Positions 1 to 64,000 of a stretch of 64,000 nt of DNA are shown here, one piece after another. How positions within the stretch are numbered: position 1 is the stretch's first letter; each line of letters starts with the position of its first letter. The stretch is from an uncultured Cetobacterium sp. Lineage in GTDB: Bacteria > Fusobacteriota > Fusobacteriia > Fusobacteriales > Fusobacteriaceae. The DNA is taken from assembly GCF_945952365.1 (NCBI RefSeq), contig NZ_CAMFHX010000002.1, positions 62,001-126,000 on the forward strand, read 5' to 3'. A program made the position numbers and the translations under genes. The notes below the pieces were generated by a model. That model saw only the letters and a program-made list of their open reading frames with translations. It did not search any database and was not told the origin of the DNA.

Positions 1-91
1 AGCTAAAGGAGAACCTACTCCAGAGGATCAAAAAAGATTAGAAAACATTGCAAAAGCTATGGCTGAAAAGTTAAAAAGCGAAAGACAATAG
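1..91 (+). CDS. C-terminal end of an unidentified protein (partial)
   Basis: The first 91 bases are open in one frame and end in TAG; the last 29 residues are visible. They are charged and helix-prone (ending EKLKSERQ), with no recognisable motif. The gene begins outside the window and is followed directly by a terminator, so it closes a transcription unit separate from yhdT-panF. No function can be assigned from this fragment. Confidence 0.6.
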   Translation, partial: AKGEPTPEDQKRLENIAKAMAEKLKSERQ

Positions 92-100
92 TTAATCTAA

Positions 101-127
101 AGAGAGCATTACTTGCTCTCTTTTTTT
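101..127 (+). terminator. Rho-independent terminator
   Basis: Seven-base stem AGAGAGC / GCTCTCT with a 7-nt loop and a T run, directly downstream of the partial gene. Confidence 0.85.
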
Positions 128-160
128 ATATTATTTATTTTTAATAGGGAGGTTTTTATA

Positions 161-394
161 ATGAGAAAAAATATTAGACAAATTAATAAAGAAGCTCTTA
201 TTACAGTTCTTCTTTATGCCTTTTATTTTTGCTGGTGGTATTATTTTGCTTACATCTACAAAGCAGAAAGCAATCAATTTATTTTAGGTTTACCTAGCTG
301 GTTTTTTTATTCATGTGTTTTGGGGTTAGTTGTTATAAACATTTTAGTATTTATAGCAGTAAAATTATTTTTCAAAGATATCGATTTAGATTAG
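161..394 (+). CDS. yhdT: YhdT-family (DUF997) small membrane protein
   Basis: A 77-residue protein with two hydrophobic segments (about residues 13-32 and 44-67), matching the small YhdT/DUF997 family that is almost always encoded just before the sodium:pantothenate symporter PanF. I chose the ATG at 161, not an in-frame one at 113, because a GGGAGG ribosome site lies 8 nt before it and the upstream codons fall in the previous terminator. It ends 9 nt before panF, so the two are surely co-transcribed. A role as accessory subunit of PanF is inferred from this linkage. Confidence 0.85.
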   Translation: MRKNIRQINKEALITVLLYAFYFCWWYYFAYIYKAESNQFILGLPSWFFYSCVLGLVVINILVFIAVKLFFKDIDLD

Positions 395-403
395 GAGGAT
401 TAA

Positions 404-1852
404 ATGCTTATACTTTTACCGATTATTTTATACCTTTGTTTAATGCTAGGAGTTGCTTGGAAAGTTAATAAAATCAAAAATAGTGGTAGTGTTGATTTTA
501 TGGAAGAATATTTTATTGGAAGTAGAAATATGGGTGGATTTGTTTTAGCTATGACAATTATTGCTACTTACATCGGAGCAAGCTCATTTATTGGAGGTCC
601 TGGAGTAGCTTATAAAATGGGACTTGGGTGGGTTCTTTTAGCGTGTATACAAACACCGACTGCCTTTTTAACTCTTGGAATCTTAGGAAAGCGTCTAGCT
701 ATAATCTCAAGAAAAATTGGTGGTTTAACAATCACTGACCTTTTAAGAGCTAGATATAAAAATGATATAGTTGTTATTTTGGGATCTGTTATCATGCTTA
801 TTTTTTTCATTGGAACAATTGTAGCTAACTTTGTTGGAGGCGCTAGATTATTTGAAAGTGTTACTGGCTTACCTTATATTGTTGGTTTAATTATATTTTC
901 ATTTGTTATTATAACATATACAACGATTGGTGGATTTAGAGCTGTAGCTTTAACTGATGCCATTCAAGGTGGTGTTATGTTAGTCGCATCTGGAATATTA
1001 TTCTTTACAATGCTTAAAGTTGGAGGTGGTATGGAAAATATTATGAGATCTATAGAACAAACTAATCCATCACTTTTAACTCCAGACGCTGGTGGAGCTA
1101 TTGCTAAGCCATTTATTTTATCTTTCTGGATGCTGGTGGGAGTAGCCATTTTAGGTCTACCAGCTACATCTGTTAGATGCATGGGATTTAAAGATAGTAA
1201 ATCAATGCACAATGCTATGATTATTGGTACCTCAGTTGTGGGAATTCTTATGTTAGTTATGCATCTAATTGGTGTTATGGGAGTAGCTATCCTTCCAGGA
1301 GTAGAGATTGGTGATAAAATCATTCCAACTCTAGCAATTTCAAATTTACACCCTATTTTAGCTGGTGTATTTATTGGAGGACCTCTTGCTGCTATAATGT
1401 CTACTGTTGATTCATTCTTAATTCTTTCATCAGCAACTATTGTAAAAGATTTATATATCAACTATATCAATCCAAATCCAAGTGATACTAAAATTAAAAA
1501 GCTTTCACTATTCACATCGCTTTTTATTGGAATCATTGTATTTTTATTAGCACTTGATCCACCTAGCTTACTTGTTTGGATAAATCTATTTGCTTTAGCT
1601 GGTCAAGAAGCTGCATTTTTCTGTCCTATTATTATGGGATTATACTGGAAAAGAGCAAATGCAATCGGAGCTATTTCATCTATGATATTTGGTGTCGCTT
1701 CATTTATATATTTCTCTGTATTCAAAATTTCATTCTCAGGACTACATCAAATTGTTCCTGTAATTTTTATGAGTTTAATTGTTTTTGTAATAGGGTCATA
1801 TTTAGGAGAAAAACCTGATGATGAAACAATAGATACTTTTTTTAACATCTAA
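404..1852 (+). CDS. panF: Sodium/pantothenate symporter PanF
   Basis: A 482-residue polytopic inner-membrane protein of the sodium:solute symporter family. The N-terminal region (EEYFIGSRNMGGFVLA, then ATYIGASSFIGGPG) and the TTIGGFRAVALTDAIQG stretch are characteristic of PanF. It imports pantothenate, the precursor of coenzyme A, with sodium. An AGGAGG site precedes the ATG, and yhdT lies immediately upstream, which is the usual PanF gene pair. A strong terminator follows. The length matches the family. Confidence 0.9.
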   Translation: MLILLPIILYLCLMLGVAWKVNKIKNSGSVDFMEEYFIGSRNMGGFVLAMTIIATYIGASSFIGGPGVAYKMGLGWVLLACIQTPTAFLTLGILGKRLAIISRKIGGLTITDLLRARYKNDIVVILGSVIMLIFFIGTIVANFVGGARLFESVTGLPYIVGLIIFSFVIITYTTIGGFRAVALTDAIQGGVMLVASGILFFTMLKVGGGMENIMRSIEQTNPSLLTPDAGGAIAKPFILSFWMLVGVAILGLPATSVRCMGFKDSKSMHNAMIIGTSVVGILMLVMHLIGVMGVAILPGVEIGDKIIPTLAISNLHPILAGVFIGGPLAAIMSTVDSFLILSSATIVKDLYINYINPNPSDTKIKKLSLFTSLFIGIIVFLLALDPPSLLVWINLFALAGQEAAFFCPIIMGLYWKRANAIGAISSMIFGVASFIYFSVFKISFSGLHQIVPVIFMSLIVFVIGSYLGEKPDDETIDTFFNI

Positions 1853-1863
1853 TATTATTTTTT

Positions 1864-1897
1864 AAAATACCTCAGCAAAAAGTGAGGTATTTTTTTT
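1864..1897 (+). terminator. Rho-independent terminator of yhdT-panF
   Basis: Eleven-base stem (AAAATACCTCA / TGAGGTATTTT) with an 8-nt loop followed by a T run. Confidence 0.9.
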
Positions 1898-1909
1898 ATA
1901 TATTTTATT

Positions 1910-1938
1910 TTGATATTTTTCAATTTTTTATATATAAT
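1910..1938 (+). promoter_or_regulatory. Sigma70-type promoter
   Basis: TTGATA, 17-nt spacer, TATAAT, upstream of the leader ORF and the ArAE-like gene. The start site would be near 1945. Confidence 0.7.
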
Positions 1939-1969
1939 TTATGTAGAAACAATTGCAAGGGAGGAATTT

Positions 1970-2023
1970 ATGAAAACTTTTTTTAATTACAACATGGAAA
2001 ACCCTGGAGAAAAATATGTTTAA
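1970..2023 (+). CDS. 17-codon leader ORF overlapping the exporter start
   Basis: An ATG with a strong GGGAGG site opens a 17-residue peptide (MKTFFNYNMENPGEKYV). Its stop codon lies 5 nt downstream of the start of the next gene (2016), so the two frames overlap by 8 nt. The downstream gene has its own weaker GGAG site inside the leader. This is the geometry of translational coupling or a regulatory leader peptide. The peptide has no obvious stall motif and was not recognised from any known family. Confidence 0.5.
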   Translation: MKTFFNYNMENPGEKYV

Positions 2024-2978
2024 ATATTTTGATCATAAAGTTTTAAAAACAGCTTTAGCTTCTTTTTTATCATATTATCTTGCTGACTATTTCGGTATAA
2101 AATATGGATTAACTGCAAGTATTATTGCAATTATATCTATCCAAGCAACTAAAAGTGATAGTATCAAAATTACAATCGAAAGATTCTTTGCTGTTCTTTT
2201 AGGGATGTCTCTATTTATTTTATTATCATCTTTCTTAGGGTATGAATATATCACGCTTGGAATATTTATTCTTCTTTTTATGCCTCTTTGTATGAAATTT
2301 AGAATAGTTCAAGGATTTTTAGTTACAACGGTTTTAGCAACTCATATTTTAAGTGAAAAATCAATCTCTATTGATTTCTTATTAAATGAATTTTATGTTC
2401 TAATACTCGGATTATCTGTAGGAAATCTTCTTAACTTATATATGCCTACAAACTCTAAGATTATTGACTCTATTAAATTAAAAGTTGATAGTATATTGAA
2501 AACTATTTTAATTGATATTGCCGAAAGTTTAAGATGTAGTTGTGTTTCAGTTGATGAGGATAAAAATTTCCGTTCTTTAAAAGCAACTATTGAGGAGGGG
2601 AGAAAGTTTTCTTTATTAGATTACGATAACTCTCTTTTTGATAAATGTAATCAAGATTTAAATTTTTTCTCTTTAAGAAGAAGACAATATAGAATACTCA
2701 CAAGAATGAGAACATGTTTCAAAAGACTATACATAACACATGATTACAGTCTTATTATAGCTGATTTTATTCTAAAGGTTGCTGATAATATTGAAATCGA
2801 CAAAAAAACAACTCCTCTTATTGTCGAGCATAAAGAGTTAAAAGAGCTTTTTTCAAACTTTCCACTTCCTAAAACTAGAGCTGAATTTGAAAATAGAGCT
2901 ACTCTATTTCAATTACTACAAGAGATGGAAGAGTTTCTAAATGCAAAGATTGAATTTAAAAAAGATTACGAAAAATAA
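2016..2978 (+). CDS. Aromatic acid exporter (ArAE/FUSC)-family membrane protein
   Basis: A 320-residue protein with a hydrophobic N-terminal half (about residues 10-150, four to six segments) beginning YFGIKYGLTASIIAIISIQATKSDSIK, as in the ArAE_1/DUF939 family. The C-terminal half is a soluble, charged helical domain. Family members are putative exporters of small aromatic or other organic acids; the substrate here cannot be read. It is translated from an ATG inside the leader ORF and precedes moaA by 32 nt, so the two may share a transcript. Confidence 0.75.
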   Translation: MFKYFDHKVLKTALASFLSYYLADYFGIKYGLTASIIAIISIQATKSDSIKITIERFFAVLLGMSLFILLSSFLGYEYITLGIFILLFMPLCMKFRIVQGFLVTTVLATHILSEKSISIDFLLNEFYVLILGLSVGNLLNLYMPTNSKIIDSIKLKVDSILKTILIDIAESLRCSCVSVDEDKNFRSLKATIEEGRKFSLLDYDNSLFDKCNQDLNFFSLRRRQYRILTRMRTCFKRLYITHDYSLIIADFILKVADNIEIDKKTTPLIVEHKELKELFSNFPLPKTRAEFENRATLFQLLQEMEEFLNAKIEFKKDYEK

Positions 2979-3010
2979 TTTTTATAAACACTTTAAGGAG
3001 TCGAAAGCCT

Positions 3011-3991
3011 ATGTTAGATAAAAGCAACAGACAGATTAACTATTTAAGACTCTCTATTACAGATAACTGTAATTTGAGATGTCAATACTGTCTTCCTGAA
3101 AACTCTAATAATTTTTCAAAACTATCTAATCTATTAAGTAGTGACGAAATTGAAAAAATTGTTAAAGCATTTTCATTAATTGGAATCAAAAAAATAAGAA
3201 TCACAGGTGGAGAACCTTTAGTTAGAAAAGATTTTCCTGAAATTTTGAAAAAAATAGATAAAATTGAAGGGATCGAAAAAATTGCAATTACCACAAATGG
3301 ATTTAATCTTTTAGAAAATTTAGAAGAGTTTAAAAAAAACGGACTGGATAGAATCAATATAAGCCTAGATAGTTTAAACGAAAAAAAATATAATGAAATA
3401 ACTCGTGGAGGAAACTTTAACAAAATTTTTGAAACTATAAAAAAAGCTGTAGAAACCAATTTTGATAGAGTTCGTTTAAATGTTGTTATTATGAAAGGTG
3501 TCAATGATGATGAGATTTTAGATTTTGTTAATTTAACTAAAAATTTAAATATTGGAGTTAGATTTATTGAGCTTATGCCTATTGGTGAAGGTAAAAAATT
3601 TATTTCTATGAAAAACTCTGAAATACTATCTTTTATTGAGTCTCACTACAATTTAGAAAAAAATTGTAATGAAATCACTGATGGTCCTGCATCATATTAT
3701 AAAGTTTCAGGATTTTTAGGGGAGATTGGTTTCATAAGTCCACTTTCTAATGGATTTTGTGACAAGTGTAATCGTATTAGAGTTACATCAGATGGATTTT
3801 TAAAACTTTGCCTACACTACAATGAAGGAATTGATTTATCAGCCCATCTAAAACATAACATATCTGTTGAAGATTTAGCAAAACTTATAGAGGAAGCTAT
3901 CTATAATAAAAAACCTAAAGAACACAAGATGAACTCTACAGATATCGTTGAGAATATTGAAACAAAAGGGATGAATAAAATAGGAGGATAA
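3011..3991 (+). CDS. moaA: GTP 3',8-cyclase MoaA (molybdenum cofactor)
   Basis: Radical-SAM enzyme that starts molybdopterin synthesis by converting GTP to 3',8-cH2GTP, the substrate of MoaC. The N-terminal [4Fe-4S] motif CNLRCQYC is at residues 20-27, followed by TGGEPLVRKD. The second, C-terminal cluster motif FCDKCNRIRVTSDGFLKLC is intact, and the protein ends in the conserved GG (MNKIGG) needed for catalysis. The 326-residue length is normal. One base separates it from the MOSC-CutC fusion gene. No moaC, moaE, moeA or moeB lies in the window. Confidence 0.95.
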   Translation: MLDKSNRQINYLRLSITDNCNLRCQYCLPENSNNFSKLSNLLSSDEIEKIVKAFSLIGIKKIRITGGEPLVRKDFPEILKKIDKIEGIEKIAITTNGFNLLENLEEFKKNGLDRINISLDSLNEKKYNEITRGGNFNKIFETIKKAVETNFDRVRLNVVIMKGVNDDEILDFVNLTKNLNIGVRFIELMPIGEGKKFISMKNSEILSFIESHYNLEKNCNEITDGPASYYKVSGFLGEIGFISPLSNGFCDKCNRIRVTSDGFLKLCLHYNEGIDLSAHLKHNISVEDLAKLIEEAIYNKKPKEHKMNSTDIVENIETKGMNKIGG

Positions 3992-3992
3992 A

Positions 3993-5033
3993 ATGGGAAA
4001 ACTTATTGCGATTTGTATCAGTGAAAAAAAGGGAACTGAGAAAACTGTCGTGGAGAATGGGGTTTTAATTGAAAATTTTGGTTTAGAAAAAGATGCTCAT
4101 GCTGGAAATTGGCATAGACAAATCAGTCTTTTAGAACTTGAAAAAATTGAAGAGTTTAATAAAAAAGGTGGAAATGTAGATTTTGGAGCTTTTGGAGAAA
4201 ATTTAATTATCGAGGGAATCGACTTAAATAATTTAGCTGTAGGTTCTATTTTAAAAATTGGTGAATCACTATTAGAGATAACTCAAAAAGGGAAACAGTG
4301 TCATCACCACTGTAAAATTTACTATAGAGTTGGGGACTGCATAATGCCTCGTGAAGGTGTATTTGCAAGAGTAATTAAAGGTGGAAATATCTCACCTAAT
4401 ACTCCTATTGAGGTTATTAAATCTCCTATTACTTTAGAAGCGTGTGTTGGATCATATTCAGAAGCTCTTATCGCTATAAAAAATGGTGCTAATAGAATTG
4501 AATTGTGTGAAAACCTTCATGAAGGTGGAACAACTCCCTCTTATGGAACAATAAAAAAAATTAGAGAACTTGCAATTCCAGCTTTCGTAATGATTAGGCC
4601 TAGAGGTGGAAACTTTAATTACTCTAAAGATGAAATTGAAATTATGAAAGAGGATATTAAAATTTGTAAAGAACTTGGTGTTTTAGGGGTAGTTTTTGGT
4701 GTTCTAACAGATGATAATGAAATTGATTATACACTATTAAAAGAGCTTGTAACTCTTGCTAAACCTATGAGTATCACTTTCCATAAAGCTATTGATGAGA
4801 TAGAAAATCCTGAAAAAGATATTTTAAAATTAGCTGAATTAGGGATTGATAGAATTTTAACGTCTGGTAAAAAATCAACAGCTTTTGAAGGTGCTGAACT
4901 TTTAAATAAATTTATTTCTATTGCCCAAAATAAAATTAAAATTATCGTTTGTGGCGGTGTTACAAAGGAGAATTTTAAAGAGATAAATAACTTAATTCCT
5001 AGTTGTGAATATCACGGAAAAAAAATAGTTTAG
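3993..5033 (+). CDS. MOSC domain-CutC fusion protein
   Basis: Two families in one 346-residue chain. Residues 1-145 are a MOSC domain with the typical DAHAGNWHRQISLL, FGAFGENL and GDCIMPREGVFARV stretches; MOSC domains handle molybdenum cofactor or sulfur. Residues about 147-346 are a complete short CutC-like TIM barrel (LEACVGSYSEALIAIKNGANRIELC, FVMIRPRGGNF, TFHKAIDE, RILTSG). CutC was named for copper homeostasis, but its activity is uncertain. Translation is likely coupled to moaA, which supports a role in cofactor metabolism. The frame is continuous through the junction. Confidence 0.9.
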   Translation: MGKLIAICISEKKGTEKTVVENGVLIENFGLEKDAHAGNWHRQISLLELEKIEEFNKKGGNVDFGAFGENLIIEGIDLNNLAVGSILKIGESLLEITQKGKQCHHHCKIYYRVGDCIMPREGVFARVIKGGNISPNTPIEVIKSPITLEACVGSYSEALIAIKNGANRIELCENLHEGGTTPSYGTIKKIRELAIPAFVMIRPRGGNFNYSKDEIEIMKEDIKICKELGVLGVVFGVLTDDNEIDYTLLKELVTLAKPMSITFHKAIDEIENPEKDILKLAELGIDRILTSGKKSTAFEGAELLNKFISIAQNKIKIIVCGGVTKENFKEINNLIPSCEYHGKKIV

Positions 5034-5041
5034 AATCCTAA

Positions 5042-5075
5042 AAATGACGAAATATGTACTTTTCGTCATTTTTTA
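5042..5075 (+). terminator. Rho-independent terminator of moaA-MOSC/CutC
   Basis: Stem AAATGACGAAA / TTTCGTCATTT with an 8-nt loop, then T5. Confidence 0.9.
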
Positions 5076-5107
5076 TTATATAAAACTTGATTTTTAATCA
5101 CTTATAC

Positions 5108-5136
5108 TTTACAATATGACTATTGTATATTAGTAT
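5108..5136 (+). promoter_or_regulatory. Sigma70-type promoter of the flavoprotein gene
   Basis: TTTACA, 17-nt spacer, TAGTAT, about 35 nt upstream of the AGGAGG ribosome site of the next gene. Confidence 0.5.
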
Positions 5137-5170
5137 TATTACATAGATAAATGACAGGAGGATTATTTTT

Positions 5171-6868
5171 ATGAAGTTTTTTAACAAAAAATATATCAGT
5201 ATTTTAACTTCTTTACTTTTAACAACAACTTTAGCTTATGGAAAAGATTATGTTTCTTCTGCTAAAGGATACAATGGGGATATTAAAGTTAAAGTTAATA
5301 TCATTGATAATGAAATTAAAAACATTGAAGTTTTAGAGGAAAAAGAAAGTAGTTTTACGAAAGATGGTATGAATTCAATTATTACAGATATTATTGAAAC
5401 TCAATCTGTTAAAGTAGATAATGTTGCGGGTGCTACATCAACGAGTGTAGGATTAAAAAGAGCTATCGATAGGGCTATCAAAGAGTCTGGTGCAAAGCTT
5501 ACGGCTAGAGAAAAGAAAGCCATTACTTATAATGATGTTACTACTGATGTGGTAGTTATTGGAGGCGGTGGAGCAGGCCTTACAGCTGCTATCGCTGCTA
5601 AAGATAATGGTTCTGAAGTTATCTTAGTTGAAAAAGCTGCTATTTTAGGAGGAAATACTAACTATGCCACTGGTGGACTTAATGCTGCTGAAACATCTAT
5701 TCAAAAAAATAAAGGCATTAAAGATTCTGTAAACATATTTATTGAAGATACTATGAAAGGTGGAAAAAATACTAACGATAAAAATTTAGTTACAAAAATG
5801 GCCAACTCTTCAGCTGAAATCGTTGATTGGTTAATCTCTAAAGGTGCTGATTTAACTGACCTTGGTAGAATGGGAGGTCAAAGTGTTGATAGAACTCATA
5901 GACCTACTGGTGGAGCTCCTGTTGGACCAGATATGATTGCTGCTCTTTCTAAAACCGCTAAAAACTCTGGAATAGATATTAGACTTTCAACTTTTGCTGA
6001 ATCTCTAATCTACGATGGTGAAGCTATTAGAGGAATTGTTGTTAAAGCTCCAAACGGTCAAAAATATATAATCAACTCTAAGTCAGTTGTTATTGCTACT
6101 GGAGGATTCGGAGCAAACTCTGATATGATTGTCCAATATGTTGAATCTCTTGAAGGTTTTGGTACAACAAACCACAAAGGTGCCACTGGTGATGGTATAA
6201 CGATGGCTAAAGAACTTAATGTTGATTTTGTTGATATGGAACAAATTCAAACACATCCAACTGTTATTCCTAGTAATAGTGTTATGATTACAGAAGCTGT
6301 TAGAGGAAATGGTGCTATTCTTATCAATAGAGATGGAAAAAGATTTGTAAACGAATTAGAAACTAGAGATGTTGTTTCTAAAGCTGAGCTTGATCAAAAA
6401 GGTAACAGCGCATTTCTTATGTTTGATGAAAAAGTTAAAAAAAGTTTAAAAGCTATTGATAGCTATGATAAAAAAGGTTATTTGACAAAAGGCGACTCTA
6501 TCAAGGATCTTGCTGAAAAATTAAATATTTCAGCTAAAGAATTAGAGAAGACTTTCACTAAATATAACGAAAGTGTAAAAAAAGGAAACGATTCTGAATT
6601 TAGCAGACAAAGTTTACCTACAACTTTAGAAGAGGGACCTTTCTATAGTGTTGAAGTAGCTCCTGCTGTACATCATACTATGGGCGGAATCAAAATAAAT
6701 GAGAATGCTCAAGTTTTATCAAATAACGAACCAATTCCTGGATTATTTGCTGCCGGTGAAGTCACTGGTGGAGTTCATGGAAGCAACAGATTAGGTGGAA
6801 ATGCTGTTGTTGATATCACTGTTTTTGGTAAGGTTGCCGGAGAGAATGCTAGCTCATTTTCTAAATAA
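5171..6868 (+). CDS. Periplasmic FMN/FAD fumarate reductase-like flavoprotein
   Basis: A 565-residue secreted flavoprotein. Residues 1-24 form a signal peptide ending at Ala-Tyr-Gly. Next is an FMN-binding domain with the DNVAGATSTS motif (about residues 92-101), where the threonine carries covalent FMN. The FAD domain starts at VVVIGGGGAGLTAA and ends at GLFAAGEVTGGVHGSNRLGGNA, as in flavocytochrome c fumarate and urocanate reductases. There is no haem-binding CXXCH. It probably passes electrons to an unsaturated organic acid in the periplasm; the exact acceptor cannot be told. It is monocistronic with its own terminator. Confidence 0.85.
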   Translation: MKFFNKKYISILTSLLLTTTLAYGKDYVSSAKGYNGDIKVKVNIIDNEIKNIEVLEEKESSFTKDGMNSIITDIIETQSVKVDNVAGATSTSVGLKRAIDRAIKESGAKLTAREKKAITYNDVTTDVVVIGGGGAGLTAAIAAKDNGSEVILVEKAAILGGNTNYATGGLNAAETSIQKNKGIKDSVNIFIEDTMKGGKNTNDKNLVTKMANSSAEIVDWLISKGADLTDLGRMGGQSVDRTHRPTGGAPVGPDMIAALSKTAKNSGIDIRLSTFAESLIYDGEAIRGIVVKAPNGQKYIINSKSVVIATGGFGANSDMIVQYVESLEGFGTTNHKGATGDGITMAKELNVDFVDMEQIQTHPTVIPSNSVMITEAVRGNGAILINRDGKRFVNELETRDVVSKAELDQKGNSAFLMFDEKVKKSLKAIDSYDKKGYLTKGDSIKDLAEKLNISAKELEKTFTKYNESVKKGNDSEFSRQSLPTTLEEGPFYSVEVAPAVHHTMGGIKINENAQVLSNNEPIPGLFAAGEVTGGVHGSNRLGGNAVVDITVFGKVAGENASSFSK

Positions 6869-6896
6869 TTGTTTCATTAACAAACTTATAGTTTTT

Positions 6897-6939
6897 AAAA
6901 CGCATCTATTTTTTAAAATAAATGCGTTTTTTTTTATTT
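6897..6939 (+). terminator. Rho-independent terminator of the flavoprotein gene
   Basis: Stem AAAACGCAT / ATGCGTTTT with an A/T-rich loop and a long T run. Confidence 0.85.
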
Positions 6940-6955
6940 TTTTTAAAGTTTTGTA

Positions 6956-6984
6956 TTGATTTATAATACAATTTATGTTAAAAT
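6956..6984 (+). promoter_or_regulatory. Sigma70-type promoter of abgT
   Basis: TTGATT, 17-nt spacer, TAAAAT. The roughly 110-nt untranslated leader that follows holds a GTGAA/TTCAC inverted repeat (near 7037-7063), but no RNA class was recognised in it. Confidence 0.6.
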
Positions 6985-7101
6985 TTGTTGAGACTATACC
7001 ACATCAATAGACTCAATATATTTCATAAATGGAAATTGTGAAAAAAACTTTTCAGTTTGTTCACTTATTCCATAATTCACTTTATTATTAGGGAGGAAAA
7101 A

Positions 7102-8709
7102 ATGTCTACAAATTCTACAAAAAAAATGAGCTTTTTTGAAAAATTCCTAAACTTTGTTGAAGTTACAGGAAACAAGTTACCTCATCCAGTTGCGATGTTC
7201 TTCGGTTTCTTTGTGGTAACTATTATTTTTTCTATGATTCTGTCATCAATGGGGGTTTCTGTTAACTATAAAGAAATCTCAAGAGCCACAGGTCAAGTTA
7301 TTGAAAAAACAACTTATGTTCAAAACCTTCTAACTAGAAGCGGAATTAGATCTATTTTCGGTACAACAGTTAGTAACTTTACAGGACATGCTGCACTTGG
7401 ATCAATCGTTGTAGCTATGCTTGGAGTTGGATTAGCCGAAGGAACTGGTCTACTGAACTCTATCATTAAAAAAATTGTTATCTCAACTCCTAGACAACTA
7501 GTTTCTGCTATTGTTGTTTTCGCTGGAGTTATGTCAAACATCGCTTCTGATGCTGGATACGTTGTTCTTATTCCACTTGGAGCTGTTATTTTCCTATCGT
7601 TTGGAAGACATCCACTTGCTGGAATTGCTGCAGCATTTGCGGGAGTTTCTGGTGGATTCTCAGCTAACCTTCTAATTGGAACTACAGATCCTTTACTTGG
7701 AGGAATTACTACTACAGCTGCACAAATAGTTTTACCTGGGTACTCAGTTACTCCTACGGCAAACTTCTTCTTCATGTTCGCTTCTACATTCTTCATTACA
7801 TTTGTTGGAGCTTGGATAACTGATAAGATTGTTGAACCTAGATTAGGTGACTATAAAGGTCCTAAAGACGATGTTAATCTAAGTGATCAAATCACTCCTG
7901 AAGAGAAGAAAGGTTTAAGAGCTGCTGGATTTGCAACTATCGCTTTCATCGCTCTAATTCTTGCAATGGTATTGCCTGAAAATGCTGTATTCAGATTAAC
8001 TTCAGAAGAGATTACAAAGTTTATCGCTGCAAATAATAGAGAACCTGGAACAATGGAAATTTTAAAGCCATTCTTCAGTGATTCTATAGTATATATCTTA
8101 ATGCTTGCATTCTTTATTCCTGGTTTAGCTTACGGTATTGCTGCTAAAACTGTTAAATCACATAAAGATGTTATAAAAGCTATGACTAAAGCTATGGCAT
8201 CTTGTGGACAAGTTTTAGTTATTATATTCGTTTCAGCTCAATTCGTTTATGTTTTCTCTAAATCAAACATTGGAATTGTTATAGCTGTTAAACTTGCTGA
8301 TGTATTAAAAGATTTAGGAATTTCTGGAATCTGGGCTGCTGTTGGATTAATCTTCTTAACTGCATTCGTTAACCTGTTTATCGGAGGAGCTTCTTCTAAA
8401 TGGTTAATGTTGTCTCCAGTATTCATTCCTATGTTTGTTGAGTTAGGATTAACTCCTGAATATACACAATTAGCATATAGAATTGGAGATTCAACTACTA
8501 ACATTATTTCTCCATTAATGTCTTACTTCCCAATCATAGTTGGATTCGCATCTAAGTATGAAGAGAAAGAGGGATCAATGGGAATTGGAACTATCATAGC
8601 TATGATGTTACCATACTCTATCGTATTCTTAATTGGATGGACAATAATGTTCGTTGCATGGACTTACTTAGGATTACCAATCGGACCTGGAGTTAGCATG
8701 TTTATGTAA
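7102..8709 (+). CDS. abgT: AbgT-family transporter
   Basis: A 535-residue polytopic membrane protein of the AbgT family, whose members import p-aminobenzoyl-glutamate or export sulfonamide-like antimetabolites. Landmarks are NKLPHPVAMFFGFFVVTI near the N-terminus, the VVAMLGVGLAEGTGLL and SNIASDAGYVVLIPLG stretches, and SSKWLMLSPVFIPMF near the C-terminus. The ATG at 7102 is chosen because GGGAGG lies 5 nt upstream; the 15 codons before it come from the leader. Its terminator has been split by the IS element that follows. Confidence 0.9.
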   Translation: MSTNSTKKMSFFEKFLNFVEVTGNKLPHPVAMFFGFFVVTIIFSMILSSMGVSVNYKEISRATGQVIEKTTYVQNLLTRSGIRSIFGTTVSNFTGHAALGSIVVAMLGVGLAEGTGLLNSIIKKIVISTPRQLVSAIVVFAGVMSNIASDAGYVVLIPLGAVIFLSFGRHPLAGIAAAFAGVSGGFSANLLIGTTDPLLGGITTTAAQIVLPGYSVTPTANFFFMFASTFFITFVGAWITDKIVEPRLGDYKGPKDDVNLSDQITPEEKKGLRAAGFATIAFIALILAMVLPENAVFRLTSEEITKFIAANNREPGTMEILKPFFSDSIVYILMLAFFIPGLAYGIAAKTVKSHKDVIKAMTKAMASCGQVLVIIFVSAQFVYVFSKSNIGIVIAVKLADVLKDLGISGIWAAVGLIFLTAFVNLFIGGASSKWLMLSPVFIPMFVELGLTPEYTQLAYRIGDSTTNIISPLMSYFPIIVGFASKYEEKEGSMGIGTIIAMMLPYSIVFLIGWTIMFVAWTYLGLPIGPGVSMFM

Positions 8710-8716
8710 AAAAATT

Positions 8717-8734
8717 AAAGGATGAAGAGTTTTC
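8717..8734 (+). terminator. 5' half of the abgT terminator, interrupted by an IS
   Basis: The arm AAAGGATGAAGA (8717-8728) has its exact complement TCTTCATCCTTT followed by T6 only after the IS (from 10191). Removing the IS and one copy of the TTC duplication restores a perfect 12-bp stem with a GTTT loop. abgT has therefore lost its contiguous terminator. Confidence 0.85.
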
Positions 8735-8741
8735 TAAAATG

Positions 8742-8798
8742 GACCCTATAGGATGGACACGTAAAAAAAGCGAGTCTATCTTGTAGGGTCTTTTTTTT
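8742..8798 (+). terminator. Terminator-like hairpin at the left end of the IS
   Basis: GACCCTA (8742-8748) pairs with TAGGGTC (8784-8790), with further pairing of GGAT and GAC inside, and T8 follows. It lies before the transposase start. Such end hairpins are known to shield insertion sequences from outside transcription, here from abgT read-through. The left inverted repeat forms part of the stem. Confidence 0.6.
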
Positions 8799-8826
8799 GT
8801 ATAATAATATTTAAGAGGTGATTTTT

Positions 8827-10149
8827 ATGAGTAAAATAAAATTTACAAAAAACCAAATTGAACAGTTATCTAAAAATAAATATGTTATTAGAGTAAGTGA
8901 AAAAGCAATAACATACTCTAATGAGTTTAAAATACATTTTATTGCAGAGTATGAGAAAGGAAAAAGTTCTAGACAAATTTTTGAAGAAGCAAGTTTTGAT
9001 GTTGATGTCATTGGAATATATCGTGTTGATTGCGCTAGTAATCGTTGGAGAAGTTCATACAATAAGCATGGTATTTTAGGACTTGATGACACTCGAAAGA
9101 ATAACAGCGGGCGACCTCTTCAGCGTGAGTTAACCAAAGATGAAATCATCTCTAGAAAAAATGCTGAAATTGAATTTCTAAAAGCAGAGGTTGAACTATT
9201 AAAAAAGTTAGAGCTGCAAGAAAGGCAGGTGATAAACGGTAAAATTGCAGCTTCGAAAATATTTAAATTAATTGAATTCATTGTTCAAAAACTAGTTGGA
9301 CAAAATGTGATAAAATATTTATGTTCTTTAGCTGATGTTTCACGTTCTGGATATTATCGATATTTAAATTCAAAAGATATTCAAGAAAGTAGGGAATTAG
9401 ATGACGAACTCGTTAAAAATGATATATTAAAAGCTTTTAAATTTAAAGGCTATAAGAAAGGGTCTCGTTCAATAAAGATGACGCTTCAGAATACGTTTGG
9501 AGTTAATTACAATAGAAAACGTATTCAAAGAATTATGAGAAAATATAGAATCATATGCCCCATTAGAAAAGCTAATCCATATAAACGTATAGCCAAAGCT
9601 AATAAAGAGCATAGTGTTGTTCCTAATTTATTAAATAGAGAATTTAAACAAAATATTCCAGGAAAAGTATTGCTAACAGATATAACTTATTTGCCATATT
9701 CTAATTCTAATATGGCTTATTTGTCGACCATAAAAGATTCTTCTACTAACGAAATTCTAGCATATAAAGTATCAGATAAAATTACTATAGATATTGCGCT
9801 AGATACTATTAAGAATTTAGTATCCAATACTGAAGTAACGCTATCAAAAGATGCCTTTGTTCATTCTGATCAAGGGAGTCACTATACAAGTCCAAAGTTT
9901 CAAAAGTTACTTAAATCTTTAAATATCGGTCAATCGATGTCAAGACGTGGTAATTGTTGGGATAATGCTCCTCAAGAATCATTTTTTGGGCACATGAAAG
10001 ATGAAGTTCCATATAGAACTTGTCAAACTTTATCTGAATTAGAAAAGATTATTGAAAACTACATTGATTATTACAATAATTATCGTTGCCAATGGAATCT
10101 AAAAAAGCTGACTCCTGTACAATACAAGAATCAGCTTTTAAATATTTAA
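8827..10149 (+). CDS. IS3-family transposase, OrfA-OrfB in one frame
   Basis: A 440-residue transposase. An N-terminal helix-turn-helix/helical region with a leucine-zipper-like stretch (about residues 110-135) resembles OrfA. The C-terminal integrase core has the DDE triad in LLTDITY, HSDQGSHYTS and NAPQESFFGHMK. Most IS3 members need a -1 frameshift to join OrfA and OrfB; here both are in one frame. An A6G slippery heptamer (9201-9207) is retained. ATG 8827 follows AAGAGGTG and is preferred to the GTG at 8818. Confidence 0.9.
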   Translation: MSKIKFTKNQIEQLSKNKYVIRVSEKAITYSNEFKIHFIAEYEKGKSSRQIFEEASFDVDVIGIYRVDCASNRWRSSYNKHGILGLDDTRKNNSGRPLQRELTKDEIISRKNAEIEFLKAEVELLKKLELQERQVINGKIAASKIFKLIEFIVQKLVGQNVIKYLCSLADVSRSGYYRYLNSKDIQESRELDDELVKNDILKAFKFKGYKKGSRSIKMTLQNTFGVNYNRKRIQRIMRKYRIICPIRKANPYKRIAKANKEHSVVPNLLNREFKQNIPGKVLLTDITYLPYSNSNMAYLSTIKDSSTNEILAYKVSDKITIDIALDTIKNLVSNTEVTLSKDAFVHSDQGSHYTSPKFQKLLKSLNIGQSMSRRGNCWDNAPQESFFGHMKDEVPYRTCQTLSELEKIIENYIDYYNNYRCQWNLKKLTPVQYKNQLLNI

Positions 10150-10190
10150 CTTTCTTTTTTAATATGTCCTTGACATAGGGTCCATTTTAT

Positions 10191-10206
10191 TCTTCATCCT
10201 TTTTTT
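10191..10206 (+). terminator. 3' half of the split abgT terminator
   Basis: TCTTCATCCT plus T6, the complement of 8717-8728, now separated from it by the IS. Confidence 0.75.
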
Positions 10207-10207
10207 A

Positions 10208-10930
10208 TTAAATATCTTTTTCTTCTCCTAGCTCTATTATATCTATATATTTCCTCATCTCTTTTCTTGCAGCTTCACCTTTAGAAAATATTGTTATGAC
10301 ATTTTCTGGATTTAAAGTTCTAATAAAACTATTTAACATTACTAAATCCATAGTTTTATCATCACTAAAATAATTATTTTTTATTCTTCCTATATTTGCA
10401 ATCATTGTATCCACAGGATAATATATCAATGTTTTTATAATATTTTCAGCATAAATTGTATCTCCTGTTATATAAATTCTTTTCACTTCGGAATTTTTAT
10501 TAAATATTGTTAAAAAGTAACCATTAACTTTTCCCGAAATAGGGTTTGATAAAAAACCTCCTCCTTTGTATGCTGGAACAACCTCGATTATTATTTTATA
10601 GCCCTTTATCTCAACCTCTCTTTTTTTAAACCAATCTAAAAAATCAATATTTGAATTTTTTTTATCTCTTAAGAGTTTCCCACACTCTTTTCTACTTATA
10701 ATTTTAGAGTCCTCCTCAATAACTTTAGCACCCTCTTCGTCAAAATGATTCGGAGAACATTCTGTTAATAACCACAACTTTACATTTTTGAAACTTTCAT
10801 CCTCTGGTCCAACAAACTTAATATCTTCTCCCTTTTTTATTAAAAATGATGGATTACATCCAATTTTAAATTTTTTATCTACCTCTAATACCCAACAAGA
10901 TTTGCCTAAAAATTTAAATTTCAACTCCAT
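10208..10930 (-). CDS. Metallo-beta-lactamase-fold protein with degenerate metal site
   Basis: A 240-residue protein resembling UlaG-like members of the metallo-beta-lactamase superfamily: an N-terminal strand-rich part (KFKFLGKSCWVLEVDKKFKI), the VVPAYKGGG segment and a YITGDTIYAEN segment carrying the conserved Asp. The usual THXHXDH metal motif is replaced by TECSPNH, so at least three of its metal-binding residues are missing. It may be a non-enzymatic or altered hydrolase. ATG 10930 is preferred because GGAGGG lies 4 nt upstream. It stands alone, convergent to the IS transposase. Confidence 0.6.
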   Translation of the reverse strand: MELKFKFLGKSCWVLEVDKKFKIGCNPSFLIKKGEDIKFVGPEDESFKNVKLWLLTECSPNHFDEEGAKVIEEDSKIISRKECGKLLRDKKNSNIDFLDWFKKREVEIKGYKIIIEVVPAYKGGGFLSNPISGKVNGYFLTIFNKNSEVKRIYITGDTIYAENIIKTLIYYPVDTMIANIGRIKNNYFSDDKTMDLVMLNSFIRTLNPENVITIFSKGEAARKEMRKYIDIIELGEEKDI

Positions 10931-11098
10931 AATTCCCTCCAAAACTTAAATTTAATGATATCTCTCTTTTCTACAAAGCTCTATCTCTTCCTTTAAAAAA
11001 ACATCCTTTTGTAGAATACTTTTTTCAAAATTTATTAAAGGATTTTCTCTTTTCTACAGTACTTATTTTTATACAAATTATTCTATGTAGGTGGTGTT

Positions 11099-11806
11099 AT
11101 GAGTACTGATTTCGCAATCTTAGCATTTTTTAGCTTAATGTTAGCCTATCTTTTAATATGTGAAATATTTACAATTCTTTTCAGACTTACTGGTTTAACA
11201 GAAGAAACAGCTCGCTTCCAAGTTATATCCATGCTTACTACTTGTGGTTTTACAACTGTCGAAAGCGAACTAATTACCTCATCACGCAAAAGAAAAAAAT
11301 TAGCTTTTATTACCATACTTTTTGGTTATATTTTTTCCGTTACAATAGTTTCAATGGTTATAAATTTTTTTACACGATTAAATGATGAAAATAGCCTTCA
11401 AATTATACTCAAAGCTATTTTAGCTGTAATTTTTATCATTATAATCTGGTATATCTTATTAAAAGTAAACTTTGTAAAAACACGCTTTGATAAAATAATT
11501 AGTAAGATTGGTATAAAAGCAATATTCAAAAACCAAGACAATCCTATTATGGTTTTAGGAATTTTCAAATCTGAAGTTATTGCTGAGGTTACAATCACAA
11601 ATCTACCAGAAGAACTTTTAAATACAGAATTAAAAAACTCTCATATTAGATCATTCTATAATCTTCAAATCTTGACTGTTATAAAGCCTGACGATAGTAG
11701 TAATCCCGTAACTGGAGATACAATACTTGAAACCCATGATAAAATCATTGTTTTTGGAGCAATAAAAAACATTAAAAACCTTTTTATAAAAGAAAAACTT
11801 TTTTGA
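11099..11806 (+). CDS. Membrane protein with C-terminal RCK_C (TrkA-C) domain
   Basis: A 235-residue protein. Three hydrophobic segments (about residues 6-28, 65-88 and 101-120) are followed by a soluble domain from about 145 to 235, which ends in GDTILETHDKIIVFGAIKNI, the pattern of TrkA-C/RCK_C ligand-binding domains found on potassium and other ion transporters. A membrane-anchored sensor or transport regulator is likely, but no substrate can be named. It is monocistronic with a strong terminator. Confidence 0.65.
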   Translation: MSTDFAILAFFSLMLAYLLICEIFTILFRLTGLTEETARFQVISMLTTCGFTTVESELITSSRKRKKLAFITILFGYIFSVTIVSMVINFFTRLNDENSLQIILKAILAVIFIIIIWYILLKVNFVKTRFDKIISKIGIKAIFKNQDNPIMVLGIFKSEVIAEVTITNLPEELLNTELKNSHIRSFYNLQILTVIKPDDSSNPVTGDTILETHDKIIVFGAIKNIKNLFIKEKLF

Positions 11807-11808
11807 AC

Positions 11809-11833
11809 AAAGAGACTTATCAGTCTCTTTTTT
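11809..11833 (+). terminator. Rho-independent terminator
   Basis: Stem AAAGAGACT / AGTCTCTTT with loop TATC and a T run. A TATAAT at 11838-11843 just after it probably serves the MATE gene. Confidence 0.9.
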
Positions 11834-11879
11834 TTATGCTATAATCTACCTCGGCGTAAAAAATTTAAAGGAGTAAATA

Positions 11880-13211
11880 ATGAAATTTAAATCAATTGAT
11901 TTAGAAAAAGATTCTATAAGTAAGCTTTTTTTTAACTTCTCTTTTCCAGCTGTAATGGGAATGTTAATCTCAGCTTTTTATGTTATTATCGATGGTATTT
12001 TTATAGGTAGAGGTATTGGTGGAGATGGATTAGCTGCTATTAACGTTGCATATCCTGTTATCACCTTAACAATTGCTTTAAGCCTAATGTTTGGAACTGG
12101 TGGAGCGACAGTTATCTCTATAAAGCAAGGAGAAGGTAAATTAAATGATGTTAATAAATATTTTTCACATATGATTATTTTAAATGTTATTTCTTACATC
12201 ATAATATGTTCTTTAACACTCATGTTTCAAAATAAAATTATTTACTTTTTGGGAAGTAGTGATAAGTTATTCTATCTAACAAAAGCTTACCTAATTCCAG
12301 GTGTTATTTTCAGTATATTTTTTATGTTGTCTATCTCTCTTAATGCAGTAGTTAGAAATAACAACAGCCCTAATTTTGCTATGGCGTCTATGGGAATTGG
12401 AGCTGTAGTTAATATATTTTTAGATGCTCTATTTATTCTTAAATTTAAATGGGGAATGTATGGTGCAGCTTATGCAACTGGTATTGCTCAAATGGCATCA
12501 GCACTATTTTTACTCTCTTATTTCTTAAGAAAAGATTGTAAAATAAAATTTATTAAAGAAAGTATTGATTTTAATGCAATTAAAAGAATTTGTATAAATG
12601 GATTCCCTTCATTTATTCTAGAATTCGCAGTTGCTGTAATCACAATTTTATTTAATTCGACTCTGATGGTTTTAACTGGTGAAATTGGAGTAGCTGCATT
12701 TAGTATAATTGCTTATATATTTTATGTTTTTAGAATGATTTTTAATGGTTTAGCACAAGGAATCCAACCGATTATCAGTTACAATTTTGGTGCTAAACAA
12801 TGGAGTAGAATAAAAGACACATTAGTTTTAGGTCATAAAATATCTCTTGTTGTTTCTTTATTAATTCTTTCACTCGTATATTTTGAGAGAGATTTTATTA
12901 TCGAGTTCTTTAACGGAGACTTAGAGTTAATAAAATTAGCTTCTAGAGGCTTACTTATATACTCATCAGCTGTTATATTTTTAGGAGCTAACTTTATCCA
13001 TATATCTTATTTACAATCTATGGAAAGAGCTACTATTGCAAATTTCTTATCTTTTGGTAGAAGTTTTGTGTTTATCATCATCGGTATCTTTACTTTGCCA
13101 AACTTTATTGGTATAGACGGAGTTTGGTTATCTCTCCCATTTGCAGACTTTATGACATTTATGACTGGTGCTGCTATCGGATTAAAAAATAGAAATAATA
13201 AAACTACATAA
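11880..13211 (+). CDS. MATE-family efflux transporter
   Basis: A 443-residue protein with twelve predicted membrane segments. The start (FFNFSFPAVMGMLISAFYVIIDGIFIGRGIGGDGLAAINVAYP) is typical of MATE drug/sodium antiporters of the NorM/DinF superfamily. The NGLAQGIQPIISYNFGAK stretch marks the second half. Drug or metabolite export driven by sodium or protons is the family role; the substrate is unknown. AAAGGAG precedes the ATG. Confidence 0.85.
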   Translation: MKFKSIDLEKDSISKLFFNFSFPAVMGMLISAFYVIIDGIFIGRGIGGDGLAAINVAYPVITLTIALSLMFGTGGATVISIKQGEGKLNDVNKYFSHMIILNVISYIIICSLTLMFQNKIIYFLGSSDKLFYLTKAYLIPGVIFSIFFMLSISLNAVVRNNNSPNFAMASMGIGAVVNIFLDALFILKFKWGMYGAAYATGIAQMASALFLLSYFLRKDCKIKFIKESIDFNAIKRICINGFPSFILEFAVAVITILFNSTLMVLTGEIGVAAFSIIAYIFYVFRMIFNGLAQGIQPIISYNFGAKQWSRIKDTLVLGHKISLVVSLLILSLVYFERDFIIEFFNGDLELIKLASRGLLIYSSAVIFLGANFIHISYLQSMERATIANFLSFGRSFVFIIIGIFTLPNFIGIDGVWLSLPFADFMTFMTGAAIGLKNRNNKTT

Positions 13212-13292
13212 TTTTTTTTAAGAGAACAAAGAAATCAACTTTTATTTCGTATATAGATAACATAATACTTTTAACAAAAGGAGGGAAGTCTT

Positions 13293-13532
13293 ATGTTGCA
13301 TTTTGTACACGATTATGAATTTTTAGGTCTAGCTAAGAAAAATTTTACTGATGATTATGGTAATGAGATGTGTCAGCTCTACTATATATATAAATGTAAA
13401 AAATGTCATAAAATTAAAATAAAAGAGTTTATGGTTTCTAAATCTGATGAATCGGATGGAATCCCTACTGTTTTAGGTTTATACCGCAATGCTTTAGATT
13501 GCGATGTTCTTAAAGCTATTGAAATTTCTTAA
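13293..13532 (+). CDS. Small zinc-ribbon-like hypothetical protein
   Basis: A 79-residue protein with a strong GGAGGG site. The CXXC pair in YKCKKCHKIK (residues 35-38), with Cys28 and Cys70, could form a small metal site. I do not recognise the family. It is 35 nt upstream of mscL in the same direction, so the two may be co-transcribed. Confidence 0.6.
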   Translation: MLHFVHDYEFLGLAKKNFTDDYGNEMCQLYYIYKCKKCHKIKIKEFMVSKSDESDGIPTVLGLYRNALDCDVLKAIEIS

Positions 13533-13567
13533 TATCTATAAATTTTAAGTTATAAGGAGGGATACAG

Positions 13568-13963
13568 ATGTTTTTAAAAGATTTTAAAGAGTTTGCTATT
13601 AAAGGTAATGCTATCGATTTAGCAGTCGGTGTTATAATCGGTGGTGCTTTTGGTAAAATTGTAACTTCTATTGTTAATGACCTTTTAATGCCTATTGTTG
13701 GTATTCTATTGGGAGGAGTTAATTTTACAGACCTCAAATATGTTATTAAACCTGCTGAAGGAACTATTCCTGAAGCTGCAATAAGATATGGTAATTTTAT
13801 TCAATCAGTTGTTGATTTTACAATTATAGCCTTCTGCATTTTCTTAATGGTAAAAGCTATAAATCAACTTCGTAAAAAAGATGAAGTTCCTGCTGCTCCG
13901 CCAGCTCCAACAAATGAGGAGAATCTTTTAACTGAAATCAGAGATTTGTTAGCTAAAAAATAG
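13568..13963 (+). CDS. mscL: Large-conductance mechanosensitive channel MscL
   Basis: A 131-residue channel with the family signature near the start ([37 protein letters not shown]), two membrane helices (about 15-45 and 75-98) and a charged C-terminal helix ending in EIRDLLAKK. It opens under membrane tension during hypo-osmotic shock to release solutes. Length is normal. Confidence 0.95.
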
Positions 13964-13965
13964 AC

Positions 13966-14006
13966 AAAAGAGTGTATCGATTATTTTAATCAATACACTC
14001 TTTTTA
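13966..14006. terminator. Bidirectional terminator between mscL and uidA
   Basis: A long stem (AAAAGAGTGTAT / ATACACTCTTTT plus inner GATTA / TAATC pairing). The T run on the + strand serves mscL; the A run on the other side makes it usable for the convergent uidA operon. Confidence 0.85.
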
Positions 14007-14015
14007 TTTTTAAAT

Positions 14016-15854
14016 TTATTTTTTATAATTGAAGTCTGGAATTTGCTCCCATCTTTTCTTTAATGTATATGCTGCCATTTTAGGTTTTCTCTCTCTTGTA
14101 AAGATTCCTTTTTTATTTCCTCCAACTCTCATTATACTATCATATCTTGTTGCAAAGTCTGCAAAGTTCCAAACTTGTTCACCTATAAAGTATTCCATCT
14201 TATCAAAAGCTCTTCCATGAACTTCATAATAAAGCTGTTGATAGTCCTCACTGTAAATAACAGGCGTTGTCTCTTTTAAACCATTTACCGTATCAGCACC
14301 AAACTCTGTATACATCATAGGCTTTTTATGATGGTCCCACCACATCTCTAACTCTTTAACAATCACACCTTCAACTAATTCAACTTCACCAACACCCCAG
14401 TACCAACCATAATATCTATTAAAGCACAGTACATCTAACTCAGCACAAACTTTATGAGCTTCCTCTGTATTTAAAGGATATGCTATATGAGATACCAATG
14501 TAATTGGTCTCTTTTGAGCATCTAAACCTCTTGCTAAGTCTATTATTGGCTTAAAGTATGCATACGATCCTTCCTCTTCTAAAGCTGTTTCGTTTGCAAC
14601 ACACCACATAACTACACAGGGATGATTTTTATCTCTTTTTATAAGTTCTCTTATATCTTTTTCATGTTGCTCTTTTGTTTTTAAAACTTCCCAAGTTGAC
14701 TGAGAAGATTTTATTCCCATATAAGTATTCATAAAGTTTACATGAAGCCCTACAGCTGGAACCTCATCAATTACAACAATCCCTTCTTCATCTGCTAATC
14801 TCATAATCTCCTCTGAATAAGGATAGTGTGATGTTCTAAATGAATTAGCTCCAATCCATTTCATCAAACTAAAATCTTTTCTATTGATAACTTCATTTAA
14901 TCCTCTACCGTTTGAATTTGAATCCTCATGTTTTCCAAACCCTTTGAAATAGAATGGTTTTCCATTGATTAAAAACTTTCCAGCTTCAACTTTCACTGTT
15001 CTTATTCCACATTTTTCATAATAAACATCTAATATTTTATCTCCATCTTTTAAAGTAACTTTAATCTCATAAAGATATGCTGCACCTGGCTCCCAAAGTT
15101 TAGCATTCTCTATTTCAATCTTATTATTTTTTCCAGTTGCAGTCGCTATATTTTTTCCTTCTTTATCTATAACTTCTACTAATACATCCCCATCAAAAGA
15201 GGTTTGTATACTGTAATCTATAACTCCTTTTTCTTCTACTATATCTGTTATTAAAGTTATATCTTCTATGAACTCTTTAGGAGTTGTATATATTTTTACA
15301 GGTCTATGGATACCACTATAATTGAAGAAGTCCACACAATATGCTGTATGTCTTTTAACTTTAGGTATCATTAACTCTTCTAAACCTTTTGAAACATTAT
15401 CTAACTCTCTAACTCCACCAACTGGTAAAGTTGTATTATCTAAAGTATTATCAACCAAAATCGTCAGTCTATTTCTATCCACTAACATATCTTTCTCTAA
15501 GACTACTTCAAAAGGAAGAAAACCACCTTTATTTCTACAAATCTCTTTTCCATTTAAAAAGACAACTGCCTTATGCGTTACACTTCCAAACCTTAAAACA
15601 ACTCTATCTTCATTTAAAATCCCTTTTGAAAGTTCAAACTCTTTTTCATACCATACTGCACCAACGTGCTCTCTTACTTCTTTATCCTCTATTAAATCAT
15701 TAAAACTTGAAGGAACTGGCATATTATACACTTTACCATTCAATCTATCTTTAAAATATTCATTCTCAATTCCTTTTCCATCATCTAACTTAAATCTCCA
15801 AACTCCTGATAAATCTATTAAATTTCTAGTTGTTGTCATTATTGGGTATAACAT
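14016..15854 (-). CDS. uidA: Beta-glucuronidase (GH2)
   Basis: A 612-residue cytoplasmic glycosidase that releases glucuronic acid from beta-glucuronides. The start MLYPIMTTTRNLIDLSGVWRF aligns naturally with E. coli UidA. The jelly-roll, immunoglobulin-like and TIM-barrel domains occur in the usual order. Catalytic residues are visible: acid/base in ANE (Glu422) and nucleophile in MYTEFG (Glu517). It is the last gene of the minus-strand operon, 23 nt after the GPH transporter, which would supply substrate. Host-derived glucuronides are plausible substrates. Confidence 0.93.
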   Translation of the reverse strand: MLYPIMTTTRNLIDLSGVWRFKLDDGKGIENEYFKDRLNGKVYNMPVPSSFNDLIEDKEVREHVGAVWYEKEFELSKGILNEDRVVLRFGSVTHKAVVFLNGKEICRNKGGFLPFEVVLEKDMLVDRNRLTILVDNTLDNTTLPVGGVRELDNVSKGLEELMIPKVKRHTAYCVDFFNYSGIHRPVKIYTTPKEFIEDITLITDIVEEKGVIDYSIQTSFDGDVLVEVIDKEGKNIATATGKNNKIEIENAKLWEPGAAYLYEIKVTLKDGDKILDVYYEKCGIRTVKVEAGKFLINGKPFYFKGFGKHEDSNSNGRGLNEVINRKDFSLMKWIGANSFRTSHYPYSEEIMRLADEEGIVVIDEVPAVGLHVNFMNTYMGIKSSQSTWEVLKTKEQHEKDIRELIKRDKNHPCVVMWCVANETALEEEGSYAYFKPIIDLARGLDAQKRPITLVSHIAYPLNTEEAHKVCAELDVLCFNRYYGWYWGVGEVELVEGVIVKELEMWWDHHKKPMMYTEFGADTVNGLKETTPVIYSEDYQQLYYEVHGRAFDKMEYFIGEQVWNFADFATRYDSIMRVGGNKKGIFTRERKPKMAAYTLKKRWEQIPDFNYKK

Positions 15855-15877
15855 CTATTTACCTCGCTTTTTATTTT

Positions 15878-17305
15878 TTATGCTAACTCTAATTTTTCAT
15901 CCATAAGTTCCTCTTCATACTCATTTTTTTGTGAATTTAAAGAGTCTTGGATATCTTTCATTTTTTCTATATTTAACTCATAATATTTCATTGCCACTAA
16001 AGATGCTACAAAACCTAAAATTGGAATTATACAATATACAAAAAGTACTACCGAATTAAACTTTGTACTTATAAAAGTATTTGGTGAAATTATTGTCTTA
16101 CTTACACCTGCATAAGCTAATGCAAATCCTACGATAGTTGTTGAAAGAGATGAAACAAATTTATCTATAAACGAGAATAGTGTTCCCATCATCCCTGGAA
16201 TAAATTTACCAGATCTATATAACTCGTAATCTGTTACATCTGCAATCATAGGAATCACTATCGGACTTGAAACTGCCGAAAACCCTTGCTGTATAAACAT
16301 AAAAGTTAAAAATAGTGTCGTACTAGCTCCTGTCATTCCTAATATATAAACTATGACTGTTGAAATCATTCCAAGCCATGTTGTCACCACAAAGGATTTT
16401 TTCAACCCTACTTTTCTAGCCCAAAACAATCCACATATACCCATTATTGTTATTGGTATTCCTGTCATCGCTGAGTAACTTCCCTGTAATTTAGAATCAA
16501 GTAATATGTTTGCAAACAGATAAACCGAAACACCTTTCATTGCATTAATAGCTAACTTATCTGTTGAAGCTGCAATTGTTAACATCTGTATAGCTCTATT
16601 GTTTTTCAAAACATCAACATAATCTGAAAATTTTAGCTTTATACTTTTATTCATGCCAAAGAACTCAGTTCTATCTTTTTCCCATATTCCAATCAAAGCT
16701 AATATCGTACATCCCACTGAAAGAATTACAGTTGCCTTTGATACAAATGTCCAAAGTTCAGGACTTAAAAGTCCAGCCTCGTATCTTGGAGCAATCACGC
16801 TCATCAATACATATATTCCACCTGTAAATATTATCGTATTATATATTGTGTCAAATATTGAAAACAGTGGTCTTTGCTTAGGATCGTTTGTCAAAACTAC
16901 TTGCCCACCTTTTGTACAAGCGGTTTGAAATGTATAACCTATTATGTAAACCACATAAAAAGAGGTCGTCCATATATATTTTCCCATCTGTGAAAACTCT
17001 AATGGTGTATTAAAAATTGCAAATAAACTAGTTACTATTATTATATTTCCTACAAGCATAAACGGTCTAAATTTTCCAAATCGACCATCAGTTTTATCTA
17101 TAAAATAACCTATGATAGGATCTGTTATTCCATCAAATAGCCTCATACATGTTGCGATTATTCCAACTAAAACCCCAGATAACCCCAATATATTTTGTGT
17201 GTAGTACATATAGTAAAGTGTTAAAAACATAGCTAAATTTGTTGCTGAGTTATTTAATACAAAAAGTCCAATCTTATATGATTTCGAACGATTATACATT
17301 TCCAT
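15878..17305 (-). CDS. GPH-family glucuronide/sugar symporter
   Basis: A 475-residue twelve-helix transporter of the glycoside-pentoside-hexuronide:cation symporter family. The KSYKIGLFVLNNSATNLAMFLTLYYMYYTQ start and the DGITDPIIGYFIDKTDGRFGKFRPF loop are the family hallmark (compare UidB/MelB). Its place just upstream of uidA points to glucuronide uptake with a cation. It lies 17 nt after the isomerase-like gene in the same operon. Confidence 0.88.
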   Translation of the reverse strand: MEMYNRSKSYKIGLFVLNNSATNLAMFLTLYYMYYTQNILGLSGVLVGIIATCMRLFDGITDPIIGYFIDKTDGRFGKFRPFMLVGNIIIVTSLFAIFNTPLEFSQMGKYIWTTSFYVVYIIGYTFQTACTKGGQVVLTNDPKQRPLFSIFDTIYNTIIFTGGIYVLMSVIAPRYEAGLLSPELWTFVSKATVILSVGCTILALIGIWEKDRTEFFGMNKSIKLKFSDYVDVLKNNRAIQMLTIAASTDKLAINAMKGVSVYLFANILLDSKLQGSYSAMTGIPITIMGICGLFWARKVGLKKSFVVTTWLGMISTVIVYILGMTGASTTLFLTFMFIQQGFSAVSSPIVIPMIADVTDYELYRSGKFIPGMMGTLFSFIDKFVSSLSTTIVGFALAYAGVSKTIISPNTFISTKFNSVVLFVYCIIPILGFVASLVAMKYYELNIEKMKDIQDSLNSQKNEYEEELMDEKLELA

Positions 17306-17322
17306 TTGTTACACTCCCCTTA

Positions 17323-18129
17323 TTACACTATTTTTTTTAAAAACTCAAGACTCTTTTTATAATCACCACTAATGTCTTCATCTAAAGAGTAATCTTGCTC
17401 TATAATAATCCAATCTATTTTTAAACTTTTTATCTTTTCTACAATAGGTTCAAATGCTATATTTCCCTCTCCTAAAGGACATATCACCTGTTTTCCTAAA
17501 TCAAAGAACTTCTCCCCAGTACTAACTATTTTCATATCTTTTAAATGAATTGTATTTAATCTATCACTATATTTATCAATTAAACTCAATATGTTTACCC
17601 CACCATATTGAGCCCAATATGTATCAATTAATAACTTCACATTTTCTTTATTTGTATTCTCCATAAGAATATCCAATCCAAATTTTTTATTAAACTTCAT
17701 AAATTCAAAAGCATGCATATGATACATAAAGAATATGTTTTCTTTTAAAAGGTCCCCACCAATTTTATTTATAAGATTAGAAAACTCTACATACTTTTCA
17801 TAACTACCTTGATATTCCATTGGCATAGCACCTATCCCACACAAGTCACATCCCCATTCCTTATGCGCCTTTATTACCATTTCCAAATTCTGAGTCAAAT
17901 CTAAAAAGTTTATATGTGTTGCTACTATTTTAAGATTTAACTCTTTACATGTATCTCTATAAAAATCTATAACTTCATCTGTTACTCTTCCAAAACCAGA
18001 AAGTTGAACTCCATCATATCCCATCTCTTTTGCATTTATTAAAGACTCTTTTGCAAAAGAAAGTTCAACAGACTTTCCCTCTTTTAAATAAGGCATAAAA
18101 TAACCTATCATCTGTACTGCAATTTTCAT
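17323..18129 (-). CDS. Sugar phosphate isomerase/epimerase-like TIM barrel protein
   Basis: A 268-residue AP-endonuclease-2/xylose-isomerase-like TIM barrel. Likely metal ligands lie in LLIDTYWAQYGG, TIHLKDMK and IIEQDY. Such proteins isomerise, epimerise or dehydrate free or oxidised sugars and inositols. Its ATG overlaps the TGA of the preceding oxidoreductase (ATGA), so the two are translationally coupled, and substrate sharing is likely. The exact reaction is not readable. Confidence 0.8.
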   Translation of the reverse strand: MKIAVQMIGYFMPYLKEGKSVELSFAKESLINAKEMGYDGVQLSGFGRVTDEVIDFYRDTCKELNLKIVATHINFLDLTQNLEMVIKAHKEWGCDLCGIGAMPMEYQGSYEKYVEFSNLINKIGGDLLKENIFFMYHMHAFEFMKFNKKFGLDILMENTNKENVKLLIDTYWAQYGGVNILSLIDKYSDRLNTIHLKDMKIVSTGEKFFDLGKQVICPLGEGNIAFEPIVEKIKSLKIDWIIIEQDYSLDEDISGDYKKSLEFLKKIV

Positions 18130-19112
18130 CTTAAGTCACTCTCCTTATAGATATCCGTTATAATTTTCAAACTTTTTAGAGATTCTTCTAACGGAAGATA
18201 TAATTTTTTACTTTTTCCAAGAGAGTTGTAGAAACAATCAATCTCTTTTTCATGTGAAGCCCCATAGTAATCTTTTATCTCTCCTTTTTCATCCCTTTCT
18301 AAAACTACTTCTTCATTATCTTTACTTAACAGAAGTTTTCCATCTCTTATCGTATAAGTTCCATTTTCACAGTAAACCTTTAAAGTTACACTCGTATTAT
18401 TAAAGTTACATAAAGTCCCGCTAAAGAATCCTTGAACTCCATTTTTAAAATCTAACTTTATTGAAGCTGTATCCTCTACATCTAGTGTTAGATTTTTAAG
18501 TTTAAAAACTTGGCCAGATATGTTTTCAATCTCTCCTCCAATATCTTGCAAATAATCTATTGTGTGAATTGCTTGATTTATAAGTAGTCCACCACCACTC
18601 TCAAGCATCTTTCCTCTCCAAGGAGCAGCTTCGTAGTAGTTTAAATCTCTTCTCCAAAATACTGTTGCCTCTAAGCCTTTAACCTTTCCAGTTTCACCTT
18701 TGCCCAATTCCTCTTTCAACTTTATATAACTTCTATTTCTTCTATTTTGATATACCACTGTTGCTTCAACATTTGGATAGATTTGAAGAAGCTCTATCAA
18801 CTTTTGAGCTTCTTCATAAGTATGAGCTAATGGTTTTTCTATTATAAAATGAATTCCTTTTTTACATGCTAACTCAGCTATTTCATACCTTATATTGTGT
18901 GGTGTTAAAATATGTATTGAATCTAAACTCTCATTCTCAAGCATATCAACAAAATTTCTATAATAATTACATCCATTTTCTTCACCGATTTTTTTTGCAA
19001 CATCTAGTTTTAAATCACACACTGCAACTAATTTATGATTTTTCTTTATTAAAGGTATATGTACATCACTTATAACTCCACATCCAATCACACCTACTCT
19101 TTTTTCTTCCAT
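18126..19112 (-). CDS. Gfo/Idh/MocA-family oxidoreductase
   Basis: A 328-residue NAD(P)-dependent dehydrogenase. Rossmann motif VGVIGCGVISDVHIPLI is at the start, EKPLAHTYEEAQ carries the conserved catalytic EKP, and HTIDYLQDIGG supplies the usual His/Asp. The family oxidises sugar or inositol hydroxyls, often to 3-keto sugars. I place the start at 19112 (MEEKR), 9 nt after a GGAG and 2 nt past the stop of the upstream gene; a start at 19127 would overlap that gene and has no ribosome site. Confidence 0.85.
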   Translation of the reverse strand: MEEKRVGVIGCGVISDVHIPLIKKNHKLVAVCDLKLDVAKKIGEENGCNYYRNFVDMLENESLDSIHILTPHNIRYEIAELACKKGIHFIIEKPLAHTYEEAQKLIELLQIYPNVEATVVYQNRRNRSYIKLKEELGKGETGKVKGLEATVFWRRDLNYYEAAPWRGKMLESGGGLLINQAIHTIDYLQDIGGEIENISGQVFKLKNLTLDVEDTASIKLDFKNGVQGFFSGTLCNFNNTSVTLKVYCENGTYTIRDGKLLLSKDNEEVVLERDEKGEIKDYYGASHEKEIDCFYNSLGKSKKLYLPLEESLKSLKIITDIYKESDLR

Positions 19113-19114
19113 AA

Positions 19115-20284
19115 CTAAATGCTCCATTTCTTTGTGTATTTAGATGTTGCACACTTTTTCATTAACTCCTCATAATAAACATCTTTATCGATTGGTAAAT
19201 TAATCTCTTTATTTAAAAACGTTGATAAAAGCATACTATTTATTAGTTCTAAAGCTTTTATTCCCTCTATTCCTGGAGCTATTAGCTTATCTTTCCCTTC
19301 TATAGCATCTATCCAATTTTCTATAACTAAGGCATGCTCAACTCCCCAAGGAACTTCTCCTAAATCTTTTGATGTATATATTGTTTCTTCTACTTGAGGT
19401 GTATTCTTAGGATTTCTTAAATCTGCCGTTGCAACTAAATTCAATTCATTTTCAGGAACAAGAAGTTTTTTATAAGTTAATACATCATTCTCTATTACAA
19501 TTTTTCCATTATTTCCAATGATTTCAAGTCTATTTGTTCCTGGGGCGTCGTGAGTAGAAGTTATAAATACTCCGTTTCCTCCATTTGGATACTCTACATA
19601 TGCTGTTACATCTGTTTCAACCTCTACATCTCTATTCTCTCCAAATTTACAATACGCTCTCACCTTATTAGGCATTCCACAAAGCCATTGCCACATATCT
19701 ATCTGATGTGGAGCTTGATTTATTAGAACTCCTCCACCTTCTCCAGCCCAAGTTGCTCTCCATTCTCCGTTATCATAATATTTTTGTGGACGATACCAAT
19801 TTGTTATTATCCAATTCACTCTTTTAAATGTTCCGATACCATCAGCATCTATTATCTCTTTAGCTTTTATAAATAATGGATTAGTTCTTTGATTGAATAA
19901 CAATCCGAATGTAACATCCCTGTTTTCTTCAGATATCTCATTTAACTCCTCAATATTTTTTGTAAACACTCCAACTGGCTTTTCTAAAAGTACATGTATC
20001 TTTTGCTTAATAGCTTCTATTCCCATTATTGGATGTAAATAGTGTGGTGTTGCAACTATAACTGCATCAATCTCACCAGAACTTAACATCTCTTTAAAAC
20101 TAGTAAAAGTTTTCAATTCAGGAATAATCCCTTTTGCCCACTCTAATTTTTCTGTATCTATATCACAAACTGCTGTTAACTTTGCATTTTTTACTGTTCC
20201 GTTTGGTATTAAAGGTTTGTCTGTAAACGACATCACATGTACTTTCCCCATAAACCCTATCCCAACTATTCCAACTCTTAACAT
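19115..20284 (-). CDS. Gfo/Idh/MocA-family oxidoreductase
   Basis: A 389-residue second oxidoreductase of the same family, only distantly similar to its neighbour. It has the Rossmann GIVGIGFMGKVHVMSF, the catalytic EKPVGV and the NQAPHQIDMWQWLCG segment that usually supplies substrate-binding residues. It is preceded by AGGAGGG. Two such enzymes with two TIM-barrel isomerase-like proteins suggest paired oxidation and re-reduction of a sugar moiety around the uidA product. Confidence 0.85.
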   Translation of the reverse strand: MLRVGIVGIGFMGKVHVMSFTDKPLIPNGTVKNAKLTAVCDIDTEKLEWAKGIIPELKTFTSFKEMLSSGEIDAVIVATPHYLHPIMGIEAIKQKIHVLLEKPVGVFTKNIEELNEISEENRDVTFGLLFNQRTNPLFIKAKEIIDADGIGTFKRVNWIITNWYRPQKYYDNGEWRATWAGEGGGVLINQAPHQIDMWQWLCGMPNKVRAYCKFGENRDVEVETDVTAYVEYPNGGNGVFITSTHDAPGTNRLEIIGNNGKIVIENDVLTYKKLLVPENELNLVATADLRNPKNTPQVEETIYTSKDLGEVPWGVEHALVIENWIDAIEGKDKLIAPGIEGIKALELINSMLLSTFLNKEINLPIDKDVYYEELMKKCATSKYTKKWSI

Positions 20285-20297
20285 ATCTATTCCCTCC

Positions 20298-21161
20298 TTA
20301 AATTCTATTTATCATTTCTAATAATGTTTTTAATGATATTTCAAAAGCTTCTTTTCCATCTTTAAATTCTGCTTTTCTATCTTTTATACTTTCATGTTCC
20401 AACGATTGCAAAGTACTAAAGTTTATAAGATGAGGCTCTAATGATACGAAATTTTCATATCCATCATTTTTTAACTCTCTTAAAATTTCAAAAATTTGGC
20501 CATCACCTGTTCCTATTAATACATTTTCATTTGATGAATATTTTGCATCTTTTAAATGAACATATTCAACATACCTCTTTAATTTTTCATAAGCCTCTAA
20601 AGGTGAAACTCCGACTTGAACAAAATTAGCAGGATCAAATATCAATTTAAATCTATTTGAATTTTTTTTAGTTAACTCTATTAGATTCAAGCAACTTACA
20701 ATATCATCTCCGTAAATTCCCTTTTCATTTTCATGAAGTAACACTAAATCTGTTCCATCAATCTCTTTTAAAAAACTTTCTATTTTTTCAAAAATTATAC
20801 TTTCATATTTTTTCTTATTCTCTTTATTTAAAAAGAAACTAAAAACTCTAATATATTTAACTTTTAATCTCTTAGCTATCTCTATTACATTTTTAAATTT
20901 TTTAAAGTGTTCTGTAAACTCATCTTCAAAGTTTTCATTTTCAATATTTATTTTGCCTATTGGAGAAGCTATACATGAAACCTCTATATTTTTTTCTAAT
21001 AGATATTTTTGAATTTTATCAATCTCACTTAAAGACATCTCAGATATATTTTTTCCGTCAATTGACCTTAGCTCAATAAACTTCATTTTTAAATCTTTAA
21101 CAACCTCCACTTCTTTTTTAAATCCAATATCTATTTCATCAACAAACCCTGATATTTTCAT
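20298..21161 (-). CDS. Sugar phosphate isomerase/epimerase-like TIM barrel protein
   Basis: A 287-residue AP-endonuclease-2-like TIM barrel, the first gene of the minus-strand operon. Candidate metal-binding residues lie in LLHENEKGIYG, LIFDPANFVQ, VHLKDAKY and VSLEPH. It is clearly divergent from the isomerase-like protein at the other end of the oxidoreductase pair. A strong AAGGAG precedes the ATG. Role in glucuronide or related sugar breakdown is inferred from context. Confidence 0.8.
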   Translation of the reverse strand: MKISGFVDEIDIGFKKEVEVVKDLKMKFIELRSIDGKNISEMSLSEIDKIQKYLLEKNIEVSCIASPIGKINIENENFEDEFTEHFKKFKNVIEIAKRLKVKYIRVFSFFLNKENKKKYESIIFEKIESFLKEIDGTDLVLLHENEKGIYGDDIVSCLNLIELTKKNSNRFKLIFDPANFVQVGVSPLEAYEKLKRYVEYVHLKDAKYSSNENVLIGTGDGQIFEILRELKNDGYENFVSLEPHLINFSTLQSLEHESIKDRKAEFKDGKEAFEISLKTLLEMINRI

Positions 21162-21260
21162 TTCTTCATCTCCTTTTTTCTGACTCTCTTTACTAATCTA
21201 ATTATATTATCTCTTTCTATTAAAAAAAATGTTAATACTTGATAAAATCGCAGTCTTTTT

Positions 21261-21289
21261 TTGACTTTTTTTATTTTTTGTGCTATTTT
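21261..21289 (+). promoter_or_regulatory. Promoter of the AraC-type regulator
   Basis: TTGACT, 17-nt spacer, TATTTT, ending 19 nt before the start codon. The operon facing the other way starts from the same 147-nt intergenic region, where the regulator probably binds. Confidence 0.55.
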
Positions 21290-21308
21290 AAATTAAGGAG
21301 GCCGTAAA

Positions 21309-22520
21309 ATGAATGTTTTATCTAACTTATGTAACATGTTAGGAGTTCTAACAAACACAAACATCACTATATTTAATAAGAATGGAGAAAAAATTGTTAA
21401 ATATAGCTCTTTTCAAGTTATTGATGATTTCTCCCTTACAGAAAATAATATTTTAGAAATAAAATCTTTTCTTATTGATCAAAAAAATACAACAATATCT
21501 TTAGAAAAAACTTATGGCTATACAATCAATTTTATTGGAGTTAAATCACTGCAAAAAAATATTTTTTTCATAATTGGACCATTTCTTTTAGAGGATCCTT
21601 TTTACGAAAAACAAAAAGAAATATACAACTTAAAAAAAAATTCTCCAGCCGAGTACAGTTTTTATTCAAATTTAAAAAAAGTTAAAACTATTCCCACCGA
21701 AATTTTATTTCCATTAGTTTTCAATCTTATAAACTGCGAGTTTATGAATATTGAAAAAAAAATCTACACCATTAACGACACTATAAAAAAAATTGAAAAT
21801 AAACCTAAAGATTTAAAAGTTTTTTCAGAAAATATAGAACTGACAAACGAAAGATACCGTCTTGAAAATTTAAAATTAAAAGCAATAAAACTCGGAGATT
21901 ATGAACAAGCAATAAAATATCACAAAGCTATGTCATCTCTAAGTGAACTAAAACAAAGAATTCCAAGTAATGTTTTTAGAGCTTTTAAAAACGGATTATT
22001 TATATCTAGTGCCCTGGCTAGAAAAGCTGTCGAGGAGGCTGGTGTTCCTCCTACACTTATTCATGATTTATCATCTAAAATCTTTACTTGGATTGAAAAC
22101 TCCTCAACCTTAGCAGAAGTAAAAAAAATTGATGAAGATATTATAAAAGAGTATTCAAAGCTTTGTCTTTTTCATAATGAGAAATATAACTCTTTTAGCT
22201 CAAATATCAAAAACGCACTGCTTTTTATCAACATCAATAAAGATAAATCTATTAGTTTAAATGAAGTTGCAGATTTTACATCACTAAATCCAGAATATCT
22301 TTCTAGATTATTTAAAAAAGAAGTTGGAATGAATTTCAAAGACTACCTTCAAGATATCAAAATTAAATCTGCTATTGATTTTTTAGAAAATACAAATCTA
22401 AAAATTTCAGAAATCGCATTAAAACTTGATTATTGTAATGTTGAAAATTTTTCAAAATCCTTTAAAAAATCTACAGGAGTTACACCTGCTAAATTTCGGA
22501 AAAGCTCGAATATAAAATAA
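21309..22520 (+). CDS. AraC-family transcriptional regulator
   Basis: A 403-residue regulator divergent from the glucuronide operon. The C-terminal ~100 residues are a double helix-turn-helix of the AraC type (ISLNEVADFTSLNPEYLSRLFKKEVGMNFKDYL ... EIALKLDYCNVENFSKSFKKSTGVTPAKFR). The N-terminal ~150 residues resemble a small-molecule sensor domain of the PAS/PocR kind but are not securely recognised. It most likely activates the adjacent operon in response to a glycoside or its breakdown product. Confidence 0.85.
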   Translation: MNVLSNLCNMLGVLTNTNITIFNKNGEKIVKYSSFQVIDDFSLTENNILEIKSFLIDQKNTTISLEKTYGYTINFIGVKSLQKNIFFIIGPFLLEDPFYEKQKEIYNLKKNSPAEYSFYSNLKKVKTIPTEILFPLVFNLINCEFMNIEKKIYTINDTIKKIENKPKDLKVFSENIELTNERYRLENLKLKAIKLGDYEQAIKYHKAMSSLSELKQRIPSNVFRAFKNGLFISSALARKAVEEAGVPPTLIHDLSSKIFTWIENSSTLAEVKKIDEDIIKEYSKLCLFHNEKYNSFSSNIKNALLFININKDKSISLNEVADFTSLNPEYLSRLFKKEVGMNFKDYLQDIKIKSAIDFLENTNLKISEIALKLDYCNVENFSKSFKKSTGVTPAKFRKSSNIK

Positions 22521-22524
22521 CTAA

Positions 22525-22563
22525 AAAAGAGACTCTACAATTTAAAACTGTAGAATCTCTTTT
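22525..22563. terminator. Bidirectional terminator
   Basis: AAAAGAGACTCTACA pairs with TGTAGAATCTCTTTT, with one mismatch and a 9-nt loop, between the convergent araC-type and M20 genes. Confidence 0.85.
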
Positions 22564-22567
22564 ACTT

Positions 22568-23734
22568 TTATCTATTACTAAACTCTAACTTTATCTCATC
22601 TAAAAGTTTAGTATTTTTTAATAGTTTAACTCCTGTTACAGCTAATGCTAAAACAGCCTCTTCCATTCCTTTATAAGCTCCATCCTCAACAGTACACTCT
22701 GCTAGCTCTCTACTGTGACTGATTACATCTTTATAAAGAGGCATATACGGATGAATTGTAGCACAGACATGACTTACATCTCCTGCATCTGTCGACCCAC
22801 TATCTTCAGAGTTTTCCATTTTTTCAACTCCAATATCTTTCAAACTTTCTTCATAGACTTCCATTAAAGTTTTATTTGTTATTAAATCTAGGAAACTTGT
22901 TTCATAATTCTCTATTTCTAAAGTAGTTCCTGTTGATACAGCAGCTCCATTAGCACAATTTAAAACTTTCTTCAAAAGTATATCTAACTCTTTCTTATTT
23001 CTCGATCTCACATAGAAGTTTGCTACTGCTAAATCTGGTATTATATTAGCCGCTTCTCCACCTTTTGTTATTATTCCATGAACTCTATCTGTAGGTAGAA
23101 TCTGCTGTCTCAATGCATTTATTGTATTAAATAGTGTTATAACTCCATCTAAAGCATTTATCCCTAGATGAGGTGCACCTGCAGCATGAGAAGTTTTTCC
23201 TCTAAATGTAAATTGTAAAGCTTCCATAGCTTGACTAGAACTACTTCTCAAATGAATATTTCCACTCGTTGGATGAACTATCATCGCTACATCAATATTA
23301 TTGAAAGCTCCCTCTTTAACCATCTTTACTTTTGCTCCATCTGTCTCCTCGGCAGGTGTTCCTATTACTAAAACCTCTCCTCCATAGATATTTACAAACT
23401 CTCTTAAAAGTATTCCCGCCGCAACACTTGTAACCCCTAATATATTGTGTCCACATCCATGACCAATCTCTGGTAGAGCATCGTATTCAACTAAATAAGC
23501 TATTCTTGGCCCTGGATTTTTAGCCACATAATTTGCCAAAAATGCCGTCTCTATTCCACAGTATCCTTTTTCAACAAAAAATCCATTTTTACTCAATAGC
23601 TCACAATGCTTATCTCTTGCCTTTACCTCTTTTAATCCTAACTCTGGATTTTCAAAAAGAAACTGATTTAACTCTTTTAATTCATCTAAAATTTTCGCAT
23701 ATCTCTCTTTTAAATCTATAATAATTTTTTCCAT
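22568..23734 (-). CDS. M20-family amidohydrolase (AbgA/AbgB-like)
   Basis: A 388-residue metallopeptidase-fold amidohydrolase. EYDALPEIGHGCGHNILG and GTPAEETDGAKV carry the metal-binding and catalytic residues, and the dimerisation lid (SSSQAMEALQFTFRGKTSHAAGAPHLGINALDG) is typical. The closest family is that of p-aminobenzoyl-glutamate and peptidyl-Glu hydrolases. It lies 10 nt after the EutH-like transporter, so a transported amide compound may be its substrate. Confidence 0.85.
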   Translation of the reverse strand: MEKIIIDLKERYAKILDELKELNQFLFENPELGLKEVKARDKHCELLSKNGFFVEKGYCGIETAFLANYVAKNPGPRIAYLVEYDALPEIGHGCGHNILGVTSVAAGILLREFVNIYGGEVLVIGTPAEETDGAKVKMVKEGAFNNIDVAMIVHPTSGNIHLRSSSSQAMEALQFTFRGKTSHAAGAPHLGINALDGVITLFNTINALRQQILPTDRVHGIITKGGEAANIIPDLAVANFYVRSRNKKELDILLKKVLNCANGAAVSTGTTLEIENYETSFLDLITNKTLMEVYEESLKDIGVEKMENSEDSGSTDAGDVSHVCATIHPYMPLYKDVISHSRELAECTVEDGAYKGMEEAVLALAVTGVKLLKNTKLLDEIKLEFSNR

Positions 23735-23744
23735 TTATTCCTCC

Positions 23745-24857
23745 CTAGTTTATCTCCATACCTTTGTTTAATACAAAACTATTATTTCTTTCCTTTTTAT
23801 TTATAAACATAGTTTTTGCTAAATATATAGCAGCAAAACCAGAAACCAATTTAGCCACGATAAATGGTAATATATTTCCTGGAGATACTCCTGCAATAAA
23901 ACCTAATTGTCCACCAAAAACATAAGAACCTGCAACAGCAAAAGCACTATTTATTATTTTACTATTGCTATCCATCTTGTTAAAAATTCCAAACATAGGA
24001 ATACTACTCACAAGCGATGCCATGAATCCTGCTGTTCCACTTTCATCTACTCCTAAAAGTCCTCCCATTTTTTTTAAAGAGCTGCTAAAATATTTTTCTA
24101 TAAAATAAAGAAATGGATACGCACCACTCAATGTTAAAGATACTCTTGTTATAATTTTCATACTCTCATCTATCGGATTTAATCCCTCTACTATCGAATA
24201 CCCAAACATAGTTTCAACCAACGTTAAAATTAATCCTAAAGTTACTAGCAGCGTCATTACTTTTCCAAACTTATCAAATATATTACACGTCTTTTCAGGA
24301 TAAAACCATAGTCCTCCACAAATAACCCCTGAGAAAAGTACAACTGGAATCAGATTATATAAAACCAATCCTAAATCAATTCCCATTATCATCCCTGCAA
24401 CTAAACATCCTAAAGGAATTGTTGCTACTCCACTCAAAATTCCTTTAGAAAAGCTACTTTTAGACTCATTATCAATAATACCAAAAGCAACAGGCATAGT
24501 AAATATAACTACAGTTCCTAACATTGAGCCTAAAATTACCCCTGAAAAATCAGCTAAACTTTTATTCATAGCTAAATCTTGAGCTAAAAAATACCCGCCC
24601 ATATCACTGGCCAAAATAGAGTTTATATATATTGAAGGATCTATCCCTGTTATAGAGTAAAGCATCTCTACAAAAGGCTTTGAAAATTTTGAAATCAATG
24701 GAGTTATAGATAAAATCCCCAACATTGCTAGCATCAAAGGTCCCGCAACACTTACTCCATCCTGAAACCTTTGACCATACCCCAACTTATTTCCAAAACA
24801 CCTATCTAAAGCACCTATTACAGCAAAAAAAGTTAAGATAAAAAATATAACTTTCAC
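23745..24857 (-). CDS. eutH: EutH-like (ethanolamine transporter family) membrane protein
   Basis: About 370 residues with ten or more hydrophobic segments. Segments DMGGYFLAQDLA and MPVAFGIIDNES match the EutH family, named for ethanolamine uptake. No other eut genes are near, and the partner here is an M20 hydrolase, so the true substrate may differ. I prefer the GTG start at 24857, 7 nt after GGGGGA, over the TTG two codons upstream. Confidence 0.75.
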   Translation of the reverse strand: MKVIFFILTFFAVIGALDRCFGNKLGYGQRFQDGVSVAGPLMLAMLGILSITPLISKFSKPFVEMLYSITGIDPSIYINSILASDMGGYFLAQDLAMNKSLADFSGVILGSMLGTVVIFTMPVAFGIIDNESKSSFSKGILSGVATIPLGCLVAGMIMGIDLGLVLYNLIPVVLFSGVICGGLWFYPEKTCNIFDKFGKVMTLLVTLGLILTLVETMFGYSIVEGLNPIDESMKIITRVSLTLSGAYPFLYFIEKYFSSSLKKMGGLLGVDESGTAGFMASLVSSIPMFGIFNKMDSNSKIINSAFAVAGSYVFGGQLGFIAGVSPGNILPFIVAKLVSGFAAIYLAKTMFINKKERNNSFVLNKGMEIN

Positions 24858-24910
24858 TATCAAATCCCCCTTATTTTTTTTAATATCTATTGATTATAAC
24901 ACAAAAAGAA

Positions 24911-24945
24911 AAAAAATCTAGCACTTATGTACTAGATTTTTAAAT
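24911..24945 (-). terminator. Terminator of the FabK/nitronate monooxygenase-like gene
   Basis: Stem AAAATCTAG / CTAGATTTT, 10-nt loop; read on the minus strand a T9 run follows. Confidence 0.85.
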
Positions 24946-24949
24946 TCTT

Positions 24950-25885
24950 TTATGCAATTACTTTTCCTTTAAACATATCAAATACCTCTTTTACAGATAG
25001 CACGCTATCTATCTTCCACGCATCTTTTCCTGCAAAGAAAATTCCTTCTAAAGCATTTCCTTCATGACCTTTTATCAAACTATCTTTAACACAGAATTTT
25101 CTGCTACACTTTTTCAAGCAACTAGTACAACTCTTTGGTGTTAACTTTTCCTCTGCAATTACTCTATTCACATATGGTGATACTATCGCATTTGCAGGTA
25201 ATCCTGCAGAACTCATAAGTTGAACTACATCTCCCTCTTTAGAGTTTACATAGACATCTTTAAACTCTTGGCTAACCTCACACTCTTCAGTAGCTATAAA
25301 CCTACTTCCCATTTGAACTCCTGCTGCACCTAAAGCCATCATTCTCTCGGCATCTTCTGGAGTTATAACTCCACCTGCTCCTATTACAGGAATAGAAACC
25401 CCTTTAACGATCTCTTCTACGATATCCCAAGAGTCTTTATCTGTACCTAAGTGTCCTCCAGCGTTTCCACCTTCAACAACTATTGCATCTGCTCCTAATT
25501 TTTCAGCTATCTTAGCTAACTTTAAACTTGAAACAATTGGAACTATTTTAACTCCAGTTCCTTTAACTGTATCAAATACATCTCTTGAGAAACCAGCTCC
25601 ACATATAATCATATCAACTTTTTCCTCTATTGATACTTTTACAGCTTCCGCAAAGTTTGAAGCAGCCACCATTATATTTACTCCTAGTGCTCCACCTTTT
25701 TCTATGATCATCTCTTTTGCTTTTCTTATTTCATCTCTAAATTCATCTGCAGGAATAGCCGTTCCTGATATAACTCCAACTCCACCTTGATTAGCTACTG
25801 CTGATGCCAATCTTGACATTGAAGCTCTTATTCCCATTCCACCTTGAATTATTGGTACTTCTATATTTAAATCTCCGATTTTCAC
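24950..25885 (-). CDS. FMN-dependent nitronate monooxygenase/FabK-like oxidoreductase
   Basis: A 311-residue FMN TIM-barrel protein with VPIIQGGMGI at the start, the VVEGGNAGGHLGT substrate and FMN loop, and GAGGVITPEDAERMMALGAAGVQMGSRF. FabK enoyl-ACP reductases and nitronate monooxygenases share these motifs and cannot be separated here. The C-terminal region has a CTSCLKKCSRKFC cysteine cluster, a possible metal or Fe-S site. The start is GTG after GGAGGTG. A tandem operator overlaps its promoter, so a repressor probably controls it. Confidence 0.8.
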   Translation of the reverse strand: MKIGDLNIEVPIIQGGMGIRASMSRLASAVANQGGVGVISGTAIPADEFRDEIRKAKEMIIEKGGALGVNIMVAASNFAEAVKVSIEEKVDMIICGAGFSRDVFDTVKGTGVKIVPIVSSLKLAKIAEKLGADAIVVEGGNAGGHLGTDKDSWDIVEEIVKGVSIPVIGAGGVITPEDAERMMALGAAGVQMGSRFIATEECEVSQEFKDVYVNSKEGDVVQLMSSAGLPANAIVSPYVNRVIAEEKLTPKSCTSCLKKCSRKFCVKDSLIKGHEGNALEGIFFAGKDAWKIDSVLSVKEVFDMFKGKVIA

Positions 25886-25906
25886 TAAAATTCACCTCCA
25901 ATAATA

Positions 25907-25935
25907 ATAACACATGTTATGATAACACATGTTAT
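25907..25935 (-). promoter_or_regulatory. Tandem repressor operator upstream of the FabK-like gene
   Basis: ATAACACATGTTAT occurs twice (25907-25920 and 25922-25935), one base apart. Each copy is a dyad ATAACA-N2-TGTTAT. On the minus strand they lie immediately after a TATAAT (from 25941 down), so a bound protein would block initiation. Dyads like this suit MarR or TetR-type repressors; which one is unknown. Confidence 0.65.
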
Positions 25936-25988
25936 TATAAAATGGAAACTTTTTTTGAACTTTTTTTTTAGCCTCTTCAACTTACCTT

Positions 25989-26960
25989 TTATTCATCATA
26001 AAAGTTCTCTAAATTATCTATTTGTGAGTACACAACCGCTGCTAATTTATGTGATAAATGTCTAACTCTTTTTTCAGTATCAATTTTAATTAATGGCTCT
26101 TTTATAACTTTAACTCTCATTTTTTTCAATCTATTCAGATCTAACTGAACAGGTGTACTTCCCTCTTCACTATACCTCTCAATAATCTCATCTGGTATTT
26201 GAACAGAGTTAACTATAACTTTATCAATCATATCAAAACCTACATGCCTATTTATCGATTCTATATGATCTGCCACACTATAATTTTCAGTTTCTCCCAT
26301 CTGACCCATCACATTACATATATATATCTTTTGAGCTTTTGATTTTTTTAAAGCAGCCTGCATATTCTCTAAAAGAAGATTTGGAATAATACTTGTATAA
26401 AGACTTCCTATTGAAAAAACAATTAAATCCGCTTCTTCAATCGCCTTTATATTTTCTTTTGGGCTATTTACCTCTCCATCATAAAATACTCTTTTAATTT
26501 TCTCTCCCAAAACCGGTATATCTGATTCACCAAAAACAAATCCCCCACTTGTTTTTTCTGCAATCAACTCTATTTTTTCAAGAGTCGCAGGTAAAATTTT
26601 TCCATTGATATTAAATAGTCTTCTAAGTTTTTTTAAAGCTACTTGAACATCTCCAGTTATCTCTGTCATCGCTGTTATTAATAGATTCCCCAAAGGATGA
26701 GCTCCTATTGAAGAGTCCTCTCGGAATCTAAATTGAAATACCTCTTCTATTAATGGCTCTACATTACTCAAAGCTATCATTACATTTCTTAAATCTCCTG
26801 GAGCTGGAATATTAAATTCTTTCTTTAATATTCCACTACTTCCACCACTATCAGCTACCGATACAATTGCTGTTACATCTATCGGAAAGTGTTTCAGTCC
26901 TCTTAAAACGACAGATAACCCACTTCCCCCTCCTACTACTACTACTTTTGGATTTCTCAT
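25989..26960 (-). CDS. yvcK: YvcK/CofD-like gluconeogenesis factor
   Basis: A 323-residue protein of the YvcK family (UDP-sugar-binding, related to CofD 2-phospho-L-lactate transferase). The start VVVVGGGSGLSVVLRGLKHFP, GDLRNVMIALS, and GSLYTSIIPNLL are characteristic. In other bacteria YvcK supports growth on gluconeogenic carbon sources and cell-wall precursor balance. It is monocistronic, without the RapZ and WhiA genes that accompany it in Gram-positives. Confidence 0.9.
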   Translation of the reverse strand: MRNPKVVVVGGGSGLSVVLRGLKHFPIDVTAIVSVADSGGSSGILKKEFNIPAPGDLRNVMIALSNVEPLIEEVFQFRFREDSSIGAHPLGNLLITAMTEITGDVQVALKKLRRLFNINGKILPATLEKIELIAEKTSGGFVFGESDIPVLGEKIKRVFYDGEVNSPKENIKAIEEADLIVFSIGSLYTSIIPNLLLENMQAALKKSKAQKIYICNVMGQMGETENYSVADHIESINRHVGFDMIDKVIVNSVQIPDEIIERYSEEGSTPVQLDLNRLKKMRVKVIKEPLIKIDTEKRVRHLSHKLAAVVYSQIDNLENFYDE

Positions 26961-27013
26961 TGCTTATATTCCCCTTTTTATTTTTAGTTTCTACTATATT
27001 TTATAACATTATT

Positions 27014-27042
27014 TTGCAAAAAAAAACTATATTTGTTAAAAT
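27014..27042 (+). promoter_or_regulatory. Promoter of the CobD-like aminotransferase operon
   Basis: TTGCAA, 17-nt spacer, TAAAAT, about 20 nt before the ribosome site. Confidence 0.55.
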
Positions 27043-27072
27043 AGTTATATATTTTAATAATGGAGGGGTTTT

Positions 27073-28155
27073 ATGAAAAGTAATCATGGAGCAAATCTTC
27101 ATCAACTTTCTGGTGTACTTGGTATTGAGCAAAATGCAATTATTGACTTCAGTTCAAATATAAACCCTTTTGGACTTAGTCCTAAAGGATTAGAAAAACT
27201 TAAAAATAACCTAAATTTAGCTAGTATCTATCCTGATCCAGAATATATTGAACTTAAAAATAGTATTGCTAATTACTGCAATTGCAATGCTAACAATATT
27301 GTTCTTGGAAGTGGTGCAACAGAATTGATAGCATCTACAATAAAAGTTATCAATCCAAAAAAAGCTTTATTATTATCACCAGCTTATTCAGAATATGAAA
27401 AAGAACTAAATAGAATTGAAGCCTCAATTACAAAGTTCTTTTATAAAAAAGAAAATAATTTCAAACTAAATATTGATGAGATTATAAATTTAATTACAAA
27501 AGAAGAATTTGATATGATTGTTATCTGCAATCCTAATAATCCTACAGGAACTCTTATTTCTATTCAAGAGATTGAAGAGATATATAAAGCTTTCCAAAAA
27601 CCAATTATGATTGATGAAACTTATATCGAATTTACTGAGTCTTCAGAAACCTCGGCAATAAATTTAGTCCAAAAATATGATAAAATTATTGTTATTAGAG
27701 GTACATCTAAGTTCTTCTCAACTCCTGGAATTAGATTGGGGTATGCTATTATATCAGCGGGAGATATTTTAAATACTATGACTCTTATTCCTAACCTTTG
27801 GAATATAAATATTTTTGCTGCAATCATGGGTGAGGCAATGTTCAGTGACTCAGATTATATCAAGATGTGTCACTTAAACTTTTTAGAAAATTTTACGACT
27901 CTTTATGAAGGGCTTAAATCATTTAAAGATTTCAAGGTTTACGACTCTAAAAGTAACTTTATTCTTTGTGAAATTTTAAATCCAAAATATGATGCTACTT
28001 CTCTATATAATTTTCTTTTAAAAAAAGGAATTATAATTAGAAAAGCTGAGTCTTTTGATGGATTAAATAGCAACTTTTTTAGAGTTTGTGTACTGACTAA
28101 AGAAAATATTAATCTTTTATTAAGTGAAATACAAAAGTTTATACTAACGTTTTAA
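27073..28155 (+). CDS. CobD/HisC-like PLP-dependent aminotransferase
   Basis: A 360-residue fold-type I PLP enzyme. The start HGANLHQLSG ... IDFSSNINPFGLSPKGLEKL is typical of CobD-type L-threonine-O-3-phosphate decarboxylases; ICNPNNPTGTLIS and the Schiff-base lysine in GTSKFFSTPGIRLGY are intact. CobD makes aminopropanol phosphate for cobalamin; HisC makes histidinol phosphate. No neighbouring cobalamin or histidine genes decide between them. It is 15 nt before the tsx-like gene. Confidence 0.75.
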   Translation: MKSNHGANLHQLSGVLGIEQNAIIDFSSNINPFGLSPKGLEKLKNNLNLASIYPDPEYIELKNSIANYCNCNANNIVLGSGATELIASTIKVINPKKALLLSPAYSEYEKELNRIEASITKFFYKKENNFKLNIDEIINLITKEEFDMIVICNPNNPTGTLISIQEIEEIYKAFQKPIMIDETYIEFTESSETSAINLVQKYDKIIVIRGTSKFFSTPGIRLGYAIISAGDILNTMTLIPNLWNINIFAAIMGEAMFSDSDYIKMCHLNFLENFTTLYEGLKSFKDFKVYDSKSNFILCEILNPKYDATSLYNFLLKKGIIIRKAESFDGLNSNFFRVCVLTKENINLLLSEIQKFILTF

Positions 28156-28170
28156 TTTATGGAGGGTTTT

Positions 28171-29016
28171 ATGTTAAAAAAATTTTTACTTATCGGTTCA
28201 ATAGCTATCTCTGCTACTACTTTTGCTAAATATGAGCCTTGGAACTTTACAGTTTTAGAGGGAAGTCTTGTAAAATCAAACTATTTACCAGACGGATGGG
28301 GGCCTTCAAAAAAAGAGACTTTGTTTGAAATTCAAGGTTCTACTAGATATAATCTTTTAGACTTATACTGGTTCATTGATAGATCAAACGTTTTTAAAGA
28401 TTCTAGTTTAAGTGATAAAAATGGAGTAGATGATAACTATACTTATGCTGAGTTTACACCTAGATTTTCAATAGATGGTCTAACGGGAAAAGACCTTTCT
28501 ATTGGTCCAGTTTCTGAGTGGTTCATAGCTTATCAATTTGACTATGATAATGCTAGTACTAGAAATGAATATACCGGGAGCAAAGATGGAATTAGAAAAC
28601 ACTATATAGGTGTTGGTAACTATATCTCTATTCCTGAGCTGAAGTATATGAAGTTTGATTACTTTAAAACAAACCTATATGCTAGATATGTTGATAGAAA
28701 CTACGGAAGAGATGAGGACCAATGGAACGGGTACATGTTTAACATCGCTTACGGTGGAACTATATATAGATTTGAGAATGGAATGAAATTTGGATTCAGC
28801 GGTTGGCTAGATTATGACTTTGGAGCTAAAAATGATTCTTCTTCTAAGCAGACTCACGACTCTTTACAATGGCAAAACCAAGTTAGATTTTTCTTAAACA
28901 ACAATCTATCTGTTAGCTATACCTACCAAATAAACAACCATTTCTCACAAGTAGACAAAGATAGTTCAAATAGAAATAATGAATCATTTGGTATTCATTA
29001 CGCTATTATGTTCTAA
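28171..29016 (+). CDS. tsx: Tsx/OmpK-family outer-membrane channel
   Basis: A 281-residue outer-membrane beta-barrel. Residues 1-19 (LLIGSIAISATTFA) are a signal peptide. The mature start YEPWNFTVLEGSLVKSNYLPDGWG, FEIQGSTRYNLLDLYWFIDR and LSIGPVSEWFIAYQFDYDN resemble the nucleoside-specific channel family, and it ends in aromatic Phe as barrels do. The ATG at 28171, preceded by GGAGGG, is chosen over one 12 nt upstream. It likely passes nucleosides or similar small solutes. Confidence 0.85.
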   Translation: MLKKFLLIGSIAISATTFAKYEPWNFTVLEGSLVKSNYLPDGWGPSKKETLFEIQGSTRYNLLDLYWFIDRSNVFKDSSLSDKNGVDDNYTYAEFTPRFSIDGLTGKDLSIGPVSEWFIAYQFDYDNASTRNEYTGSKDGIRKHYIGVGNYISIPELKYMKFDYFKTNLYARYVDRNYGRDEDQWNGYMFNIAYGGTIYRFENGMKFGFSGWLDYDFGAKNDSSSKQTHDSLQWQNQVRFFLNNNLSVSYTYQINNHFSQVDKDSSNRNNESFGIHYAIMF

Positions 29017-29036
29017 TCTATAAAAAGGAGGAGATT

Positions 29037-29288
29037 ATGTTAAAAAACGAGTTATCTTTAATTGGAAAAACTTTAACTTTTGAAGAGTTAAACACTTTTA
29101 TGACTGAAAATAATTACTACAACATTCACAATGATTTAAGCACATCTGAAATTAATGATTGTCTTAACGAAGGTGTTATTGCTTTTGAAAGCAAACTTCA
29201 AGAAAGTGATTTAGGTATCTATACTTATATCGAATTTGAACTTAAAGAAACAGACACTTTAAAAATTATAAATATTTTTGAGATGTAA
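29037..29288 (+). CDS. Small hypothetical protein
   Basis: An 83-residue acidic protein with a strong GGAGGAG site, 20 nt after tsx and in the same transcript. It has no signal peptide or membrane segment and no motif that I recognise. The strong terminator after it marks the end of the unit. Confidence 0.6.
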   Translation: MLKNELSLIGKTLTFEELNTFMTENNYYNIHNDLSTSEINDCLNEGVIAFESKLQESDLGIYTYIEFELKETDTLKIINIFEM

Positions 29289-29289
29289 A

Positions 29290-29320
29290 AAAATCCCCCT
29301 TTTAACAGGGGGGGATTTTT
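29290..29320. terminator. GC-strong terminator
   Basis: AAATCCCCC pairs with GGGGGATTT, 8-10-nt loop, then T run; it can serve both the tsx unit and the convergent pepP. Confidence 0.85.
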
Positions 29321-30712
29321 CTATCTTTTTTCAATTATTTTTTCGATTTCATAGAAATGTTTAGGCATCTTCTCTCCTAATCTTTTATTTCCATCCTCTG
29401 TTATTAAAAAATCTCCCTCATATCTCATTCCGCCAAAATCGATATACTCTTCAACTTTTTCATAATTTATATACTCTCTGAATAACGCCTCATTTTTCCA
29501 TTTTTGAATCAACTCTGGAATAAAATAAATCCCTGGTTCAATTGTCAATACATATCCTGGTTTAAGCTCTTTTCCCATTCTTAAAGATCTAAGACCAAAC
29601 TGTGTTTCTCTTAATGTTTCTGAATCATATCCAACATTATTCTCTCCTAAATTCTCCATATCATGTACATCTAAACCTATCATATGTCCTAATCCGTGAG
29701 GGAAGAATAAAGCATGAGCACCTGCTTTCACTATCTCTTCAACTTCACCTTTCATGAATCCTCTTTCAACTAACCCTTTTGCTAAAACTTTACATACCTC
29801 TATATGTACAGTTTTATTTGTAACTCCTGGTGTTGTACACTCTTCAGCTTTTTCAAACATCTCTATCAGTAAAGAATATAAATCTTTTTGTCTTTCATCA
29901 AACTTTCCTGATACAGGGAAAACTGTTGTCATATCTCCACAATAACCGTTGTCTAATCTTGCTCCACAATCAAGTAATACTAAATCGCCATCTTTAAAAG
30001 TGTTTCCATGGAAATGGTTATGTAGTATCTGCCCGTTCGTTGTGCAAATTGTATGGAACGATGGTGTTGCATTATATTTTTTAGCTTCACATTCTAATAA
30101 GGCAACTAGTTCATACCCTTTCATTCCTGGCTTTACATTTTTCATTGCCGTTAAGTGCATCTCTCTTGTAACATTAGTAGCTTTTTCCAATTCTATAATC
30201 TCACAACTCTCTTTTATATTTCTCATCTCAATTATCGATGCCACTAATTTTTGTGAAAAACCATTCTCAATCTCATCCAATGTTTTTCCTAATAATTTTG
30301 AAAGTTTTAAACTATTTTCCAAACGATATTGGTTTGTAAAATGAATTTTCTTTCCTTCTAATTTCGCTGCATCTAAAATTTTATCTAAAGTTTCTATCTC
30401 TAAAAATTTATCTACTCCAACTTCTAAACTTCTATCTTTAAAACTTTTTTGTCCACCCATCCATATAATATCATTTATTGTAAACTCTTTTCCAAAAATA
30501 TACTCTTTATCTGACTGAATATCTATTACTCCTATTAAATCAGGAGAATTTAATCCAAAATAATATAAAAATGTAGAGTCTTGTATAAAACTATAACAAT
30601 TATCTTTATAAGACATTGGCGATTCTGAATTTCCCGCAATAATAATCAGACCATCTCCAACTATTTTTTTTAATCTTTCTCTTCTTGAAATGTAAACTTG
30701 CTTATCAAACAT
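29321..30712 (-). CDS. pepP: Xaa-Pro aminopeptidase (M24B)
   Basis: A 463-residue creatinase-fold aminopeptidase that removes N-terminal residues before proline. The dinuclear metal ligands are visible: two Asp in LLDCGARLDNGYCGDMTTVFPV, His in HGLGHMIGLDVHD, Glu in TIEPGIYF and Glu in GGMRYEGDFLIT. The N-terminal AMP_N domain covers residues 1-150. It is transcribed away from nrdD, with a 360-bp shared intergenic region. GGAGGGG precedes the ATG. Confidence 0.92.
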   Translation of the reverse strand: MFDKQVYISRRERLKKIVGDGLIIIAGNSESPMSYKDNCYSFIQDSTFLYYFGLNSPDLIGVIDIQSDKEYIFGKEFTINDIIWMGGQKSFKDRSLEVGVDKFLEIETLDKILDAAKLEGKKIHFTNQYRLENSLKLSKLLGKTLDEIENGFSQKLVASIIEMRNIKESCEIIELEKATNVTREMHLTAMKNVKPGMKGYELVALLECEAKKYNATPSFHTICTTNGQILHNHFHGNTFKDGDLVLLDCGARLDNGYCGDMTTVFPVSGKFDERQKDLYSLLIEMFEKAEECTTPGVTNKTVHIEVCKVLAKGLVERGFMKGEVEEIVKAGAHALFFPHGLGHMIGLDVHDMENLGENNVGYDSETLRETQFGLRSLRMGKELKPGYVLTIEPGIYFIPELIQKWKNEALFREYINYEKVEEYIDFGGMRYEGDFLITEDGNKRLGEKMPKHFYEIEKIIEKR

Positions 30713-30809
30713 AAACCCCTCCTCATATTTGGTATTTAAAAAATACTATATCACATTTTTTTAATCTTTTTCATAATTTTTTCTAAGCAAATGATAACAA
30801 AAAACAAAA

Positions 30810-30857
30810 ACACAAGATATTGTGTTATTTTTTTAAACCTAACAATATATATTGTGT
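30810..30857 (+). promoter_or_regulatory. Paired NrdR boxes upstream of nrdDG
   Basis: ACACAAGATATTGTGT (30810-30825) and ACAATATATATTGTGT (30842-30857) match the NrdR box consensus (acaCwAtATaTwGtgt). Their start-to-start distance is 32 bp, about three helical turns, the usual arrangement for cooperative NrdR binding. NrdR represses ribonucleotide reductase genes when dATP is ample. Confidence 0.85.
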
Positions 30858-31006
30858 TTTTCGAAAAAAATATTTGAATTTTTTTTGCTCGATTTTTTTT
30901 CATTTGATTATTTTTTCAACTTTATTTCTCTTTAGTAACTCTGTATTTTGGTGTCAAATATTTTTTTTTAACCATTTTTATAGCCATTTTTTACTTTTTT
31001 ACACAT

Positions 31007-31035
31007 TTGTAGAATCGTGTAAAAGTGTGTATAAT
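31007..31035 (+). promoter_or_regulatory. Proximal nrdD promoter
   Basis: TTGTAG, 17-nt spacer, TATAAT, 38 nt before the TTG start codon. An inverted repeat surrounds its -35. Confidence 0.65.
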
Positions 31036-31072
31036 ACTTGAAGAAAATAAAAATAAAACTGGGGTGATTTTT

Positions 31073-33262
31073 TTGAAGGAAGTTATTAAAAGAGATGGTT
31101 CGACTGTGAACTTTGATAAAAGTAGAATTGTAAGAGCTATTACAATGTCTTTTACACAAAAAGAAAAAACAGTTAATACTGAACTTATCGAGAAAATAGC
31201 AACTCAAATTGAAAATCTTGATACTCCTAAGATGCATGTTGAGGACATCCAAGATTTAGTTGTAAAAAAACTTATGGGATCTTCAGAAAAAGATATTGCT
31301 CTTTCGTATCAAGAGTACCGTACTATCAAAAACGAGCTAAGAAAAAAAGAAGATGTTATATATAAAAAAATTGGTGAATTAATTGACGCATCGAACGAGG
31401 ATATGTTAAATGAAAACGCCAATAAAGATGGAAAAACTATCTCTGTTCAAAGAGATCTTTTAGCTGGAATATCATCTAAAGATTACTATTTAAATAGAAT
31501 TTTACCAAAACATTTAAAAGAAGCTCATGAGAGTGGAAGAATTCATATCCACGATTTAGATTATCTTCTTTTCAGAGAAACAAATTGTGAGTTAGTAAAT
31601 ATTGAGCAGATGCTTGCTAATGGATGTAACATTGGAAACGCTAAAATGCTTGAACCAAACTCTGTTGAAGTTGCTGTTGGACATATAGTTCAAATTATCG
31701 CTTCTGTTTCATCTAACACATACGGTGGATGTTCTATTCCTTACCTAGATAGAGCTTTAGTTCCATACATTGAAAAAAGTTTTAAGAAACACTTTGCAAA
31801 AGGGTTAAAATATGTTGAAAGATTATCTAAAGATATTATCGAGTCTATAATATCTGAAAACGAAATCAAGTTTGACAATAACTCTTTAAAAGAAAAATAT
31901 CCAATGGCATTTGATTATGCTGTAGATATGACAGAGGAATCTGTTAAACAATCTATGCAAGGCTTAGAATACGAAATCAACAGTTTATCTACTGTTAATG
32001 GTCAAACTCCATTTACAACTGTTGGTATAGGTACTGAAACATCTTGGGAAGCTAAACTTGTTCAAAAGTTTGTATTCAAAACAAGAATGGAAGGATTTGG
32101 AGCTAAAAAAGAAACTGCAATCTTCCCTAAAATAGTTTATGCTGTATGTGAAGGATTAAACTTCAACGAAGAGGATCCTAACTGGGATATATCTCAAATC
32201 GCATTTGAGTGTATGACAAAATCTGTTTATCCAGATATCCTATTTGTAACTCCTGAGCAAGTTAAAAATGGAACTGTTGTTTATCCTATGGGATGTAGAG
32301 CTTTCTTATCTCCATGGAAAGATGAAAATGGAAACGAAAAGTATTCTGGTAGATTCAACATAGGAGCTACTACTATAAACCTACCTAGAATAGCTATTAA
32401 AAATAAAGGGAACGAAGCTGGTTTCTACAAAGAGCTAGATGAAGTTTTAAATATGTGTAAAGAAAATAACCTATTCAGAGCTAAATATCTAGAGAATACT
32501 CCTGCTGAGATTGCACCAATTCTTTGGATGGCTGGAGCTCTTGCTGAAAAAGAAGCTAAAGATACTATAAAAGATTTAATCTGGGGTGGATATGCTACTG
32601 TATCTATCGGGTACATTGGATTAAGTGAAGTTTCTGAACTTCTTTATGGAAAAAACTTTGCTTTAGATGAAAACTCTTATGAAAAATCATTTAAAATATT
32701 AGAATATATATCTAAAAAAGTAAAAGAGTTCAAAGAGGAAACTAATTTAGGATTTGCTCTTTATTCAACACCATCTGAATCTCTTTGTGATAGATTTGCA
32801 CAAATAGATTTAAAAGAATTTGGAATAATTGAAGGAATTACTGATAAAGAGTATTACGACAACTCTTTCCATGTTTCTTCTAAAATAAATATAAATCCTT
32901 TTGAAAAACTAAGATTAGAAGCCCCTGGACACACTTTAGCTTCTGGTGGACATATAAGTTACATTGAAACAGACTCATTAAAGAAAAACCTTGAAGCTGT
33001 TTATCAAGTATTAAAATATGCTCAATCAATAGGAATTCATTACATGGGAATCAACCAACCTGTTGATAAATGTCATGTTTGTGATTTCAACGGTGAGTTC
33101 TTAGCTACTGAGAGAGGTTTTGAATGTCCTCAATGTGGAAATCATGATTCAACTAAGATGAATGTTATCAGAAGAGTTTGTGGATACCTAGCTCAACCAG
33201 ATAGCAGACCTTTCAATAAAGGAAAACAAAAAGAGGTAATAAACAGAGTTAAACATATGTAA
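31073..33262 (+). CDS. nrdD: Anaerobic ribonucleoside-triphosphate reductase (class III)
   Basis: Makes dNTPs from NTPs without oxygen, using a glycyl radical. An ATP-cone domain fills the first ~95 residues. The C-terminus has the zinc site CHVC...CPQC and the radical site RRVCGYLAQP. I place the start at the TTG at 31073, 7 nt after GGGGTGA, giving 729 residues; the 16 codons before it contain the promoter region. nrdG follows after 17 nt. Confidence 0.95.
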   Translation: MKEVIKRDGSTVNFDKSRIVRAITMSFTQKEKTVNTELIEKIATQIENLDTPKMHVEDIQDLVVKKLMGSSEKDIALSYQEYRTIKNELRKKEDVIYKKIGELIDASNEDMLNENANKDGKTISVQRDLLAGISSKDYYLNRILPKHLKEAHESGRIHIHDLDYLLFRETNCELVNIEQMLANGCNIGNAKMLEPNSVEVAVGHIVQIIASVSSNTYGGCSIPYLDRALVPYIEKSFKKHFAKGLKYVERLSKDIIESIISENEIKFDNNSLKEKYPMAFDYAVDMTEESVKQSMQGLEYEINSLSTVNGQTPFTTVGIGTETSWEAKLVQKFVFKTRMEGFGAKKETAIFPKIVYAVCEGLNFNEEDPNWDISQIAFECMTKSVYPDILFVTPEQVKNGTVVYPMGCRAFLSPWKDENGNEKYSGRFNIGATTINLPRIAIKNKGNEAGFYKELDEVLNMCKENNLFRAKYLENTPAEIAPILWMAGALAEKEAKDTIKDLIWGGYATVSIGYIGLSEVSELLYGKNFALDENSYEKSFKILEYISKKVKEFKEETNLGFALYSTPSESLCDRFAQIDLKEFGIIEGITDKEYYDNSFHVSSKININPFEKLRLEAPGHTLASGGHISYIETDSLKKNLEAVYQVLKYAQSIGIHYMGINQPVDKCHVCDFNGEFLATERGFECPQCGNHDSTKMNVIRRVCGYLAQPDSRPFNKGKQKEVINRVKHM

Positions 33263-33279
33263 AACGATGGGAGATTGTT

Positions 33280-33789
33280 ATGAACTATTCTGGTATTAAA
33301 TATACAGATATGATTAATGGAGAAGGGATTAGAGTTAGTCTTTTCGTAAGTGGTTGTTCTCACTTTTGTAAAGATTGCTTTAACTCGGATACATGGGACC
33401 CTAATTATGGGTCTCCTTTTACAGAAGAGATTGAAAATGAAATTTTAGACTATTTTAAAAAGTATAACAAAAGTATTAAAGGTCTTTCTTTATTGGGTGG
33501 AGACCCCACATATATAGATAATATTGACCCTCTTGTAAGCTTTATCAAAAAGTTTAAAAATAGTTTTCCAGAAAAAGATATTTGGATTTGGTCTGGCTTT
33601 ACTTGGGAGATGATTGTTACTAATCCAAAGCTTCTATCTCTTATAGAGTTGTGTGATATCTTGGTCGATGGTAAATTTAAAATCGAAGAAAAAGATTTAA
33701 ATTTAAAATGGCGTGGAAGTAAAAACCAAAGAGTTATCGACATAAAAAGAAGCTTGGAAACAAAAGAAACTATCAGATATATAGATTAA
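33280..33789 (+). CDS. nrdG: Class III ribonucleotide reductase activase
   Basis: A 169-residue radical-SAM activase that installs the glycyl radical on NrdD. The cluster motif CSHFCKDC is at residues 26-33, SLLGGDPT follows, and the size is typical. It is in operon with nrdD. Confidence 0.95.
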   Translation: MNYSGIKYTDMINGEGIRVSLFVSGCSHFCKDCFNSDTWDPNYGSPFTEEIENEILDYFKKYNKSIKGLSLLGGDPTYIDNIDPLVSFIKKFKNSFPEKDIWIWSGFTWEMIVTNPKLLSLIELCDILVDGKFKIEEKDLNLKWRGSKNQRVIDIKRSLETKETIRYID

Positions 33790-33826
33790 AAAAAGTTCTA
33801 GAGAAAACTCTCTAGAACTTTTTTAT
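33789..33826. terminator. Terminator after nrdG
   Basis: AAAAGTTCTAGAG pairs with CTCTAGAACTTTT, followed by a T run; probably bidirectional with the convergent mglC. Confidence 0.9.
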
Positions 33827-33831
33827 TTTAC

Positions 33832-34869
33832 CTATTTCTTCTTTACATATTTTAATGTATCTAGAGCAACTGCCATAACTATAATTACCCCTTTTATTAT
33901 ATATTGCCAGTAAGGATTTACTCCTATAAAAGTTAATCCATAATTTATAACCGTAAATATAATTACTCCTATTAAAACTCCAGGAACTGTTCCAACTCCT
34001 CCAGAAAATGAAACTCCTCCAACAACACAAGCTGCTATGGCATCCATCTCATACATATTTCCCAAGTTATTTGTAGCACTTCCAACTCTTCCCGCTTCAA
34101 GCATACCACCAAAAGCATAGAAAATTCCTGATAAAGTATAAACTAATACTAAAGTTTTCTTAACATTTACTCCTGATACTCTTGCAGCTTCTGGATTTCC
34201 TCCTACTGCAAATAGATTTTTTCCAAATGTTGTTTTATTCCATAAAATCCAAATAAATAAAACTGCTAACGCTGCATATATTATTAGGTAGTTAAATCTG
34301 AAGCCACCAAGCATAAAGAACCCTTGTGCAAAACTTGTAAATCCTTTTGAAAATCCTGCAATCGGAGAAGCTCCAACATAATCATAGTACAAAGAGTTAG
34401 CACCATATATTATTATCATCGACCCCAACGTTGCAACAAACGGAGTTACATTTAGATAAGCAACTACAAATCCATTTAAAAACCCTACAAAGGCCCCTAT
34501 TATACAAACAATTAAAATTACTACTGGTATTGGTAATGTATCTAATGCTGGAAATACTTTATTGACGTTCGTTGCAGCTTGTAATAGCGTCGCTGATATA
34601 ACTGCTGACAATCCAACTTGTCTTCCAACCGAAAGGTCTGTTCCCTGAGTTACAATTATTCCTGCAACACCAAGTGCTAGGATTGTTCTAACTGAAGATT
34701 GAGTTAAAATATTTCTCATATTTCTAAAGCTTAAAAATGCTGGCTCTTTTATTATTATTCCTGCTATTAAAATCAATAGAACAATGTATAACCCTCCATC
34801 TAACAAAAGTTTTTTGGTATCTTTTCCTTTAAAAAATCCACCTTTTCTCTCTTCGCTATTTAATTCCAT
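33832..34869 (-). CDS. mglC: Galactose/methyl-galactoside ABC permease MglC
   Basis: A 345-residue inner-membrane permease of the BPD_transp_2 family with about ten hydrophobic segments. Hallmarks: ILALGVAGIIVTQGTDLSVGRQVGL, ATLGSMIIIYGANSLYY and AVGGNPEAARVSGVNVKK. It forms the channel of the MglBAC importer, 17 nt downstream of mglA. Confidence 0.92.
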   Translation of the reverse strand: MELNSEERKGGFFKGKDTKKLLLDGGLYIVLLILIAGIIIKEPAFLSFRNMRNILTQSSVRTILALGVAGIIVTQGTDLSVGRQVGLSAVISATLLQAATNVNKVFPALDTLPIPVVILIVCIIGAFVGFLNGFVVAYLNVTPFVATLGSMIIIYGANSLYYDYVGASPIAGFSKGFTSFAQGFFMLGGFRFNYLIIYAALAVLFIWILWNKTTFGKNLFAVGGNPEAARVSGVNVKKTLVLVYTLSGIFYAFGGMLEAGRVGSATNNLGNMYEMDAIAACVVGGVSFSGGVGTVPGVLIGVIIFTVINYGLTFIGVNPYWQYIIKGVIIVMAVALDTLKYVKKK

Positions 34870-34886
34870 TTTGTTCCTCCCATAAC

Positions 34887-36383
34887 CTATAAATATAGTG
34901 ATGCTAATTTTAAAATCTTTTCTTGCGTTGCATCTTTTGTATCTACTATCCCTGCAACTCTTCCATTACTCATAACTAAAATTCTATCAGTAACTCCTAA
35001 TAGTTCTGGCATCTCTGAAGATATCATAATTATTCCCTTGCCTTTATTAGCTAAATCTAGCATCAACTGATAGATTTCATATTTAGCTCCTACATCTATC
35101 CCTCTTGTTGGTTCATCTAGCATTAAAATATCTGGACTTGTTAATAGCCACCTTCCAATAATTACTTTTTGCTGATTTCCACCTGATAGATTTCCAATAG
35201 GAGTTTTTTGATTAGGTGTCTTAACTCTCATAGAATCGATAACCCATTTTGTGTCTCCATACATTTTATTTCCATTGAGAAGTTTATTTTTTCCCTCATA
35301 ATGACTCATATTTGATATCAAAGAGTTAAACTCTATATTCAGTTGTGGAAATATCCCTGTCGCTCTTCTTTCCTCTGTAACAAGAGCAAATCCATTTTGT
35401 ATCGCTTCTAAACTACTTTTATTCTCTATCTCTTTTCCATTAATTTTAACTTTACCCGCTGATTTTTCTCTAATTCCAAAAATAGTTTCAACTATATCTG
35501 TTCTTCTAGAACCAACCAATCCAGCTATTCCTAAGATTTCACCTTCTCTTAAATCAAATGTTACATTTGATATTGAAGGAGAGTTTTTCGCTGTTAAGCC
35601 CTCTACCTCTAAAATAATTCCTTTTGGACTATTTGTTTTTTCAGGGAATCTTTGAGTTAAAGATCTTCCAACCATCATACTTATAATCTCATCTGTTGTG
35701 ATTCCTTCTAAACTTTTTGTAGCAACCCATGCACCATCTCTAAGTATTGTTATATCATCACAAATCTCTTTTATCTCTTCCATTTTATGAGAGATATACA
35801 CAACTCCACAACCTCTGTCAGTCAATTTTTTGATAATCTTAAAAAGATGTCCCACCTCTTTTTCCGTTAGAGAGGATGTTGGCTCATCCATTACTATTAC
35901 TTTAGAATTATAGGAAAAAGCTTTGGCTATCTCAACCATCTGCATCTGTGAAACAGATAATGTTGAAACTTTAGCTCTTGGGTCTACATCAATTTCTAAC
36001 TCTTTAAATATCTCTTTTGTATCTTCATACATCTTTTTATGATCTACAAATATCCCTTTCAATGGATATCTCCCTAACCAAACATTGTCCATAACAGTTC
36101 TTTGTAAAACTTGATTCAATTCTTGGTGAACCATTGAAACTCCATTTTCTAAAGCATCTTTAGCTGAAACAAAACTTACCTCTTTTCCATCCAAAAATAC
36201 TTTACCTTCATCCTTTGAATATATTCCAAATAGACATTTCATTAAAGTTGATTTTCCTGCCCCGTTCTCTCCCATTAAAGCATGAACAGTATGAGGTCTT
36301 ATTTTTAAATTTACTTTATCTAGAGCCTTTACACCTGGAAAAGACTTTGATACATCTATCATCTCTAGTAAATATTTTTCCAT
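34887..36383 (-). CDS. mglA: Galactose/methyl-galactoside ABC ATPase MglA
   Basis: A tandem ATPase with two nucleotide-binding domains in one chain (about 498 residues). Walker [10 protein letters not shown] and a [15 protein letters not shown] signature lie in the first half, followed by Walker [12 protein letters not shown]. The second half has a weaker P-loop region, [12 protein letters not shown], with signature [15 protein letters not shown] and [13 protein letters not shown] set the start at MEKYLL (36383), 7 nt after AGGAG, and not eight codons earlier. Confidence 0.92.
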
Positions 36384-36419
36384 AATCTCTCCTCTTTTAC
36401 TTATCAATCTGATTAAAGA

Positions 36420-36442
36420 AAGGGAGGCTCAAACCTCCCCCT
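36420..36442 (-). terminator. Intercistronic hairpin between mglB and mglA
   Basis: GGGAGG (36422-36427) pairs with CCTCCC (36433-36438), with no real T run on the minus strand. Such hairpins after binding-protein genes reduce read-through or protect the upstream mRNA, which would give more MglB than MglAC. Confidence 0.7.
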
Positions 36443-36447
36443 ACCTA

Positions 36448-37431
36448 TTACTTTTTAAAGTCCTTTAAATTATCTTTATCCACACCCACATAAGGAACTC
36501 TTAATATTTTATCTTTTAATTCCCACTTAGTTCCCTCTGTTGGAGCTTTCTTTCTAGCTAGGTTTTTAGCAATCTCATATGTTGCTTCACCTTGATTTTT
36601 TCCATCATTTAATACAGTACCAGCTATATCTCCATTTTCAACCATAACTAAAACTTCTGCCAAAGCGTCAACTCCAAACACAGGTGTCTTTGCTCTACCG
36701 TTAGCTTTTAAAGCCTCAACTGCTCCCATAGCCATTCCATCATTATTGGCTATAACTACCTCTATCTTATCTCCATTTGGTCCTGATAACCAAGCTTCTA
36801 TTTTATCTTTTGCCATAGCTGCGTCCCACATACCAGTATCCATATGTAACTCTTGTGTTTTTAAACCTTTTTCATTCAGTGTTCTAGTCACATATGTTGT
36901 TCTAGCTTCTGCATCTGGATGTCCTGGCTCTCCTTTTAGTAAAACATATTGAATTACTCCATCTTTATTTAAATCCCATTCTGGATGCATTCCCCAATGC
37001 TTTGCTATAACTTCCCCTTGAATAACCCCTGATTCTTTCGAATCTGTTCCTACATAATAAGCCTTATCATAACTTTCCATATCCGCTTTTGATGGTTCTT
37101 TATTATAGAATACCACCGGAATATCCTCTGCTTTTGCTTTTGCTATAACTGTTGATGCTGCTGCTGGATCAACTAAATTAATTGCTAAAGCGTCAACACC
37201 TTTTGCAATTAAAATATCCACTTGATCATTTTGCTTTGACTGATCATTTTGTGAATCGTTCATCAATACTTCAACATCCTTATCCTTTTTTGCAACCTCT
37301 TCAATACTTTGTCTCACTGTTGACATAAAATTGTCATCATAACGATAAATTGTAACTCCAATTTTTGTTGGTGCTGCTGATGCTACTGTTGTTAGAGCTA
37401 ACGCTCCTAATAAAACCGAAACTCTCTTCAT
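36448..37431 (-). CDS. mglB: Periplasmic galactose-binding protein MglB
   Basis: A 327-residue substrate-binding protein. A signal peptide covers residues 1-20 ([14 protein letters not shown]). The mature start [22 protein letters not shown], the [32 protein letters not shown] segment, [17 protein letters not shown] and FGVDALAE match galactose/glucose-binding MglB. It is first in the operon, behind a strong promoter. Confidence 0.93.
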
Positions 37432-37472
37432 AAAACCCCTCCAAAATTGTAATTATATGAAACATAATGTCA

Positions 37473-37502
37473 ATTATACTTTATATTTAGAATCATTGTC
37501 AA
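37473..37502 (-). promoter_or_regulatory. Strong mglBAC promoter
   Basis: On the minus strand TTGACA, 18-nt spacer, TATAAT, about 40 nt upstream of the mglB start. No clear operator dyad was seen near it. Confidence 0.8.
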
Positions 37503-37516
37503 GCAGTTAAAAAAAG

Positions 37517-37570
37517 TAAAGAGCGACTTTTTTTCTTAGGTAAAATAACCCAGAAATCTATCGCTCTTTT
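37517..37570 (-). terminator. Terminator of the dprA-like gene
   Basis: AAAGAGCGA and TCGCTCTTT (37517-37525 and 37561-37569) enclose a 35-nt inner region with weak extra pairing. On the minus strand it is followed by a TTT-rich stretch. It separates dprA from mglB. Confidence 0.65.
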
Positions 37571-37584
37571 TTCTTGACATCACT

Positions 37585-38574
37585 TTATGAAAATTGAAAT
37601 GTAAATAATGTTGCTGGTTTTCCTGTTAAAATTTTTATTATCTCCATATCAGAATAACAACTTATAAATGTTAATTTAGATATATTTTTTAAAGTAAACA
37701 TAGTTTGATTTTTCTTTATATTCCTTATATAAACCTTTCTTTTTTCTGAAAAAGCCGTTTTAATAGTGGTTATCGTTCCTCCCTTATTTCCTGTTTCTAA
37801 AACTAAAAGTTCTTCAGTCAAATAAGCTTGTAACCTATTTCTTCCTAAGAGGTATATTCCTCTTACATTTAAACTTGGTGGAAGTTCAGAAAGAAGTGTT
37901 CCCTCATTTTCTAAAATCTCTTTACTCAAACTCTGATTTTCTTTTGGATAGATCTCCGTTGCCAAACCTTGACCCAAAATAGCTATATTTCTAACTCCAT
38001 ACTTCATCGTTATTTTGTGACCAATCGTATCACACCCTAAAGCTAATCCACTTATATTATATTTTAATTCTACTTTCTCTTTTAGATTCTTTACAATCTC
38101 CTCTGTAAACTGATTAATTTTATCATCCTCTGGATTTCTTGTTCCCACTATAGATATACTATCAATTAAAAGATTACTATCTAAAGTTTTACCTTTGTAA
38201 TACAAAACAAAAGGTGGTATTTTACACTCTCTTAACTTTTGAGGATAATCTGAACAAAAATATGTACTCATCTTTATTCCATTTATCTCCATAAGATTTT
38301 TCTCTTTTTCTACACCACTTTTTAAATCTCTCAAAGTTTTAAAATCTCCAAAAAGATTTTTTATTTTTTCTTTCTCCACTCCATCTTTCAACTCATCTAT
38401 AATTTCTAAAACATCTTTATAATTTTCTTTAAAAACATTTATTCCTAACTGGCTCGATTTTCTAAATATTTTAAATAAACTTTCAGGTGAAAAAGCTAAA
38501 ACTTCCAATCTTCCTACGTCTACAACCATAGCTCCAATCATTGACCATAAAATCATATCATCTTTCGAATACAT
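37585..38574 (-). CDS. dprA: DprA/Smf-like protein
   Basis: A 329-residue protein with a helical N-terminal region (~110 residues) and a central Rossmann-like DprA domain: ISIVGTRNPEDD, ISGLALGCDTIGHKI, AILGQGL, TLLSELPPS and RNRLQAYLTEELLVLETGNKGGTI. Canonical DprA loads RecA on incoming single-stranded DNA during transformation. Here the usual SGxARGID is SGLALGCD and the second motif diverges, so this may be a DprA/SLOG paralogue. It is monocistronic. Confidence 0.75.
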   Translation of the reverse strand: MYSKDDMILWSMIGAMVVDVGRLEVLAFSPESLFKIFRKSSQLGINVFKENYKDVLEIIDELKDGVEKEKIKNLFGDFKTLRDLKSGVEKEKNLMEINGIKMSTYFCSDYPQKLRECKIPPFVLYYKGKTLDSNLLIDSISIVGTRNPEDDKINQFTEEIVKNLKEKVELKYNISGLALGCDTIGHKITMKYGVRNIAILGQGLATEIYPKENQSLSKEILENEGTLLSELPPSLNVRGIYLLGRNRLQAYLTEELLVLETGNKGGTITTIKTAFSEKRKVYIRNIKKNQTMFTLKNISKLTFISCYSDMEIIKILTGKPATLFTFQFS

Positions 38575-38653
38575 AAATCACCTTCCTTTTCAGTACTTAT
38601 GATTCTATTACTCTACTTTTAGATGCTATCTTTTATTTATTTTGATTTTTTTC

Positions 38654-38682
38654 TTTACAATCAATTTATTTTAATGTATACT
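38654..38682 (+). promoter_or_regulatory. Promoter of the yjiH leader RNA
   Basis: TTTACA, 17-nt spacer, TATACT. Transcription would start near 38689, leaving a 200-nt leader before the yjiH start codon. Confidence 0.7.
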
Positions 38683-38689
38683 TAACTAA

Positions 38690-38849
38690 CAATTTAAACA
38701 GAGGTTAGTTCACTTATATGTTTTGAGCCTAAGGCCGATGGCGATGACGACATGTTCCTGTGAATTAAGTATTACGAAGCTGCCATAGTAATACGCTTAA
38801 TAACATAAGTTCTCAATTCAGGCATACTTTTTATTAAGTATGTTTTTTT
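38690..38849 (+). ncRNA. Structured 5' leader with terminator (putative riboswitch)
   Basis: The leader can form a P1 helix (ACTTATaTGTT 38712-38722 with AACATAAGT 38802-38810). It encloses a GCC/GGC triloop hairpin (38727-38735) and a hairpin TTAAG-TATTAC (38765-38775) / GTAATA-CTTAA (38788-38800). The 12-nt loop of the latter has GCCAT (38782-38786), complementary to ATGGC (38738-38742), which allows a pseudoknot. A terminator follows (38823-38849). TTAAGTAT occurs in both the aptamer-like hairpin and the terminator, and both copies can pair with ATACTT. I compared it by eye with common riboswitch classes and it fits none. Confidence 0.65.
38823..38849 (+). terminator. Intrinsic terminator inside the yjiH leader
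   Basis: CATACTT / AAGTATG with a 6-nt loop and T7, located 40 nt before the yjiH ATG, thus able to abort transcription before the gene. Confidence 0.8.
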
Positions 38850-38888
38850 ATTTGGCAGAAATTTAAAAATTTCTGGAGGTTTTTTATC

Positions 38889-40211
38889 ATGGCAATACTA
38901 AAATTTGGTATTTATTCTTTAATAGGACTACTAGCATTTTTAGCTCCTATTTCAATTGGTGGTGAATCATCTATTATAATGGGTCACCTAAAAAACTTTG
39001 TTCTAAATAACTATTCAAGTTGGGTTAATTTCTTAATAATGTTCTGTTCGACAATAACAATAGCTGGAACAATATTAGGATTTGCAAAAAAGAGCTTTAA
39101 AGAGCAATACTTAAATGACCTTTTCGTGACTGATAAGTTTAGTGGTATTTTAAGAATTGGTGGTTCTTTAATGTTTATTATGATCTCACTTGGAGTTGCA
39201 CCTGAATTTTTAAGTAATGAGAATACTGGTGGATTAATGGCTGGAGATATGATTCCTCCGCTTATGGTTACTTTCTTTATTGGAGTTATGTTAATGCCAC
39301 TACTTACATCTTTCGGACTTGTTGAATTTATTGGAACACTTATCTCTCCAATTATGAAAAAAGTATTTAAGGTACCTGGATATGCAGCTATCGATGCTCT
39401 TGCTTCATTCTTAGGGGATGGAACAATCGGTATTGTTGTTACTGATCAACAATATCAAAAAGGATACTACACTCAAAGAGAAGCTGCTATCATTGCAACT
39501 TCATTCTCTATTGTTGGTATCTCGTTTGCTGCCGTTGTTGCAGATTTACTAAAGTTTTCTAAAATTTTCTGGGTATTCTATGGAACGATAGCTTTCTCAA
39601 CTATAGTTGCTGGATTTATCATCGCTAGATTACCATTAAAAAAGTTTAAAAATGAATATTACGAGGGTAACAAAGTTGATGATAACGGAGCTAAAAGTTT
39701 TGCACAGGCTTTACATTTAGCTACATCAACTGCTGGAAAAGCATCTGAAAAAGAGATTGTTGTAGATTCTCTATTCAAAGTTTTAGTTATCTATATCACG
39801 TTTATTCCAGTTATTATGTGTGTTGGTTCTATCGGACTAGTTATTGCTGAAAATACAAGTTTCTTCAATATATTATCTATGCCTTTAATGCCAATTTTAA
39901 AGATGCTTGGGTTCTCACAAGATGTTGCATCTCAAATGGCTCCAGCTATGATAGTTGGATTCTCTGATATGTACTTACCTGCTCTTTTCATAGAAAATAC
40001 TAGCAGTGAAGTTGCTAGATTTATTGTTGGAACTTTATCATTCGCACAGTTAATCTTCTTAAGTGAAACTGGTATGATTCTTGTTAACTCTAAAATGGGA
40101 TTCTCTATCTTAGATGTTGCTAAATTCTTCATACTAAGAACGATAATTACATTCCCAATTATATATACAATCGCTATGACACTTGTTAAATTTGGAATCT
40201 TATCATTTTAA
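38889..40211 (+). CDS. yjiH: YjiH-family nucleoside-recognition (Gate) membrane protein
   Basis: A 440-residue protein with about ten membrane segments. Residues 110-260 hold Gate-domain-like stretches (PLLTSFGLVEFIGTLISPIMKKVFKVPGYAAIDALASFLGDGTIGIVVTDQQYQKGYYTQREAAIIATSFS). The YjiH family is poorly characterised; nucleoside, amino-acid or ion transport has been suggested for Gate proteins. It is expressed from its own promoter, through a structured leader that should report its ligand. GGAGG precedes the ATG. Confidence 0.8.
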   Translation: MAILKFGIYSLIGLLAFLAPISIGGESSIIMGHLKNFVLNNYSSWVNFLIMFCSTITIAGTILGFAKKSFKEQYLNDLFVTDKFSGILRIGGSLMFIMISLGVAPEFLSNENTGGLMAGDMIPPLMVTFFIGVMLMPLLTSFGLVEFIGTLISPIMKKVFKVPGYAAIDALASFLGDGTIGIVVTDQQYQKGYYTQREAAIIATSFSIVGISFAAVVADLLKFSKIFWVFYGTIAFSTIVAGFIIARLPLKKFKNEYYEGNKVDDNGAKSFAQALHLATSTAGKASEKEIVVDSLFKVLVIYITFIPVIMCVGSIGLVIAENTSFFNILSMPLMPILKMLGFSQDVASQMAPAMIVGFSDMYLPALFIENTSSEVARFIVGTLSFAQLIFLSETGMILVNSKMGFSILDVAKFFILRTIITFPIIYTIAMTLVKFGILSF

Positions 40212-40291
40212 TATTAAGTTTTAGAAATAAACAACATAACAAAAAACAAAAAAACGGATTTCTCAATCCGTTTTTTGTTTACTTATTCAAT

Positions 40292-41617
40292 TTATACAAA
40301 TCCTTTAGCCATCCATCTCTTTGTTTTCCAACGCCAAAGCATTCCAAACCCTCTTATCCATTCATCCGTTCCATTAGCTATCCAAACACCAACCAATAGC
40401 CATTCCATTTTTATTCCAAGAACCCAAGAAAGTGGAGCTGCAACCCCTAACATAACTACACATCCCATTATCATAGGGAATTTTATATCTCCTGCTGCAT
40501 GAAGTGCATTTATTACTACTATATTAAATGTTCTTCCAGTTTCAATATATATCATCCACGGGAAAACTTTAGCTGCAATCTGTATAACCTCTGTATCCTT
40601 TGTAAACATCTCCATAATTCCATATCTAAAGAAGTAAACTAGCACAGATATAATTGTTGCCGCTATAAATGACATTGTTAAACTTTTCATACACTGATCA
40701 TAAGCTTTCTCTTTGTCCCCAGCTCCTACAAGTTGTCCAACTTGGATAGCAGTTCCATGACCTAAGGCTATTGAGAATATCATAATAAATGATGAGATCA
40801 GTGCTAAATATGTTCTAGCTGTAATCTGAGTAGTTCCCATAGTATTTACCATCGATAAAATTATAACTTGAGTTAAACTCCAAGTCAGATGTTCACCTGC
40901 AGTTGGAATTCCTATCGATAAAATTTTCTTCACTTTATCAAATGTAAATTTTTTCAAATCTTCAAATCTGAAACTACAGAAATATGACATAACCACAACT
41001 GAAGCGATTGCTCCTATAAATCTAGAGAACACAGTTGAAATTCCAACTCCAGTTACTCCTAAAACTGGTGCTCCCATCCATCCAAATATGAACATACCAT
41101 TTCCTAATATATTTAAAAGGTTTACCCCTATGTTTACAAATAGCATAGGTTTTGTATTTCCATAACTTTTTAAAATAGCACCGTTTGTTAAAGAGATAGC
41201 CTGGAATACACAAAGCCCTCCAACAAGCTTGAAGTAATTCATTCCCATATCTCTCAAAGCCAATGGAAGTTTAATCTTTATAAGAATCCATTCCCAACCT
41301 ATAAAATATATTACTCCTAAAACCATCCCTATAAAAAGATTCATTATCAAAGAAACCGCAATTACCTCTTTTGTAGATTTATGATTTTTAGCTCCTATAA
41401 ACTGAGCCATTAATATTGTCGTTCCCAAACAAATAAAACTCAGAATAGTATTTTGAATCAGCAATACCTGACTCATCCCTCCCACTGCTCCAACAGCTTT
41501 ATCACTAAACCTTCCAAGCATAATCGTATCAATATTTCCCACTACTGTGACTAATAACAACTCTAAAAAAATCGGAATTGTTATTGAAAATAATGATTTT
41601 TTTCGTTCTAACGTCAT
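40292..41617 (-). CDS. MATE-family efflux transporter
   Basis: About 441 residues with twelve membrane segments. The start SLFSITIPIFLELLLVTVVGNIDTIMLGRFSDKAVGAVGGMSQV and the IGIPTAGEHLTWSLTQVIILSMVNTMGTTQITARTYL segment in the second half are typical of NorM-like MATE exporters. It is only distantly related to the MATE gene at 11.9 kb. I prefer the second ATG (41617), which is 6 nt after GGGAG; the first lies directly on that site. Confidence 0.85.
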   Translation of the reverse strand: MTLERKKSLFSITIPIFLELLLVTVVGNIDTIMLGRFSDKAVGAVGGMSQVLLIQNTILSFICLGTTILMAQFIGAKNHKSTKEVIAVSLIMNLFIGMVLGVIYFIGWEWILIKIKLPLALRDMGMNYFKLVGGLCVFQAISLTNGAILKSYGNTKPMLFVNIGVNLLNILGNGMFIFGWMGAPVLGVTGVGISTVFSRFIGAIASVVVMSYFCSFRFEDLKKFTFDKVKKILSIGIPTAGEHLTWSLTQVIILSMVNTMGTTQITARTYLALISSFIMIFSIALGHGTAIQVGQLVGAGDKEKAYDQCMKSLTMSFIAATIISVLVYFFRYGIMEMFTKDTEVIQIAAKVFPWMIYIETGRTFNIVVINALHAAGDIKFPMIMGCVVMLGVAAPLSWVLGIKMEWLLVGVWIANGTDEWIRGFGMLWRWKTKRWMAKGFV

Positions 41618-41692
41618 TTTCATCTCCCACTTTTATTAATTTTTTTATATCTTTTTATTATACTACACCTTTTGTTCACTGTAAATTTTTTA

Positions 41693-41721
41693 TTGATTTT
41701 TCATATATTTTCATATATAAT
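41693..41721 (+). promoter_or_regulatory. Promoter of the glucosaminidase gene
   Basis: TTGATT, 17-nt spacer, TATAAT, 30 nt before GGAGAGG. Confidence 0.7.
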
Positions 41722-41759
41722 CTAGTCTATACAAAAAATATTTTAATAAAGGAGAGGTT

Positions 41760-42509
41760 ATGTTGAAAAAATTAATTTCTTGCATACTTACTTTTTTCCT
41801 TTATTCATCTATCTCGTTTTCTACTGAGATTGATTTCCATATTCCACATGAAATCAAATATAAAACTATTGAAGTTAAATCAGTTAAAGATTTAGAGAAA
41901 AAACCTACTGAAAACCACGTCTACTCTTTAGATGGATTGGATCTAAAAAAATTAAGTGTCACGAATAGAAAAAAAGTATTTATTTCAATGCTACTTCCAA
42001 GTATTGAAGTAGTAAATCAGGAGATTGATAGAGATATATCTATTGTAAATGCTCTATCTAAAAAAAAATCACACACCGTAGAGGAAAAAAAAGAATTAGA
42101 TAGAATTTTTAAAGCCTATAAAGTTTCTGCTTATAACTGGTCTGAATTAGAGAAAAGAATGATTAAATATCCAACATCTCTAATCTTATCACAAGCAGCA
42201 ATTGAAAGTGGTTGGGGAACATCCAATGTTTTTAAAGAGAAAAACAATCTTTTTGGTATGAATGCCTTCAGACATACTAATCGTACTTATAAAGAGTATG
42301 ACTCTATTAAAGACTCTGTTAAAGATTTTGTTCTAACTCTTTCTAGAGTAAATGTTTATAAATCTCTTAGAACTAGCGTTCACGCCGGGAAATCTCCAAC
42401 AGAGATAGCTTACGGCTTAAAGAGTTACTCAGAAACAAAAGGTGCCTATATAAAAAAGGTACAAACAATGCTAAAAAATAATAATTTTGAAAAATATGAT
42501 GGTGCATAA
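41760..42509 (+). CDS. Bax-like N-acetylglucosaminidase (peptidoglycan hydrolase)
   Basis: A 249-residue exported protein. A signal peptide covers residues 1-20. The catalytic domain (about 130-245) resembles GH73/Bax: PTSLILSQAAIESGWGTSNVFKEKNNLFGMNAF, with the likely catalytic Glu in AAIESGWG, then the YKEYDSIKDSVKDFVLTLSR and KSYSETKGAYIKKVQTML segments. It would cut N-acetylglucosamine bonds in the periplasmic wall during growth or remodelling. Confidence 0.88.
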   Translation: MLKKLISCILTFFLYSSISFSTEIDFHIPHEIKYKTIEVKSVKDLEKKPTENHVYSLDGLDLKKLSVTNRKKVFISMLLPSIEVVNQEIDRDISIVNALSKKKSHTVEEKKELDRIFKAYKVSAYNWSELEKRMIKYPTSLILSQAAIESGWGTSNVFKEKNNLFGMNAFRHTNRTYKEYDSIKDSVKDFVLTLSRVNVYKSLRTSVHAGKSPTEIAYGLKSYSETKGAYIKKVQTMLKNNNFEKYDGA

Positions 42510-42512
42510 AGA

Positions 42513-42551
42513 AAAAAGGAATCAAACATTACGTTTGACTCCTTTTTTTAC
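42513..42551. terminator. Bidirectional terminator
   Basis: AAAAAAGGAATCAAAC pairs with GTTTGACTCCTTTTTT (one mismatch, 5-nt loop) between convergent genes. Confidence 0.85.
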
Positions 42552-43828
42552 TTTTCCTCTCCTATTTCAATCGGATTTTGTGGGTCAGCACTCCATCCCA
42601 TCCAACCATTTGAATAAAGAGCATTATTTTTCATACCCATAACTTCTGAATAGAATAGAACTTCCGCAGCTCTCCACCCTGATCCACAGAAGAAAGTTAA
42701 ATCTTTTTCCTCTGAAATTCCTAATCCATTCCACATAGATATAATTTCATAGCCGTTTCTCATAGTATTATCGATATTTCTATAGTCTTCTAAAGTTGTT
42801 GATTTACTTCCTGATTTTCCCCAAACAGACCCTGGAATTCTACCCTTTCTATGCATATAAGAGTATCCCGACTCTTTTCCAATTCTCTCATTATATGATC
42901 TAATATCCACTAAAGTTTTATCTTTATTTTCTAATACCTCTTTAGCTCCAGTTTCATCCACGATTAAATTTTTATTGATTGGTGTTTTTGATCCAAAATC
43001 TTTTATTGGTGTAGCTTTTACTACTCCCATATCCGTTTTATATCCCGCTTTTTTCCAAGCTGCTAAACCACCATTTAAAACTCTAACATCCTTAACTCCT
43101 AAATATTTAAAAATAGTTGCTAATCTATAAGAAGCCATTACATCGTCACCATAAAAAACAATAGCGTCATCTTTTGAAATTCCAATCTCTGCTGCAAATT
43201 TAATTAGATTTTCATCTGTATTTATCATCCACTCAGGTGGTGGTTCAATACTATCTGTATTTATATGTGGAGCACCAGGTATATGGTTAGCTACATAAAC
43301 TGCGGCATCCTTTATACTTCCCCAAGAAGCTTCATAAACTTTAACCTCTTTCTTTTCTAATTTCTCTTTTAACCAACTCGGTGGAACTAACATCTCATAC
43401 CCTTCATACGTTTCAAAAGGAATTTGAGTATAATCTTTATTTTCAGTTAAATTATATGTATATACTTCATCTAAACCATTTTGCTTTAAGTAATTTTCAA
43501 CTTTTCCTATTTGAGTTTTATCTACACCGTATAAAACTACATTTTTACCTTTAACAATTCCCTTTTCAGAAACTCTTTCTTTTAATATAACCTCATTTTT
43601 AGAATTTAAATACTCTTCATCTAACCAAGCATAAGAAAAATCTGTCGCTCCTTTTATGTGTCCATTTTTTTCTAAATTTGATAGATTCCATCCATTATAC
43701 TCATTCGTATCTCTAGTATCAACGAAAATCCACTCTGGGTTATTTAAATTTTTTAAAACCTCGCTTGTGCTAATATCTTTTCCAAATATCAACGTTGATA
43801 ACGTAATCATAAATAGTAATACTCTCAT
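42548..43828 (-). CDS. Periplasmic multidomain rhodanese (sulfurtransferase)
   Basis: A 426-residue exported sulfurtransferase. Residues 1-16 are a signal peptide. Three rhodanese-like domains can be traced: 20-125 (WIFVDTRDTNEYNGW) with no active-site Cys, 135-265 (VLNGGLAAWKKAGY) without catalytic Cys, and 280-420, where CGSGWRAAEV (Cys381) is the active loop. It probably moves sulfane sulfur from thiosulfate or a similar donor to cyanide or thiols in the periplasm. It is 14 nt downstream of the GNAT-CDF gene. Confidence 0.8.
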   Translation of the reverse strand: MRVLLFMITLSTLIFGKDISTSEVLKNLNNPEWIFVDTRDTNEYNGWNLSNLEKNGHIKGATDFSYAWLDEEYLNSKNEVILKERVSEKGIVKGKNVVLYGVDKTQIGKVENYLKQNGLDEVYTYNLTENKDYTQIPFETYEGYEMLVPPSWLKEKLEKKEVKVYEASWGSIKDAAVYVANHIPGAPHINTDSIEPPPEWMINTDENLIKFAAEIGISKDDAIVFYGDDVMASYRLATIFKYLGVKDVRVLNGGLAAWKKAGYKTDMGVVKATPIKDFGSKTPINKNLIVDETGAKEVLENKDKTLVDIRSYNERIGKESGYSYMHRKGRIPGSVWGKSGSKSTTLEDYRNIDNTMRNGYEIISMWNGLGISEEKDLTFFCGSGWRAAEVLFYSEVMGMKNNALYSNGWMGWSADPQNPIEIGEEK

Positions 43829-43841
43829 ATCTTCTCCTTTT

Positions 43842-45083
43842 TTAATCTATTATACAATCTAAATGTATCGTTATATTTTTTACTAATGGAAAATCCTGCT
43901 TTATTGAATTTTCTAAATCATCAGCTATTTTATGAGCTTTATAGACACTCATATCTTTTGGTACTCTTATATGAAACTCTAAAAATATTTTGTCTCCTGA
44001 TTTTCTCATCATCAAGTCATGAACATTTTTTATATCTGTGTTCTCGTAAATATATTTTTTAATTTCATCTATAAATTCAATGTCCTGTTTATCTAAAATT
44101 GTATCTGTAATATCTAAAATAACATGTACTCCCTCTTTAAAAATCAATACCGAAACTAAGATACTAATTACCAAATCAAATACAGGATTAACAAATATTG
44201 ACAATCCAATACCTAAAACAACTCCTAACGATGAAAAAATATCATTTCTACTATCCTTTGCATCAGCTATTAAAGCTCTATTTTCTGTTTCAACTCCAAC
44301 TCTCATCTTCTGCTTATACATAAAATATTTTACAACCGATGAAAATAGTGCAAAGTATATCGCTACGCTTCCAGGAACCGTTCTCTTTTCACCAGATAAT
44401 AGAAGTTCAACTCCGCCTTTTCCCAGTTCAAATGCAGTTAAAATCATAAAAATTCCCATAACTACACCGATAACACTCTCTATTTTTTCATGTCCAAAAG
44501 GGTGATCTTCATCCTCTGGCATATTGCTAAAATGAATTCCTAGTAGAATTCCAGTTGAGGTTACCACATCTGATAAAGAGTTAAAACCGTCAGCTAATAA
44601 AGCTCTAGAGTTAGATATTATTCCAAACCCTATTTTAGTTGCCGCCAAAATTATATTCCAAACTATTGAAGAGATTACAGTCTTTTGTCCCTCTTTTTTT
44701 CTAGAGGCTTTCTCTTCTAAATTTTTCAAAATATAGATTCCAGTTTCATTTTTTTCAAAACCTATTTTCATTAAAAAATTCTGAATTTCAATAGGATTTT
44801 CTACGATTAAACTTCCTTTTTTTATTTCAGTATTAACTATAAATGAAATCAATTTTTTTCCATAGGATTTAAATCTTTCATCTTTTTTTACAAAAATTCT
44901 ATTCAAAAAATACTCTTCATTTTTTTTCGTTAAAAAAGCATAACCTATAATCTCATCTTTGACCTCAAGAGCAAAAAGTAAATCCTCTTTTTTCAAATCT
45001 TTCTCAAACTCAAAGCATGAGTCCAACTTTTTTAAATCTTCTATTTTATCTTTAATCTCATTAAAGTTATAACTTTTGTACAT
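43842..45083 (-). CDS. GNAT acetyltransferase-CDF cation transporter fusion
   Basis: About 413 residues. Residues 1-115 look like a compact GNAT acetyltransferase domain (EIIGYAFLTKKNEEYFLNRIFVKKDERFKSYGKKLISF). Residues 130-413 are a complete cation diffusion facilitator: ALLADGFNSLSDVVTS with metal-binding His/Asp residues, DEDHPFGHEKIESV, ALIADAKDSRNDI, and a C-terminal soluble domain with VHDLMMRKSGDKIFLEFHIRV. It would export Zn, Fe, Mn or Co. The start at 45083 follows GGAGGTGG. The role of the N-terminal domain is unknown. Confidence 0.82.
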   Translation of the reverse strand: MYKSYNFNEIKDKIEDLKKLDSCFEFEKDLKKEDLLFALEVKDEIIGYAFLTKKNEEYFLNRIFVKKDERFKSYGKKLISFIVNTEIKKGSLIVENPIEIQNFLMKIGFEKNETGIYILKNLEEKASRKKEGQKTVISSIVWNIILAATKIGFGIISNSRALLADGFNSLSDVVTSTGILLGIHFSNMPEDEDHPFGHEKIESVIGVVMGIFMILTAFELGKGGVELLLSGEKRTVPGSVAIYFALFSSVVKYFMYKQKMRVGVETENRALIADAKDSRNDIFSSLGVVLGIGLSIFVNPVFDLVISILVSVLIFKEGVHVILDITDTILDKQDIEFIDEIKKYIYENTDIKNVHDLMMRKSGDKIFLEFHIRVPKDMSVYKAHKIADDLENSIKQDFPLVKNITIHLDCIID

Positions 45084-45126
45084 TTTCCACCTCCACCTAT
45101 TTTTTCTATACCATAACATTATAAAT

Positions 45127-45163
45127 TAAAAACTCCCCTTTTACAAGAAAGGAGAGTTTTTTT
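45127..45163. terminator. Terminator hairpin
   Basis: AAAAACTCcccTTT and GAAAGgaGAGTTTTT pair imperfectly with flanking A and T runs; it ends the symporter transcript on the minus strand. Confidence 0.65.
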
Positions 45164-45165
45164 CA

Positions 45166-46332
45166 TTATTTTTTATTTTTTCTAAACAAACCGTTAAGAA
45201 TTAGCGCTAACGCTCCATCTCCAACTACGTTACAAGCAGTTCCAAAACTATCTTGTAGTGCAAATATTGTCAACATTAAGGCTATTCCTGTGTCATCAAA
45301 TCCTAAAACAGATGATATAATTCCTAACGAAGCCATAACTGTTCCTCCAGGAACCCCAGGAGCACCAATTGCAAATATTCCTAGTAAAACTATAAATAAA
45401 ACCATAGTTCCCATTGCAGGTAGAGTTCCATAAAGAACTTGAGAAACTGTCATTACAAAGAATACCTCTGTTAGCACAGAACCACAAAGATGAACTGTCG
45501 ATCCTAAAGGAATTGCAAAATTAGCTATATCGTCATCTAAAGTATTTGATTTTTTAGCACAAGATAATGCTACTGGAAGTGTTGCTGCTGAGGACATTGT
45601 TCCAACAGCCGTTAAATATGCTGGACCATAACTTTTCAACAGTTTAAATGGATTTTGTTTTGATATCGCTCCACCTATACTATATAAAATTGTCAACCAG
45701 ATAAAATGACCTATTAGAACTATAACTACAACTTTTAAAAATACTGGAAGCTGTTTTGTAATACTTCCTTCATAAGCTAAAGTAGCAAATGTTGATGTTA
45801 TGAAAAATGGAAGTATCGGTATTATTATTCTATGAACTATAGATAAAATAACATTATTAAACTCATCTAAAGCTGCCTCTAATTTTTTCGAGTTTGTCCA
45901 TACTATTGCAAGCCCTAAAAATAGTGCTAAAACAAGTGCAGACATCACCGATAAAACTGGTGGAATATTAAGTTTAAACAGCATCGGTGGTAAAGCTTTC
46001 AATCCATCTACAACTGTCACAATATTCAACATAGGTATTATTGCGTAACCTGAAATCATTGAGAAAAGTGCTGCTCCAACTGATGACATATAAGCTAACA
46101 TCAACATTGTCACTAGCATTTTACTCGCATTCGATTTCATCTTTGTTATAGCTGGTGCTATAAACCCTAAAATTATCAGTGGAACTGTAAACGATATAAT
46201 TTGACCTAAAATAAATTTAATCGTTTGAACAACTCCTATTAAAGATTCGTTTGCAAATAACCCAATAATTAAACCGATTATAACACCAAAAATCAGTTTA
46301 AATATCAAGTTATCTTTTTTTTCATTCGACAT
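45166..46332 (-). CDS. Dicarboxylate/amino acid:cation symporter (DAACS/SstT-like)
   Basis: A 388-residue membrane protein of the DAACS family. The start LIFGVIIGLIIGLFA, the AVGTMSSAATLPVALSCAKK serine-rich loop, and the final APGVPGGTVMASLGIISSVLGFDDTGIALMLTIFALQDSFGTACNVVGDGA region are typical. It resembles SstT serine/threonine transporters most, but substrate cannot be assigned. GAGGGGG precedes the ATG. Confidence 0.85.
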   Translation of the reverse strand: MSNEKKDNLIFKLIFGVIIGLIIGLFANESLIGVVQTIKFILGQIISFTVPLIILGFIAPAITKMKSNASKMLVTMLMLAYMSSVGAALFSMISGYAIIPMLNIVTVVDGLKALPPMLFKLNIPPVLSVMSALVLALFLGLAIVWTNSKKLEAALDEFNNVILSIVHRIIIPILPFFITSTFATLAYEGSITKQLPVFLKVVVIVLIGHFIWLTILYSIGGAISKQNPFKLLKSYGPAYLTAVGTMSSAATLPVALSCAKKSNTLDDDIANFAIPLGSTVHLCGSVLTEVFFVMTVSQVLYGTLPAMGTMVLFIVLLGIFAIGAPGVPGGTVMASLGIISSVLGFDDTGIALMLTIFALQDSFGTACNVVGDGALALILNGLFRKNKK

Positions 46333-46514
46333 TGTAAACCCCCTCTAAATATATTGTTTGCTCTATTACTGAGTTTATTACTCTTTCTTATAAAAGTCAA
46401 ATTTATTTTATTAATATTCCTTCATTATTTTTAAAGGAAATTTATATTTTAATAGTAATAAATCTATGGATAATTAAATATACTTTAACTATCAAAATAT
46501 TTTTAAATAAAATC

Positions 46515-46574
46515 TTGACATTCATCAAAAAATAGATTATTATTAATTTGTAATCATTACAAATTAATAATAAT
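46515..46574 (+). promoter_or_regulatory. ahpC promoter with PerR/Fur-type palindrome
   Basis: TTGACA (46515-46520), 17-nt spacer, TATTAT (46538-46543). A perfect 19-1-19 palindrome runs 46536-46574 around C46555, with the core TTGTAATCATTACAA. This core fits the 7-1-7 PerR/Fur-family box, and it covers the -10 and start site. Repression lifted by peroxide is the expected behaviour. Confidence 0.85.
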
Positions 46575-46597
46575 TATAAAATATAGGAGGTTATCAA

Positions 46598-47161
46598 ATG
46601 TCATTAATTGGAAAAAATATCGAGGAGTTCAAAGCTCAAGCTTATCACAACGGAAATTTTGTTGAAGTTACAAATGAATCTATAAAAGGAAAATGGTCAG
46701 TATTCTTCTTCTATCCTGCGGACTTTACTTTTGTTTGTCCCACTGAGTTAGGAGATTTAGCAGATAATTATGCTAGTTTCAAAGATATCAACTGTGAAAT
46801 CTATTCTGTTTCAACAGATACTCACTTTGTTCATAAGGCGTGGCATGATACTTCTGATACTATAAAAAAAATACAATATCCTATGATTGCAGACCCTACA
46901 AGAAAAATCTCTGAGATGTTTGGAGTTTTAATTCCAGAAGAAGGATTAGCTTTAAGAGGTAGTTTCGTTATCAATCCAGAAGGAAAAATTGTTGCATATG
47001 AAATCCATGATTTAGGAATAGGAAGAGATGCTGGAGAACTTTTAAGAAAAGTTCAAGCTGCTCAATTTGTTGCTCAGCATGGTGGAGAGGTTTGTCCAGC
47101 TAAATGGAAACCTGGTTCAGAAACTTTAAAACCATCTTTAGATTTAATTGGAAAAATCTAA
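46598..47161 (+). CDS. ahpC: Alkyl hydroperoxide reductase peroxiredoxin AhpC
   Basis: A 187-residue typical 2-Cys peroxiredoxin that reduces peroxides. The peroxidatic Cys47 is in FTFVCPTE and the resolving Cys166 is in GGEVCPAKWKPG. Length and both motifs match bacterial AhpC. It is followed by its reductase after 84 nt, and a PerR-type palindrome controls the promoter. Confidence 0.95.
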   Translation: MSLIGKNIEEFKAQAYHNGNFVEVTNESIKGKWSVFFFYPADFTFVCPTELGDLADNYASFKDINCEIYSVSTDTHFVHKAWHDTSDTIKKIQYPMIADPTRKISEMFGVLIPEEGLALRGSFVINPEGKIVAYEIHDLGIGRDAGELLRKVQAAQFVAQHGGEVCPAKWKPGSETLKPSLDLIGKI

Positions 47162-47245
47162 TAATTTTAATAATAACTTTAAAGGCACTGCATAGTGCCT
47201 TTAATTTTTAAACACTATATAATCGATACTTTTATGAGGTGAAAT

Positions 47246-48880
47246 ATGGAAAAAATATATGATTTAATAATTATCGGTGGAGGTCCTGCTGGTTTATCTG
47301 CTGGAATTTATGCTGGTAGAGCTCAAATGGATGTTCTTATTATTGAAAAAGGAGAAGTAGGTGGGCAAATAACTACAACTTCAGAAGTTGTTAACTATCC
47401 TGGTATAAAAGAGATTTCAGGTCATCACTTAGGTGTTCATATGAAAGAGCAAGCTGTTGGGTTTGGAGTACAATTCTTAAAAGCTGAAGTTACAGATATG
47501 AATTTTAAAAATGATATAAAAGAGATTCATACAACTTCTGGTACATACAAGGCTCTTAGTACAATTATCGCTACTGGAGCTAATCCTAGAAAACTTGGGT
47601 TCCCTGGAGAGTTAGAGTTTACTGGAAGAGGTGTAGCTTATTGTGCTACATGTGACGGAGAATTCTTCACAGGTCTTGAAGTTTTTGTTATTGGTGCTGG
47701 ATACGCAGCAGCAGAGGAAGCTATGTTTTTAACAAAGTTTGCTAAAAAAGTTACAATAGTAGCTAGAGAACCTGAATTTACATGTGCTAAATCTATCGCT
47801 GAGAAAGTTTTAAAGCATCCTAAAATTGAGGTGAAATTTAACTCTGAAATCTTGGAAGCTACTGGAGATACAAAACTTAGAAAAGCTATTTTTAGAGATA
47901 ACTCTACAAATACAACTTGGGAACATATCGCTACAGATAATGAATCATTTGGAATCTTTGTATTCATTGGATATAAACCACAAAGTGATCTATTCAAATC
48001 TCATGTTCAATTAGATTCTGCTGGTTATATTTTAACTGATGAAAACTTAAAAACAAATGTTGAAGGCATTTATGCTATAGGTGATATAAGACCTAAAAAA
48101 TTGAGACAAGTTGTAACTGCTGTAGCTGATGGTGCTCTTGCTGCAACTGTTCTAGAGAAAGTTGTCGAAGAGAAAAGAGAGGCTTTAGGTCTTGAAAAAG
48201 AGGAAAAAGAGATAGCTACAACCTCTGATATATCTAAGGATATTTCAGATTCTAAGTTCTTAGATGAGGGTATCATCTCTCAACTTACAGGTATCTTCGA
48301 AAGATTTACTAGCAATATCAAAATTGTAGCAATCTTAAATGAATCTGAACTTTCAAAAAATATAGATGGATTCTTAACAGAGATTTCTGATATATCAGAT
48401 AAGATAACTTTAAAAATCTATAAAGAAAAAGAAAATCCTGAACTAGAGAAGAAGATAAAATTAGAAAACTACCCTACTATAGCTATTATCGATTCTGAAA
48501 ATAACTTTAGAGGTGTTAAGTTCTCTGGTCTTCCTAGTGGACATGAATTAAACTCATTTATTCTAGCACTATATAATATAGCTGGTCCTGGCCAAGAGAT
48601 TTCAGCTGATTTAAAAACAAAAATAAACTCTGTAAATAAGCAGGTAAATTTAAAGATAGCAGTCTCTTTATCTTGTTCTCTTTGTCCTGAAGTAGTTACA
48701 GGAGCCCATAGATTAGCTATAGAAAATTCTAATATCACTGCTGAGATGATTGACATTTTCGCATTCCCAGCTCTAAAAGAGAGATTCAATTTGATGGGAG
48801 TACCTGCCCTTATTATAAATGATAAAGATGTAATCTTTGGAAAGCAATCTATCGAAGAGATTTTAGAAAAACTTAACTAA
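47246..48880 (+). CDS. ahpF: AhpF-like reductase with permuted domain order
   Basis: A 544-residue flavoprotein that probably recycles AhpC using NAD(P)H. A complete thioredoxin-reductase module comes first (residues 1-310: IIGGGPAGLSAGIYAGRA, redox CATCDG, YAIGDIR). A linker and a tandem thioredoxin-fold region follow, with the CSLC redox pair near residue 476. In enterobacterial AhpF the thioredoxin-fold region is N-terminal, so the order is reversed. The CSLC disulfide probably passes electrons to AhpC. Confidence 0.88.
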   Translation: MEKIYDLIIIGGGPAGLSAGIYAGRAQMDVLIIEKGEVGGQITTTSEVVNYPGIKEISGHHLGVHMKEQAVGFGVQFLKAEVTDMNFKNDIKEIHTTSGTYKALSTIIATGANPRKLGFPGELEFTGRGVAYCATCDGEFFTGLEVFVIGAGYAAAEEAMFLTKFAKKVTIVAREPEFTCAKSIAEKVLKHPKIEVKFNSEILEATGDTKLRKAIFRDNSTNTTWEHIATDNESFGIFVFIGYKPQSDLFKSHVQLDSAGYILTDENLKTNVEGIYAIGDIRPKKLRQVVTAVADGALAATVLEKVVEEKREALGLEKEEKEIATTSDISKDISDSKFLDEGIISQLTGIFERFTSNIKIVAILNESELSKNIDGFLTEISDISDKITLKIYKEKENPELEKKIKLENYPTIAIIDSENNFRGVKFSGLPSGHELNSFILALYNIAGPGQEISADLKTKINSVNKQVNLKIAVSLSCSLCPEVVTGAHRLAIENSNITAEMIDIFAFPALKERFNLMGVPALIINDKDVIFGKQSIEEILEKLN

Positions 48881-48890
48881 TACTTTATAC

Positions 48891-48928
48891 AAAAAGGTGT
48901 GAAGCAATTCAAGCTTCACACCTTTTTT
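48891..48928. terminator. Bidirectional terminator
   Basis: A 15-bp stem AAAAAGGTGTGAAGC / GCTTCACACCTTTTT with a 7-nt loop separates ahpF from the convergent flavodoxin gene. Confidence 0.92.
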
Positions 48929-48946
48929 ATTTATGTATGTATAGTT

Positions 48947-49456
48947 CTATCCTAAAATCATTTTAAAGTATTTTTGTGCGTTTTCAAAATCTTGCTGATT
49001 TGGATGAGTACTTGCATTTTCAATTCTTGCTAATCTTTCAGGAGTTAATGGATGAATTAAATTGATTGGGAATTTCCCCATTCTTTCAACTAATTTATCG
49101 GCAACCTTTCCTAGAGATAAAAATCCTCCAAGAAGAGTGTTATTTTTAGTACAAAGCTCAGTGACTCTTCTATAAACTTTTTTTCCATGGTCTGAATCAG
49201 GTTCAGCTCCTAAAGTTCCAAAGAAAGCTACCTCTTTTCCAGAAGTTTTTCCTAAAAGTTTTCTGATTCTAGAATCTGCCGTTCCTTTATCTACCCAGAA
49301 ACCAAAAATAACTCTATCATAACTTTTTATCATTTCAGGTGTAACCTCTTCTACAGAGAAAATTGTTTTTTCTCCCTCTATAACTTCAAAAATAGCTTCT
49401 CCAACTTTTTTTGTGTTACCTGTTAATGATGAATATATCAATGCTGTTTTTTTCAT
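48947..49456 (-). CDS. Flavodoxin-family protein (HmuF-like)
   Basis: A 169-residue flavodoxin fold with the FMN phosphate loop YSSLTGNTKKVGEAI and ring loops FGFWVDKGTAD and GTLGAEPDSDHGKK. It lies 12 nt downstream of a radical-SAM haem-degradation-like gene. In Fusobacterium a flavodoxin (HmuF) works with the anaerobilin synthase HmuW to open the haem ring without oxygen; the pair here has the same arrangement. A general flavodoxin role is the alternative. Confidence 0.78.
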   Translation of the reverse strand: MKKTALIYSSLTGNTKKVGEAIFEVIEGEKTIFSVEEVTPEMIKSYDRVIFGFWVDKGTADSRIRKLLGKTSGKEVAFFGTLGAEPDSDHGKKVYRRVTELCTKNNTLLGGFLSLGKVADKLVERMGKFPINLIHPLTPERLARIENASTHPNQQDFENAQKYFKMILG

Positions 49457-49468
49457 TTCTCTCCCCTT

Positions 49469-50698
49469 TTATCCTTCAAAATATACTTCAACTAATAGTG
49501 ATGAGATATTATTTCCCCAGAAAATCCCTTTTTGTGTATATTTATACTCATTCTCTTTCAATTCAATATAACCCTCTTTTTCTAGGTTTTGTAATGCTTC
49601 ATAAAGTTTTGAATATCTATCTCCAGCTACGATTTTTAAATCCTCTAAGGCAACATGCTCATACTGAGTTAATCCTGATATTCTTTTCATCTTCATAACT
49701 TTCTCTGAATCTGCTGAGTAGAATGTCACTAATTTATTTAGATGATAAAGCTCCATATTTTGAACTCTTCCACCTGCTCCAACACCTATAGGAATTAGAT
49801 CTTTTAATTTATGAACATTTCTTATATATCTATACGAATCCGTTCCTCTTGTAAGTTTTGTATGTTCTAAAACTTCATATCCATTACTTAATAAGTTATT
49901 TAAGAATGCATCGTGTAACTCTCTATCCCTTTCAGTTTTGTAATCAAAACTCTTTTCTCCAGAACTTAAATCTTTTGAAATTGATGACCCATCGTGTATC
50001 ATAAGTGAGTAGAAACTTACACTATCAGGTGCTACCTCTCCAACTATTCTCGCATCTTCAACAACCTCTTCTAAAGATTGATCTAAGTAGTTATAGATTA
50101 TATCTAGGCAAACTAATCCTCCAAACTTCTCTTTTATCTCTTTAACTCTATTCATTACAAACTCTTGTTCATAAGTTCTATTCAATAACTTTCTTCCTCT
50201 ATTTGAGAATGTTTGAATTCCAATACTCAGTCTATTCACTCCATACTTTTTCATTATCTCTAACTTTTCCCAAGTTAAGTTATGTAAAGTTGTCTCAAAA
50301 GTAAACTCATAAGTTTCATCTAAAGGAAATACCTCTCTCAAAGTTGACAGAACCTTTTCTAACTGATGAGGCTTTAATATCGTTGGAGTTCCACCACCGA
50401 AGAAAATTACAGAGAACTTTTTCTTTTGAATATAAACTTTATCTCTATATTTATTAATCTCTTTTATTAAAAATTTTGTATAATCCTCTAAATCATTATC
50501 TAATTGTTTTCTATTCATATTACAAAATGAACAAATTTTATCGCAGAATGGTACATGAACATAAATTCCACCATCTAAATCCTCTGGTTCTTTATTCATT
50601 AACTTCCAATAAGAAGTTGGTAATTTTAATTTTCTCTTACTTTTTGATAAGATTACATCTTTTACATCATGATGTGATTTAAATCTTGTTTTAAACAT
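49469..50698 (-). CDS. HutW/ChuW/HmuW-like radical-SAM anaerobic haem-degradation enzyme
   Basis: A 409-residue radical-SAM protein of the HemN/HemW superfamily. The CDKICSFC cluster motif is at residues 52-59; FFGGGTPT and RLSIGIQTFSNRGRKLLNR are typical. The adjacent flavodoxin and the N-terminal FKSHHDVKDV region point to the ChuW/HutW/HmuW branch, which releases iron from haem anaerobically with methyl transfer from SAM. HemW or a coproporphyrinogen dehydrogenase is less likely. A promoter with a dyad over its -10 precedes it. Confidence 0.75.
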   Translation of the reverse strand: MFKTRFKSHHDVKDVILSKSKRKLKLPTSYWKLMNKEPEDLDGGIYVHVPFCDKICSFCNMNRKQLDNDLEDYTKFLIKEINKYRDKVYIQKKKFSVIFFGGGTPTILKPHQLEKVLSTLREVFPLDETYEFTFETTLHNLTWEKLEIMKKYGVNRLSIGIQTFSNRGRKLLNRTYEQEFVMNRVKEIKEKFGGLVCLDIIYNYLDQSLEEVVEDARIVGEVAPDSVSFYSLMIHDGSSISKDLSSGEKSFDYKTERDRELHDAFLNNLLSNGYEVLEHTKLTRGTDSYRYIRNVHKLKDLIPIGVGAGGRVQNMELYHLNKLVTFYSADSEKVMKMKRISGLTQYEHVALEDLKIVAGDRYSKLYEALQNLEKEGYIELKENEYKYTQKGIFWGNNISSLLVEVYFEG

Positions 50699-50763
50699 CT
50701 CTCCCTCTCCCGTTTACAAATTTTTTAAATACAAAAACATTTGACTTTCAAATTACTTTATAC

Positions 50764-50796
50764 TACAATTGTAATAGTTATTTTTAATTTTGTCAA
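50764..50796 (-). promoter_or_regulatory. Promoter and palindrome of the HmuW/HmuF-like operon
   Basis: On the minus strand TTGACA (50796-50791), 17-nt spacer, TACAAT (50773-50768). The -10 lies in the perfect palindrome TACAATTGTA (50764-50773). A repressor, possibly iron- or haem-responsive, could act here; the sequence is not a canonical Fur box. Confidence 0.6.
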
Positions 50797-50816
50797 TTGA
50801 TTTATAATTTTCCAAC

Positions 50817-50849
50817 AAAAAAACGACAGATTTTTTCTGTCGTTTTTAT
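50817..50849 (-). terminator. Terminator of nrdHAB
   Basis: AAAAACGACAG / CTGTCGTTTTT, 7-nt loop, T run on the minus strand. Confidence 0.9.
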
Positions 50850-50863
50850 TTGTTGACCACTAT

Positions 50864-51898
50864 TTAAAATTCATCCCATCCATCTACAGATGAACTCATA
50901 TTATAACTCGTCACAGTTCCTTCGAAGAAGTTTGCTTTAACATTTCCCTCTCCCTCTGTATCTGCAAATTTTTCTAAATGTCTATACGGATTTTTTTGGA
51001 ATCCTTCATATATTGGTTTTAATCCAATAGTTTTCAATCTCTCATTTGCTAACCATTTCGTATATTTTTCAGTTGTTTCTTCAGTTATACCTAAAATCCC
51101 ATTTCCAATTATATGATTTGTCCAAGCTATCTCTTCATCAACAGCATTTTTGAACATCTCATATATCATATCATCCGAGAAGAATCCTGGATTTTCATTT
51201 TTAATCTCTTTAATCAACTGCCCAAATATAACAATATGTGATAACTCATCTCTATTTATAAGTTTAATTATATCAGATGTTCCCATCATTCTATTTCTAC
51301 TTGCTAAAAGATAGAAGAAATTAAATCCGTTATAGAAATATATTGCCTCTAGAAGGTAATCCGCTACAATAACTCTTGAGAAGTTTTCATCACTCGGATT
51401 TTCTAAGAAACTTTGATATATCTCTGCAATATATTTATTTCTTTTAAATAGAACCTCATCCTCTCTCCATTTATCATAGATTGAGTTTCTAATCTCTTTT
51501 GGAAGAATAGACTCTATTATATATTGATAAGATTGTGAGTGAATAGCCTCTTGGAAAGTCTGAATCGAAAGAATCAAATTTATCTCTGGAGCTGTTATAT
51601 AATCTGATACATTTGGAATATTATTTGTTTGAATACTATCTAAAAATATTAAAAATGATAGTATCCCATCGTATGCCGCTGCTTCTTCATCAGTCAGATT
51701 CTCATAGTCATTTTTATCTTGAGTTAAGTCAATTTTTTCTGGAATCCAAAAGTTACCCATCATCGATCTATAAAGTTGGTTTGCCCAACCATATTTAACA
51801 TTATTCAGATTAAATATATTTGTACTATCACCCTTTATAATTTTTCTCTCAGATAAAGAGTCGTTTCCTAAAGGATTAAAAAGTTTTTTTCTATCCAC
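50864..51898 (-). CDS. nrdB: Class I ribonucleotide reductase small subunit (R2)
   Basis: Holds the diiron/tyrosyl radical for class I reductase. Ligands are visible: Asp in FLDSIQ, Glu and His in QEAIHSQSY with the radical Tyr four residues after His, Glu in LLEAIYFYNG, and Glu/His in RDELSHI. It ends SVDGWDEF, the R1-docking tail. I prefer a GTG start at 51898 (VDRKKLFNP), which overlaps nrdA by 8 nt; the ATG at 51925 has no ribosome site. About 344 residues. Confidence 0.92.
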   Translation of the reverse strand: MDRKKLFNPLGNDSLSERKIIKGDSTNIFNLNNVKYGWANQLYRSMMGNFWIPEKIDLTQDKNDYENLTDEEAAAYDGILSFLIFLDSIQTNNIPNVSDYITAPEINLILSIQTFQEAIHSQSYQYIIESILPKEIRNSIYDKWREDEVLFKRNKYIAEIYQSFLENPSDENFSRVIVADYLLEAIYFYNGFNFFYLLASRNRMMGTSDIIKLINRDELSHIVIFGQLIKEIKNENPGFFSDDMIYEMFKNAVDEEIAWTNHIIGNGILGITEETTEKYTKWLANERLKTIGLKPIYEGFQKNPYRHLEKFADTEGEGNVKANFFEGTVTSYNMSSSVDGWDEF

Positions 51899-54137
51899 TG
51901 CAGCTCTCACACTCCTCTTTTTCATTAACTATATTTGTATTTTTCTGTATCGTTCTTATATAATAAACCGATTTACATCCCTCTTTCCAAGCTGTCATAA
52001 AGGTATCATATATATCTTTTGCTCTTATATCTTTGTTCAAATCAAAAATTAACTCCATAGAAACACCTTGAGTTATCCATTTTCCGATTCTACTCATAAT
52101 TGTTACGTAAGTCTTTGGGTCCACATTTTTAAACTCTGGATAGAACCAAGCTCTATCCTTTAAGTGTTTTACAACTCTTGGAACAGCACCCTTTTGATTT
52201 TTCTCTATATAGAACCTAGAGAACGTAGGATTTACAGAAGCTGTTGAACCCATAAGTAGTGATGTTGATGTATTTGGTGCTATAGCTGTAAGTTCACCAT
52301 TACGTAATCCATAAGTTTCTACTAAATCGAAAACCTCTGCCCATTTCTCAGCAAACTTTGAACTTTCTAAATATTCAGCTTTCTCTTTCCCAAAGAAAAT
52401 ACCTTTATCCCACATTGAACCTTCAAACATAGGATATACTCCTCTAGATTTTGCAAGTTTTGCAGATGATTTTACACTATAAATTGCAATCTCTTCAAAC
52501 AACTCATCTATCTCATTTAAAGATTCATCATATATCATAAACTCTCTAGCTAAGTAATCAGCTAGTCCCATAGTTCCAACACCTATAGTTCTATAAGCTA
52601 AGTTATGTTTATCCGACTCTTTTATTGGAGTCTTTGTTAGATCAATTGTATTATCTAAAATTCTTACAGATATATCTACAATCTCCTCTAACTCCTCTCT
52701 TTCTATCTCAGCTAAATTCATAGAAACTAGATTACAAGTGTGAACCTCTCCCAACTTTGTAGTTCTAACACCTGTTTCACCTTCAGTTTCCTCATTAAAC
52801 TTTTTACTTGGCGAGAAATTTGAGAAACTTTCCATACAAAGATTTCCATTTCCTATCATCCCTACATGACTGTTATGATTCATTTTATTTGCTCTATCTT
52901 TAAAGAAAATATATGGCATTCCTGTTTCTATTTGAACTTTCATTATCTCTTTAAATAGCTCTCTAGCTTTTATAACTTTTTTAAGATTTAAGTTATCGTC
53001 AGCCTCTATTTTTAAGTATAACTCTTCAAACTGCTCTCCGTAGATTTCACATAGTTCAACTTCATACTTTTTACGAATCTCATATGGATCAACCAAAGTC
53101 CAAGTGCTATCCTCTTCAACTCTTCTCATGAACATATCTGATAAAACAACTTGTGGATAGATATCATAAGCCTTTCCTCTTTGGTCTCCATTTTCTGTTT
53201 GAAGCTCTAAGAAGTGTTCTATATCTAAGTGCCAAGAATCTAAAGCTACTGTAACAGCTCCAGCCCTTCTTCCTTGCTGATTAACAGCCACAGCAGTATC
53301 ATTTATAATTTTTATCCAAGGAACTACTCCTCCACTGGCATTATAGTACCCATTTACCATCGAATTTTTTGCTCTAACTCTCGATATATTTAAACCTACT
53401 CCTCCACCATTTTTACTAATTTTTGCAACTGTATCCACATTATAGAAAATCGATTCTATATTGTCATCCATTGCCGTAATAAAACATGATGAAAGATTTC
53501 CATTTGGAAGTCTTAAATTTGCTAAAATAGGTGTCGCTAAAGATACTTTTTTCAGAGATAATGCCTCATAAAATCTCTTTGCAACTTCTACCTTATTCTC
53601 CTCGTTTATAGCTAAAAGCATAGCGATACACATGAAAACCTCTTGAGGTAATTCAAATATATCACCTTTATATTTTAATAGATATCTGTTTACAAACATA
53701 TTCGCACCAGCATAGTCATACATCATATCTCTTGATGTATCAATAGCCTTTTGAAGCTCTAAAACTTCCTCTTCTGAATAGTTTAACAGTCTATCGTCGT
53801 ATATTCCTAATTCTACTAATTTTTTTATACTCTCAAAAAACTTCCCATAAGAGAATCCTCTTTTATGAAAAACTTCTCTCTCTGTTTCCATCATAAGTAA
53901 TCTTCCAGCTACATACGTCCAATCACTCTCATCAAAACTGGTCATAGCTACAGCTTGATTTATAAGAGATTCTTGGATTTTCTTAGTCGTTATGTTTTCT
54001 TGATAGATTGACTCTATATGACTTTCCAACTCAACCATATTCACTTCTAAGCCTTCACAAGCTCTTTGAAGTTTTTCTCTAATTTTAGTTATATCTAAAT
54101 TTTCCCTTATTCCAGCTCTATTTACAACCTGTCTCAT
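51891..54137 (-). CDS. nrdA: Class I ribonucleotide reductase large subunit (R1)
   Basis: A 748-residue catalytic subunit with an N-terminal ATP cone (residues 1-90). Conserved pieces are NLSSCFITAMDDN, NGGGVGLNISRVRAKNS, LCMESFSNFSP, VHTCNLVSMNLAEI and NTSTSLLMGSTASVNPTFSRF. The C-terminal CESC redox pair accepts electrons from a thioredoxin-like donor. The start ATG follows the nrdH stop with no gap. A class I enzyme in an anaerobe that also has nrdD suggests tolerance of oxygen exposure. Confidence 0.95.
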   Translation of the reverse strand: MRQVVNRAGIRENLDITKIREKLQRACEGLEVNMVELESHIESIYQENITTKKIQESLINQAVAMTSFDESDWTYVAGRLLMMETEREVFHKRGFSYGKFFESIKKLVELGIYDDRLLNYSEEEVLELQKAIDTSRDMMYDYAGANMFVNRYLLKYKGDIFELPQEVFMCIAMLLAINEENKVEVAKRFYEALSLKKVSLATPILANLRLPNGNLSSCFITAMDDNIESIFYNVDTVAKISKNGGGVGLNISRVRAKNSMVNGYYNASGGVVPWIKIINDTAVAVNQQGRRAGAVTVALDSWHLDIEHFLELQTENGDQRGKAYDIYPQVVLSDMFMRRVEEDSTWTLVDPYEIRKKYEVELCEIYGEQFEELYLKIEADDNLNLKKVIKARELFKEIMKVQIETGMPYIFFKDRANKMNHNSHVGMIGNGNLCMESFSNFSPSKKFNEETEGETGVRTTKLGEVHTCNLVSMNLAEIEREELEEIVDISVRILDNTIDLTKTPIKESDKHNLAYRTIGVGTMGLADYLAREFMIYDESLNEIDELFEEIAIYSVKSSAKLAKSRGVYPMFEGSMWDKGIFFGKEKAEYLESSKFAEKWAEVFDLVETYGLRNGELTAIAPNTSTSLLMGSTASVNPTFSRFYIEKNQKGAVPRVVKHLKDRAWFYPEFKNVDPKTYVTIMSRIGKWITQGVSMELIFDLNKDIRAKDIYDTFMTAWKEGCKSVYYIRTIQKNTNIVNEKEECESCSG

Positions 54138-54341
54138 CTATAGAACCTCTAAGAAACTTTCCATCGAGTAGTATTTTCCATCTCTTTCAACAACAGGTGC
54201 ACTCATAATTCTAGCTTTACTTGCTACGATCATAAGTGTTTTTAAATCTTGAGCGTACTCATAATCTAAACCTTTTTCATCTAAAATTCTCTTTAAAGTT
54301 TCACATTTACTACAATCTTCCTTACCAAATACCTTTATCAT
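54138..54341 (-). CDS. nrdH: NrdH-like glutaredoxin
   Basis: A 67-residue small redoxin. CSKC (residues 10-13) is the active site, and MSAPVVERDGKYY matches the cis-proline region. First gene of the nrdHAB operon, so it probably reduces NrdA. The ATG at 54341 follows AGGAGG. Confidence 0.88.
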   Translation of the reverse strand: MIKVFGKEDCSKCETLKRILDEKGLDYEYAQDLKTLMIVASKARIMSAPVVERDGKYYSMESFLEVL

Positions 54342-54355
54342 TATAAGCCTCCTAA

Positions 54356-54403
54356 ACACAATATCTTGTGCCGTTCTCTTTTTCTTTTTACAACATATAG
54401 TAT
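54356..54403 (-). promoter_or_regulatory. Paired NrdR boxes upstream of nrdHAB
   Basis: ACACAATATCTTGTGC (54356-54371) is a good NrdR box. A weaker partner on the minus strand (ATACTATATGTTGTAA, 54388-54403) starts 32 bp away, the same spacing as in front of nrdD. Both class I and III reductases are then under NrdR. Confidence 0.75.
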
Positions 54404-54492
54404 TATTACATAAATTACAAATTTTTTCAATAAAATTTTATAGCTAATTGGTATAGAATTTTCATTCATAATTTTTTCATAAAATTATAGAA

Positions 54493-54521
54493 AAGCCATC
54501 TAAAAATTTTCTAGATGGCTT
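54493..54521 (-). terminator. Terminator of copA-csoR
   Basis: AAGCCATCTA / TAGATGGCTT with a 9-nt loop just after copA. The T run on the minus strand is short. Confidence 0.7.
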
Positions 54522-54527
54522 CATTTA

Positions 54528-57002
54528 TTATGCTACTTTTTCAATATTTATAACTTCGTAATCATTCTCTTTTAATATATTTACAATTGCGTCTTCTGAA
54601 ACATCTCCAGAAACTATTGCACAGTTTTCAGGAAGGCTAACTTCTACAGCTTCAACTCCGTTTAAACTTTCTAAAGCTTCCTTTACATGCTTAACACATC
54701 TCATGCAACTCATTCCATTGATTAAAACTTTCTTTTTCATAACTTTCTCGCTCCCTTTGTCTGATATTTTATCTGGTTTGAATCCTTTTAATCTTAAAGC
54801 ATTACTTATAACTGACACTGAACTTATACTCATAGCTCCACCTGCTATCATAGGACTTAATAGCGGTCCACCAAATAGATGTAACACTCCCATTGCCACA
54901 GGTATTCCTAGAATATTATATCCAAATGCCCAGAATAGATTCTGCTTTATATTTTTAATAGTTTCTCTACTTAACTTTATAGCTGTAGGAACATCCATTA
55001 AATCACTTCTCATTAAAACTATATCTGCTGATTCAATTGCTACGTCAGTTCCAGAACCTATCGCAATTCCAACATCTGCTTGAGCTAGAGCTGGAGCATC
55101 ATTTATTCCATCTCCAACCATCGCAACTTTTTTACCCTCATCTTGCAATCTTTTTACTTCAGCTGCTTTATCTTTTGGTAAAACTTCAGCGAATACTCTA
55201 TCTATTCCAACTTGAGCTGCTATAGCTTCAGCTGTTTTTCTATTATCTCCAGTTATCATTGCAACTTCGATTCCCATAGCATGAAGAATCTCTATAGCTT
55301 TTTTAGAATTTTCTTTAACTGTATCAGCTACGGCTATAATACCAGCTATCTCTTTCTCAATTGAGATAAACATAGGTGTTTTTCCTTCGCTCGCCAATCT
55401 ATTTGATTTCTCCTCTAAACTTTTTAAAGATATTCCACTTTCAATCATCAGCTTTTTATTCCCTAAAAGAATATCTTTTCCTTCTATTTCAACTTTTATT
55501 CCATGCCCTGGGATAGCTACAAACGAATCTACTTTCTTAAGATTCATCTTTTTATCCTCAGCAGCTTTTACAATAGCTTCTCCTAAAGGATGCTCTGACC
55601 CTTTTTCAGCACTTGCAGCTAAAACTAAAAGCTCATCTTTTGAGATTATACTTTCTACTAATATATCTGTAACCTTAGGTTTCCCCTCTGTAATTGTTCC
55701 TGTTTTATCAAATATAACTGTTTTTACTTTGTGAGCAGACTCTAGAGCCTCTCCACTTTTAATTAAAACTCCATACTCAGCACCTTTTCCAGTTCCTATC
55801 ATTATAGCTGTCGGTGTTGCAAGTCCTAAAGCACATGGACATGCTATTACTAAAACTGATATAAATATTGTAAGTGCAAACTCTAAATCTTTTGTAGCTA
55901 GATACCAACCTAATCCAGAAAGAATCGCTAGTACAATTACAACTGGTACGAAGTAACCTGATATTATATCTGCTAACTTTGCAATTGGAGCTTTTGATCC
56001 TTGAGCATCCTCTACTAATTTTATAATTTGAGCTAAAGCTGTATCTTTTCCAACTTTTGTTGCTTTATACTTTATAGAACCATTTTTATTTATACTTGCT
56101 CCTATAATTGATGAACCAACAACTTTCTCAACAGGGATACTCTCTCCAGTTAACATAGATTCATCGATAGCTGTACTTCCCTCAATAACAACTCCATCCA
56201 CTGGAATCTTATCTCCAGGTTTAACAATAACTATATCTCCAACCTTTACATCTTCTAAAGGTATAACTACCTCTCTTCCATCAACCTCTATACGAGCAGT
56301 TTTTGGAGCTAATCCCATAAGTTTTTTTATAGCTTCTGATGTTTTTCCTTTACTCACAGCTTCTAAATATTTTCCAAGAGTTATAAGTAATAAAATTGTT
56401 GCTGCTGACTCGAAGTATAACTCATGAGCATATCTTGGTTCTCCACCAAATATTTTTACAACTGCAAACACACCATACACATAAGCTGCCGAAGTTCCAA
56501 TAGCTATTAGTGAATCCATATTTGGACTTCTTTTTAATAGCGTTCTAACTCCTACTTTAAAGAATTTATATCCAACCAACATAACCGGTGTTGTCAAAAG
56601 TAGTTGAGCCATAGAGAATGTCTTTGGACTCATCTCAGGTGAGATAAAATCTGGAAGTGAATATCCAACCATATGTCCCATTGAGATTATCAATAACGGT
56701 ATTGTAAATATAACTGATACAATAAATCTGTTCCAAAGTTCTTTGATATCTTTCTCTCTAGTATCTTCACTTTTAGATGAATCAAACTCCTCTGCTGGAA
56801 TAGCCTTATACCCTGCATTTTCAACGGCATTTATAATCTCATGAGCATTCAATTTTTTCTCATCATATTTTACAACTAACTTCTCTGTTGCTAAATTTAC
56901 ATTTGCTTCTATTATTCCATTTAATTTTCTAACTGCTTTTTCAACATGACCTGAACAAGCTGAACAAGTCATTCCCTCTATTTTGAATGTATTATCTTTC
57001 AT
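54528..57002 (-). CDS. copA: Copper-exporting P1B-type ATPase CopA
   Basis: An 824-residue ATPase. One heavy-metal-associated domain with GMTCSACSG (Cys13, Cys16) is N-terminal. The membrane CPC motif is in VIACPCALGLATPTA, DKTGTITEGKP is the phosphorylation site, SEHPLGEAIV the nucleotide-binding His, and GDGINDAPALAQAD the hinge. A second metal-binding domain (NGMSCMRC) is at the C-terminus, where most CopA have none. It follows csoR after 12 nt. Exports Cu(I). Confidence 0.95.
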   Translation of the reverse strand: MKDNTFKIEGMTCSACSGHVEKAVRKLNGIIEANVNLATEKLVVKYDEKKLNAHEIINAVENAGYKAIPAEEFDSSKSEDTREKDIKELWNRFIVSVIFTIPLLIISMGHMVGYSLPDFISPEMSPKTFSMAQLLLTTPVMLVGYKFFKVGVRTLLKRSPNMDSLIAIGTSAAYVYGVFAVVKIFGGEPRYAHELYFESAATILLLITLGKYLEAVSKGKTSEAIKKLMGLAPKTARIEVDGREVVIPLEDVKVGDIVIVKPGDKIPVDGVVIEGSTAIDESMLTGESIPVEKVVGSSIIGASINKNGSIKYKATKVGKDTALAQIIKLVEDAQGSKAPIAKLADIISGYFVPVVIVLAILSGLGWYLATKDLEFALTIFISVLVIACPCALGLATPTAIMIGTGKGAEYGVLIKSGEALESAHKVKTVIFDKTGTITEGKPKVTDILVESIISKDELLVLAASAEKGSEHPLGEAIVKAAEDKKMNLKKVDSFVAIPGHGIKVEIEGKDILLGNKKLMIESGISLKSLEEKSNRLASEGKTPMFISIEKEIAGIIAVADTVKENSKKAIEILHAMGIEVAMITGDNRKTAEAIAAQVGIDRVFAEVLPKDKAAEVKRLQDEGKKVAMVGDGINDAPALAQADVGIAIGSGTDVAIESADIVLMRSDLMDVPTAIKLSRETIKNIKQNLFWAFGYNILGIPVAMGVLHLFGGPLLSPMIAGGAMSISSVSVISNALRLKGFKPDKISDKGSEKVMKKKVLINGMSCMRCVKHVKEALESLNGVEAVEVSLPENCAIVSGDVSEDAIVNILKENDYEVINIEKVA

Positions 57003-57014
57003 GGTTTTCTCCTT

Positions 57015-57278
57015 TTACTTCATAATTTTATTTAAGACATCCACAACTTCACCAATTTTTTCATCTACATCTGTGCTGCTAAAAGCATTTTTCACACAAC
57101 TTTCCATATGTTGTTTTAAAATTAGTTTATTCGCTTTTTTCAACAAAGCCTCTGCCGCTAAAATTTGATTTACTACATCTAGACAATATCTTCCATCGTC
57201 TATCATCTTTAATGTTGCATCAATCTGTCCACGACATGTCTTTAACATCAATACTGCTTTTTCCTTATCTGTTTTCAT
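57015..57278 (-). CDS. csoR: CsoR-type copper-sensing repressor
   Basis: An 87-residue all-helical DUF156 repressor. The Cu(I) ligand set Cys32, His57, Cys61 is present, with GRYCLDVVNQI and LILKQHMESCV in the family positions. Cu(I) binding releases it from DNA and induces copA. A G/C-rich dyad lies upstream of it. Confidence 0.92.
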   Translation of the reverse strand: MKTDKEKAVLMLKTCRGQIDATLKMIDDGRYCLDVVNQILAAEALLKKANKLILKQHMESCVKNAFSSTDVDEKIGEVVDVLNKIMK

Positions 57279-57338
57279 ATATTAATCACCTCGAGATTTA
57301 CTTTATGTTTGAATAATATCACACTTTTTTTTCTGTGT

Positions 57339-57363
57339 CAACCCCCCCTATGGGGGTAGGGTT
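57339..57363 (-). promoter_or_regulatory. CsoR-type operator
   Basis: A pseudo-palindrome with C7, TAT, then G5 and GTAGGG, the G/C-tract pattern typical of CsoR/RcnR operators. It is the only such tract in this AT-rich region and lies 60-85 bp upstream of csoR. Confidence 0.8.
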
Positions 57364-57512
57364 ATTTTTTTGAAAATATTTTTGACTTATTCTTCAACCT
57401 TCTCTTTTAATGCACTTTAGTTTTTTGGTGTTCTTTTTTTAAAAAATAAAAAAATTTCTTTTCTAAAAAAAAACATTGTTGACATTTTTTTACGGATATG
57501 GTATTATTAATT

Positions 57513-57626
57513 GAAACCGATGATTAAGTAAATTTAATACCCCCCAAAATTTATTTAAATCTTTTTATTTTAACACTCCCCCGTGTTTATAAAAAACCTT
57601 CCTTTTCCCCAAGAGGAAGGTTTTTT
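57513..57626 (+). ncRNA. Candidate small RNA, copy 1
   Basis: Promoter TTGACA (57479-57484), 17-nt spacer, TATTAT (57502-57507); start near 57513. The transcript of about 113 nt has two unpaired C tracts, a C6 (near 57540-57545) and a C5 (57578-57582). It ends in a 13-bp terminator (57591-57603 / 57614-57626). No start codon with ribosome site was seen. C tracts could bind G-rich ribosome sites. Confidence 0.7.
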
Positions 57627-57866
57627 ATTTTTTTGTAAAAATATAATTTAACAATCCAAATTTGAATAAATAAAATTTTAAAAGTGAAATTAAGGCTGTG
57701 TACAAAATTTAATACTGAAAAGAGTTTTTGAACTATTTATAAAAACATGTGTTTTCTATTTTAAAACACAGAGTTTTTTTGCGTTCTATTTTCAAGAAGA
57801 TAAAAAAATTTCTTTTCTGAAAAAAAACATTGTTGACATTTTTTTACGGATATGGTATTATTAATT

Positions 57867-57980
57867 GAAACCGATGATTAAGTAAATTTAATACCCCCCA
57901 AAATTTATTTAAATCTTTTTATTTTAACACTCCCCCGTGTTTATAAAAAACCTTCCTTTTCCCCAAGAGGAAGGTTTTTT
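57867..57980 (+). ncRNA. Candidate small RNA, copy 2
   Basis: The same unit as copy 1, shifted by 354 bp: TTGACA (57833-57838), TATTAT (57856-57861), transcript 57867-57980 identical throughout. Its terminator (57945-57980) can also serve the porin gene converging from the other strand. Confidence 0.7.
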
Positions 57981-57995
57981 ATTTATACACTATTT

Positions 57996-59024
57996 TTAGA
58001 AATTATATGTTATTCCAATCCCACCTTGTGGCTGTAGCTTCCAATCTTTTTCTGTATTACCCCAAACTTGATTCGAATATTTTACTTGTGCAAAAACAGA
58101 TAAAGATAAATCTTGAGAGTAGTTATAAACTACTTCTAATTGCGGTAAGGCAAATAGTGCATAGGTACTCTTATAATCTCCACTACTCACTGTTGGATTT
58201 AGCCACTCATACATCTGATTTCCTGAAATAAATGGATCCCAGCCAGCAGCTTTTCTATTAGATGATATATATGGATCAAATCCACCTGCAAAATTAAAAA
58301 CTAATGATGTTTGCTCATTAACTTTATATAGCTCCTTCGAATACTCTAACCAAGCTAAAATCATAAAATAATTAGCTGTTTTATAACTTTGATTGCTACT
58401 AGATATTTCAAAACTACCCTCATACCACTCTCTAAATAGATACGTATTAAACTTAAATGTAAAATTAGCTGGTAATTGCCAATTCGTTAATAAACTTAAA
58501 ACTCCGGTATTAACATGCCCCGACGCTCCCTTTGTACTCCAACCATAAACATACATTGGTGAAAATGCAAATTGCGTTGCTTGTATATACTCTCCCTTAG
58601 GGATGTATTCCAAGAAATCAAAAGCAGTTTGAGCTAGTATGTATGTTTGATTACTATTATTAAATTCAGCTTCATTCTCTACCATCAAAGAGGATGACCA
58701 TTTAATTTTTGTGTTTCCTAATACTCCATGATTATTGCTCAAAGTCGCTTTTGGTCCACTAAAACTATTATCTTGCTCATTTTCACCATTTGTGTAGTTA
58801 TACATATTCCAAACTCTATCCCATTGTAAACTTAAACTCCAAGCTTTTGTAAAGTTATAATTTAATACTGCTGATGGATGTGAAGATTCTGTTTTATATT
58901 TACCTGAATTTCCATAAAAAGTTTGAGTAACTCCTAAACTTCCATTCGGTTTAAAATCTTCTGCATAGGATATTCCTGCAATAAGCACACTACCTATAAG
59001 AGCCTTTAAAAATAATGCTTTCAT
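57996..59024 (-). CDS. FomA-like outer-membrane porin
   Basis: A 342-residue outer-membrane protein. Residues 1-21 are a signal peptide (LLKALIGSVLIAGISYA type). The mature chain starts EDFKPNGSLGVTQTFYGNSGKYK and is made of alternating beta strands, ending GGIGITYNF with the terminal Phe of a barrel. The pattern resembles fusobacterial FomA-type porins. It is monocistronic, with AGGAGGT before the ATG, and two GGTCAAA repeats precede its likely promoter. Confidence 0.78.
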   Translation of the reverse strand: MKALFLKALIGSVLIAGISYAEDFKPNGSLGVTQTFYGNSGKYKTESSHPSAVLNYNFTKAWSLSLQWDRVWNMYNYTNGENEQDNSFSGPKATLSNNHGVLGNTKIKWSSSLMVENEAEFNNSNQTYILAQTAFDFLEYIPKGEYIQATQFAFSPMYVYGWSTKGASGHVNTGVLSLLTNWQLPANFTFKFNTYLFREWYEGSFEISSSNQSYKTANYFMILAWLEYSKELYKVNEQTSLVFNFAGGFDPYISSNRKAAGWDPFISGNQMYEWLNPTVSSGDYKSTYALFALPQLEVVYNYSQDLSLSVFAQVKYSNQVWGNTEKDWKLQPQGGIGITYNF

Positions 59025-59148
59025 AATTTTACCTCCTAGTAACTAAATTTATTTTCATTATCTACAATGCTTTGTACCTCAAAAATATTACCTATCTTTT
59101 AATTCTTTTCTAGTTAGATTTCTTTTTTATTTATACAGTATTTTTCAT

Positions 59149-59165
59149 TTTGACCTAATTTGACC
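59149..59165 (-). promoter_or_regulatory. Phased GGTCAAA repeats upstream of the porin
   Basis: TTTGACC at 59149-59155 and 59159-59165, i.e. GGTCAAA twice with a 10-bp period on the porin strand, just before a TATAAA-like -10. One helical turn of spacing suggests a regulator site. Confidence 0.45.
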
Positions 59166-59436
59166 AGTTTAGAAAAAAAAATGTATTATAACATTGATTT
59201 TTTGATTTTTTAGTTGTATATTCTTACTAGGGGGATTTAATATTTGAAAATTAATAAAACTCGAGTGTTTATATATTATAAATAAATGTAAATTTGCTGA
59301 AAAGGGCGAATAAAAAGGTTTTGACTCTATAAAACTTTTAATAGAAACTTTTCCTGAGAATAACTCGGGAATCTATTACGCAACTTCCTTTGATAGCACC
59401 ACATACTTATTTCCTGACTACCACTTCTCCACATAC

Positions 59437-59526
59437 GGATATTCCAGATGTGACTATCCCACATGTGGATATTCCAGATATGGATATTCCAGACGTGGAT
59501 GGCCCAGATATGGGTGGCCCACAACT
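59437..59526 (+). repeat. 15-bp tandem repeat (about six units)
   Basis: Imperfect units of the GGATATTCCAGATGT type. Being a multiple of three, the array keeps reading frames open on both strands; one reads DIPDV-type pentapeptides. No start codon with ribosome site lies before any of the frames. Confidence 0.75.
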
Positions 59527-60033
59527 GGGAAATGACTCCTATACTAATAAAGATATTACTAAAAATATTTTTAACAAAAAAATATAAACAAAAAAAATAC
59601 TAAACTAACTAAACTAATTCTTAGTTAGTTTAAATCTGTGTTATTTTTGTTATGAGTATTACAGGACGTTGGAATCTTAAAAACAGGCTGCCAGATGAAA
59701 AAAAGAAGATCAAACACCTTCGATAAGGAATTTAATCTTCTTTAAGTTTTTAGAAAAAAGTCAGTTTTTTAATACTTTCTTTTTCCTACAAGGCTTATCA
59801 ATAATCTGTTTTATAATTTTTTTAGCTATATGTTTACTATGTCAAAAAAGAGAGGATTTTTCATAATCTTTCTATCTCAATTTTACATATAAAAAGCAAT
59901 TTCTTATTTAATTATAATTCACTATTGCTTTTACTAACTTTATGGAGCTTTTAGTATATCAAAAAATCAAAAAAATTTTGAGTTTTATTTTTTTTAAGTG
60001 CATTTCAAGTGCAAAATACCTAATATTAAATTA

Positions 60034-60235
60034 TTATAATTTAATATTATATTTTCCATTTTGAGATTTTTTCATTAAAATTTCCTTATCTATCTCAAAA
60101 AATTTTGCTAATTTAATTTCTATTTCATTAAGTAAATTTTCAAGATAATTTTTACTATACTTTATCTGATGTAATAACATTCAATATATCGTTTTCTAAT
60201 ATTTTTATCTGATTTATTTTATCTTTCAATTCCAT
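60034..60235 (-). pseudogene. Possible small gene split over two frames
   Basis: On the minus strand ATG 60235, after an AAGGAG-type site, opens 26 codons (MELKDKINQIKILEND...) and stops at 60155. A second frame, shifted by one, starts at ATG 60180 and runs 48 codons to TAA at 60034 (ending SQNGKYNIKL). Together they read like one 67-residue helical protein with a single-base shift, or like two overlapping small genes. It lies 32 nt after the nuclease-like gene and is probably in the same transcript. Confidence 0.4.
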
Positions 60236-60267
60236 TACACCTTCTCCTTCAGATAATAATATCTTCC

Positions 60268-60978
60268 TCAAAGACTTTTATTTTTATCTTCTATCTTTTC
60301 TCCATTCATTTTAGGTATGTTTATTTCTTCTCCTATTTTCACTTTATCCAAATTTTCTAATGTTGGATTCATAATTCTTATCATATCACAAAATGTTTCC
60401 CAATCAAGAAGTTTAACATTTCTATTTGCCCAAATATCCCATATTTTTTCATTTTTTTCAAAAGAGATTCTGTCCATAAACAAATCTATATATGAATCTG
60501 TAAAAATTATTGCAAAAATGGCTTTAGATACTTTTTCAAACTGAATAGCTTTTTCAAAATCCGGTTCCCCATATTGAGTAATTAAAAACTCTAAAACAAA
60601 CTCTCTTTTAAACAAATTTTTTTTTGTTGTTCCAAATGATACATTCGTTACAAATATAAAAATATCATCTTCATTCGTTTTACCATTAACTATCGTCTCA
60701 TATACTCTTCTAATAAAGTCTTTATAGTAGTCTAATAAAGCTCCTCCCTGTGAATATCCCTTAGATTCAACCCAAACGTCTCTCTGCTCTCCATTATATT
60801 GTATGGTTGCCTTCGTGTCAAAACTAAATTCTTTTCCATTTATTTTAAAAATTAGCCTTTTGGGATTTTTATATGCATCATATAACTTTTTATATGATAA
60901 ATGAGCCAATGTTAATGTTAATAACCCATTAAAATATTCTAAATACTGTCTCCCTTTTTCATGTTGTTCTTCAGCCAT
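60268..60978 (-). CDS. PD-(D/E)XK nuclease-like hypothetical protein
   Basis: A 236-residue protein not recognised as a named family. Asp54 (FSFDTKA) and ESK at 71-73 (DVWVESKGYS) sit on neighbouring predicted strands as in PD-(D/E)XK nucleases, and Glu7 could complete the site. No signal peptide. It starts at an ATG after AGGAGGAG inside the last codons of the GT51-like gene (40-bp overlap), so translation is coupled. A defence or DNA-processing role is inferred only. Confidence 0.6.
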   Translation of the reverse strand: MAEEQHEKGRQYLEYFNGLLTLTLAHLSYKKLYDAYKNPKRLIFKINGKEFSFDTKATIQYNGEQRDVWVESKGYSQGGALLDYYKDFIRRVYETIVNGKTNEDDIFIFVTNVSFGTTKKNLFKREFVLEFLITQYGEPDFEKAIQFEKVSKAIFAIIFTDSYIDLFMDRISFEKNEKIWDIWANRNVKLLDWETFCDMIRIMNPTLENLDKVKIGEEINIPKMNGEKIEDKNKSL

Positions 60979-61601
60979 AATTCTCCTCCTATTAAATAAG
61001 TTTTAGTTAGTTGTTTTCTTTCATATTTTGTTAATATAAATTTTATTGGTTTTCTAGATAAAATATTTTCTAATCTCTTTATGTTTACTTTATTTGGCAA
61101 CGCTATTCTTTCTACAAGTATAAAACACTCTATTTTATTTAATTCTATTATATTTTTTTTAAAATAAAAATTAGCAGCATTCTGAATTCCATAATATTTT
61201 TTACCTAAATATACATTTTCTAAGTATTCTTTTAATATCATCTTTTTAGAATTTTGTAACGAATATTTTAAAGCAAATAAAGATTGATTAATTTTTCTTA
61301 ACATAGTTCTCTTTCTTTTTTTTCCTTTTTTTTCTTGTTTTATATCATAAAGTTGCTGTATTATTGTGCTTCCACCTTGCAACTTTCCGCTTCTTATATT
61401 CATTATAGAAGCTCTAATAATAGCAATTAAATCAATGCCAAAATGATAATAAAATCGCTTATCTTCTATATAAATTAAAAAATATAATAAATAATATGGT
61501 ACTTCTAATTCTTCTGAAGTTTTTTTTAATTTAAATCTATTTAATTTAAAAAAATATGTATCTGTTATTTCTGATATTTTATTAATCAACTTTCTTAACA
61601 A
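60939..61601 (-). CDS. GT51 transglycosylase-like protein without membrane anchor
   Basis: About 220 residues with a penicillin-binding-protein transglycosylase domain: EDKRFYYHFGID (Glu46, the catalytic position), LQGGSTIIQQL (75-84), RTMLRKINQSLFAL where the usual RKXXE has Gln for Glu, and ILKEYLENVYLGKKYYGIQNAANFYF. Normal enzymes polymerise lipid II outside the membrane; this one has neither signal peptide nor anchor, and no transpeptidase. The start is a TTG with GAGG directly before it, so the true start is uncertain. Confidence 0.75.
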   Translation of the reverse strand: MLRKLINKISEITDTYFFKLNRFKLKKTSEELEVPYYLLYFLIYIEDKRFYYHFGIDLIAIIRASIMNIRSGKLQGGSTIIQQLYDIKQEKKGKKRKRTMLRKINQSLFALKYSLQNSKKMILKEYLENVYLGKKYYGIQNAANFYFKKNIIELNKIECFILVERIALPNKVNIKRLENILSRKPIKFILTKYERKQLTKTYLIGGELWLKNNMKKGDSI

Positions 61602-61624
61602 CCTCTTTTCAATTTTATCTTTTA

Positions 61625-62650
61625 TTATTTATCTAACTTAATTAAAAGCTCATCTAATTTTTCGCTTAAATAATCTGTTGCTAATCCACCCTCTTCTGAT
61701 ATTTTTATCATTTTTTTTAAATCTTCATCATTCAAGTCTATAATTAGTTTACCACTCTCTCTTAAGATTCCTCTCTTCACTTTTTCAGCATTTTCATTCA
61801 ATCCTTTTCTAGATATAATTATCGCTACACCTCTCAAAGCTTGCTTATATAAATATTTTTCTGTTATTATAATTTCTTTTTGAGAAATTTTTTCACTATA
61901 ATTTTTAAATTCAAATATTATATATTTTGTTTTAAAATAATCTTCAATTATATTCCAAAATTCTTTATTAGTATTACTTTTTATTTTACAAATCATATCA
62001 TATCTATACAAATCTTCATTTGTTTTTTCTTGATATTTCCACAATGCTAAATCCTCAAAAAATAAGTGCTTAAGTATTTCTATACAAGTTTGTTCATATT
62101 TTAAAAACTCTTCTCTACCAGGCTCTATACTTTCTAATAATTTCGTATAATTTTTTAGTTTTGGATTCTTTTCATTAATTTTTAAATTTGATATAATATC
62201 TTTAGTTTCATATTTATCATTAACTGAAAATTCTAACAATGATAATACTTCTATTTTTAATTCCTCATCATTATTTTCCTCTAGAAATAATAGAATATCT
62301 CTTATTGTAAAGACTCTTATATCATTATATAAAAATCCATATTTTTCATCATTATCTGTTAAATTTTCACTGTCTATTAAGGCTAATATTACTACTACCC
62401 TATTTATTGTATTATCATCAAATTTAATACGTTTCATTCTATTAATTGTAAAATCTAATCTTTTTATTGAGTAATATTTTTCTCTTGATGCTTTTACTTC
62501 TATCGCATATTTTTTTTTGTTAAATTCAACTAAAAAATCATATTCTGTATTTTTGGGCTCTTTTTCTATAAAACGAGAATACTTCACTAATATTTTTTGA
62601 ATAACTCTTTCCACTTCTTCTCCATATGATAATAGTTTAAACTTTTCCAT
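61625..62650 (-). CDS. Tandem PD-(D/E)XK nuclease-like protein
   Basis: A 341-residue protein with two restriction-endonuclease-like halves. First: Glu12, Asp38 and EVK at 51-53 (KYAIEVKAS). Second: Glu186, Asp218 (YRYDMI) and EFK at 247-249 (YIIFEFKNYSEK), then a KYLYKQALRGVAIIISRKG segment typical of such folds. It is the first gene of the operon, with its own promoter and a GGGAG site. Function as a nuclease or DNA sensor is inferred. Confidence 0.7.
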   Translation of the reverse strand: MEKFKLLSYGEEVERVIQKILVKYSRFIEKEPKNTEYDFLVEFNKKKYAIEVKASREKYYSIKRLDFTINRMKRIKFDDNTINRVVVILALIDSENLTDNDEKYGFLYNDIRVFTIRDILLFLEENNDEELKIEVLSLLEFSVNDKYETKDIISNLKINEKNPKLKNYTKLLESIEPGREEFLKYEQTCIEILKHLFFEDLALWKYQEKTNEDLYRYDMICKIKSNTNKEFWNIIEDYFKTKYIIFEFKNYSEKISQKEIIITEKYLYKQALRGVAIIISRKGLNENAEKVKRGILRESGKLIIDLNDEDLKKMIKISEEGGLATDYLSEKLDELLIKLDK

Positions 62651-62665
62651 TTTTTTCTCCCTAAT

Positions 62666-62714
62666 TTCTGTATTATTACTTCTTAAGTATAGTATATCAA
62701 CTATTTGTATACTT
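62666..62714 (-). promoter_or_regulatory. Promoter region of the nuclease/GT51 operon
   Basis: Minus strand TTGATA, 17-nt spacer, AATAAT. The arms AAGTATA and TATACTT (near 62684-62690 and 62708-62714) flank the -35 and could be an operator. The operon is thus expressed independently of the prophage genes upstream. Confidence 0.5.
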
Positions 62715-62736
62715 TTTCTACATTTTTTTATAAATA

Positions 62737-62775
62737 AAAAAAATCTTCGAAATTATTATTCAGAAGATTTTTTTC
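62737..62775. terminator. Bidirectional terminator after the holin genes
   Basis: AAAAAAATCTTC (62737-62748) and GAAGATTTTTTT (62763-62774) with a 14-nt loop and T runs both ways. It separates the prophage late genes from the nuclease/GT51 operon. Confidence 0.85.
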
Positions 62776-62826
62776 TAAATATTATTTATATTCAATTTTA
62801 TTTACATTTATTTTAATTTTACAAAG

Positions 62827-63273
62827 TCATTTATCTTTATCCAATCTTTCTTTTTTCACTGCCAATATATTTTCTATAATACCAGGAAACTTTATACCTA
62901 ATTTGGTCAAATTTTCCATTATAGAGATAGACTCCATAATAATACAACCAGTAATCATGCAAACTCTAAGTGAAATATTTATATCATTTAAAAAACTAGA
63001 TTTATCTAATTGATTCATTGTCATAATAGCAAGATATATAGCTGGCTTTCTGAGGATAAAACCTACATACATTTTTTTAGATAAAACATTTCTTTCTTTA
63101 ATAGCTTTTAAAAATCCTGTAATACAATCTATAATAGTTAGAGTAAATAAAACTTTTATATCTCCATCTATTCCACCTATAGCACTTACAAATCCTGCAC
63201 TAAGCCAAAAGATTAAATTATGTAGATAATTAAGTAAATTCTCAAAAATATTTTTTATTTCTCTCCCCTCCAA
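62827..63273 (-). CDS. Phage holin (toxin secretion/phage lysis family)
   Basis: About 142-148 residues with several hydrophobic segments: LHNLIFWLSAGFVSAIGGIDGDIKVLFTLTIIDCITGFLKAIKERNVLSKKMYVGFILRKPAIYLAIM, typical of the phage_holin_4 family that pierces the membrane at lysis. No ATG or GTG is usable. The GGAGGGG site points to an ATA at 63258-63256, overlapping the TAA of the preceding gene; a TTG at 63273 has no ribosome site. Coordinates use the TTG. Confidence 0.8.
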   Translation of the reverse strand: MEGREIKNIFENLLNYLHNLIFWLSAGFVSAIGGIDGDIKVLFTLTIIDCITGFLKAIKERNVLSKKMYVGFILRKPAIYLAIMTMNQLDKSSFLNDINISLRVCMITGCIIMESISIMENLTKLGIKFPGIIENILAVKKERLDKDK

Positions 63274-63596
63274 CTTTTAATACTTCTATTTCCAAAGAAT
63301 CCAGTCAAATAAACCATTATAATTTGATACATCCTATCATCTATTGGAAATATTGGAGATTCTGTTTTAAATATAAATCCTATCCACATTCCTAAAAGAT
63401 TACTTATAAGAAATCCACAAAATATAAATGCTATGAGGGGAAATACCATGCTTACTGCTTTTTCTAAGCTACTACCTCTCTTATTGTTAAAATCTTCAAC
63501 TTCTAGCTTTTTTAATTTTATTTCCATTTGATTTTGAGTATTCTTATCTGGGATAAATTTATTAATAATTTTTAAAGCTTCATCAACTATGACCAT
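63255..63596 (-). CDS. Phage holin-like membrane protein
   Basis: A 113-residue protein. A charged N-terminal half (IINKFIPDKNTQNQMEIKLKKLEVEDFN) is followed by two or three hydrophobic segments (residues 47-75 and 88-105) and a basic tail. The pattern suits 3-TM holins found at the end of phage late operons. It overlaps the next holin gene by the ATAA junction and starts 2 nt after its upstream neighbour. Confidence 0.65.
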   Translation of the reverse strand: MVIVDEALKIINKFIPDKNTQNQMEIKLKKLEVEDFNNKRGSSLEKAVSMVFPLIAFIFCGFLISNLLGMWIGFIFKTESPIFPIDDRMYQIIMVYLTGFFGNRSIKSWRGEK

Positions 63597-63597
63597 C

Positions 63598-64000
63598 TTA
63601 ATTTTCTCCCCCTATTATTAATAGATAATTCCTTTGAATTATATTTTCTGCCATTTTATTTTCTATATCTAGTACATCAAACCCGTATTTTATCCATCTT
63701 TCTTTTTGTTCTCCAAGTATTGTAAATTCATCTATAAGTCTATTTACTTCTAGATTAATCTCTTCCTGAGTTGCTCCTTCTTCCCAGACATTAATATCTT
63801 TATTCCATAACTTTTTAAATAAATAACTTGGAGCTTCTACTCTAATGATTTTATTATTCTCAATATATTCTCCATCATGAAGCAATTCAGTTTTATTATC
63901 TAGTAGAATTAACTCTTCTCTAGTTTTTTCTCTTATTACTCCAGAATCTAATATCGGATTTTGAAATTCTATCTCAGTTGATATATGGTAATCTACATTC
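63598..64000 (-). CDS. Phage tail-region hypothetical protein (partial)
   Basis: The frame is open from the right edge to a TAA at 63598, so at least 134 residues belong to it and the start lies outside. The visible part begins NVDYHISTEIEFQNPILDSG and ends NYLLIIGGEN; it is acidic with no motif I recognise. Position directly before two holin genes suggests a tail fibre or tail-accessory protein. An apparent start at 63885 is just an internal TTG. Confidence 0.6.
   Translation of the reverse strand, partial: NVDYHISTEIEFQNPILDSGVIREKTREELILLDNKTELLHDGEYIENNKIIRVEAPSYLFKKLWNKDINVWEEGATQEEINLEVNRLIDEFTILGEQKERWIKYGFDVLDIENKMAENIIQRNYLLIIGGEN

What the first reader, a model, noticed from the sequence alone, without database searches (positions are those of the whole stretch)
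60034..62650. Operon coupling two nuclease-like proteins with a cytoplasmic GT51 transglycosylase-like protein
A tandem PD-(D/E)XK protein, a GT51 domain without signal or anchor, another PD-(D/E)XK-like protein and one or two tiny ORFs form a compact unit with overlapping genes and its own promoter, beside prophage late genes. GT51 enzymes act on lipid II outside the cell, so a soluble one encoded together with nucleases is unexplained. The layout fits a defence or superinfection module that links cell-wall precursors to DNA cleavage. I know of no described system with this composition.
Basis: partly seen in the sequence, partly recalled or inferred. Interest (0 to 1): 0.75.

Follow-up and report, generated by a model that had tools for sequence, protein, structure and literature searches.

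The report
Prophage cargo: nuclease beside soluble GT51
A broken-down prophage carries a small replaceable gene cassette: a member of a widespread uncharacterised DNA-cutting enzyme family, a soluble and probably disabled cell-wall polymerase domain, and an orphan protein; the nuclease looks like ordinary phage-defence cargo, while the cell-wall gene beside it is odd and seen nowhere else so far.

Summary
The genes are real. P1 (62650-61625, minus) is a tandem PD-(D/E)XK protein with both active sites intact; its family has 25 viral and 146 genome relatives. P2 (61601-60939) is a true GT51 domain (Pfam E=3e-38) with no membrane segment. It keeps the general-base Glu46 but has lost the second catalytic Glu (RKxxE is RKINQ, E106Q). 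P3 (60978-60268) is an orphan that looks nuclease-like by eye only.

Together with two micro-ORFs they fill the cargo slot after the holin of a ~5 kb prophage remnant. A sister prophage (91% identical up to the slot) has a PIN-domain gene there instead, and a third carries something else again. This fits moron or defence cargo.

The proposed three-part system coupling cell-wall precursors to DNA cleavage is not supported. None of 105 loci carrying a P1 relative has GT51 or P3 within about 8 kb, and the trio was found nowhere else. The 23 GT51 loci in viral contigs look like ordinary PBP1s.

Best reading: an autonomous superinfection nuclease (P1) plus a lineage-specific P2-P3 pair. P2 is probably a non-catalytic GT51 whose frame selection kept open. 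What remains open is why a cytosolic GT51 pseudoenzyme sits there.

The parts
59865..62721 (-). Cargo slot: the whole stretch that is unrelated to the sister prophages
   Evidence: Homology to sister prophage L211 (91%) ends at window ~62722 and resumes at 59787-59864 (76% over 78 bp)
61625..62650 (-). P1: 341-aa tandem PD-(D/E)XK nuclease; N-terminal Mrr-like domain (D38, E51, K53), C-terminal nuclease domain (D218, E247, K249)
   Evidence: phrog_31260 E=1.7e-64; alignment A2; Mrr_cat in 16 of 17 alignment members; AF2 pLDDT 82.2, pTM 0.78; Foldseek to restriction endonucleases
60939..61601 (-). P2: 220-aa soluble GT51 domain; Glu46 and GGSTIIQQ kept, RKxxE changed to RKINQ (E106Q), no TM; TTG start with poorly spaced ribosome-binding site
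   Evidence: PF00912 E=3.2e-38; PDB alignments; comparison with 32 GT51s; start context
60268..60978 (-). P3: 236-aa orphan protein, PD-(D/E)XK-like motif by eye (FDTKATI...VWVESK); overlaps P2 by 40 nt; strong RBS
   Evidence: ORF and RBS; no relative found
60155..60271 (-). Micro-ORF 1; more likely starts at 60235 (26 aa) after AAGGAGAAGG
   Evidence: no relatives
60034..60180 (-). Micro-ORF 2 (48 aa), overlaps micro-ORF 1 in another frame; may be a frameshifted continuation of it
62672..62700 (-). Candidate promoter of P1 (TTGATA-17-AATAAT)
   Evidence: scan total not above chance
62742..62769 (.). AT-rich inverted repeat (AATCTTC...GAAGATT) with flanking T/A runs; likely terminator after the holin; lies in the part shared with the sister prophage
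   Evidence: sequence, shared region; below the criteria of the terminator scan
62827..63273 (-). Holin of the prophage remnant (phage anchor gene upstream of the cargo)
   Evidence: phrog_199 E=3e-13; 96% identical in sister prophage
59787..59864 (.). Right-end phage sequence shared with sister prophages, marks the end of the cargo

Best explanation
The stretch is a moron-type cargo cassette in the variable slot after the holin of a now-decayed prophage. Its main working part is P1, a tandem Mrr-like/PD-(D/E)XK nuclease of a widespread cargo family whose members usually stand alone. In the lysogen P1 most likely cuts incoming foreign (phage) DNA, or is unleashed on DNA during infection, and so protects the host and the resident prophage from superinfection. 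P1 probably does not need a GT51 partner, because its relatives occur without one. P2 and P3 are an overlapping accessory pair specific to this lineage. P2 is probably a non-catalytic GT51 domain that, from the cytosol, could at most bind lipid-linked precursors at the inner leaflet, and P3 is of unknown, possibly nuclease-like, fold. Shown: gene layout, domains, intact P1 active sites, the P2 substitution, slot replacement and the absence of co-occurrence. Inferred: expression, nuclease activity, protection, and any role of P2 and P3.
For: Slot replacement between prophages with 91% identical flanks, with PIN_8 cargo in the sister. P1 family in 25 viral contigs, 146 confirmed genome hits (80 kept) and plasmids. 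Members sit at cargo-like positions: beside large serine recombinases, or between tail and baseplate genes of Pseudomonas-type prophages (P2-like phage hotspots are known defence reservoirs, PMC9122126). Both PD-(D/E)XK sites intact. Mrr_cat hits. Domains shared with PADLOC candidates PDC-M36A, PDC-S02 and REase_II. AF2 and Foldseek. P1 relatives are mostly not in tight operons: 25 of 105 upstream, 22 of 105 downstream.
Against: No activity or expression data. P1 itself scores below the Pfam and PADLOC thresholds used; only its relatives hit. The compact P1-P2-P3 arrangement with a P2/P3 overlap does suggest joint expression, which a purely autonomous P1 would not need. Cargo position does not prove defence; a fitness or DNA-repair role is possible.
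Confidence: 0.6

Rival explanations
1. One reading: a dedicated three-gene defence system in which the GT51 domain senses or acts on lipid II and unleashes the nucleases.
For: Compact same-strand layout with P2/P3 overlap. P2 has been kept open despite divergence: 0 of 1000 neutral simulations had no stop, mean 8.5. The core is largely kept: 24 of 34 near-invariant positions, counted from the listing. Lipid II is made on the cytosolic face before flipping (PMC6053597), so a soluble binder could meet it.
Against: No co-occurrence in 105 P1 loci or 23 viral GT51 loci; P3 is an orphan; E106Q and K105N in the catalytic motif; weak P2 start context.
Confidence: 0.12
2. P1 alone is cargo. P2 and P3 are passengers (captured, partly decaying genes) with no joint function.
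For: P1 occurs alone elsewhere. P2 lost its membrane anchor, the catalytic Glu, and 10 of 34 near-invariant positions (counted), and has a poor start site. The surrounding prophage is itself decayed.
Against: P2 has no stop or frameshift over 220 codons at 21% GC, although neutral drift would give about 8 stops; P3 has a strong RBS and an intact frame. Caveat: P2 could have diverged as a functional PBP before its truncation.
Confidence: 0.25
3. P2-P3 is a lysis or cell-wall-interference function of the phage (the GT51 fold resembles lysozyme), and P1 is separate.
For: Position directly after the holin; the M15-type endolysin present in two sister prophages (151 aa in L211, 154 aa in L212) is missing before the holin here.
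Against: P2 has synthase motifs, not those of a muramidase; it has no signal or TM; homology to the phage ends before P1 and sister prophages have unrelated cargo at this place.
Confidence: 0.05

Closest known systems
Mrr-type restriction endonucleases (Pfam PF04471 Mrr_cat; PD-(D/E)XK superfamily)
   Same: P1 N-terminal domain: D..ExK core, Mrr_cat in 16 of 17 aligned members, fold neighbours MspJI, FokI, Hjc, AF1548
   Different: Second PD-(D/E)XK domain instead of a winged-helix DNA reader; no methyltransferase beside it; substrate unknown
phrog_31260 (unknown function) and PADLOC candidate PDC-M36A C-terminal domain
   Same: P1 matches phrog_31260 over its full length; the C-terminal domain of P1 relatives matches the last ~150 positions of PDC-M36A
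   Different: PDC-M36A has a different, longer N-terminal part; function not tested
GT51 peptidoglycan glycosyltransferases (PBP1A, MtgA; PF00912)
   Same: P2 shares the domain at 31-41% identity, motif I Glu46 and the GGSTIxQQ motif
   Different: No membrane anchor, no transpeptidase domain, second catalytic Glu replaced by Gln, several near-invariant residues lost
Defence hotspots (morons) of P2-like prophages (PMC9122126)
   Same: Small cassette exchanged at one place between conserved phage sequences
   Different: Other phage family, slot after the holin; defence not tested

Membership tests
PD-(D/E)XK / Mrr_cat nucleases (P1) | D...(D/E)xK catalytic core | tested here: met
   Both copies intact in the 17-member alignment
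PD-(D/E)XK / Mrr_cat nucleases (P1) | Profile match to the family | tested here: inconclusive
   P1 itself below threshold; 16 of 17 alignment members match Mrr_cat, best E=2.4e-13
PD-(D/E)XK / Mrr_cat nucleases (P1) | Restriction-endonuclease-like fold | tested here: met
   AF2 pLDDT 82; restriction endonucleases among the top Foldseek hits, prob up to 1.0, E down to 2e-3, and viral Mrr/REase proteins, best E=3e-5
Type II restriction-modification | Cognate DNA methyltransferase nearby | tested here: not met
   No ORF within ~5 kb that I recognise as a methyltransferase (by inspection, no profile search of every neighbour)
PD-(D/E)XK nucleases (P3) | Profile, fold or homologue support | tested here: inconclusive
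   None in Pfam, PADLOC, NCBIfam, PHROGs or PDB; HH against P1 profile prob 0.3; AF2 pLDDT 33. Motif by eye only
LysM (P3 C-terminus, my own lead) | LysM profile match | tested here: inconclusive
   Pfam none; home-made LysM profile ranks P3 10th among P3 and 2000 shuffles, post hoc
Active GT51 glycosyltransferase (P2) | Motif I general base Glu | tested here: met
   E46 aligned with 32 of 32
Active GT51 glycosyltransferase (P2) | Second conserved Glu (RKxxE) | tested here: not met
   RKINQ; Glu in 31 of 32 relatives, Glu in PDB homologues
Active GT51 glycosyltransferase (P2) | Membrane anchor / extracytoplasmic location | tested here: not met
   Max KD19 1.12, only 9 in-frame codons upstream of the start
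Moron / defence cargo | Replaceable cassette between conserved phage sequences | tested here: met
Moron / defence cargo | Own transcription unit | tested here: inconclusive
   Promoter-like site not above chance; inverted repeat shared with the sister upstream
Moron / defence cargo | Anti-phage activity | not testable with these tools
   needs phage challenge
Conserved three-gene GT51-nuclease system | Trio (or any GT51 + P1 pair) recurs in unrelated genomes | tested here: not met
   0 of 105 P1 loci, 0 of 23 viral GT51 loci, P3 nowhere

The most novel reading that the evidence does not exclude
P2 is a cytosolic GT51 pseudoenzyme that has been repurposed to bind lipid I/II (or another lipid-linked glycan) at the inner leaflet. 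With P3 it reports envelope damage or phage-induced precursor change to nucleases, making a wall-sensing DNA-cleaving defence of a kind not described before.
Probability: 0.08. Interest if true: 0.85.

Novelty: new variant of a known kind. Interest (0 to 1): 0.38.

Why it matters
P1 names a widespread, apparently uncharacterised tandem-nuclease family carried by phages, integrative elements and plasmids across many phyla: a clear candidate for a single-gene anti-phage enzyme. P2 would, if functional, be the first GT51 domain I know of that works in the cytosol (from my own knowledge; the few paper searches made found none), so a binding test would be informative either way.

Tried and rejected
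Single-protein pattern scans of viral contigs for P1, P2 and P3 found nothing because exact 8-residue matches are too strict; alignment-based scans then found the P1 family. The same weakness limits the genome-contig scan for P3. Short GT51 hits in relatives were rejected: G030 C1:1450 is a frameshifted full PBP1A, and G019 C109 is a 268-aa protein with an N-terminal hydrophobic stretch, read as an MtgA-like anchored enzyme (by eye). The Priestia and Nostoc GT51 plasmid genes have no nuclease annotated beside them. The 23 viral-contig GT51 loci look like ordinary PBP1 genes: 21 have an upstream membrane segment in view or a long frame with one, L221 is cut at its N-terminus, most are fragments at contig ends, and none has a P1 or P3 relative beside it. 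The two marginal P3 matches (G017, G292) are a histidine kinase and an ABC-transporter frame, so chance. A LysM domain at the P3 C-terminus was my own lead; it stayed weak. The match of micro-ORF 2 to L050 is taken as chance: the fused version finds nothing. AF2 of P3 from a single sequence is uninformative. Rfam and tRNA scans gave nothing.

Full report
What is there. On the minus strand, directly downstream of a holin gene (62827-63273; phrog_199), lie P1 (62650-61625, 341 aa), P2 (61601-60939, 220 aa) and P3 (60978-60268, 236 aa, overlapping P2 by 40 nt), followed by two micro-ORFs. P1 and P3 have good ribosome-binding sites. P2 starts at a TTG with GAGG directly against it, or at a second TTG 12 nt further on, so its start is weak.

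P1. phrog_31260 matches it over the full length (E=1.7e-64). Plasmid relatives led to an alignment, and that alignment to 25 viral-contig loci and 146 confirmed hits in genomes, 80 of them kept, across Bacillota, Pseudomonadota, Bacteroidota, Acidobacteriota and others. In a 17-member alignment both PD-(D/E)XK sites are intact in the window protein: D38..E51-V-K53 and D218..E247-F-K249 with T263-E-K-Y. Sixteen of 17 members match Mrr_cat. The C-terminal domain of relatives matches the end of the PADLOC candidate PDC-M36A, and the N-terminal domain matches REase_II or PDC-S02 in some. The AF2 model from this alignment is good (pLDDT 82.2, pTM 0.78), and restriction endonucleases are among its top solved-structure matches (MspJI, nicking BspD6I, FokI, Hjc; RPB5 also appears; E about 2e-3 and higher); the viral library gives restriction endonucleases and Mrr-domain proteins, best E=3e-5. 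P1 as a nuclease is therefore well supported, although its own sequence is below the Pfam and PADLOC thresholds used.

P2. PF00912 E=3.2e-38; solved relatives are PBP1A and MtgA glycosyltransferase domains. Against 32 GT51 domains, mostly from relatives, it keeps E46, D47, H53, G76, S78, Q82, Q83, R102, K103, K119, Y131, G133 and K149, among others: 24 of 34 positions that are near-invariant, my count from the listing. It has lost the Glu of RKxxE (Gln106) and the neighbouring Lys (Asn105). The general base is E233 in E. coli PBP1b (PMC8119973), and E290 is called catalytic in PMC7400108; that E46 and Gln106 correspond to these two is my reading of the motifs. No stretch is hydrophobic enough for a membrane helix. 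A crude neutral simulation shows that drift to this loss of conserved residues would leave about 8.5 stop codons, and none of 1000 runs had zero. So the frame was under selection for most of its history, with the caveat that part of the divergence may predate truncation.

P3. No convincing match in any library, the PDB, phages or plasmids, a genome contigs pattern scan, 20 genomes that hold P1, 98 genomes of the phylum and two draws of 398 genomes that largely overlap (whose listed handles coincide). The two marginal hits are chance. The PD-(D/E)XK reading rests on a motif seen by eye. Because P3 has no known relative, an empty search is weak evidence by itself.

Is it one system? Among 25 viral and 80 genome loci with P1 relatives (up to 8 kb each side) none has a GT51 or P3 relative. 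P1 relatives are rarely in tight operons (25 of 105 upstream, 22 of 105 downstream). The 23 viral-contig GT51 loci look like ordinary PBP1 genes and none has a P1 or P3 relative beside it. In the genus, family and order the other GT51 hits are long PBP1-type frames, apart from the MtgA-like G019 case and frameshifted copies. So the trio, and even the pair, is so far unique to this window.

Why it sits here. Sister prophages in related genomes share the right end: an M15-type endolysin in two of them (L211 and L212), phrog_29862, and the holin. With the closest one (L211) identity is 91% up to window ~62722, ends about 72 bp before P1, and resumes for 78 bp at 59787-59864 (76%). Between those points L211 has a 448-aa PIN_8 protein and small genes; another prophage (L212) has a different 169-aa gene, and a third runs into unrelated opposite-strand genes. 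This is a cargo slot. The resident prophage is otherwise a remnant: upstream there are only phrog_29862, a tail-fibre-type gene and a truncated recombinase before host genes such as a DinB-type polymerase (names by inspection). P1 relatives elsewhere sit in comparable places: next to large serine recombinases in Clostridia, and between a tail gene and a baseplate gene in Pseudomonas-type prophages. P2-like phages have known defence hotspots between two conserved genes (PMC9122126), although the hotspot described there is a different place.

Mechanism. Most likely P1 is a lysogen-expressed nuclease acting against superinfecting DNA. Whether it restricts directly (Type IV-like) or is an infection-triggered suicide nuclease cannot be told from sequence. 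P2 and P3 look like a coupled accessory pair; P2, if it folds, would be a binder rather than a polymerase. The link of wall precursors to DNA cleavage is possible but has no support beyond adjacency.

Verdict. The defence-cargo reading is plausible. The coupled wall-nuclease system is unsupported. The P1 family and the cytosolic GT51 pseudoenzyme are the two points worth a bench test.

Noticed in passing
L211:7195-8541 (sister prophage, + strand): 448-aa PIN_8-domain protein (PF18476, E=1.7e-37) with small flanking genes fills the same cargo slot: another candidate anti-phage cassette.
   Followed up: partly
window 60821-60793, minus strand: Perfect 12/12 sigma-70 consensus (TTGACA-17-TATAAT) inside the P3 coding sequence; could drive a transcript of the P3 end and the micro-ORFs.
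   Followed up: no
L047, L048, L052, L053, L055-L057: P1 relatives in Pseudomonas-type prophages sit in front of a conserved 190-aa baseplate-spike-like gene, which looks like a cargo position.
   Followed up: partly
L113, L117, L119: P1 relatives beside large serine recombinases and, 43 bp downstream, a 382-aa ATPase whose C-terminus looks Mrr-like by eye.
   Followed up: no
L215:7944-8234 and L214:3052-4005: A tyrosine recombinase sits next to tail-fibre genes in sister prophages (possible tail-fibre inversion switch); here it is truncated to 96 aa.
   Followed up: no
window 59390-59587: Low-complexity frame with repeated HTDIPDV/DIPDMDIPDVDGPDMGG units just outside the prophage end.
   Followed up: no
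window 60155-60180: The two micro-ORFs overlap in different frames and would read as one ~66-aa helical protein if a frameshift joined them.
   Followed up: partly
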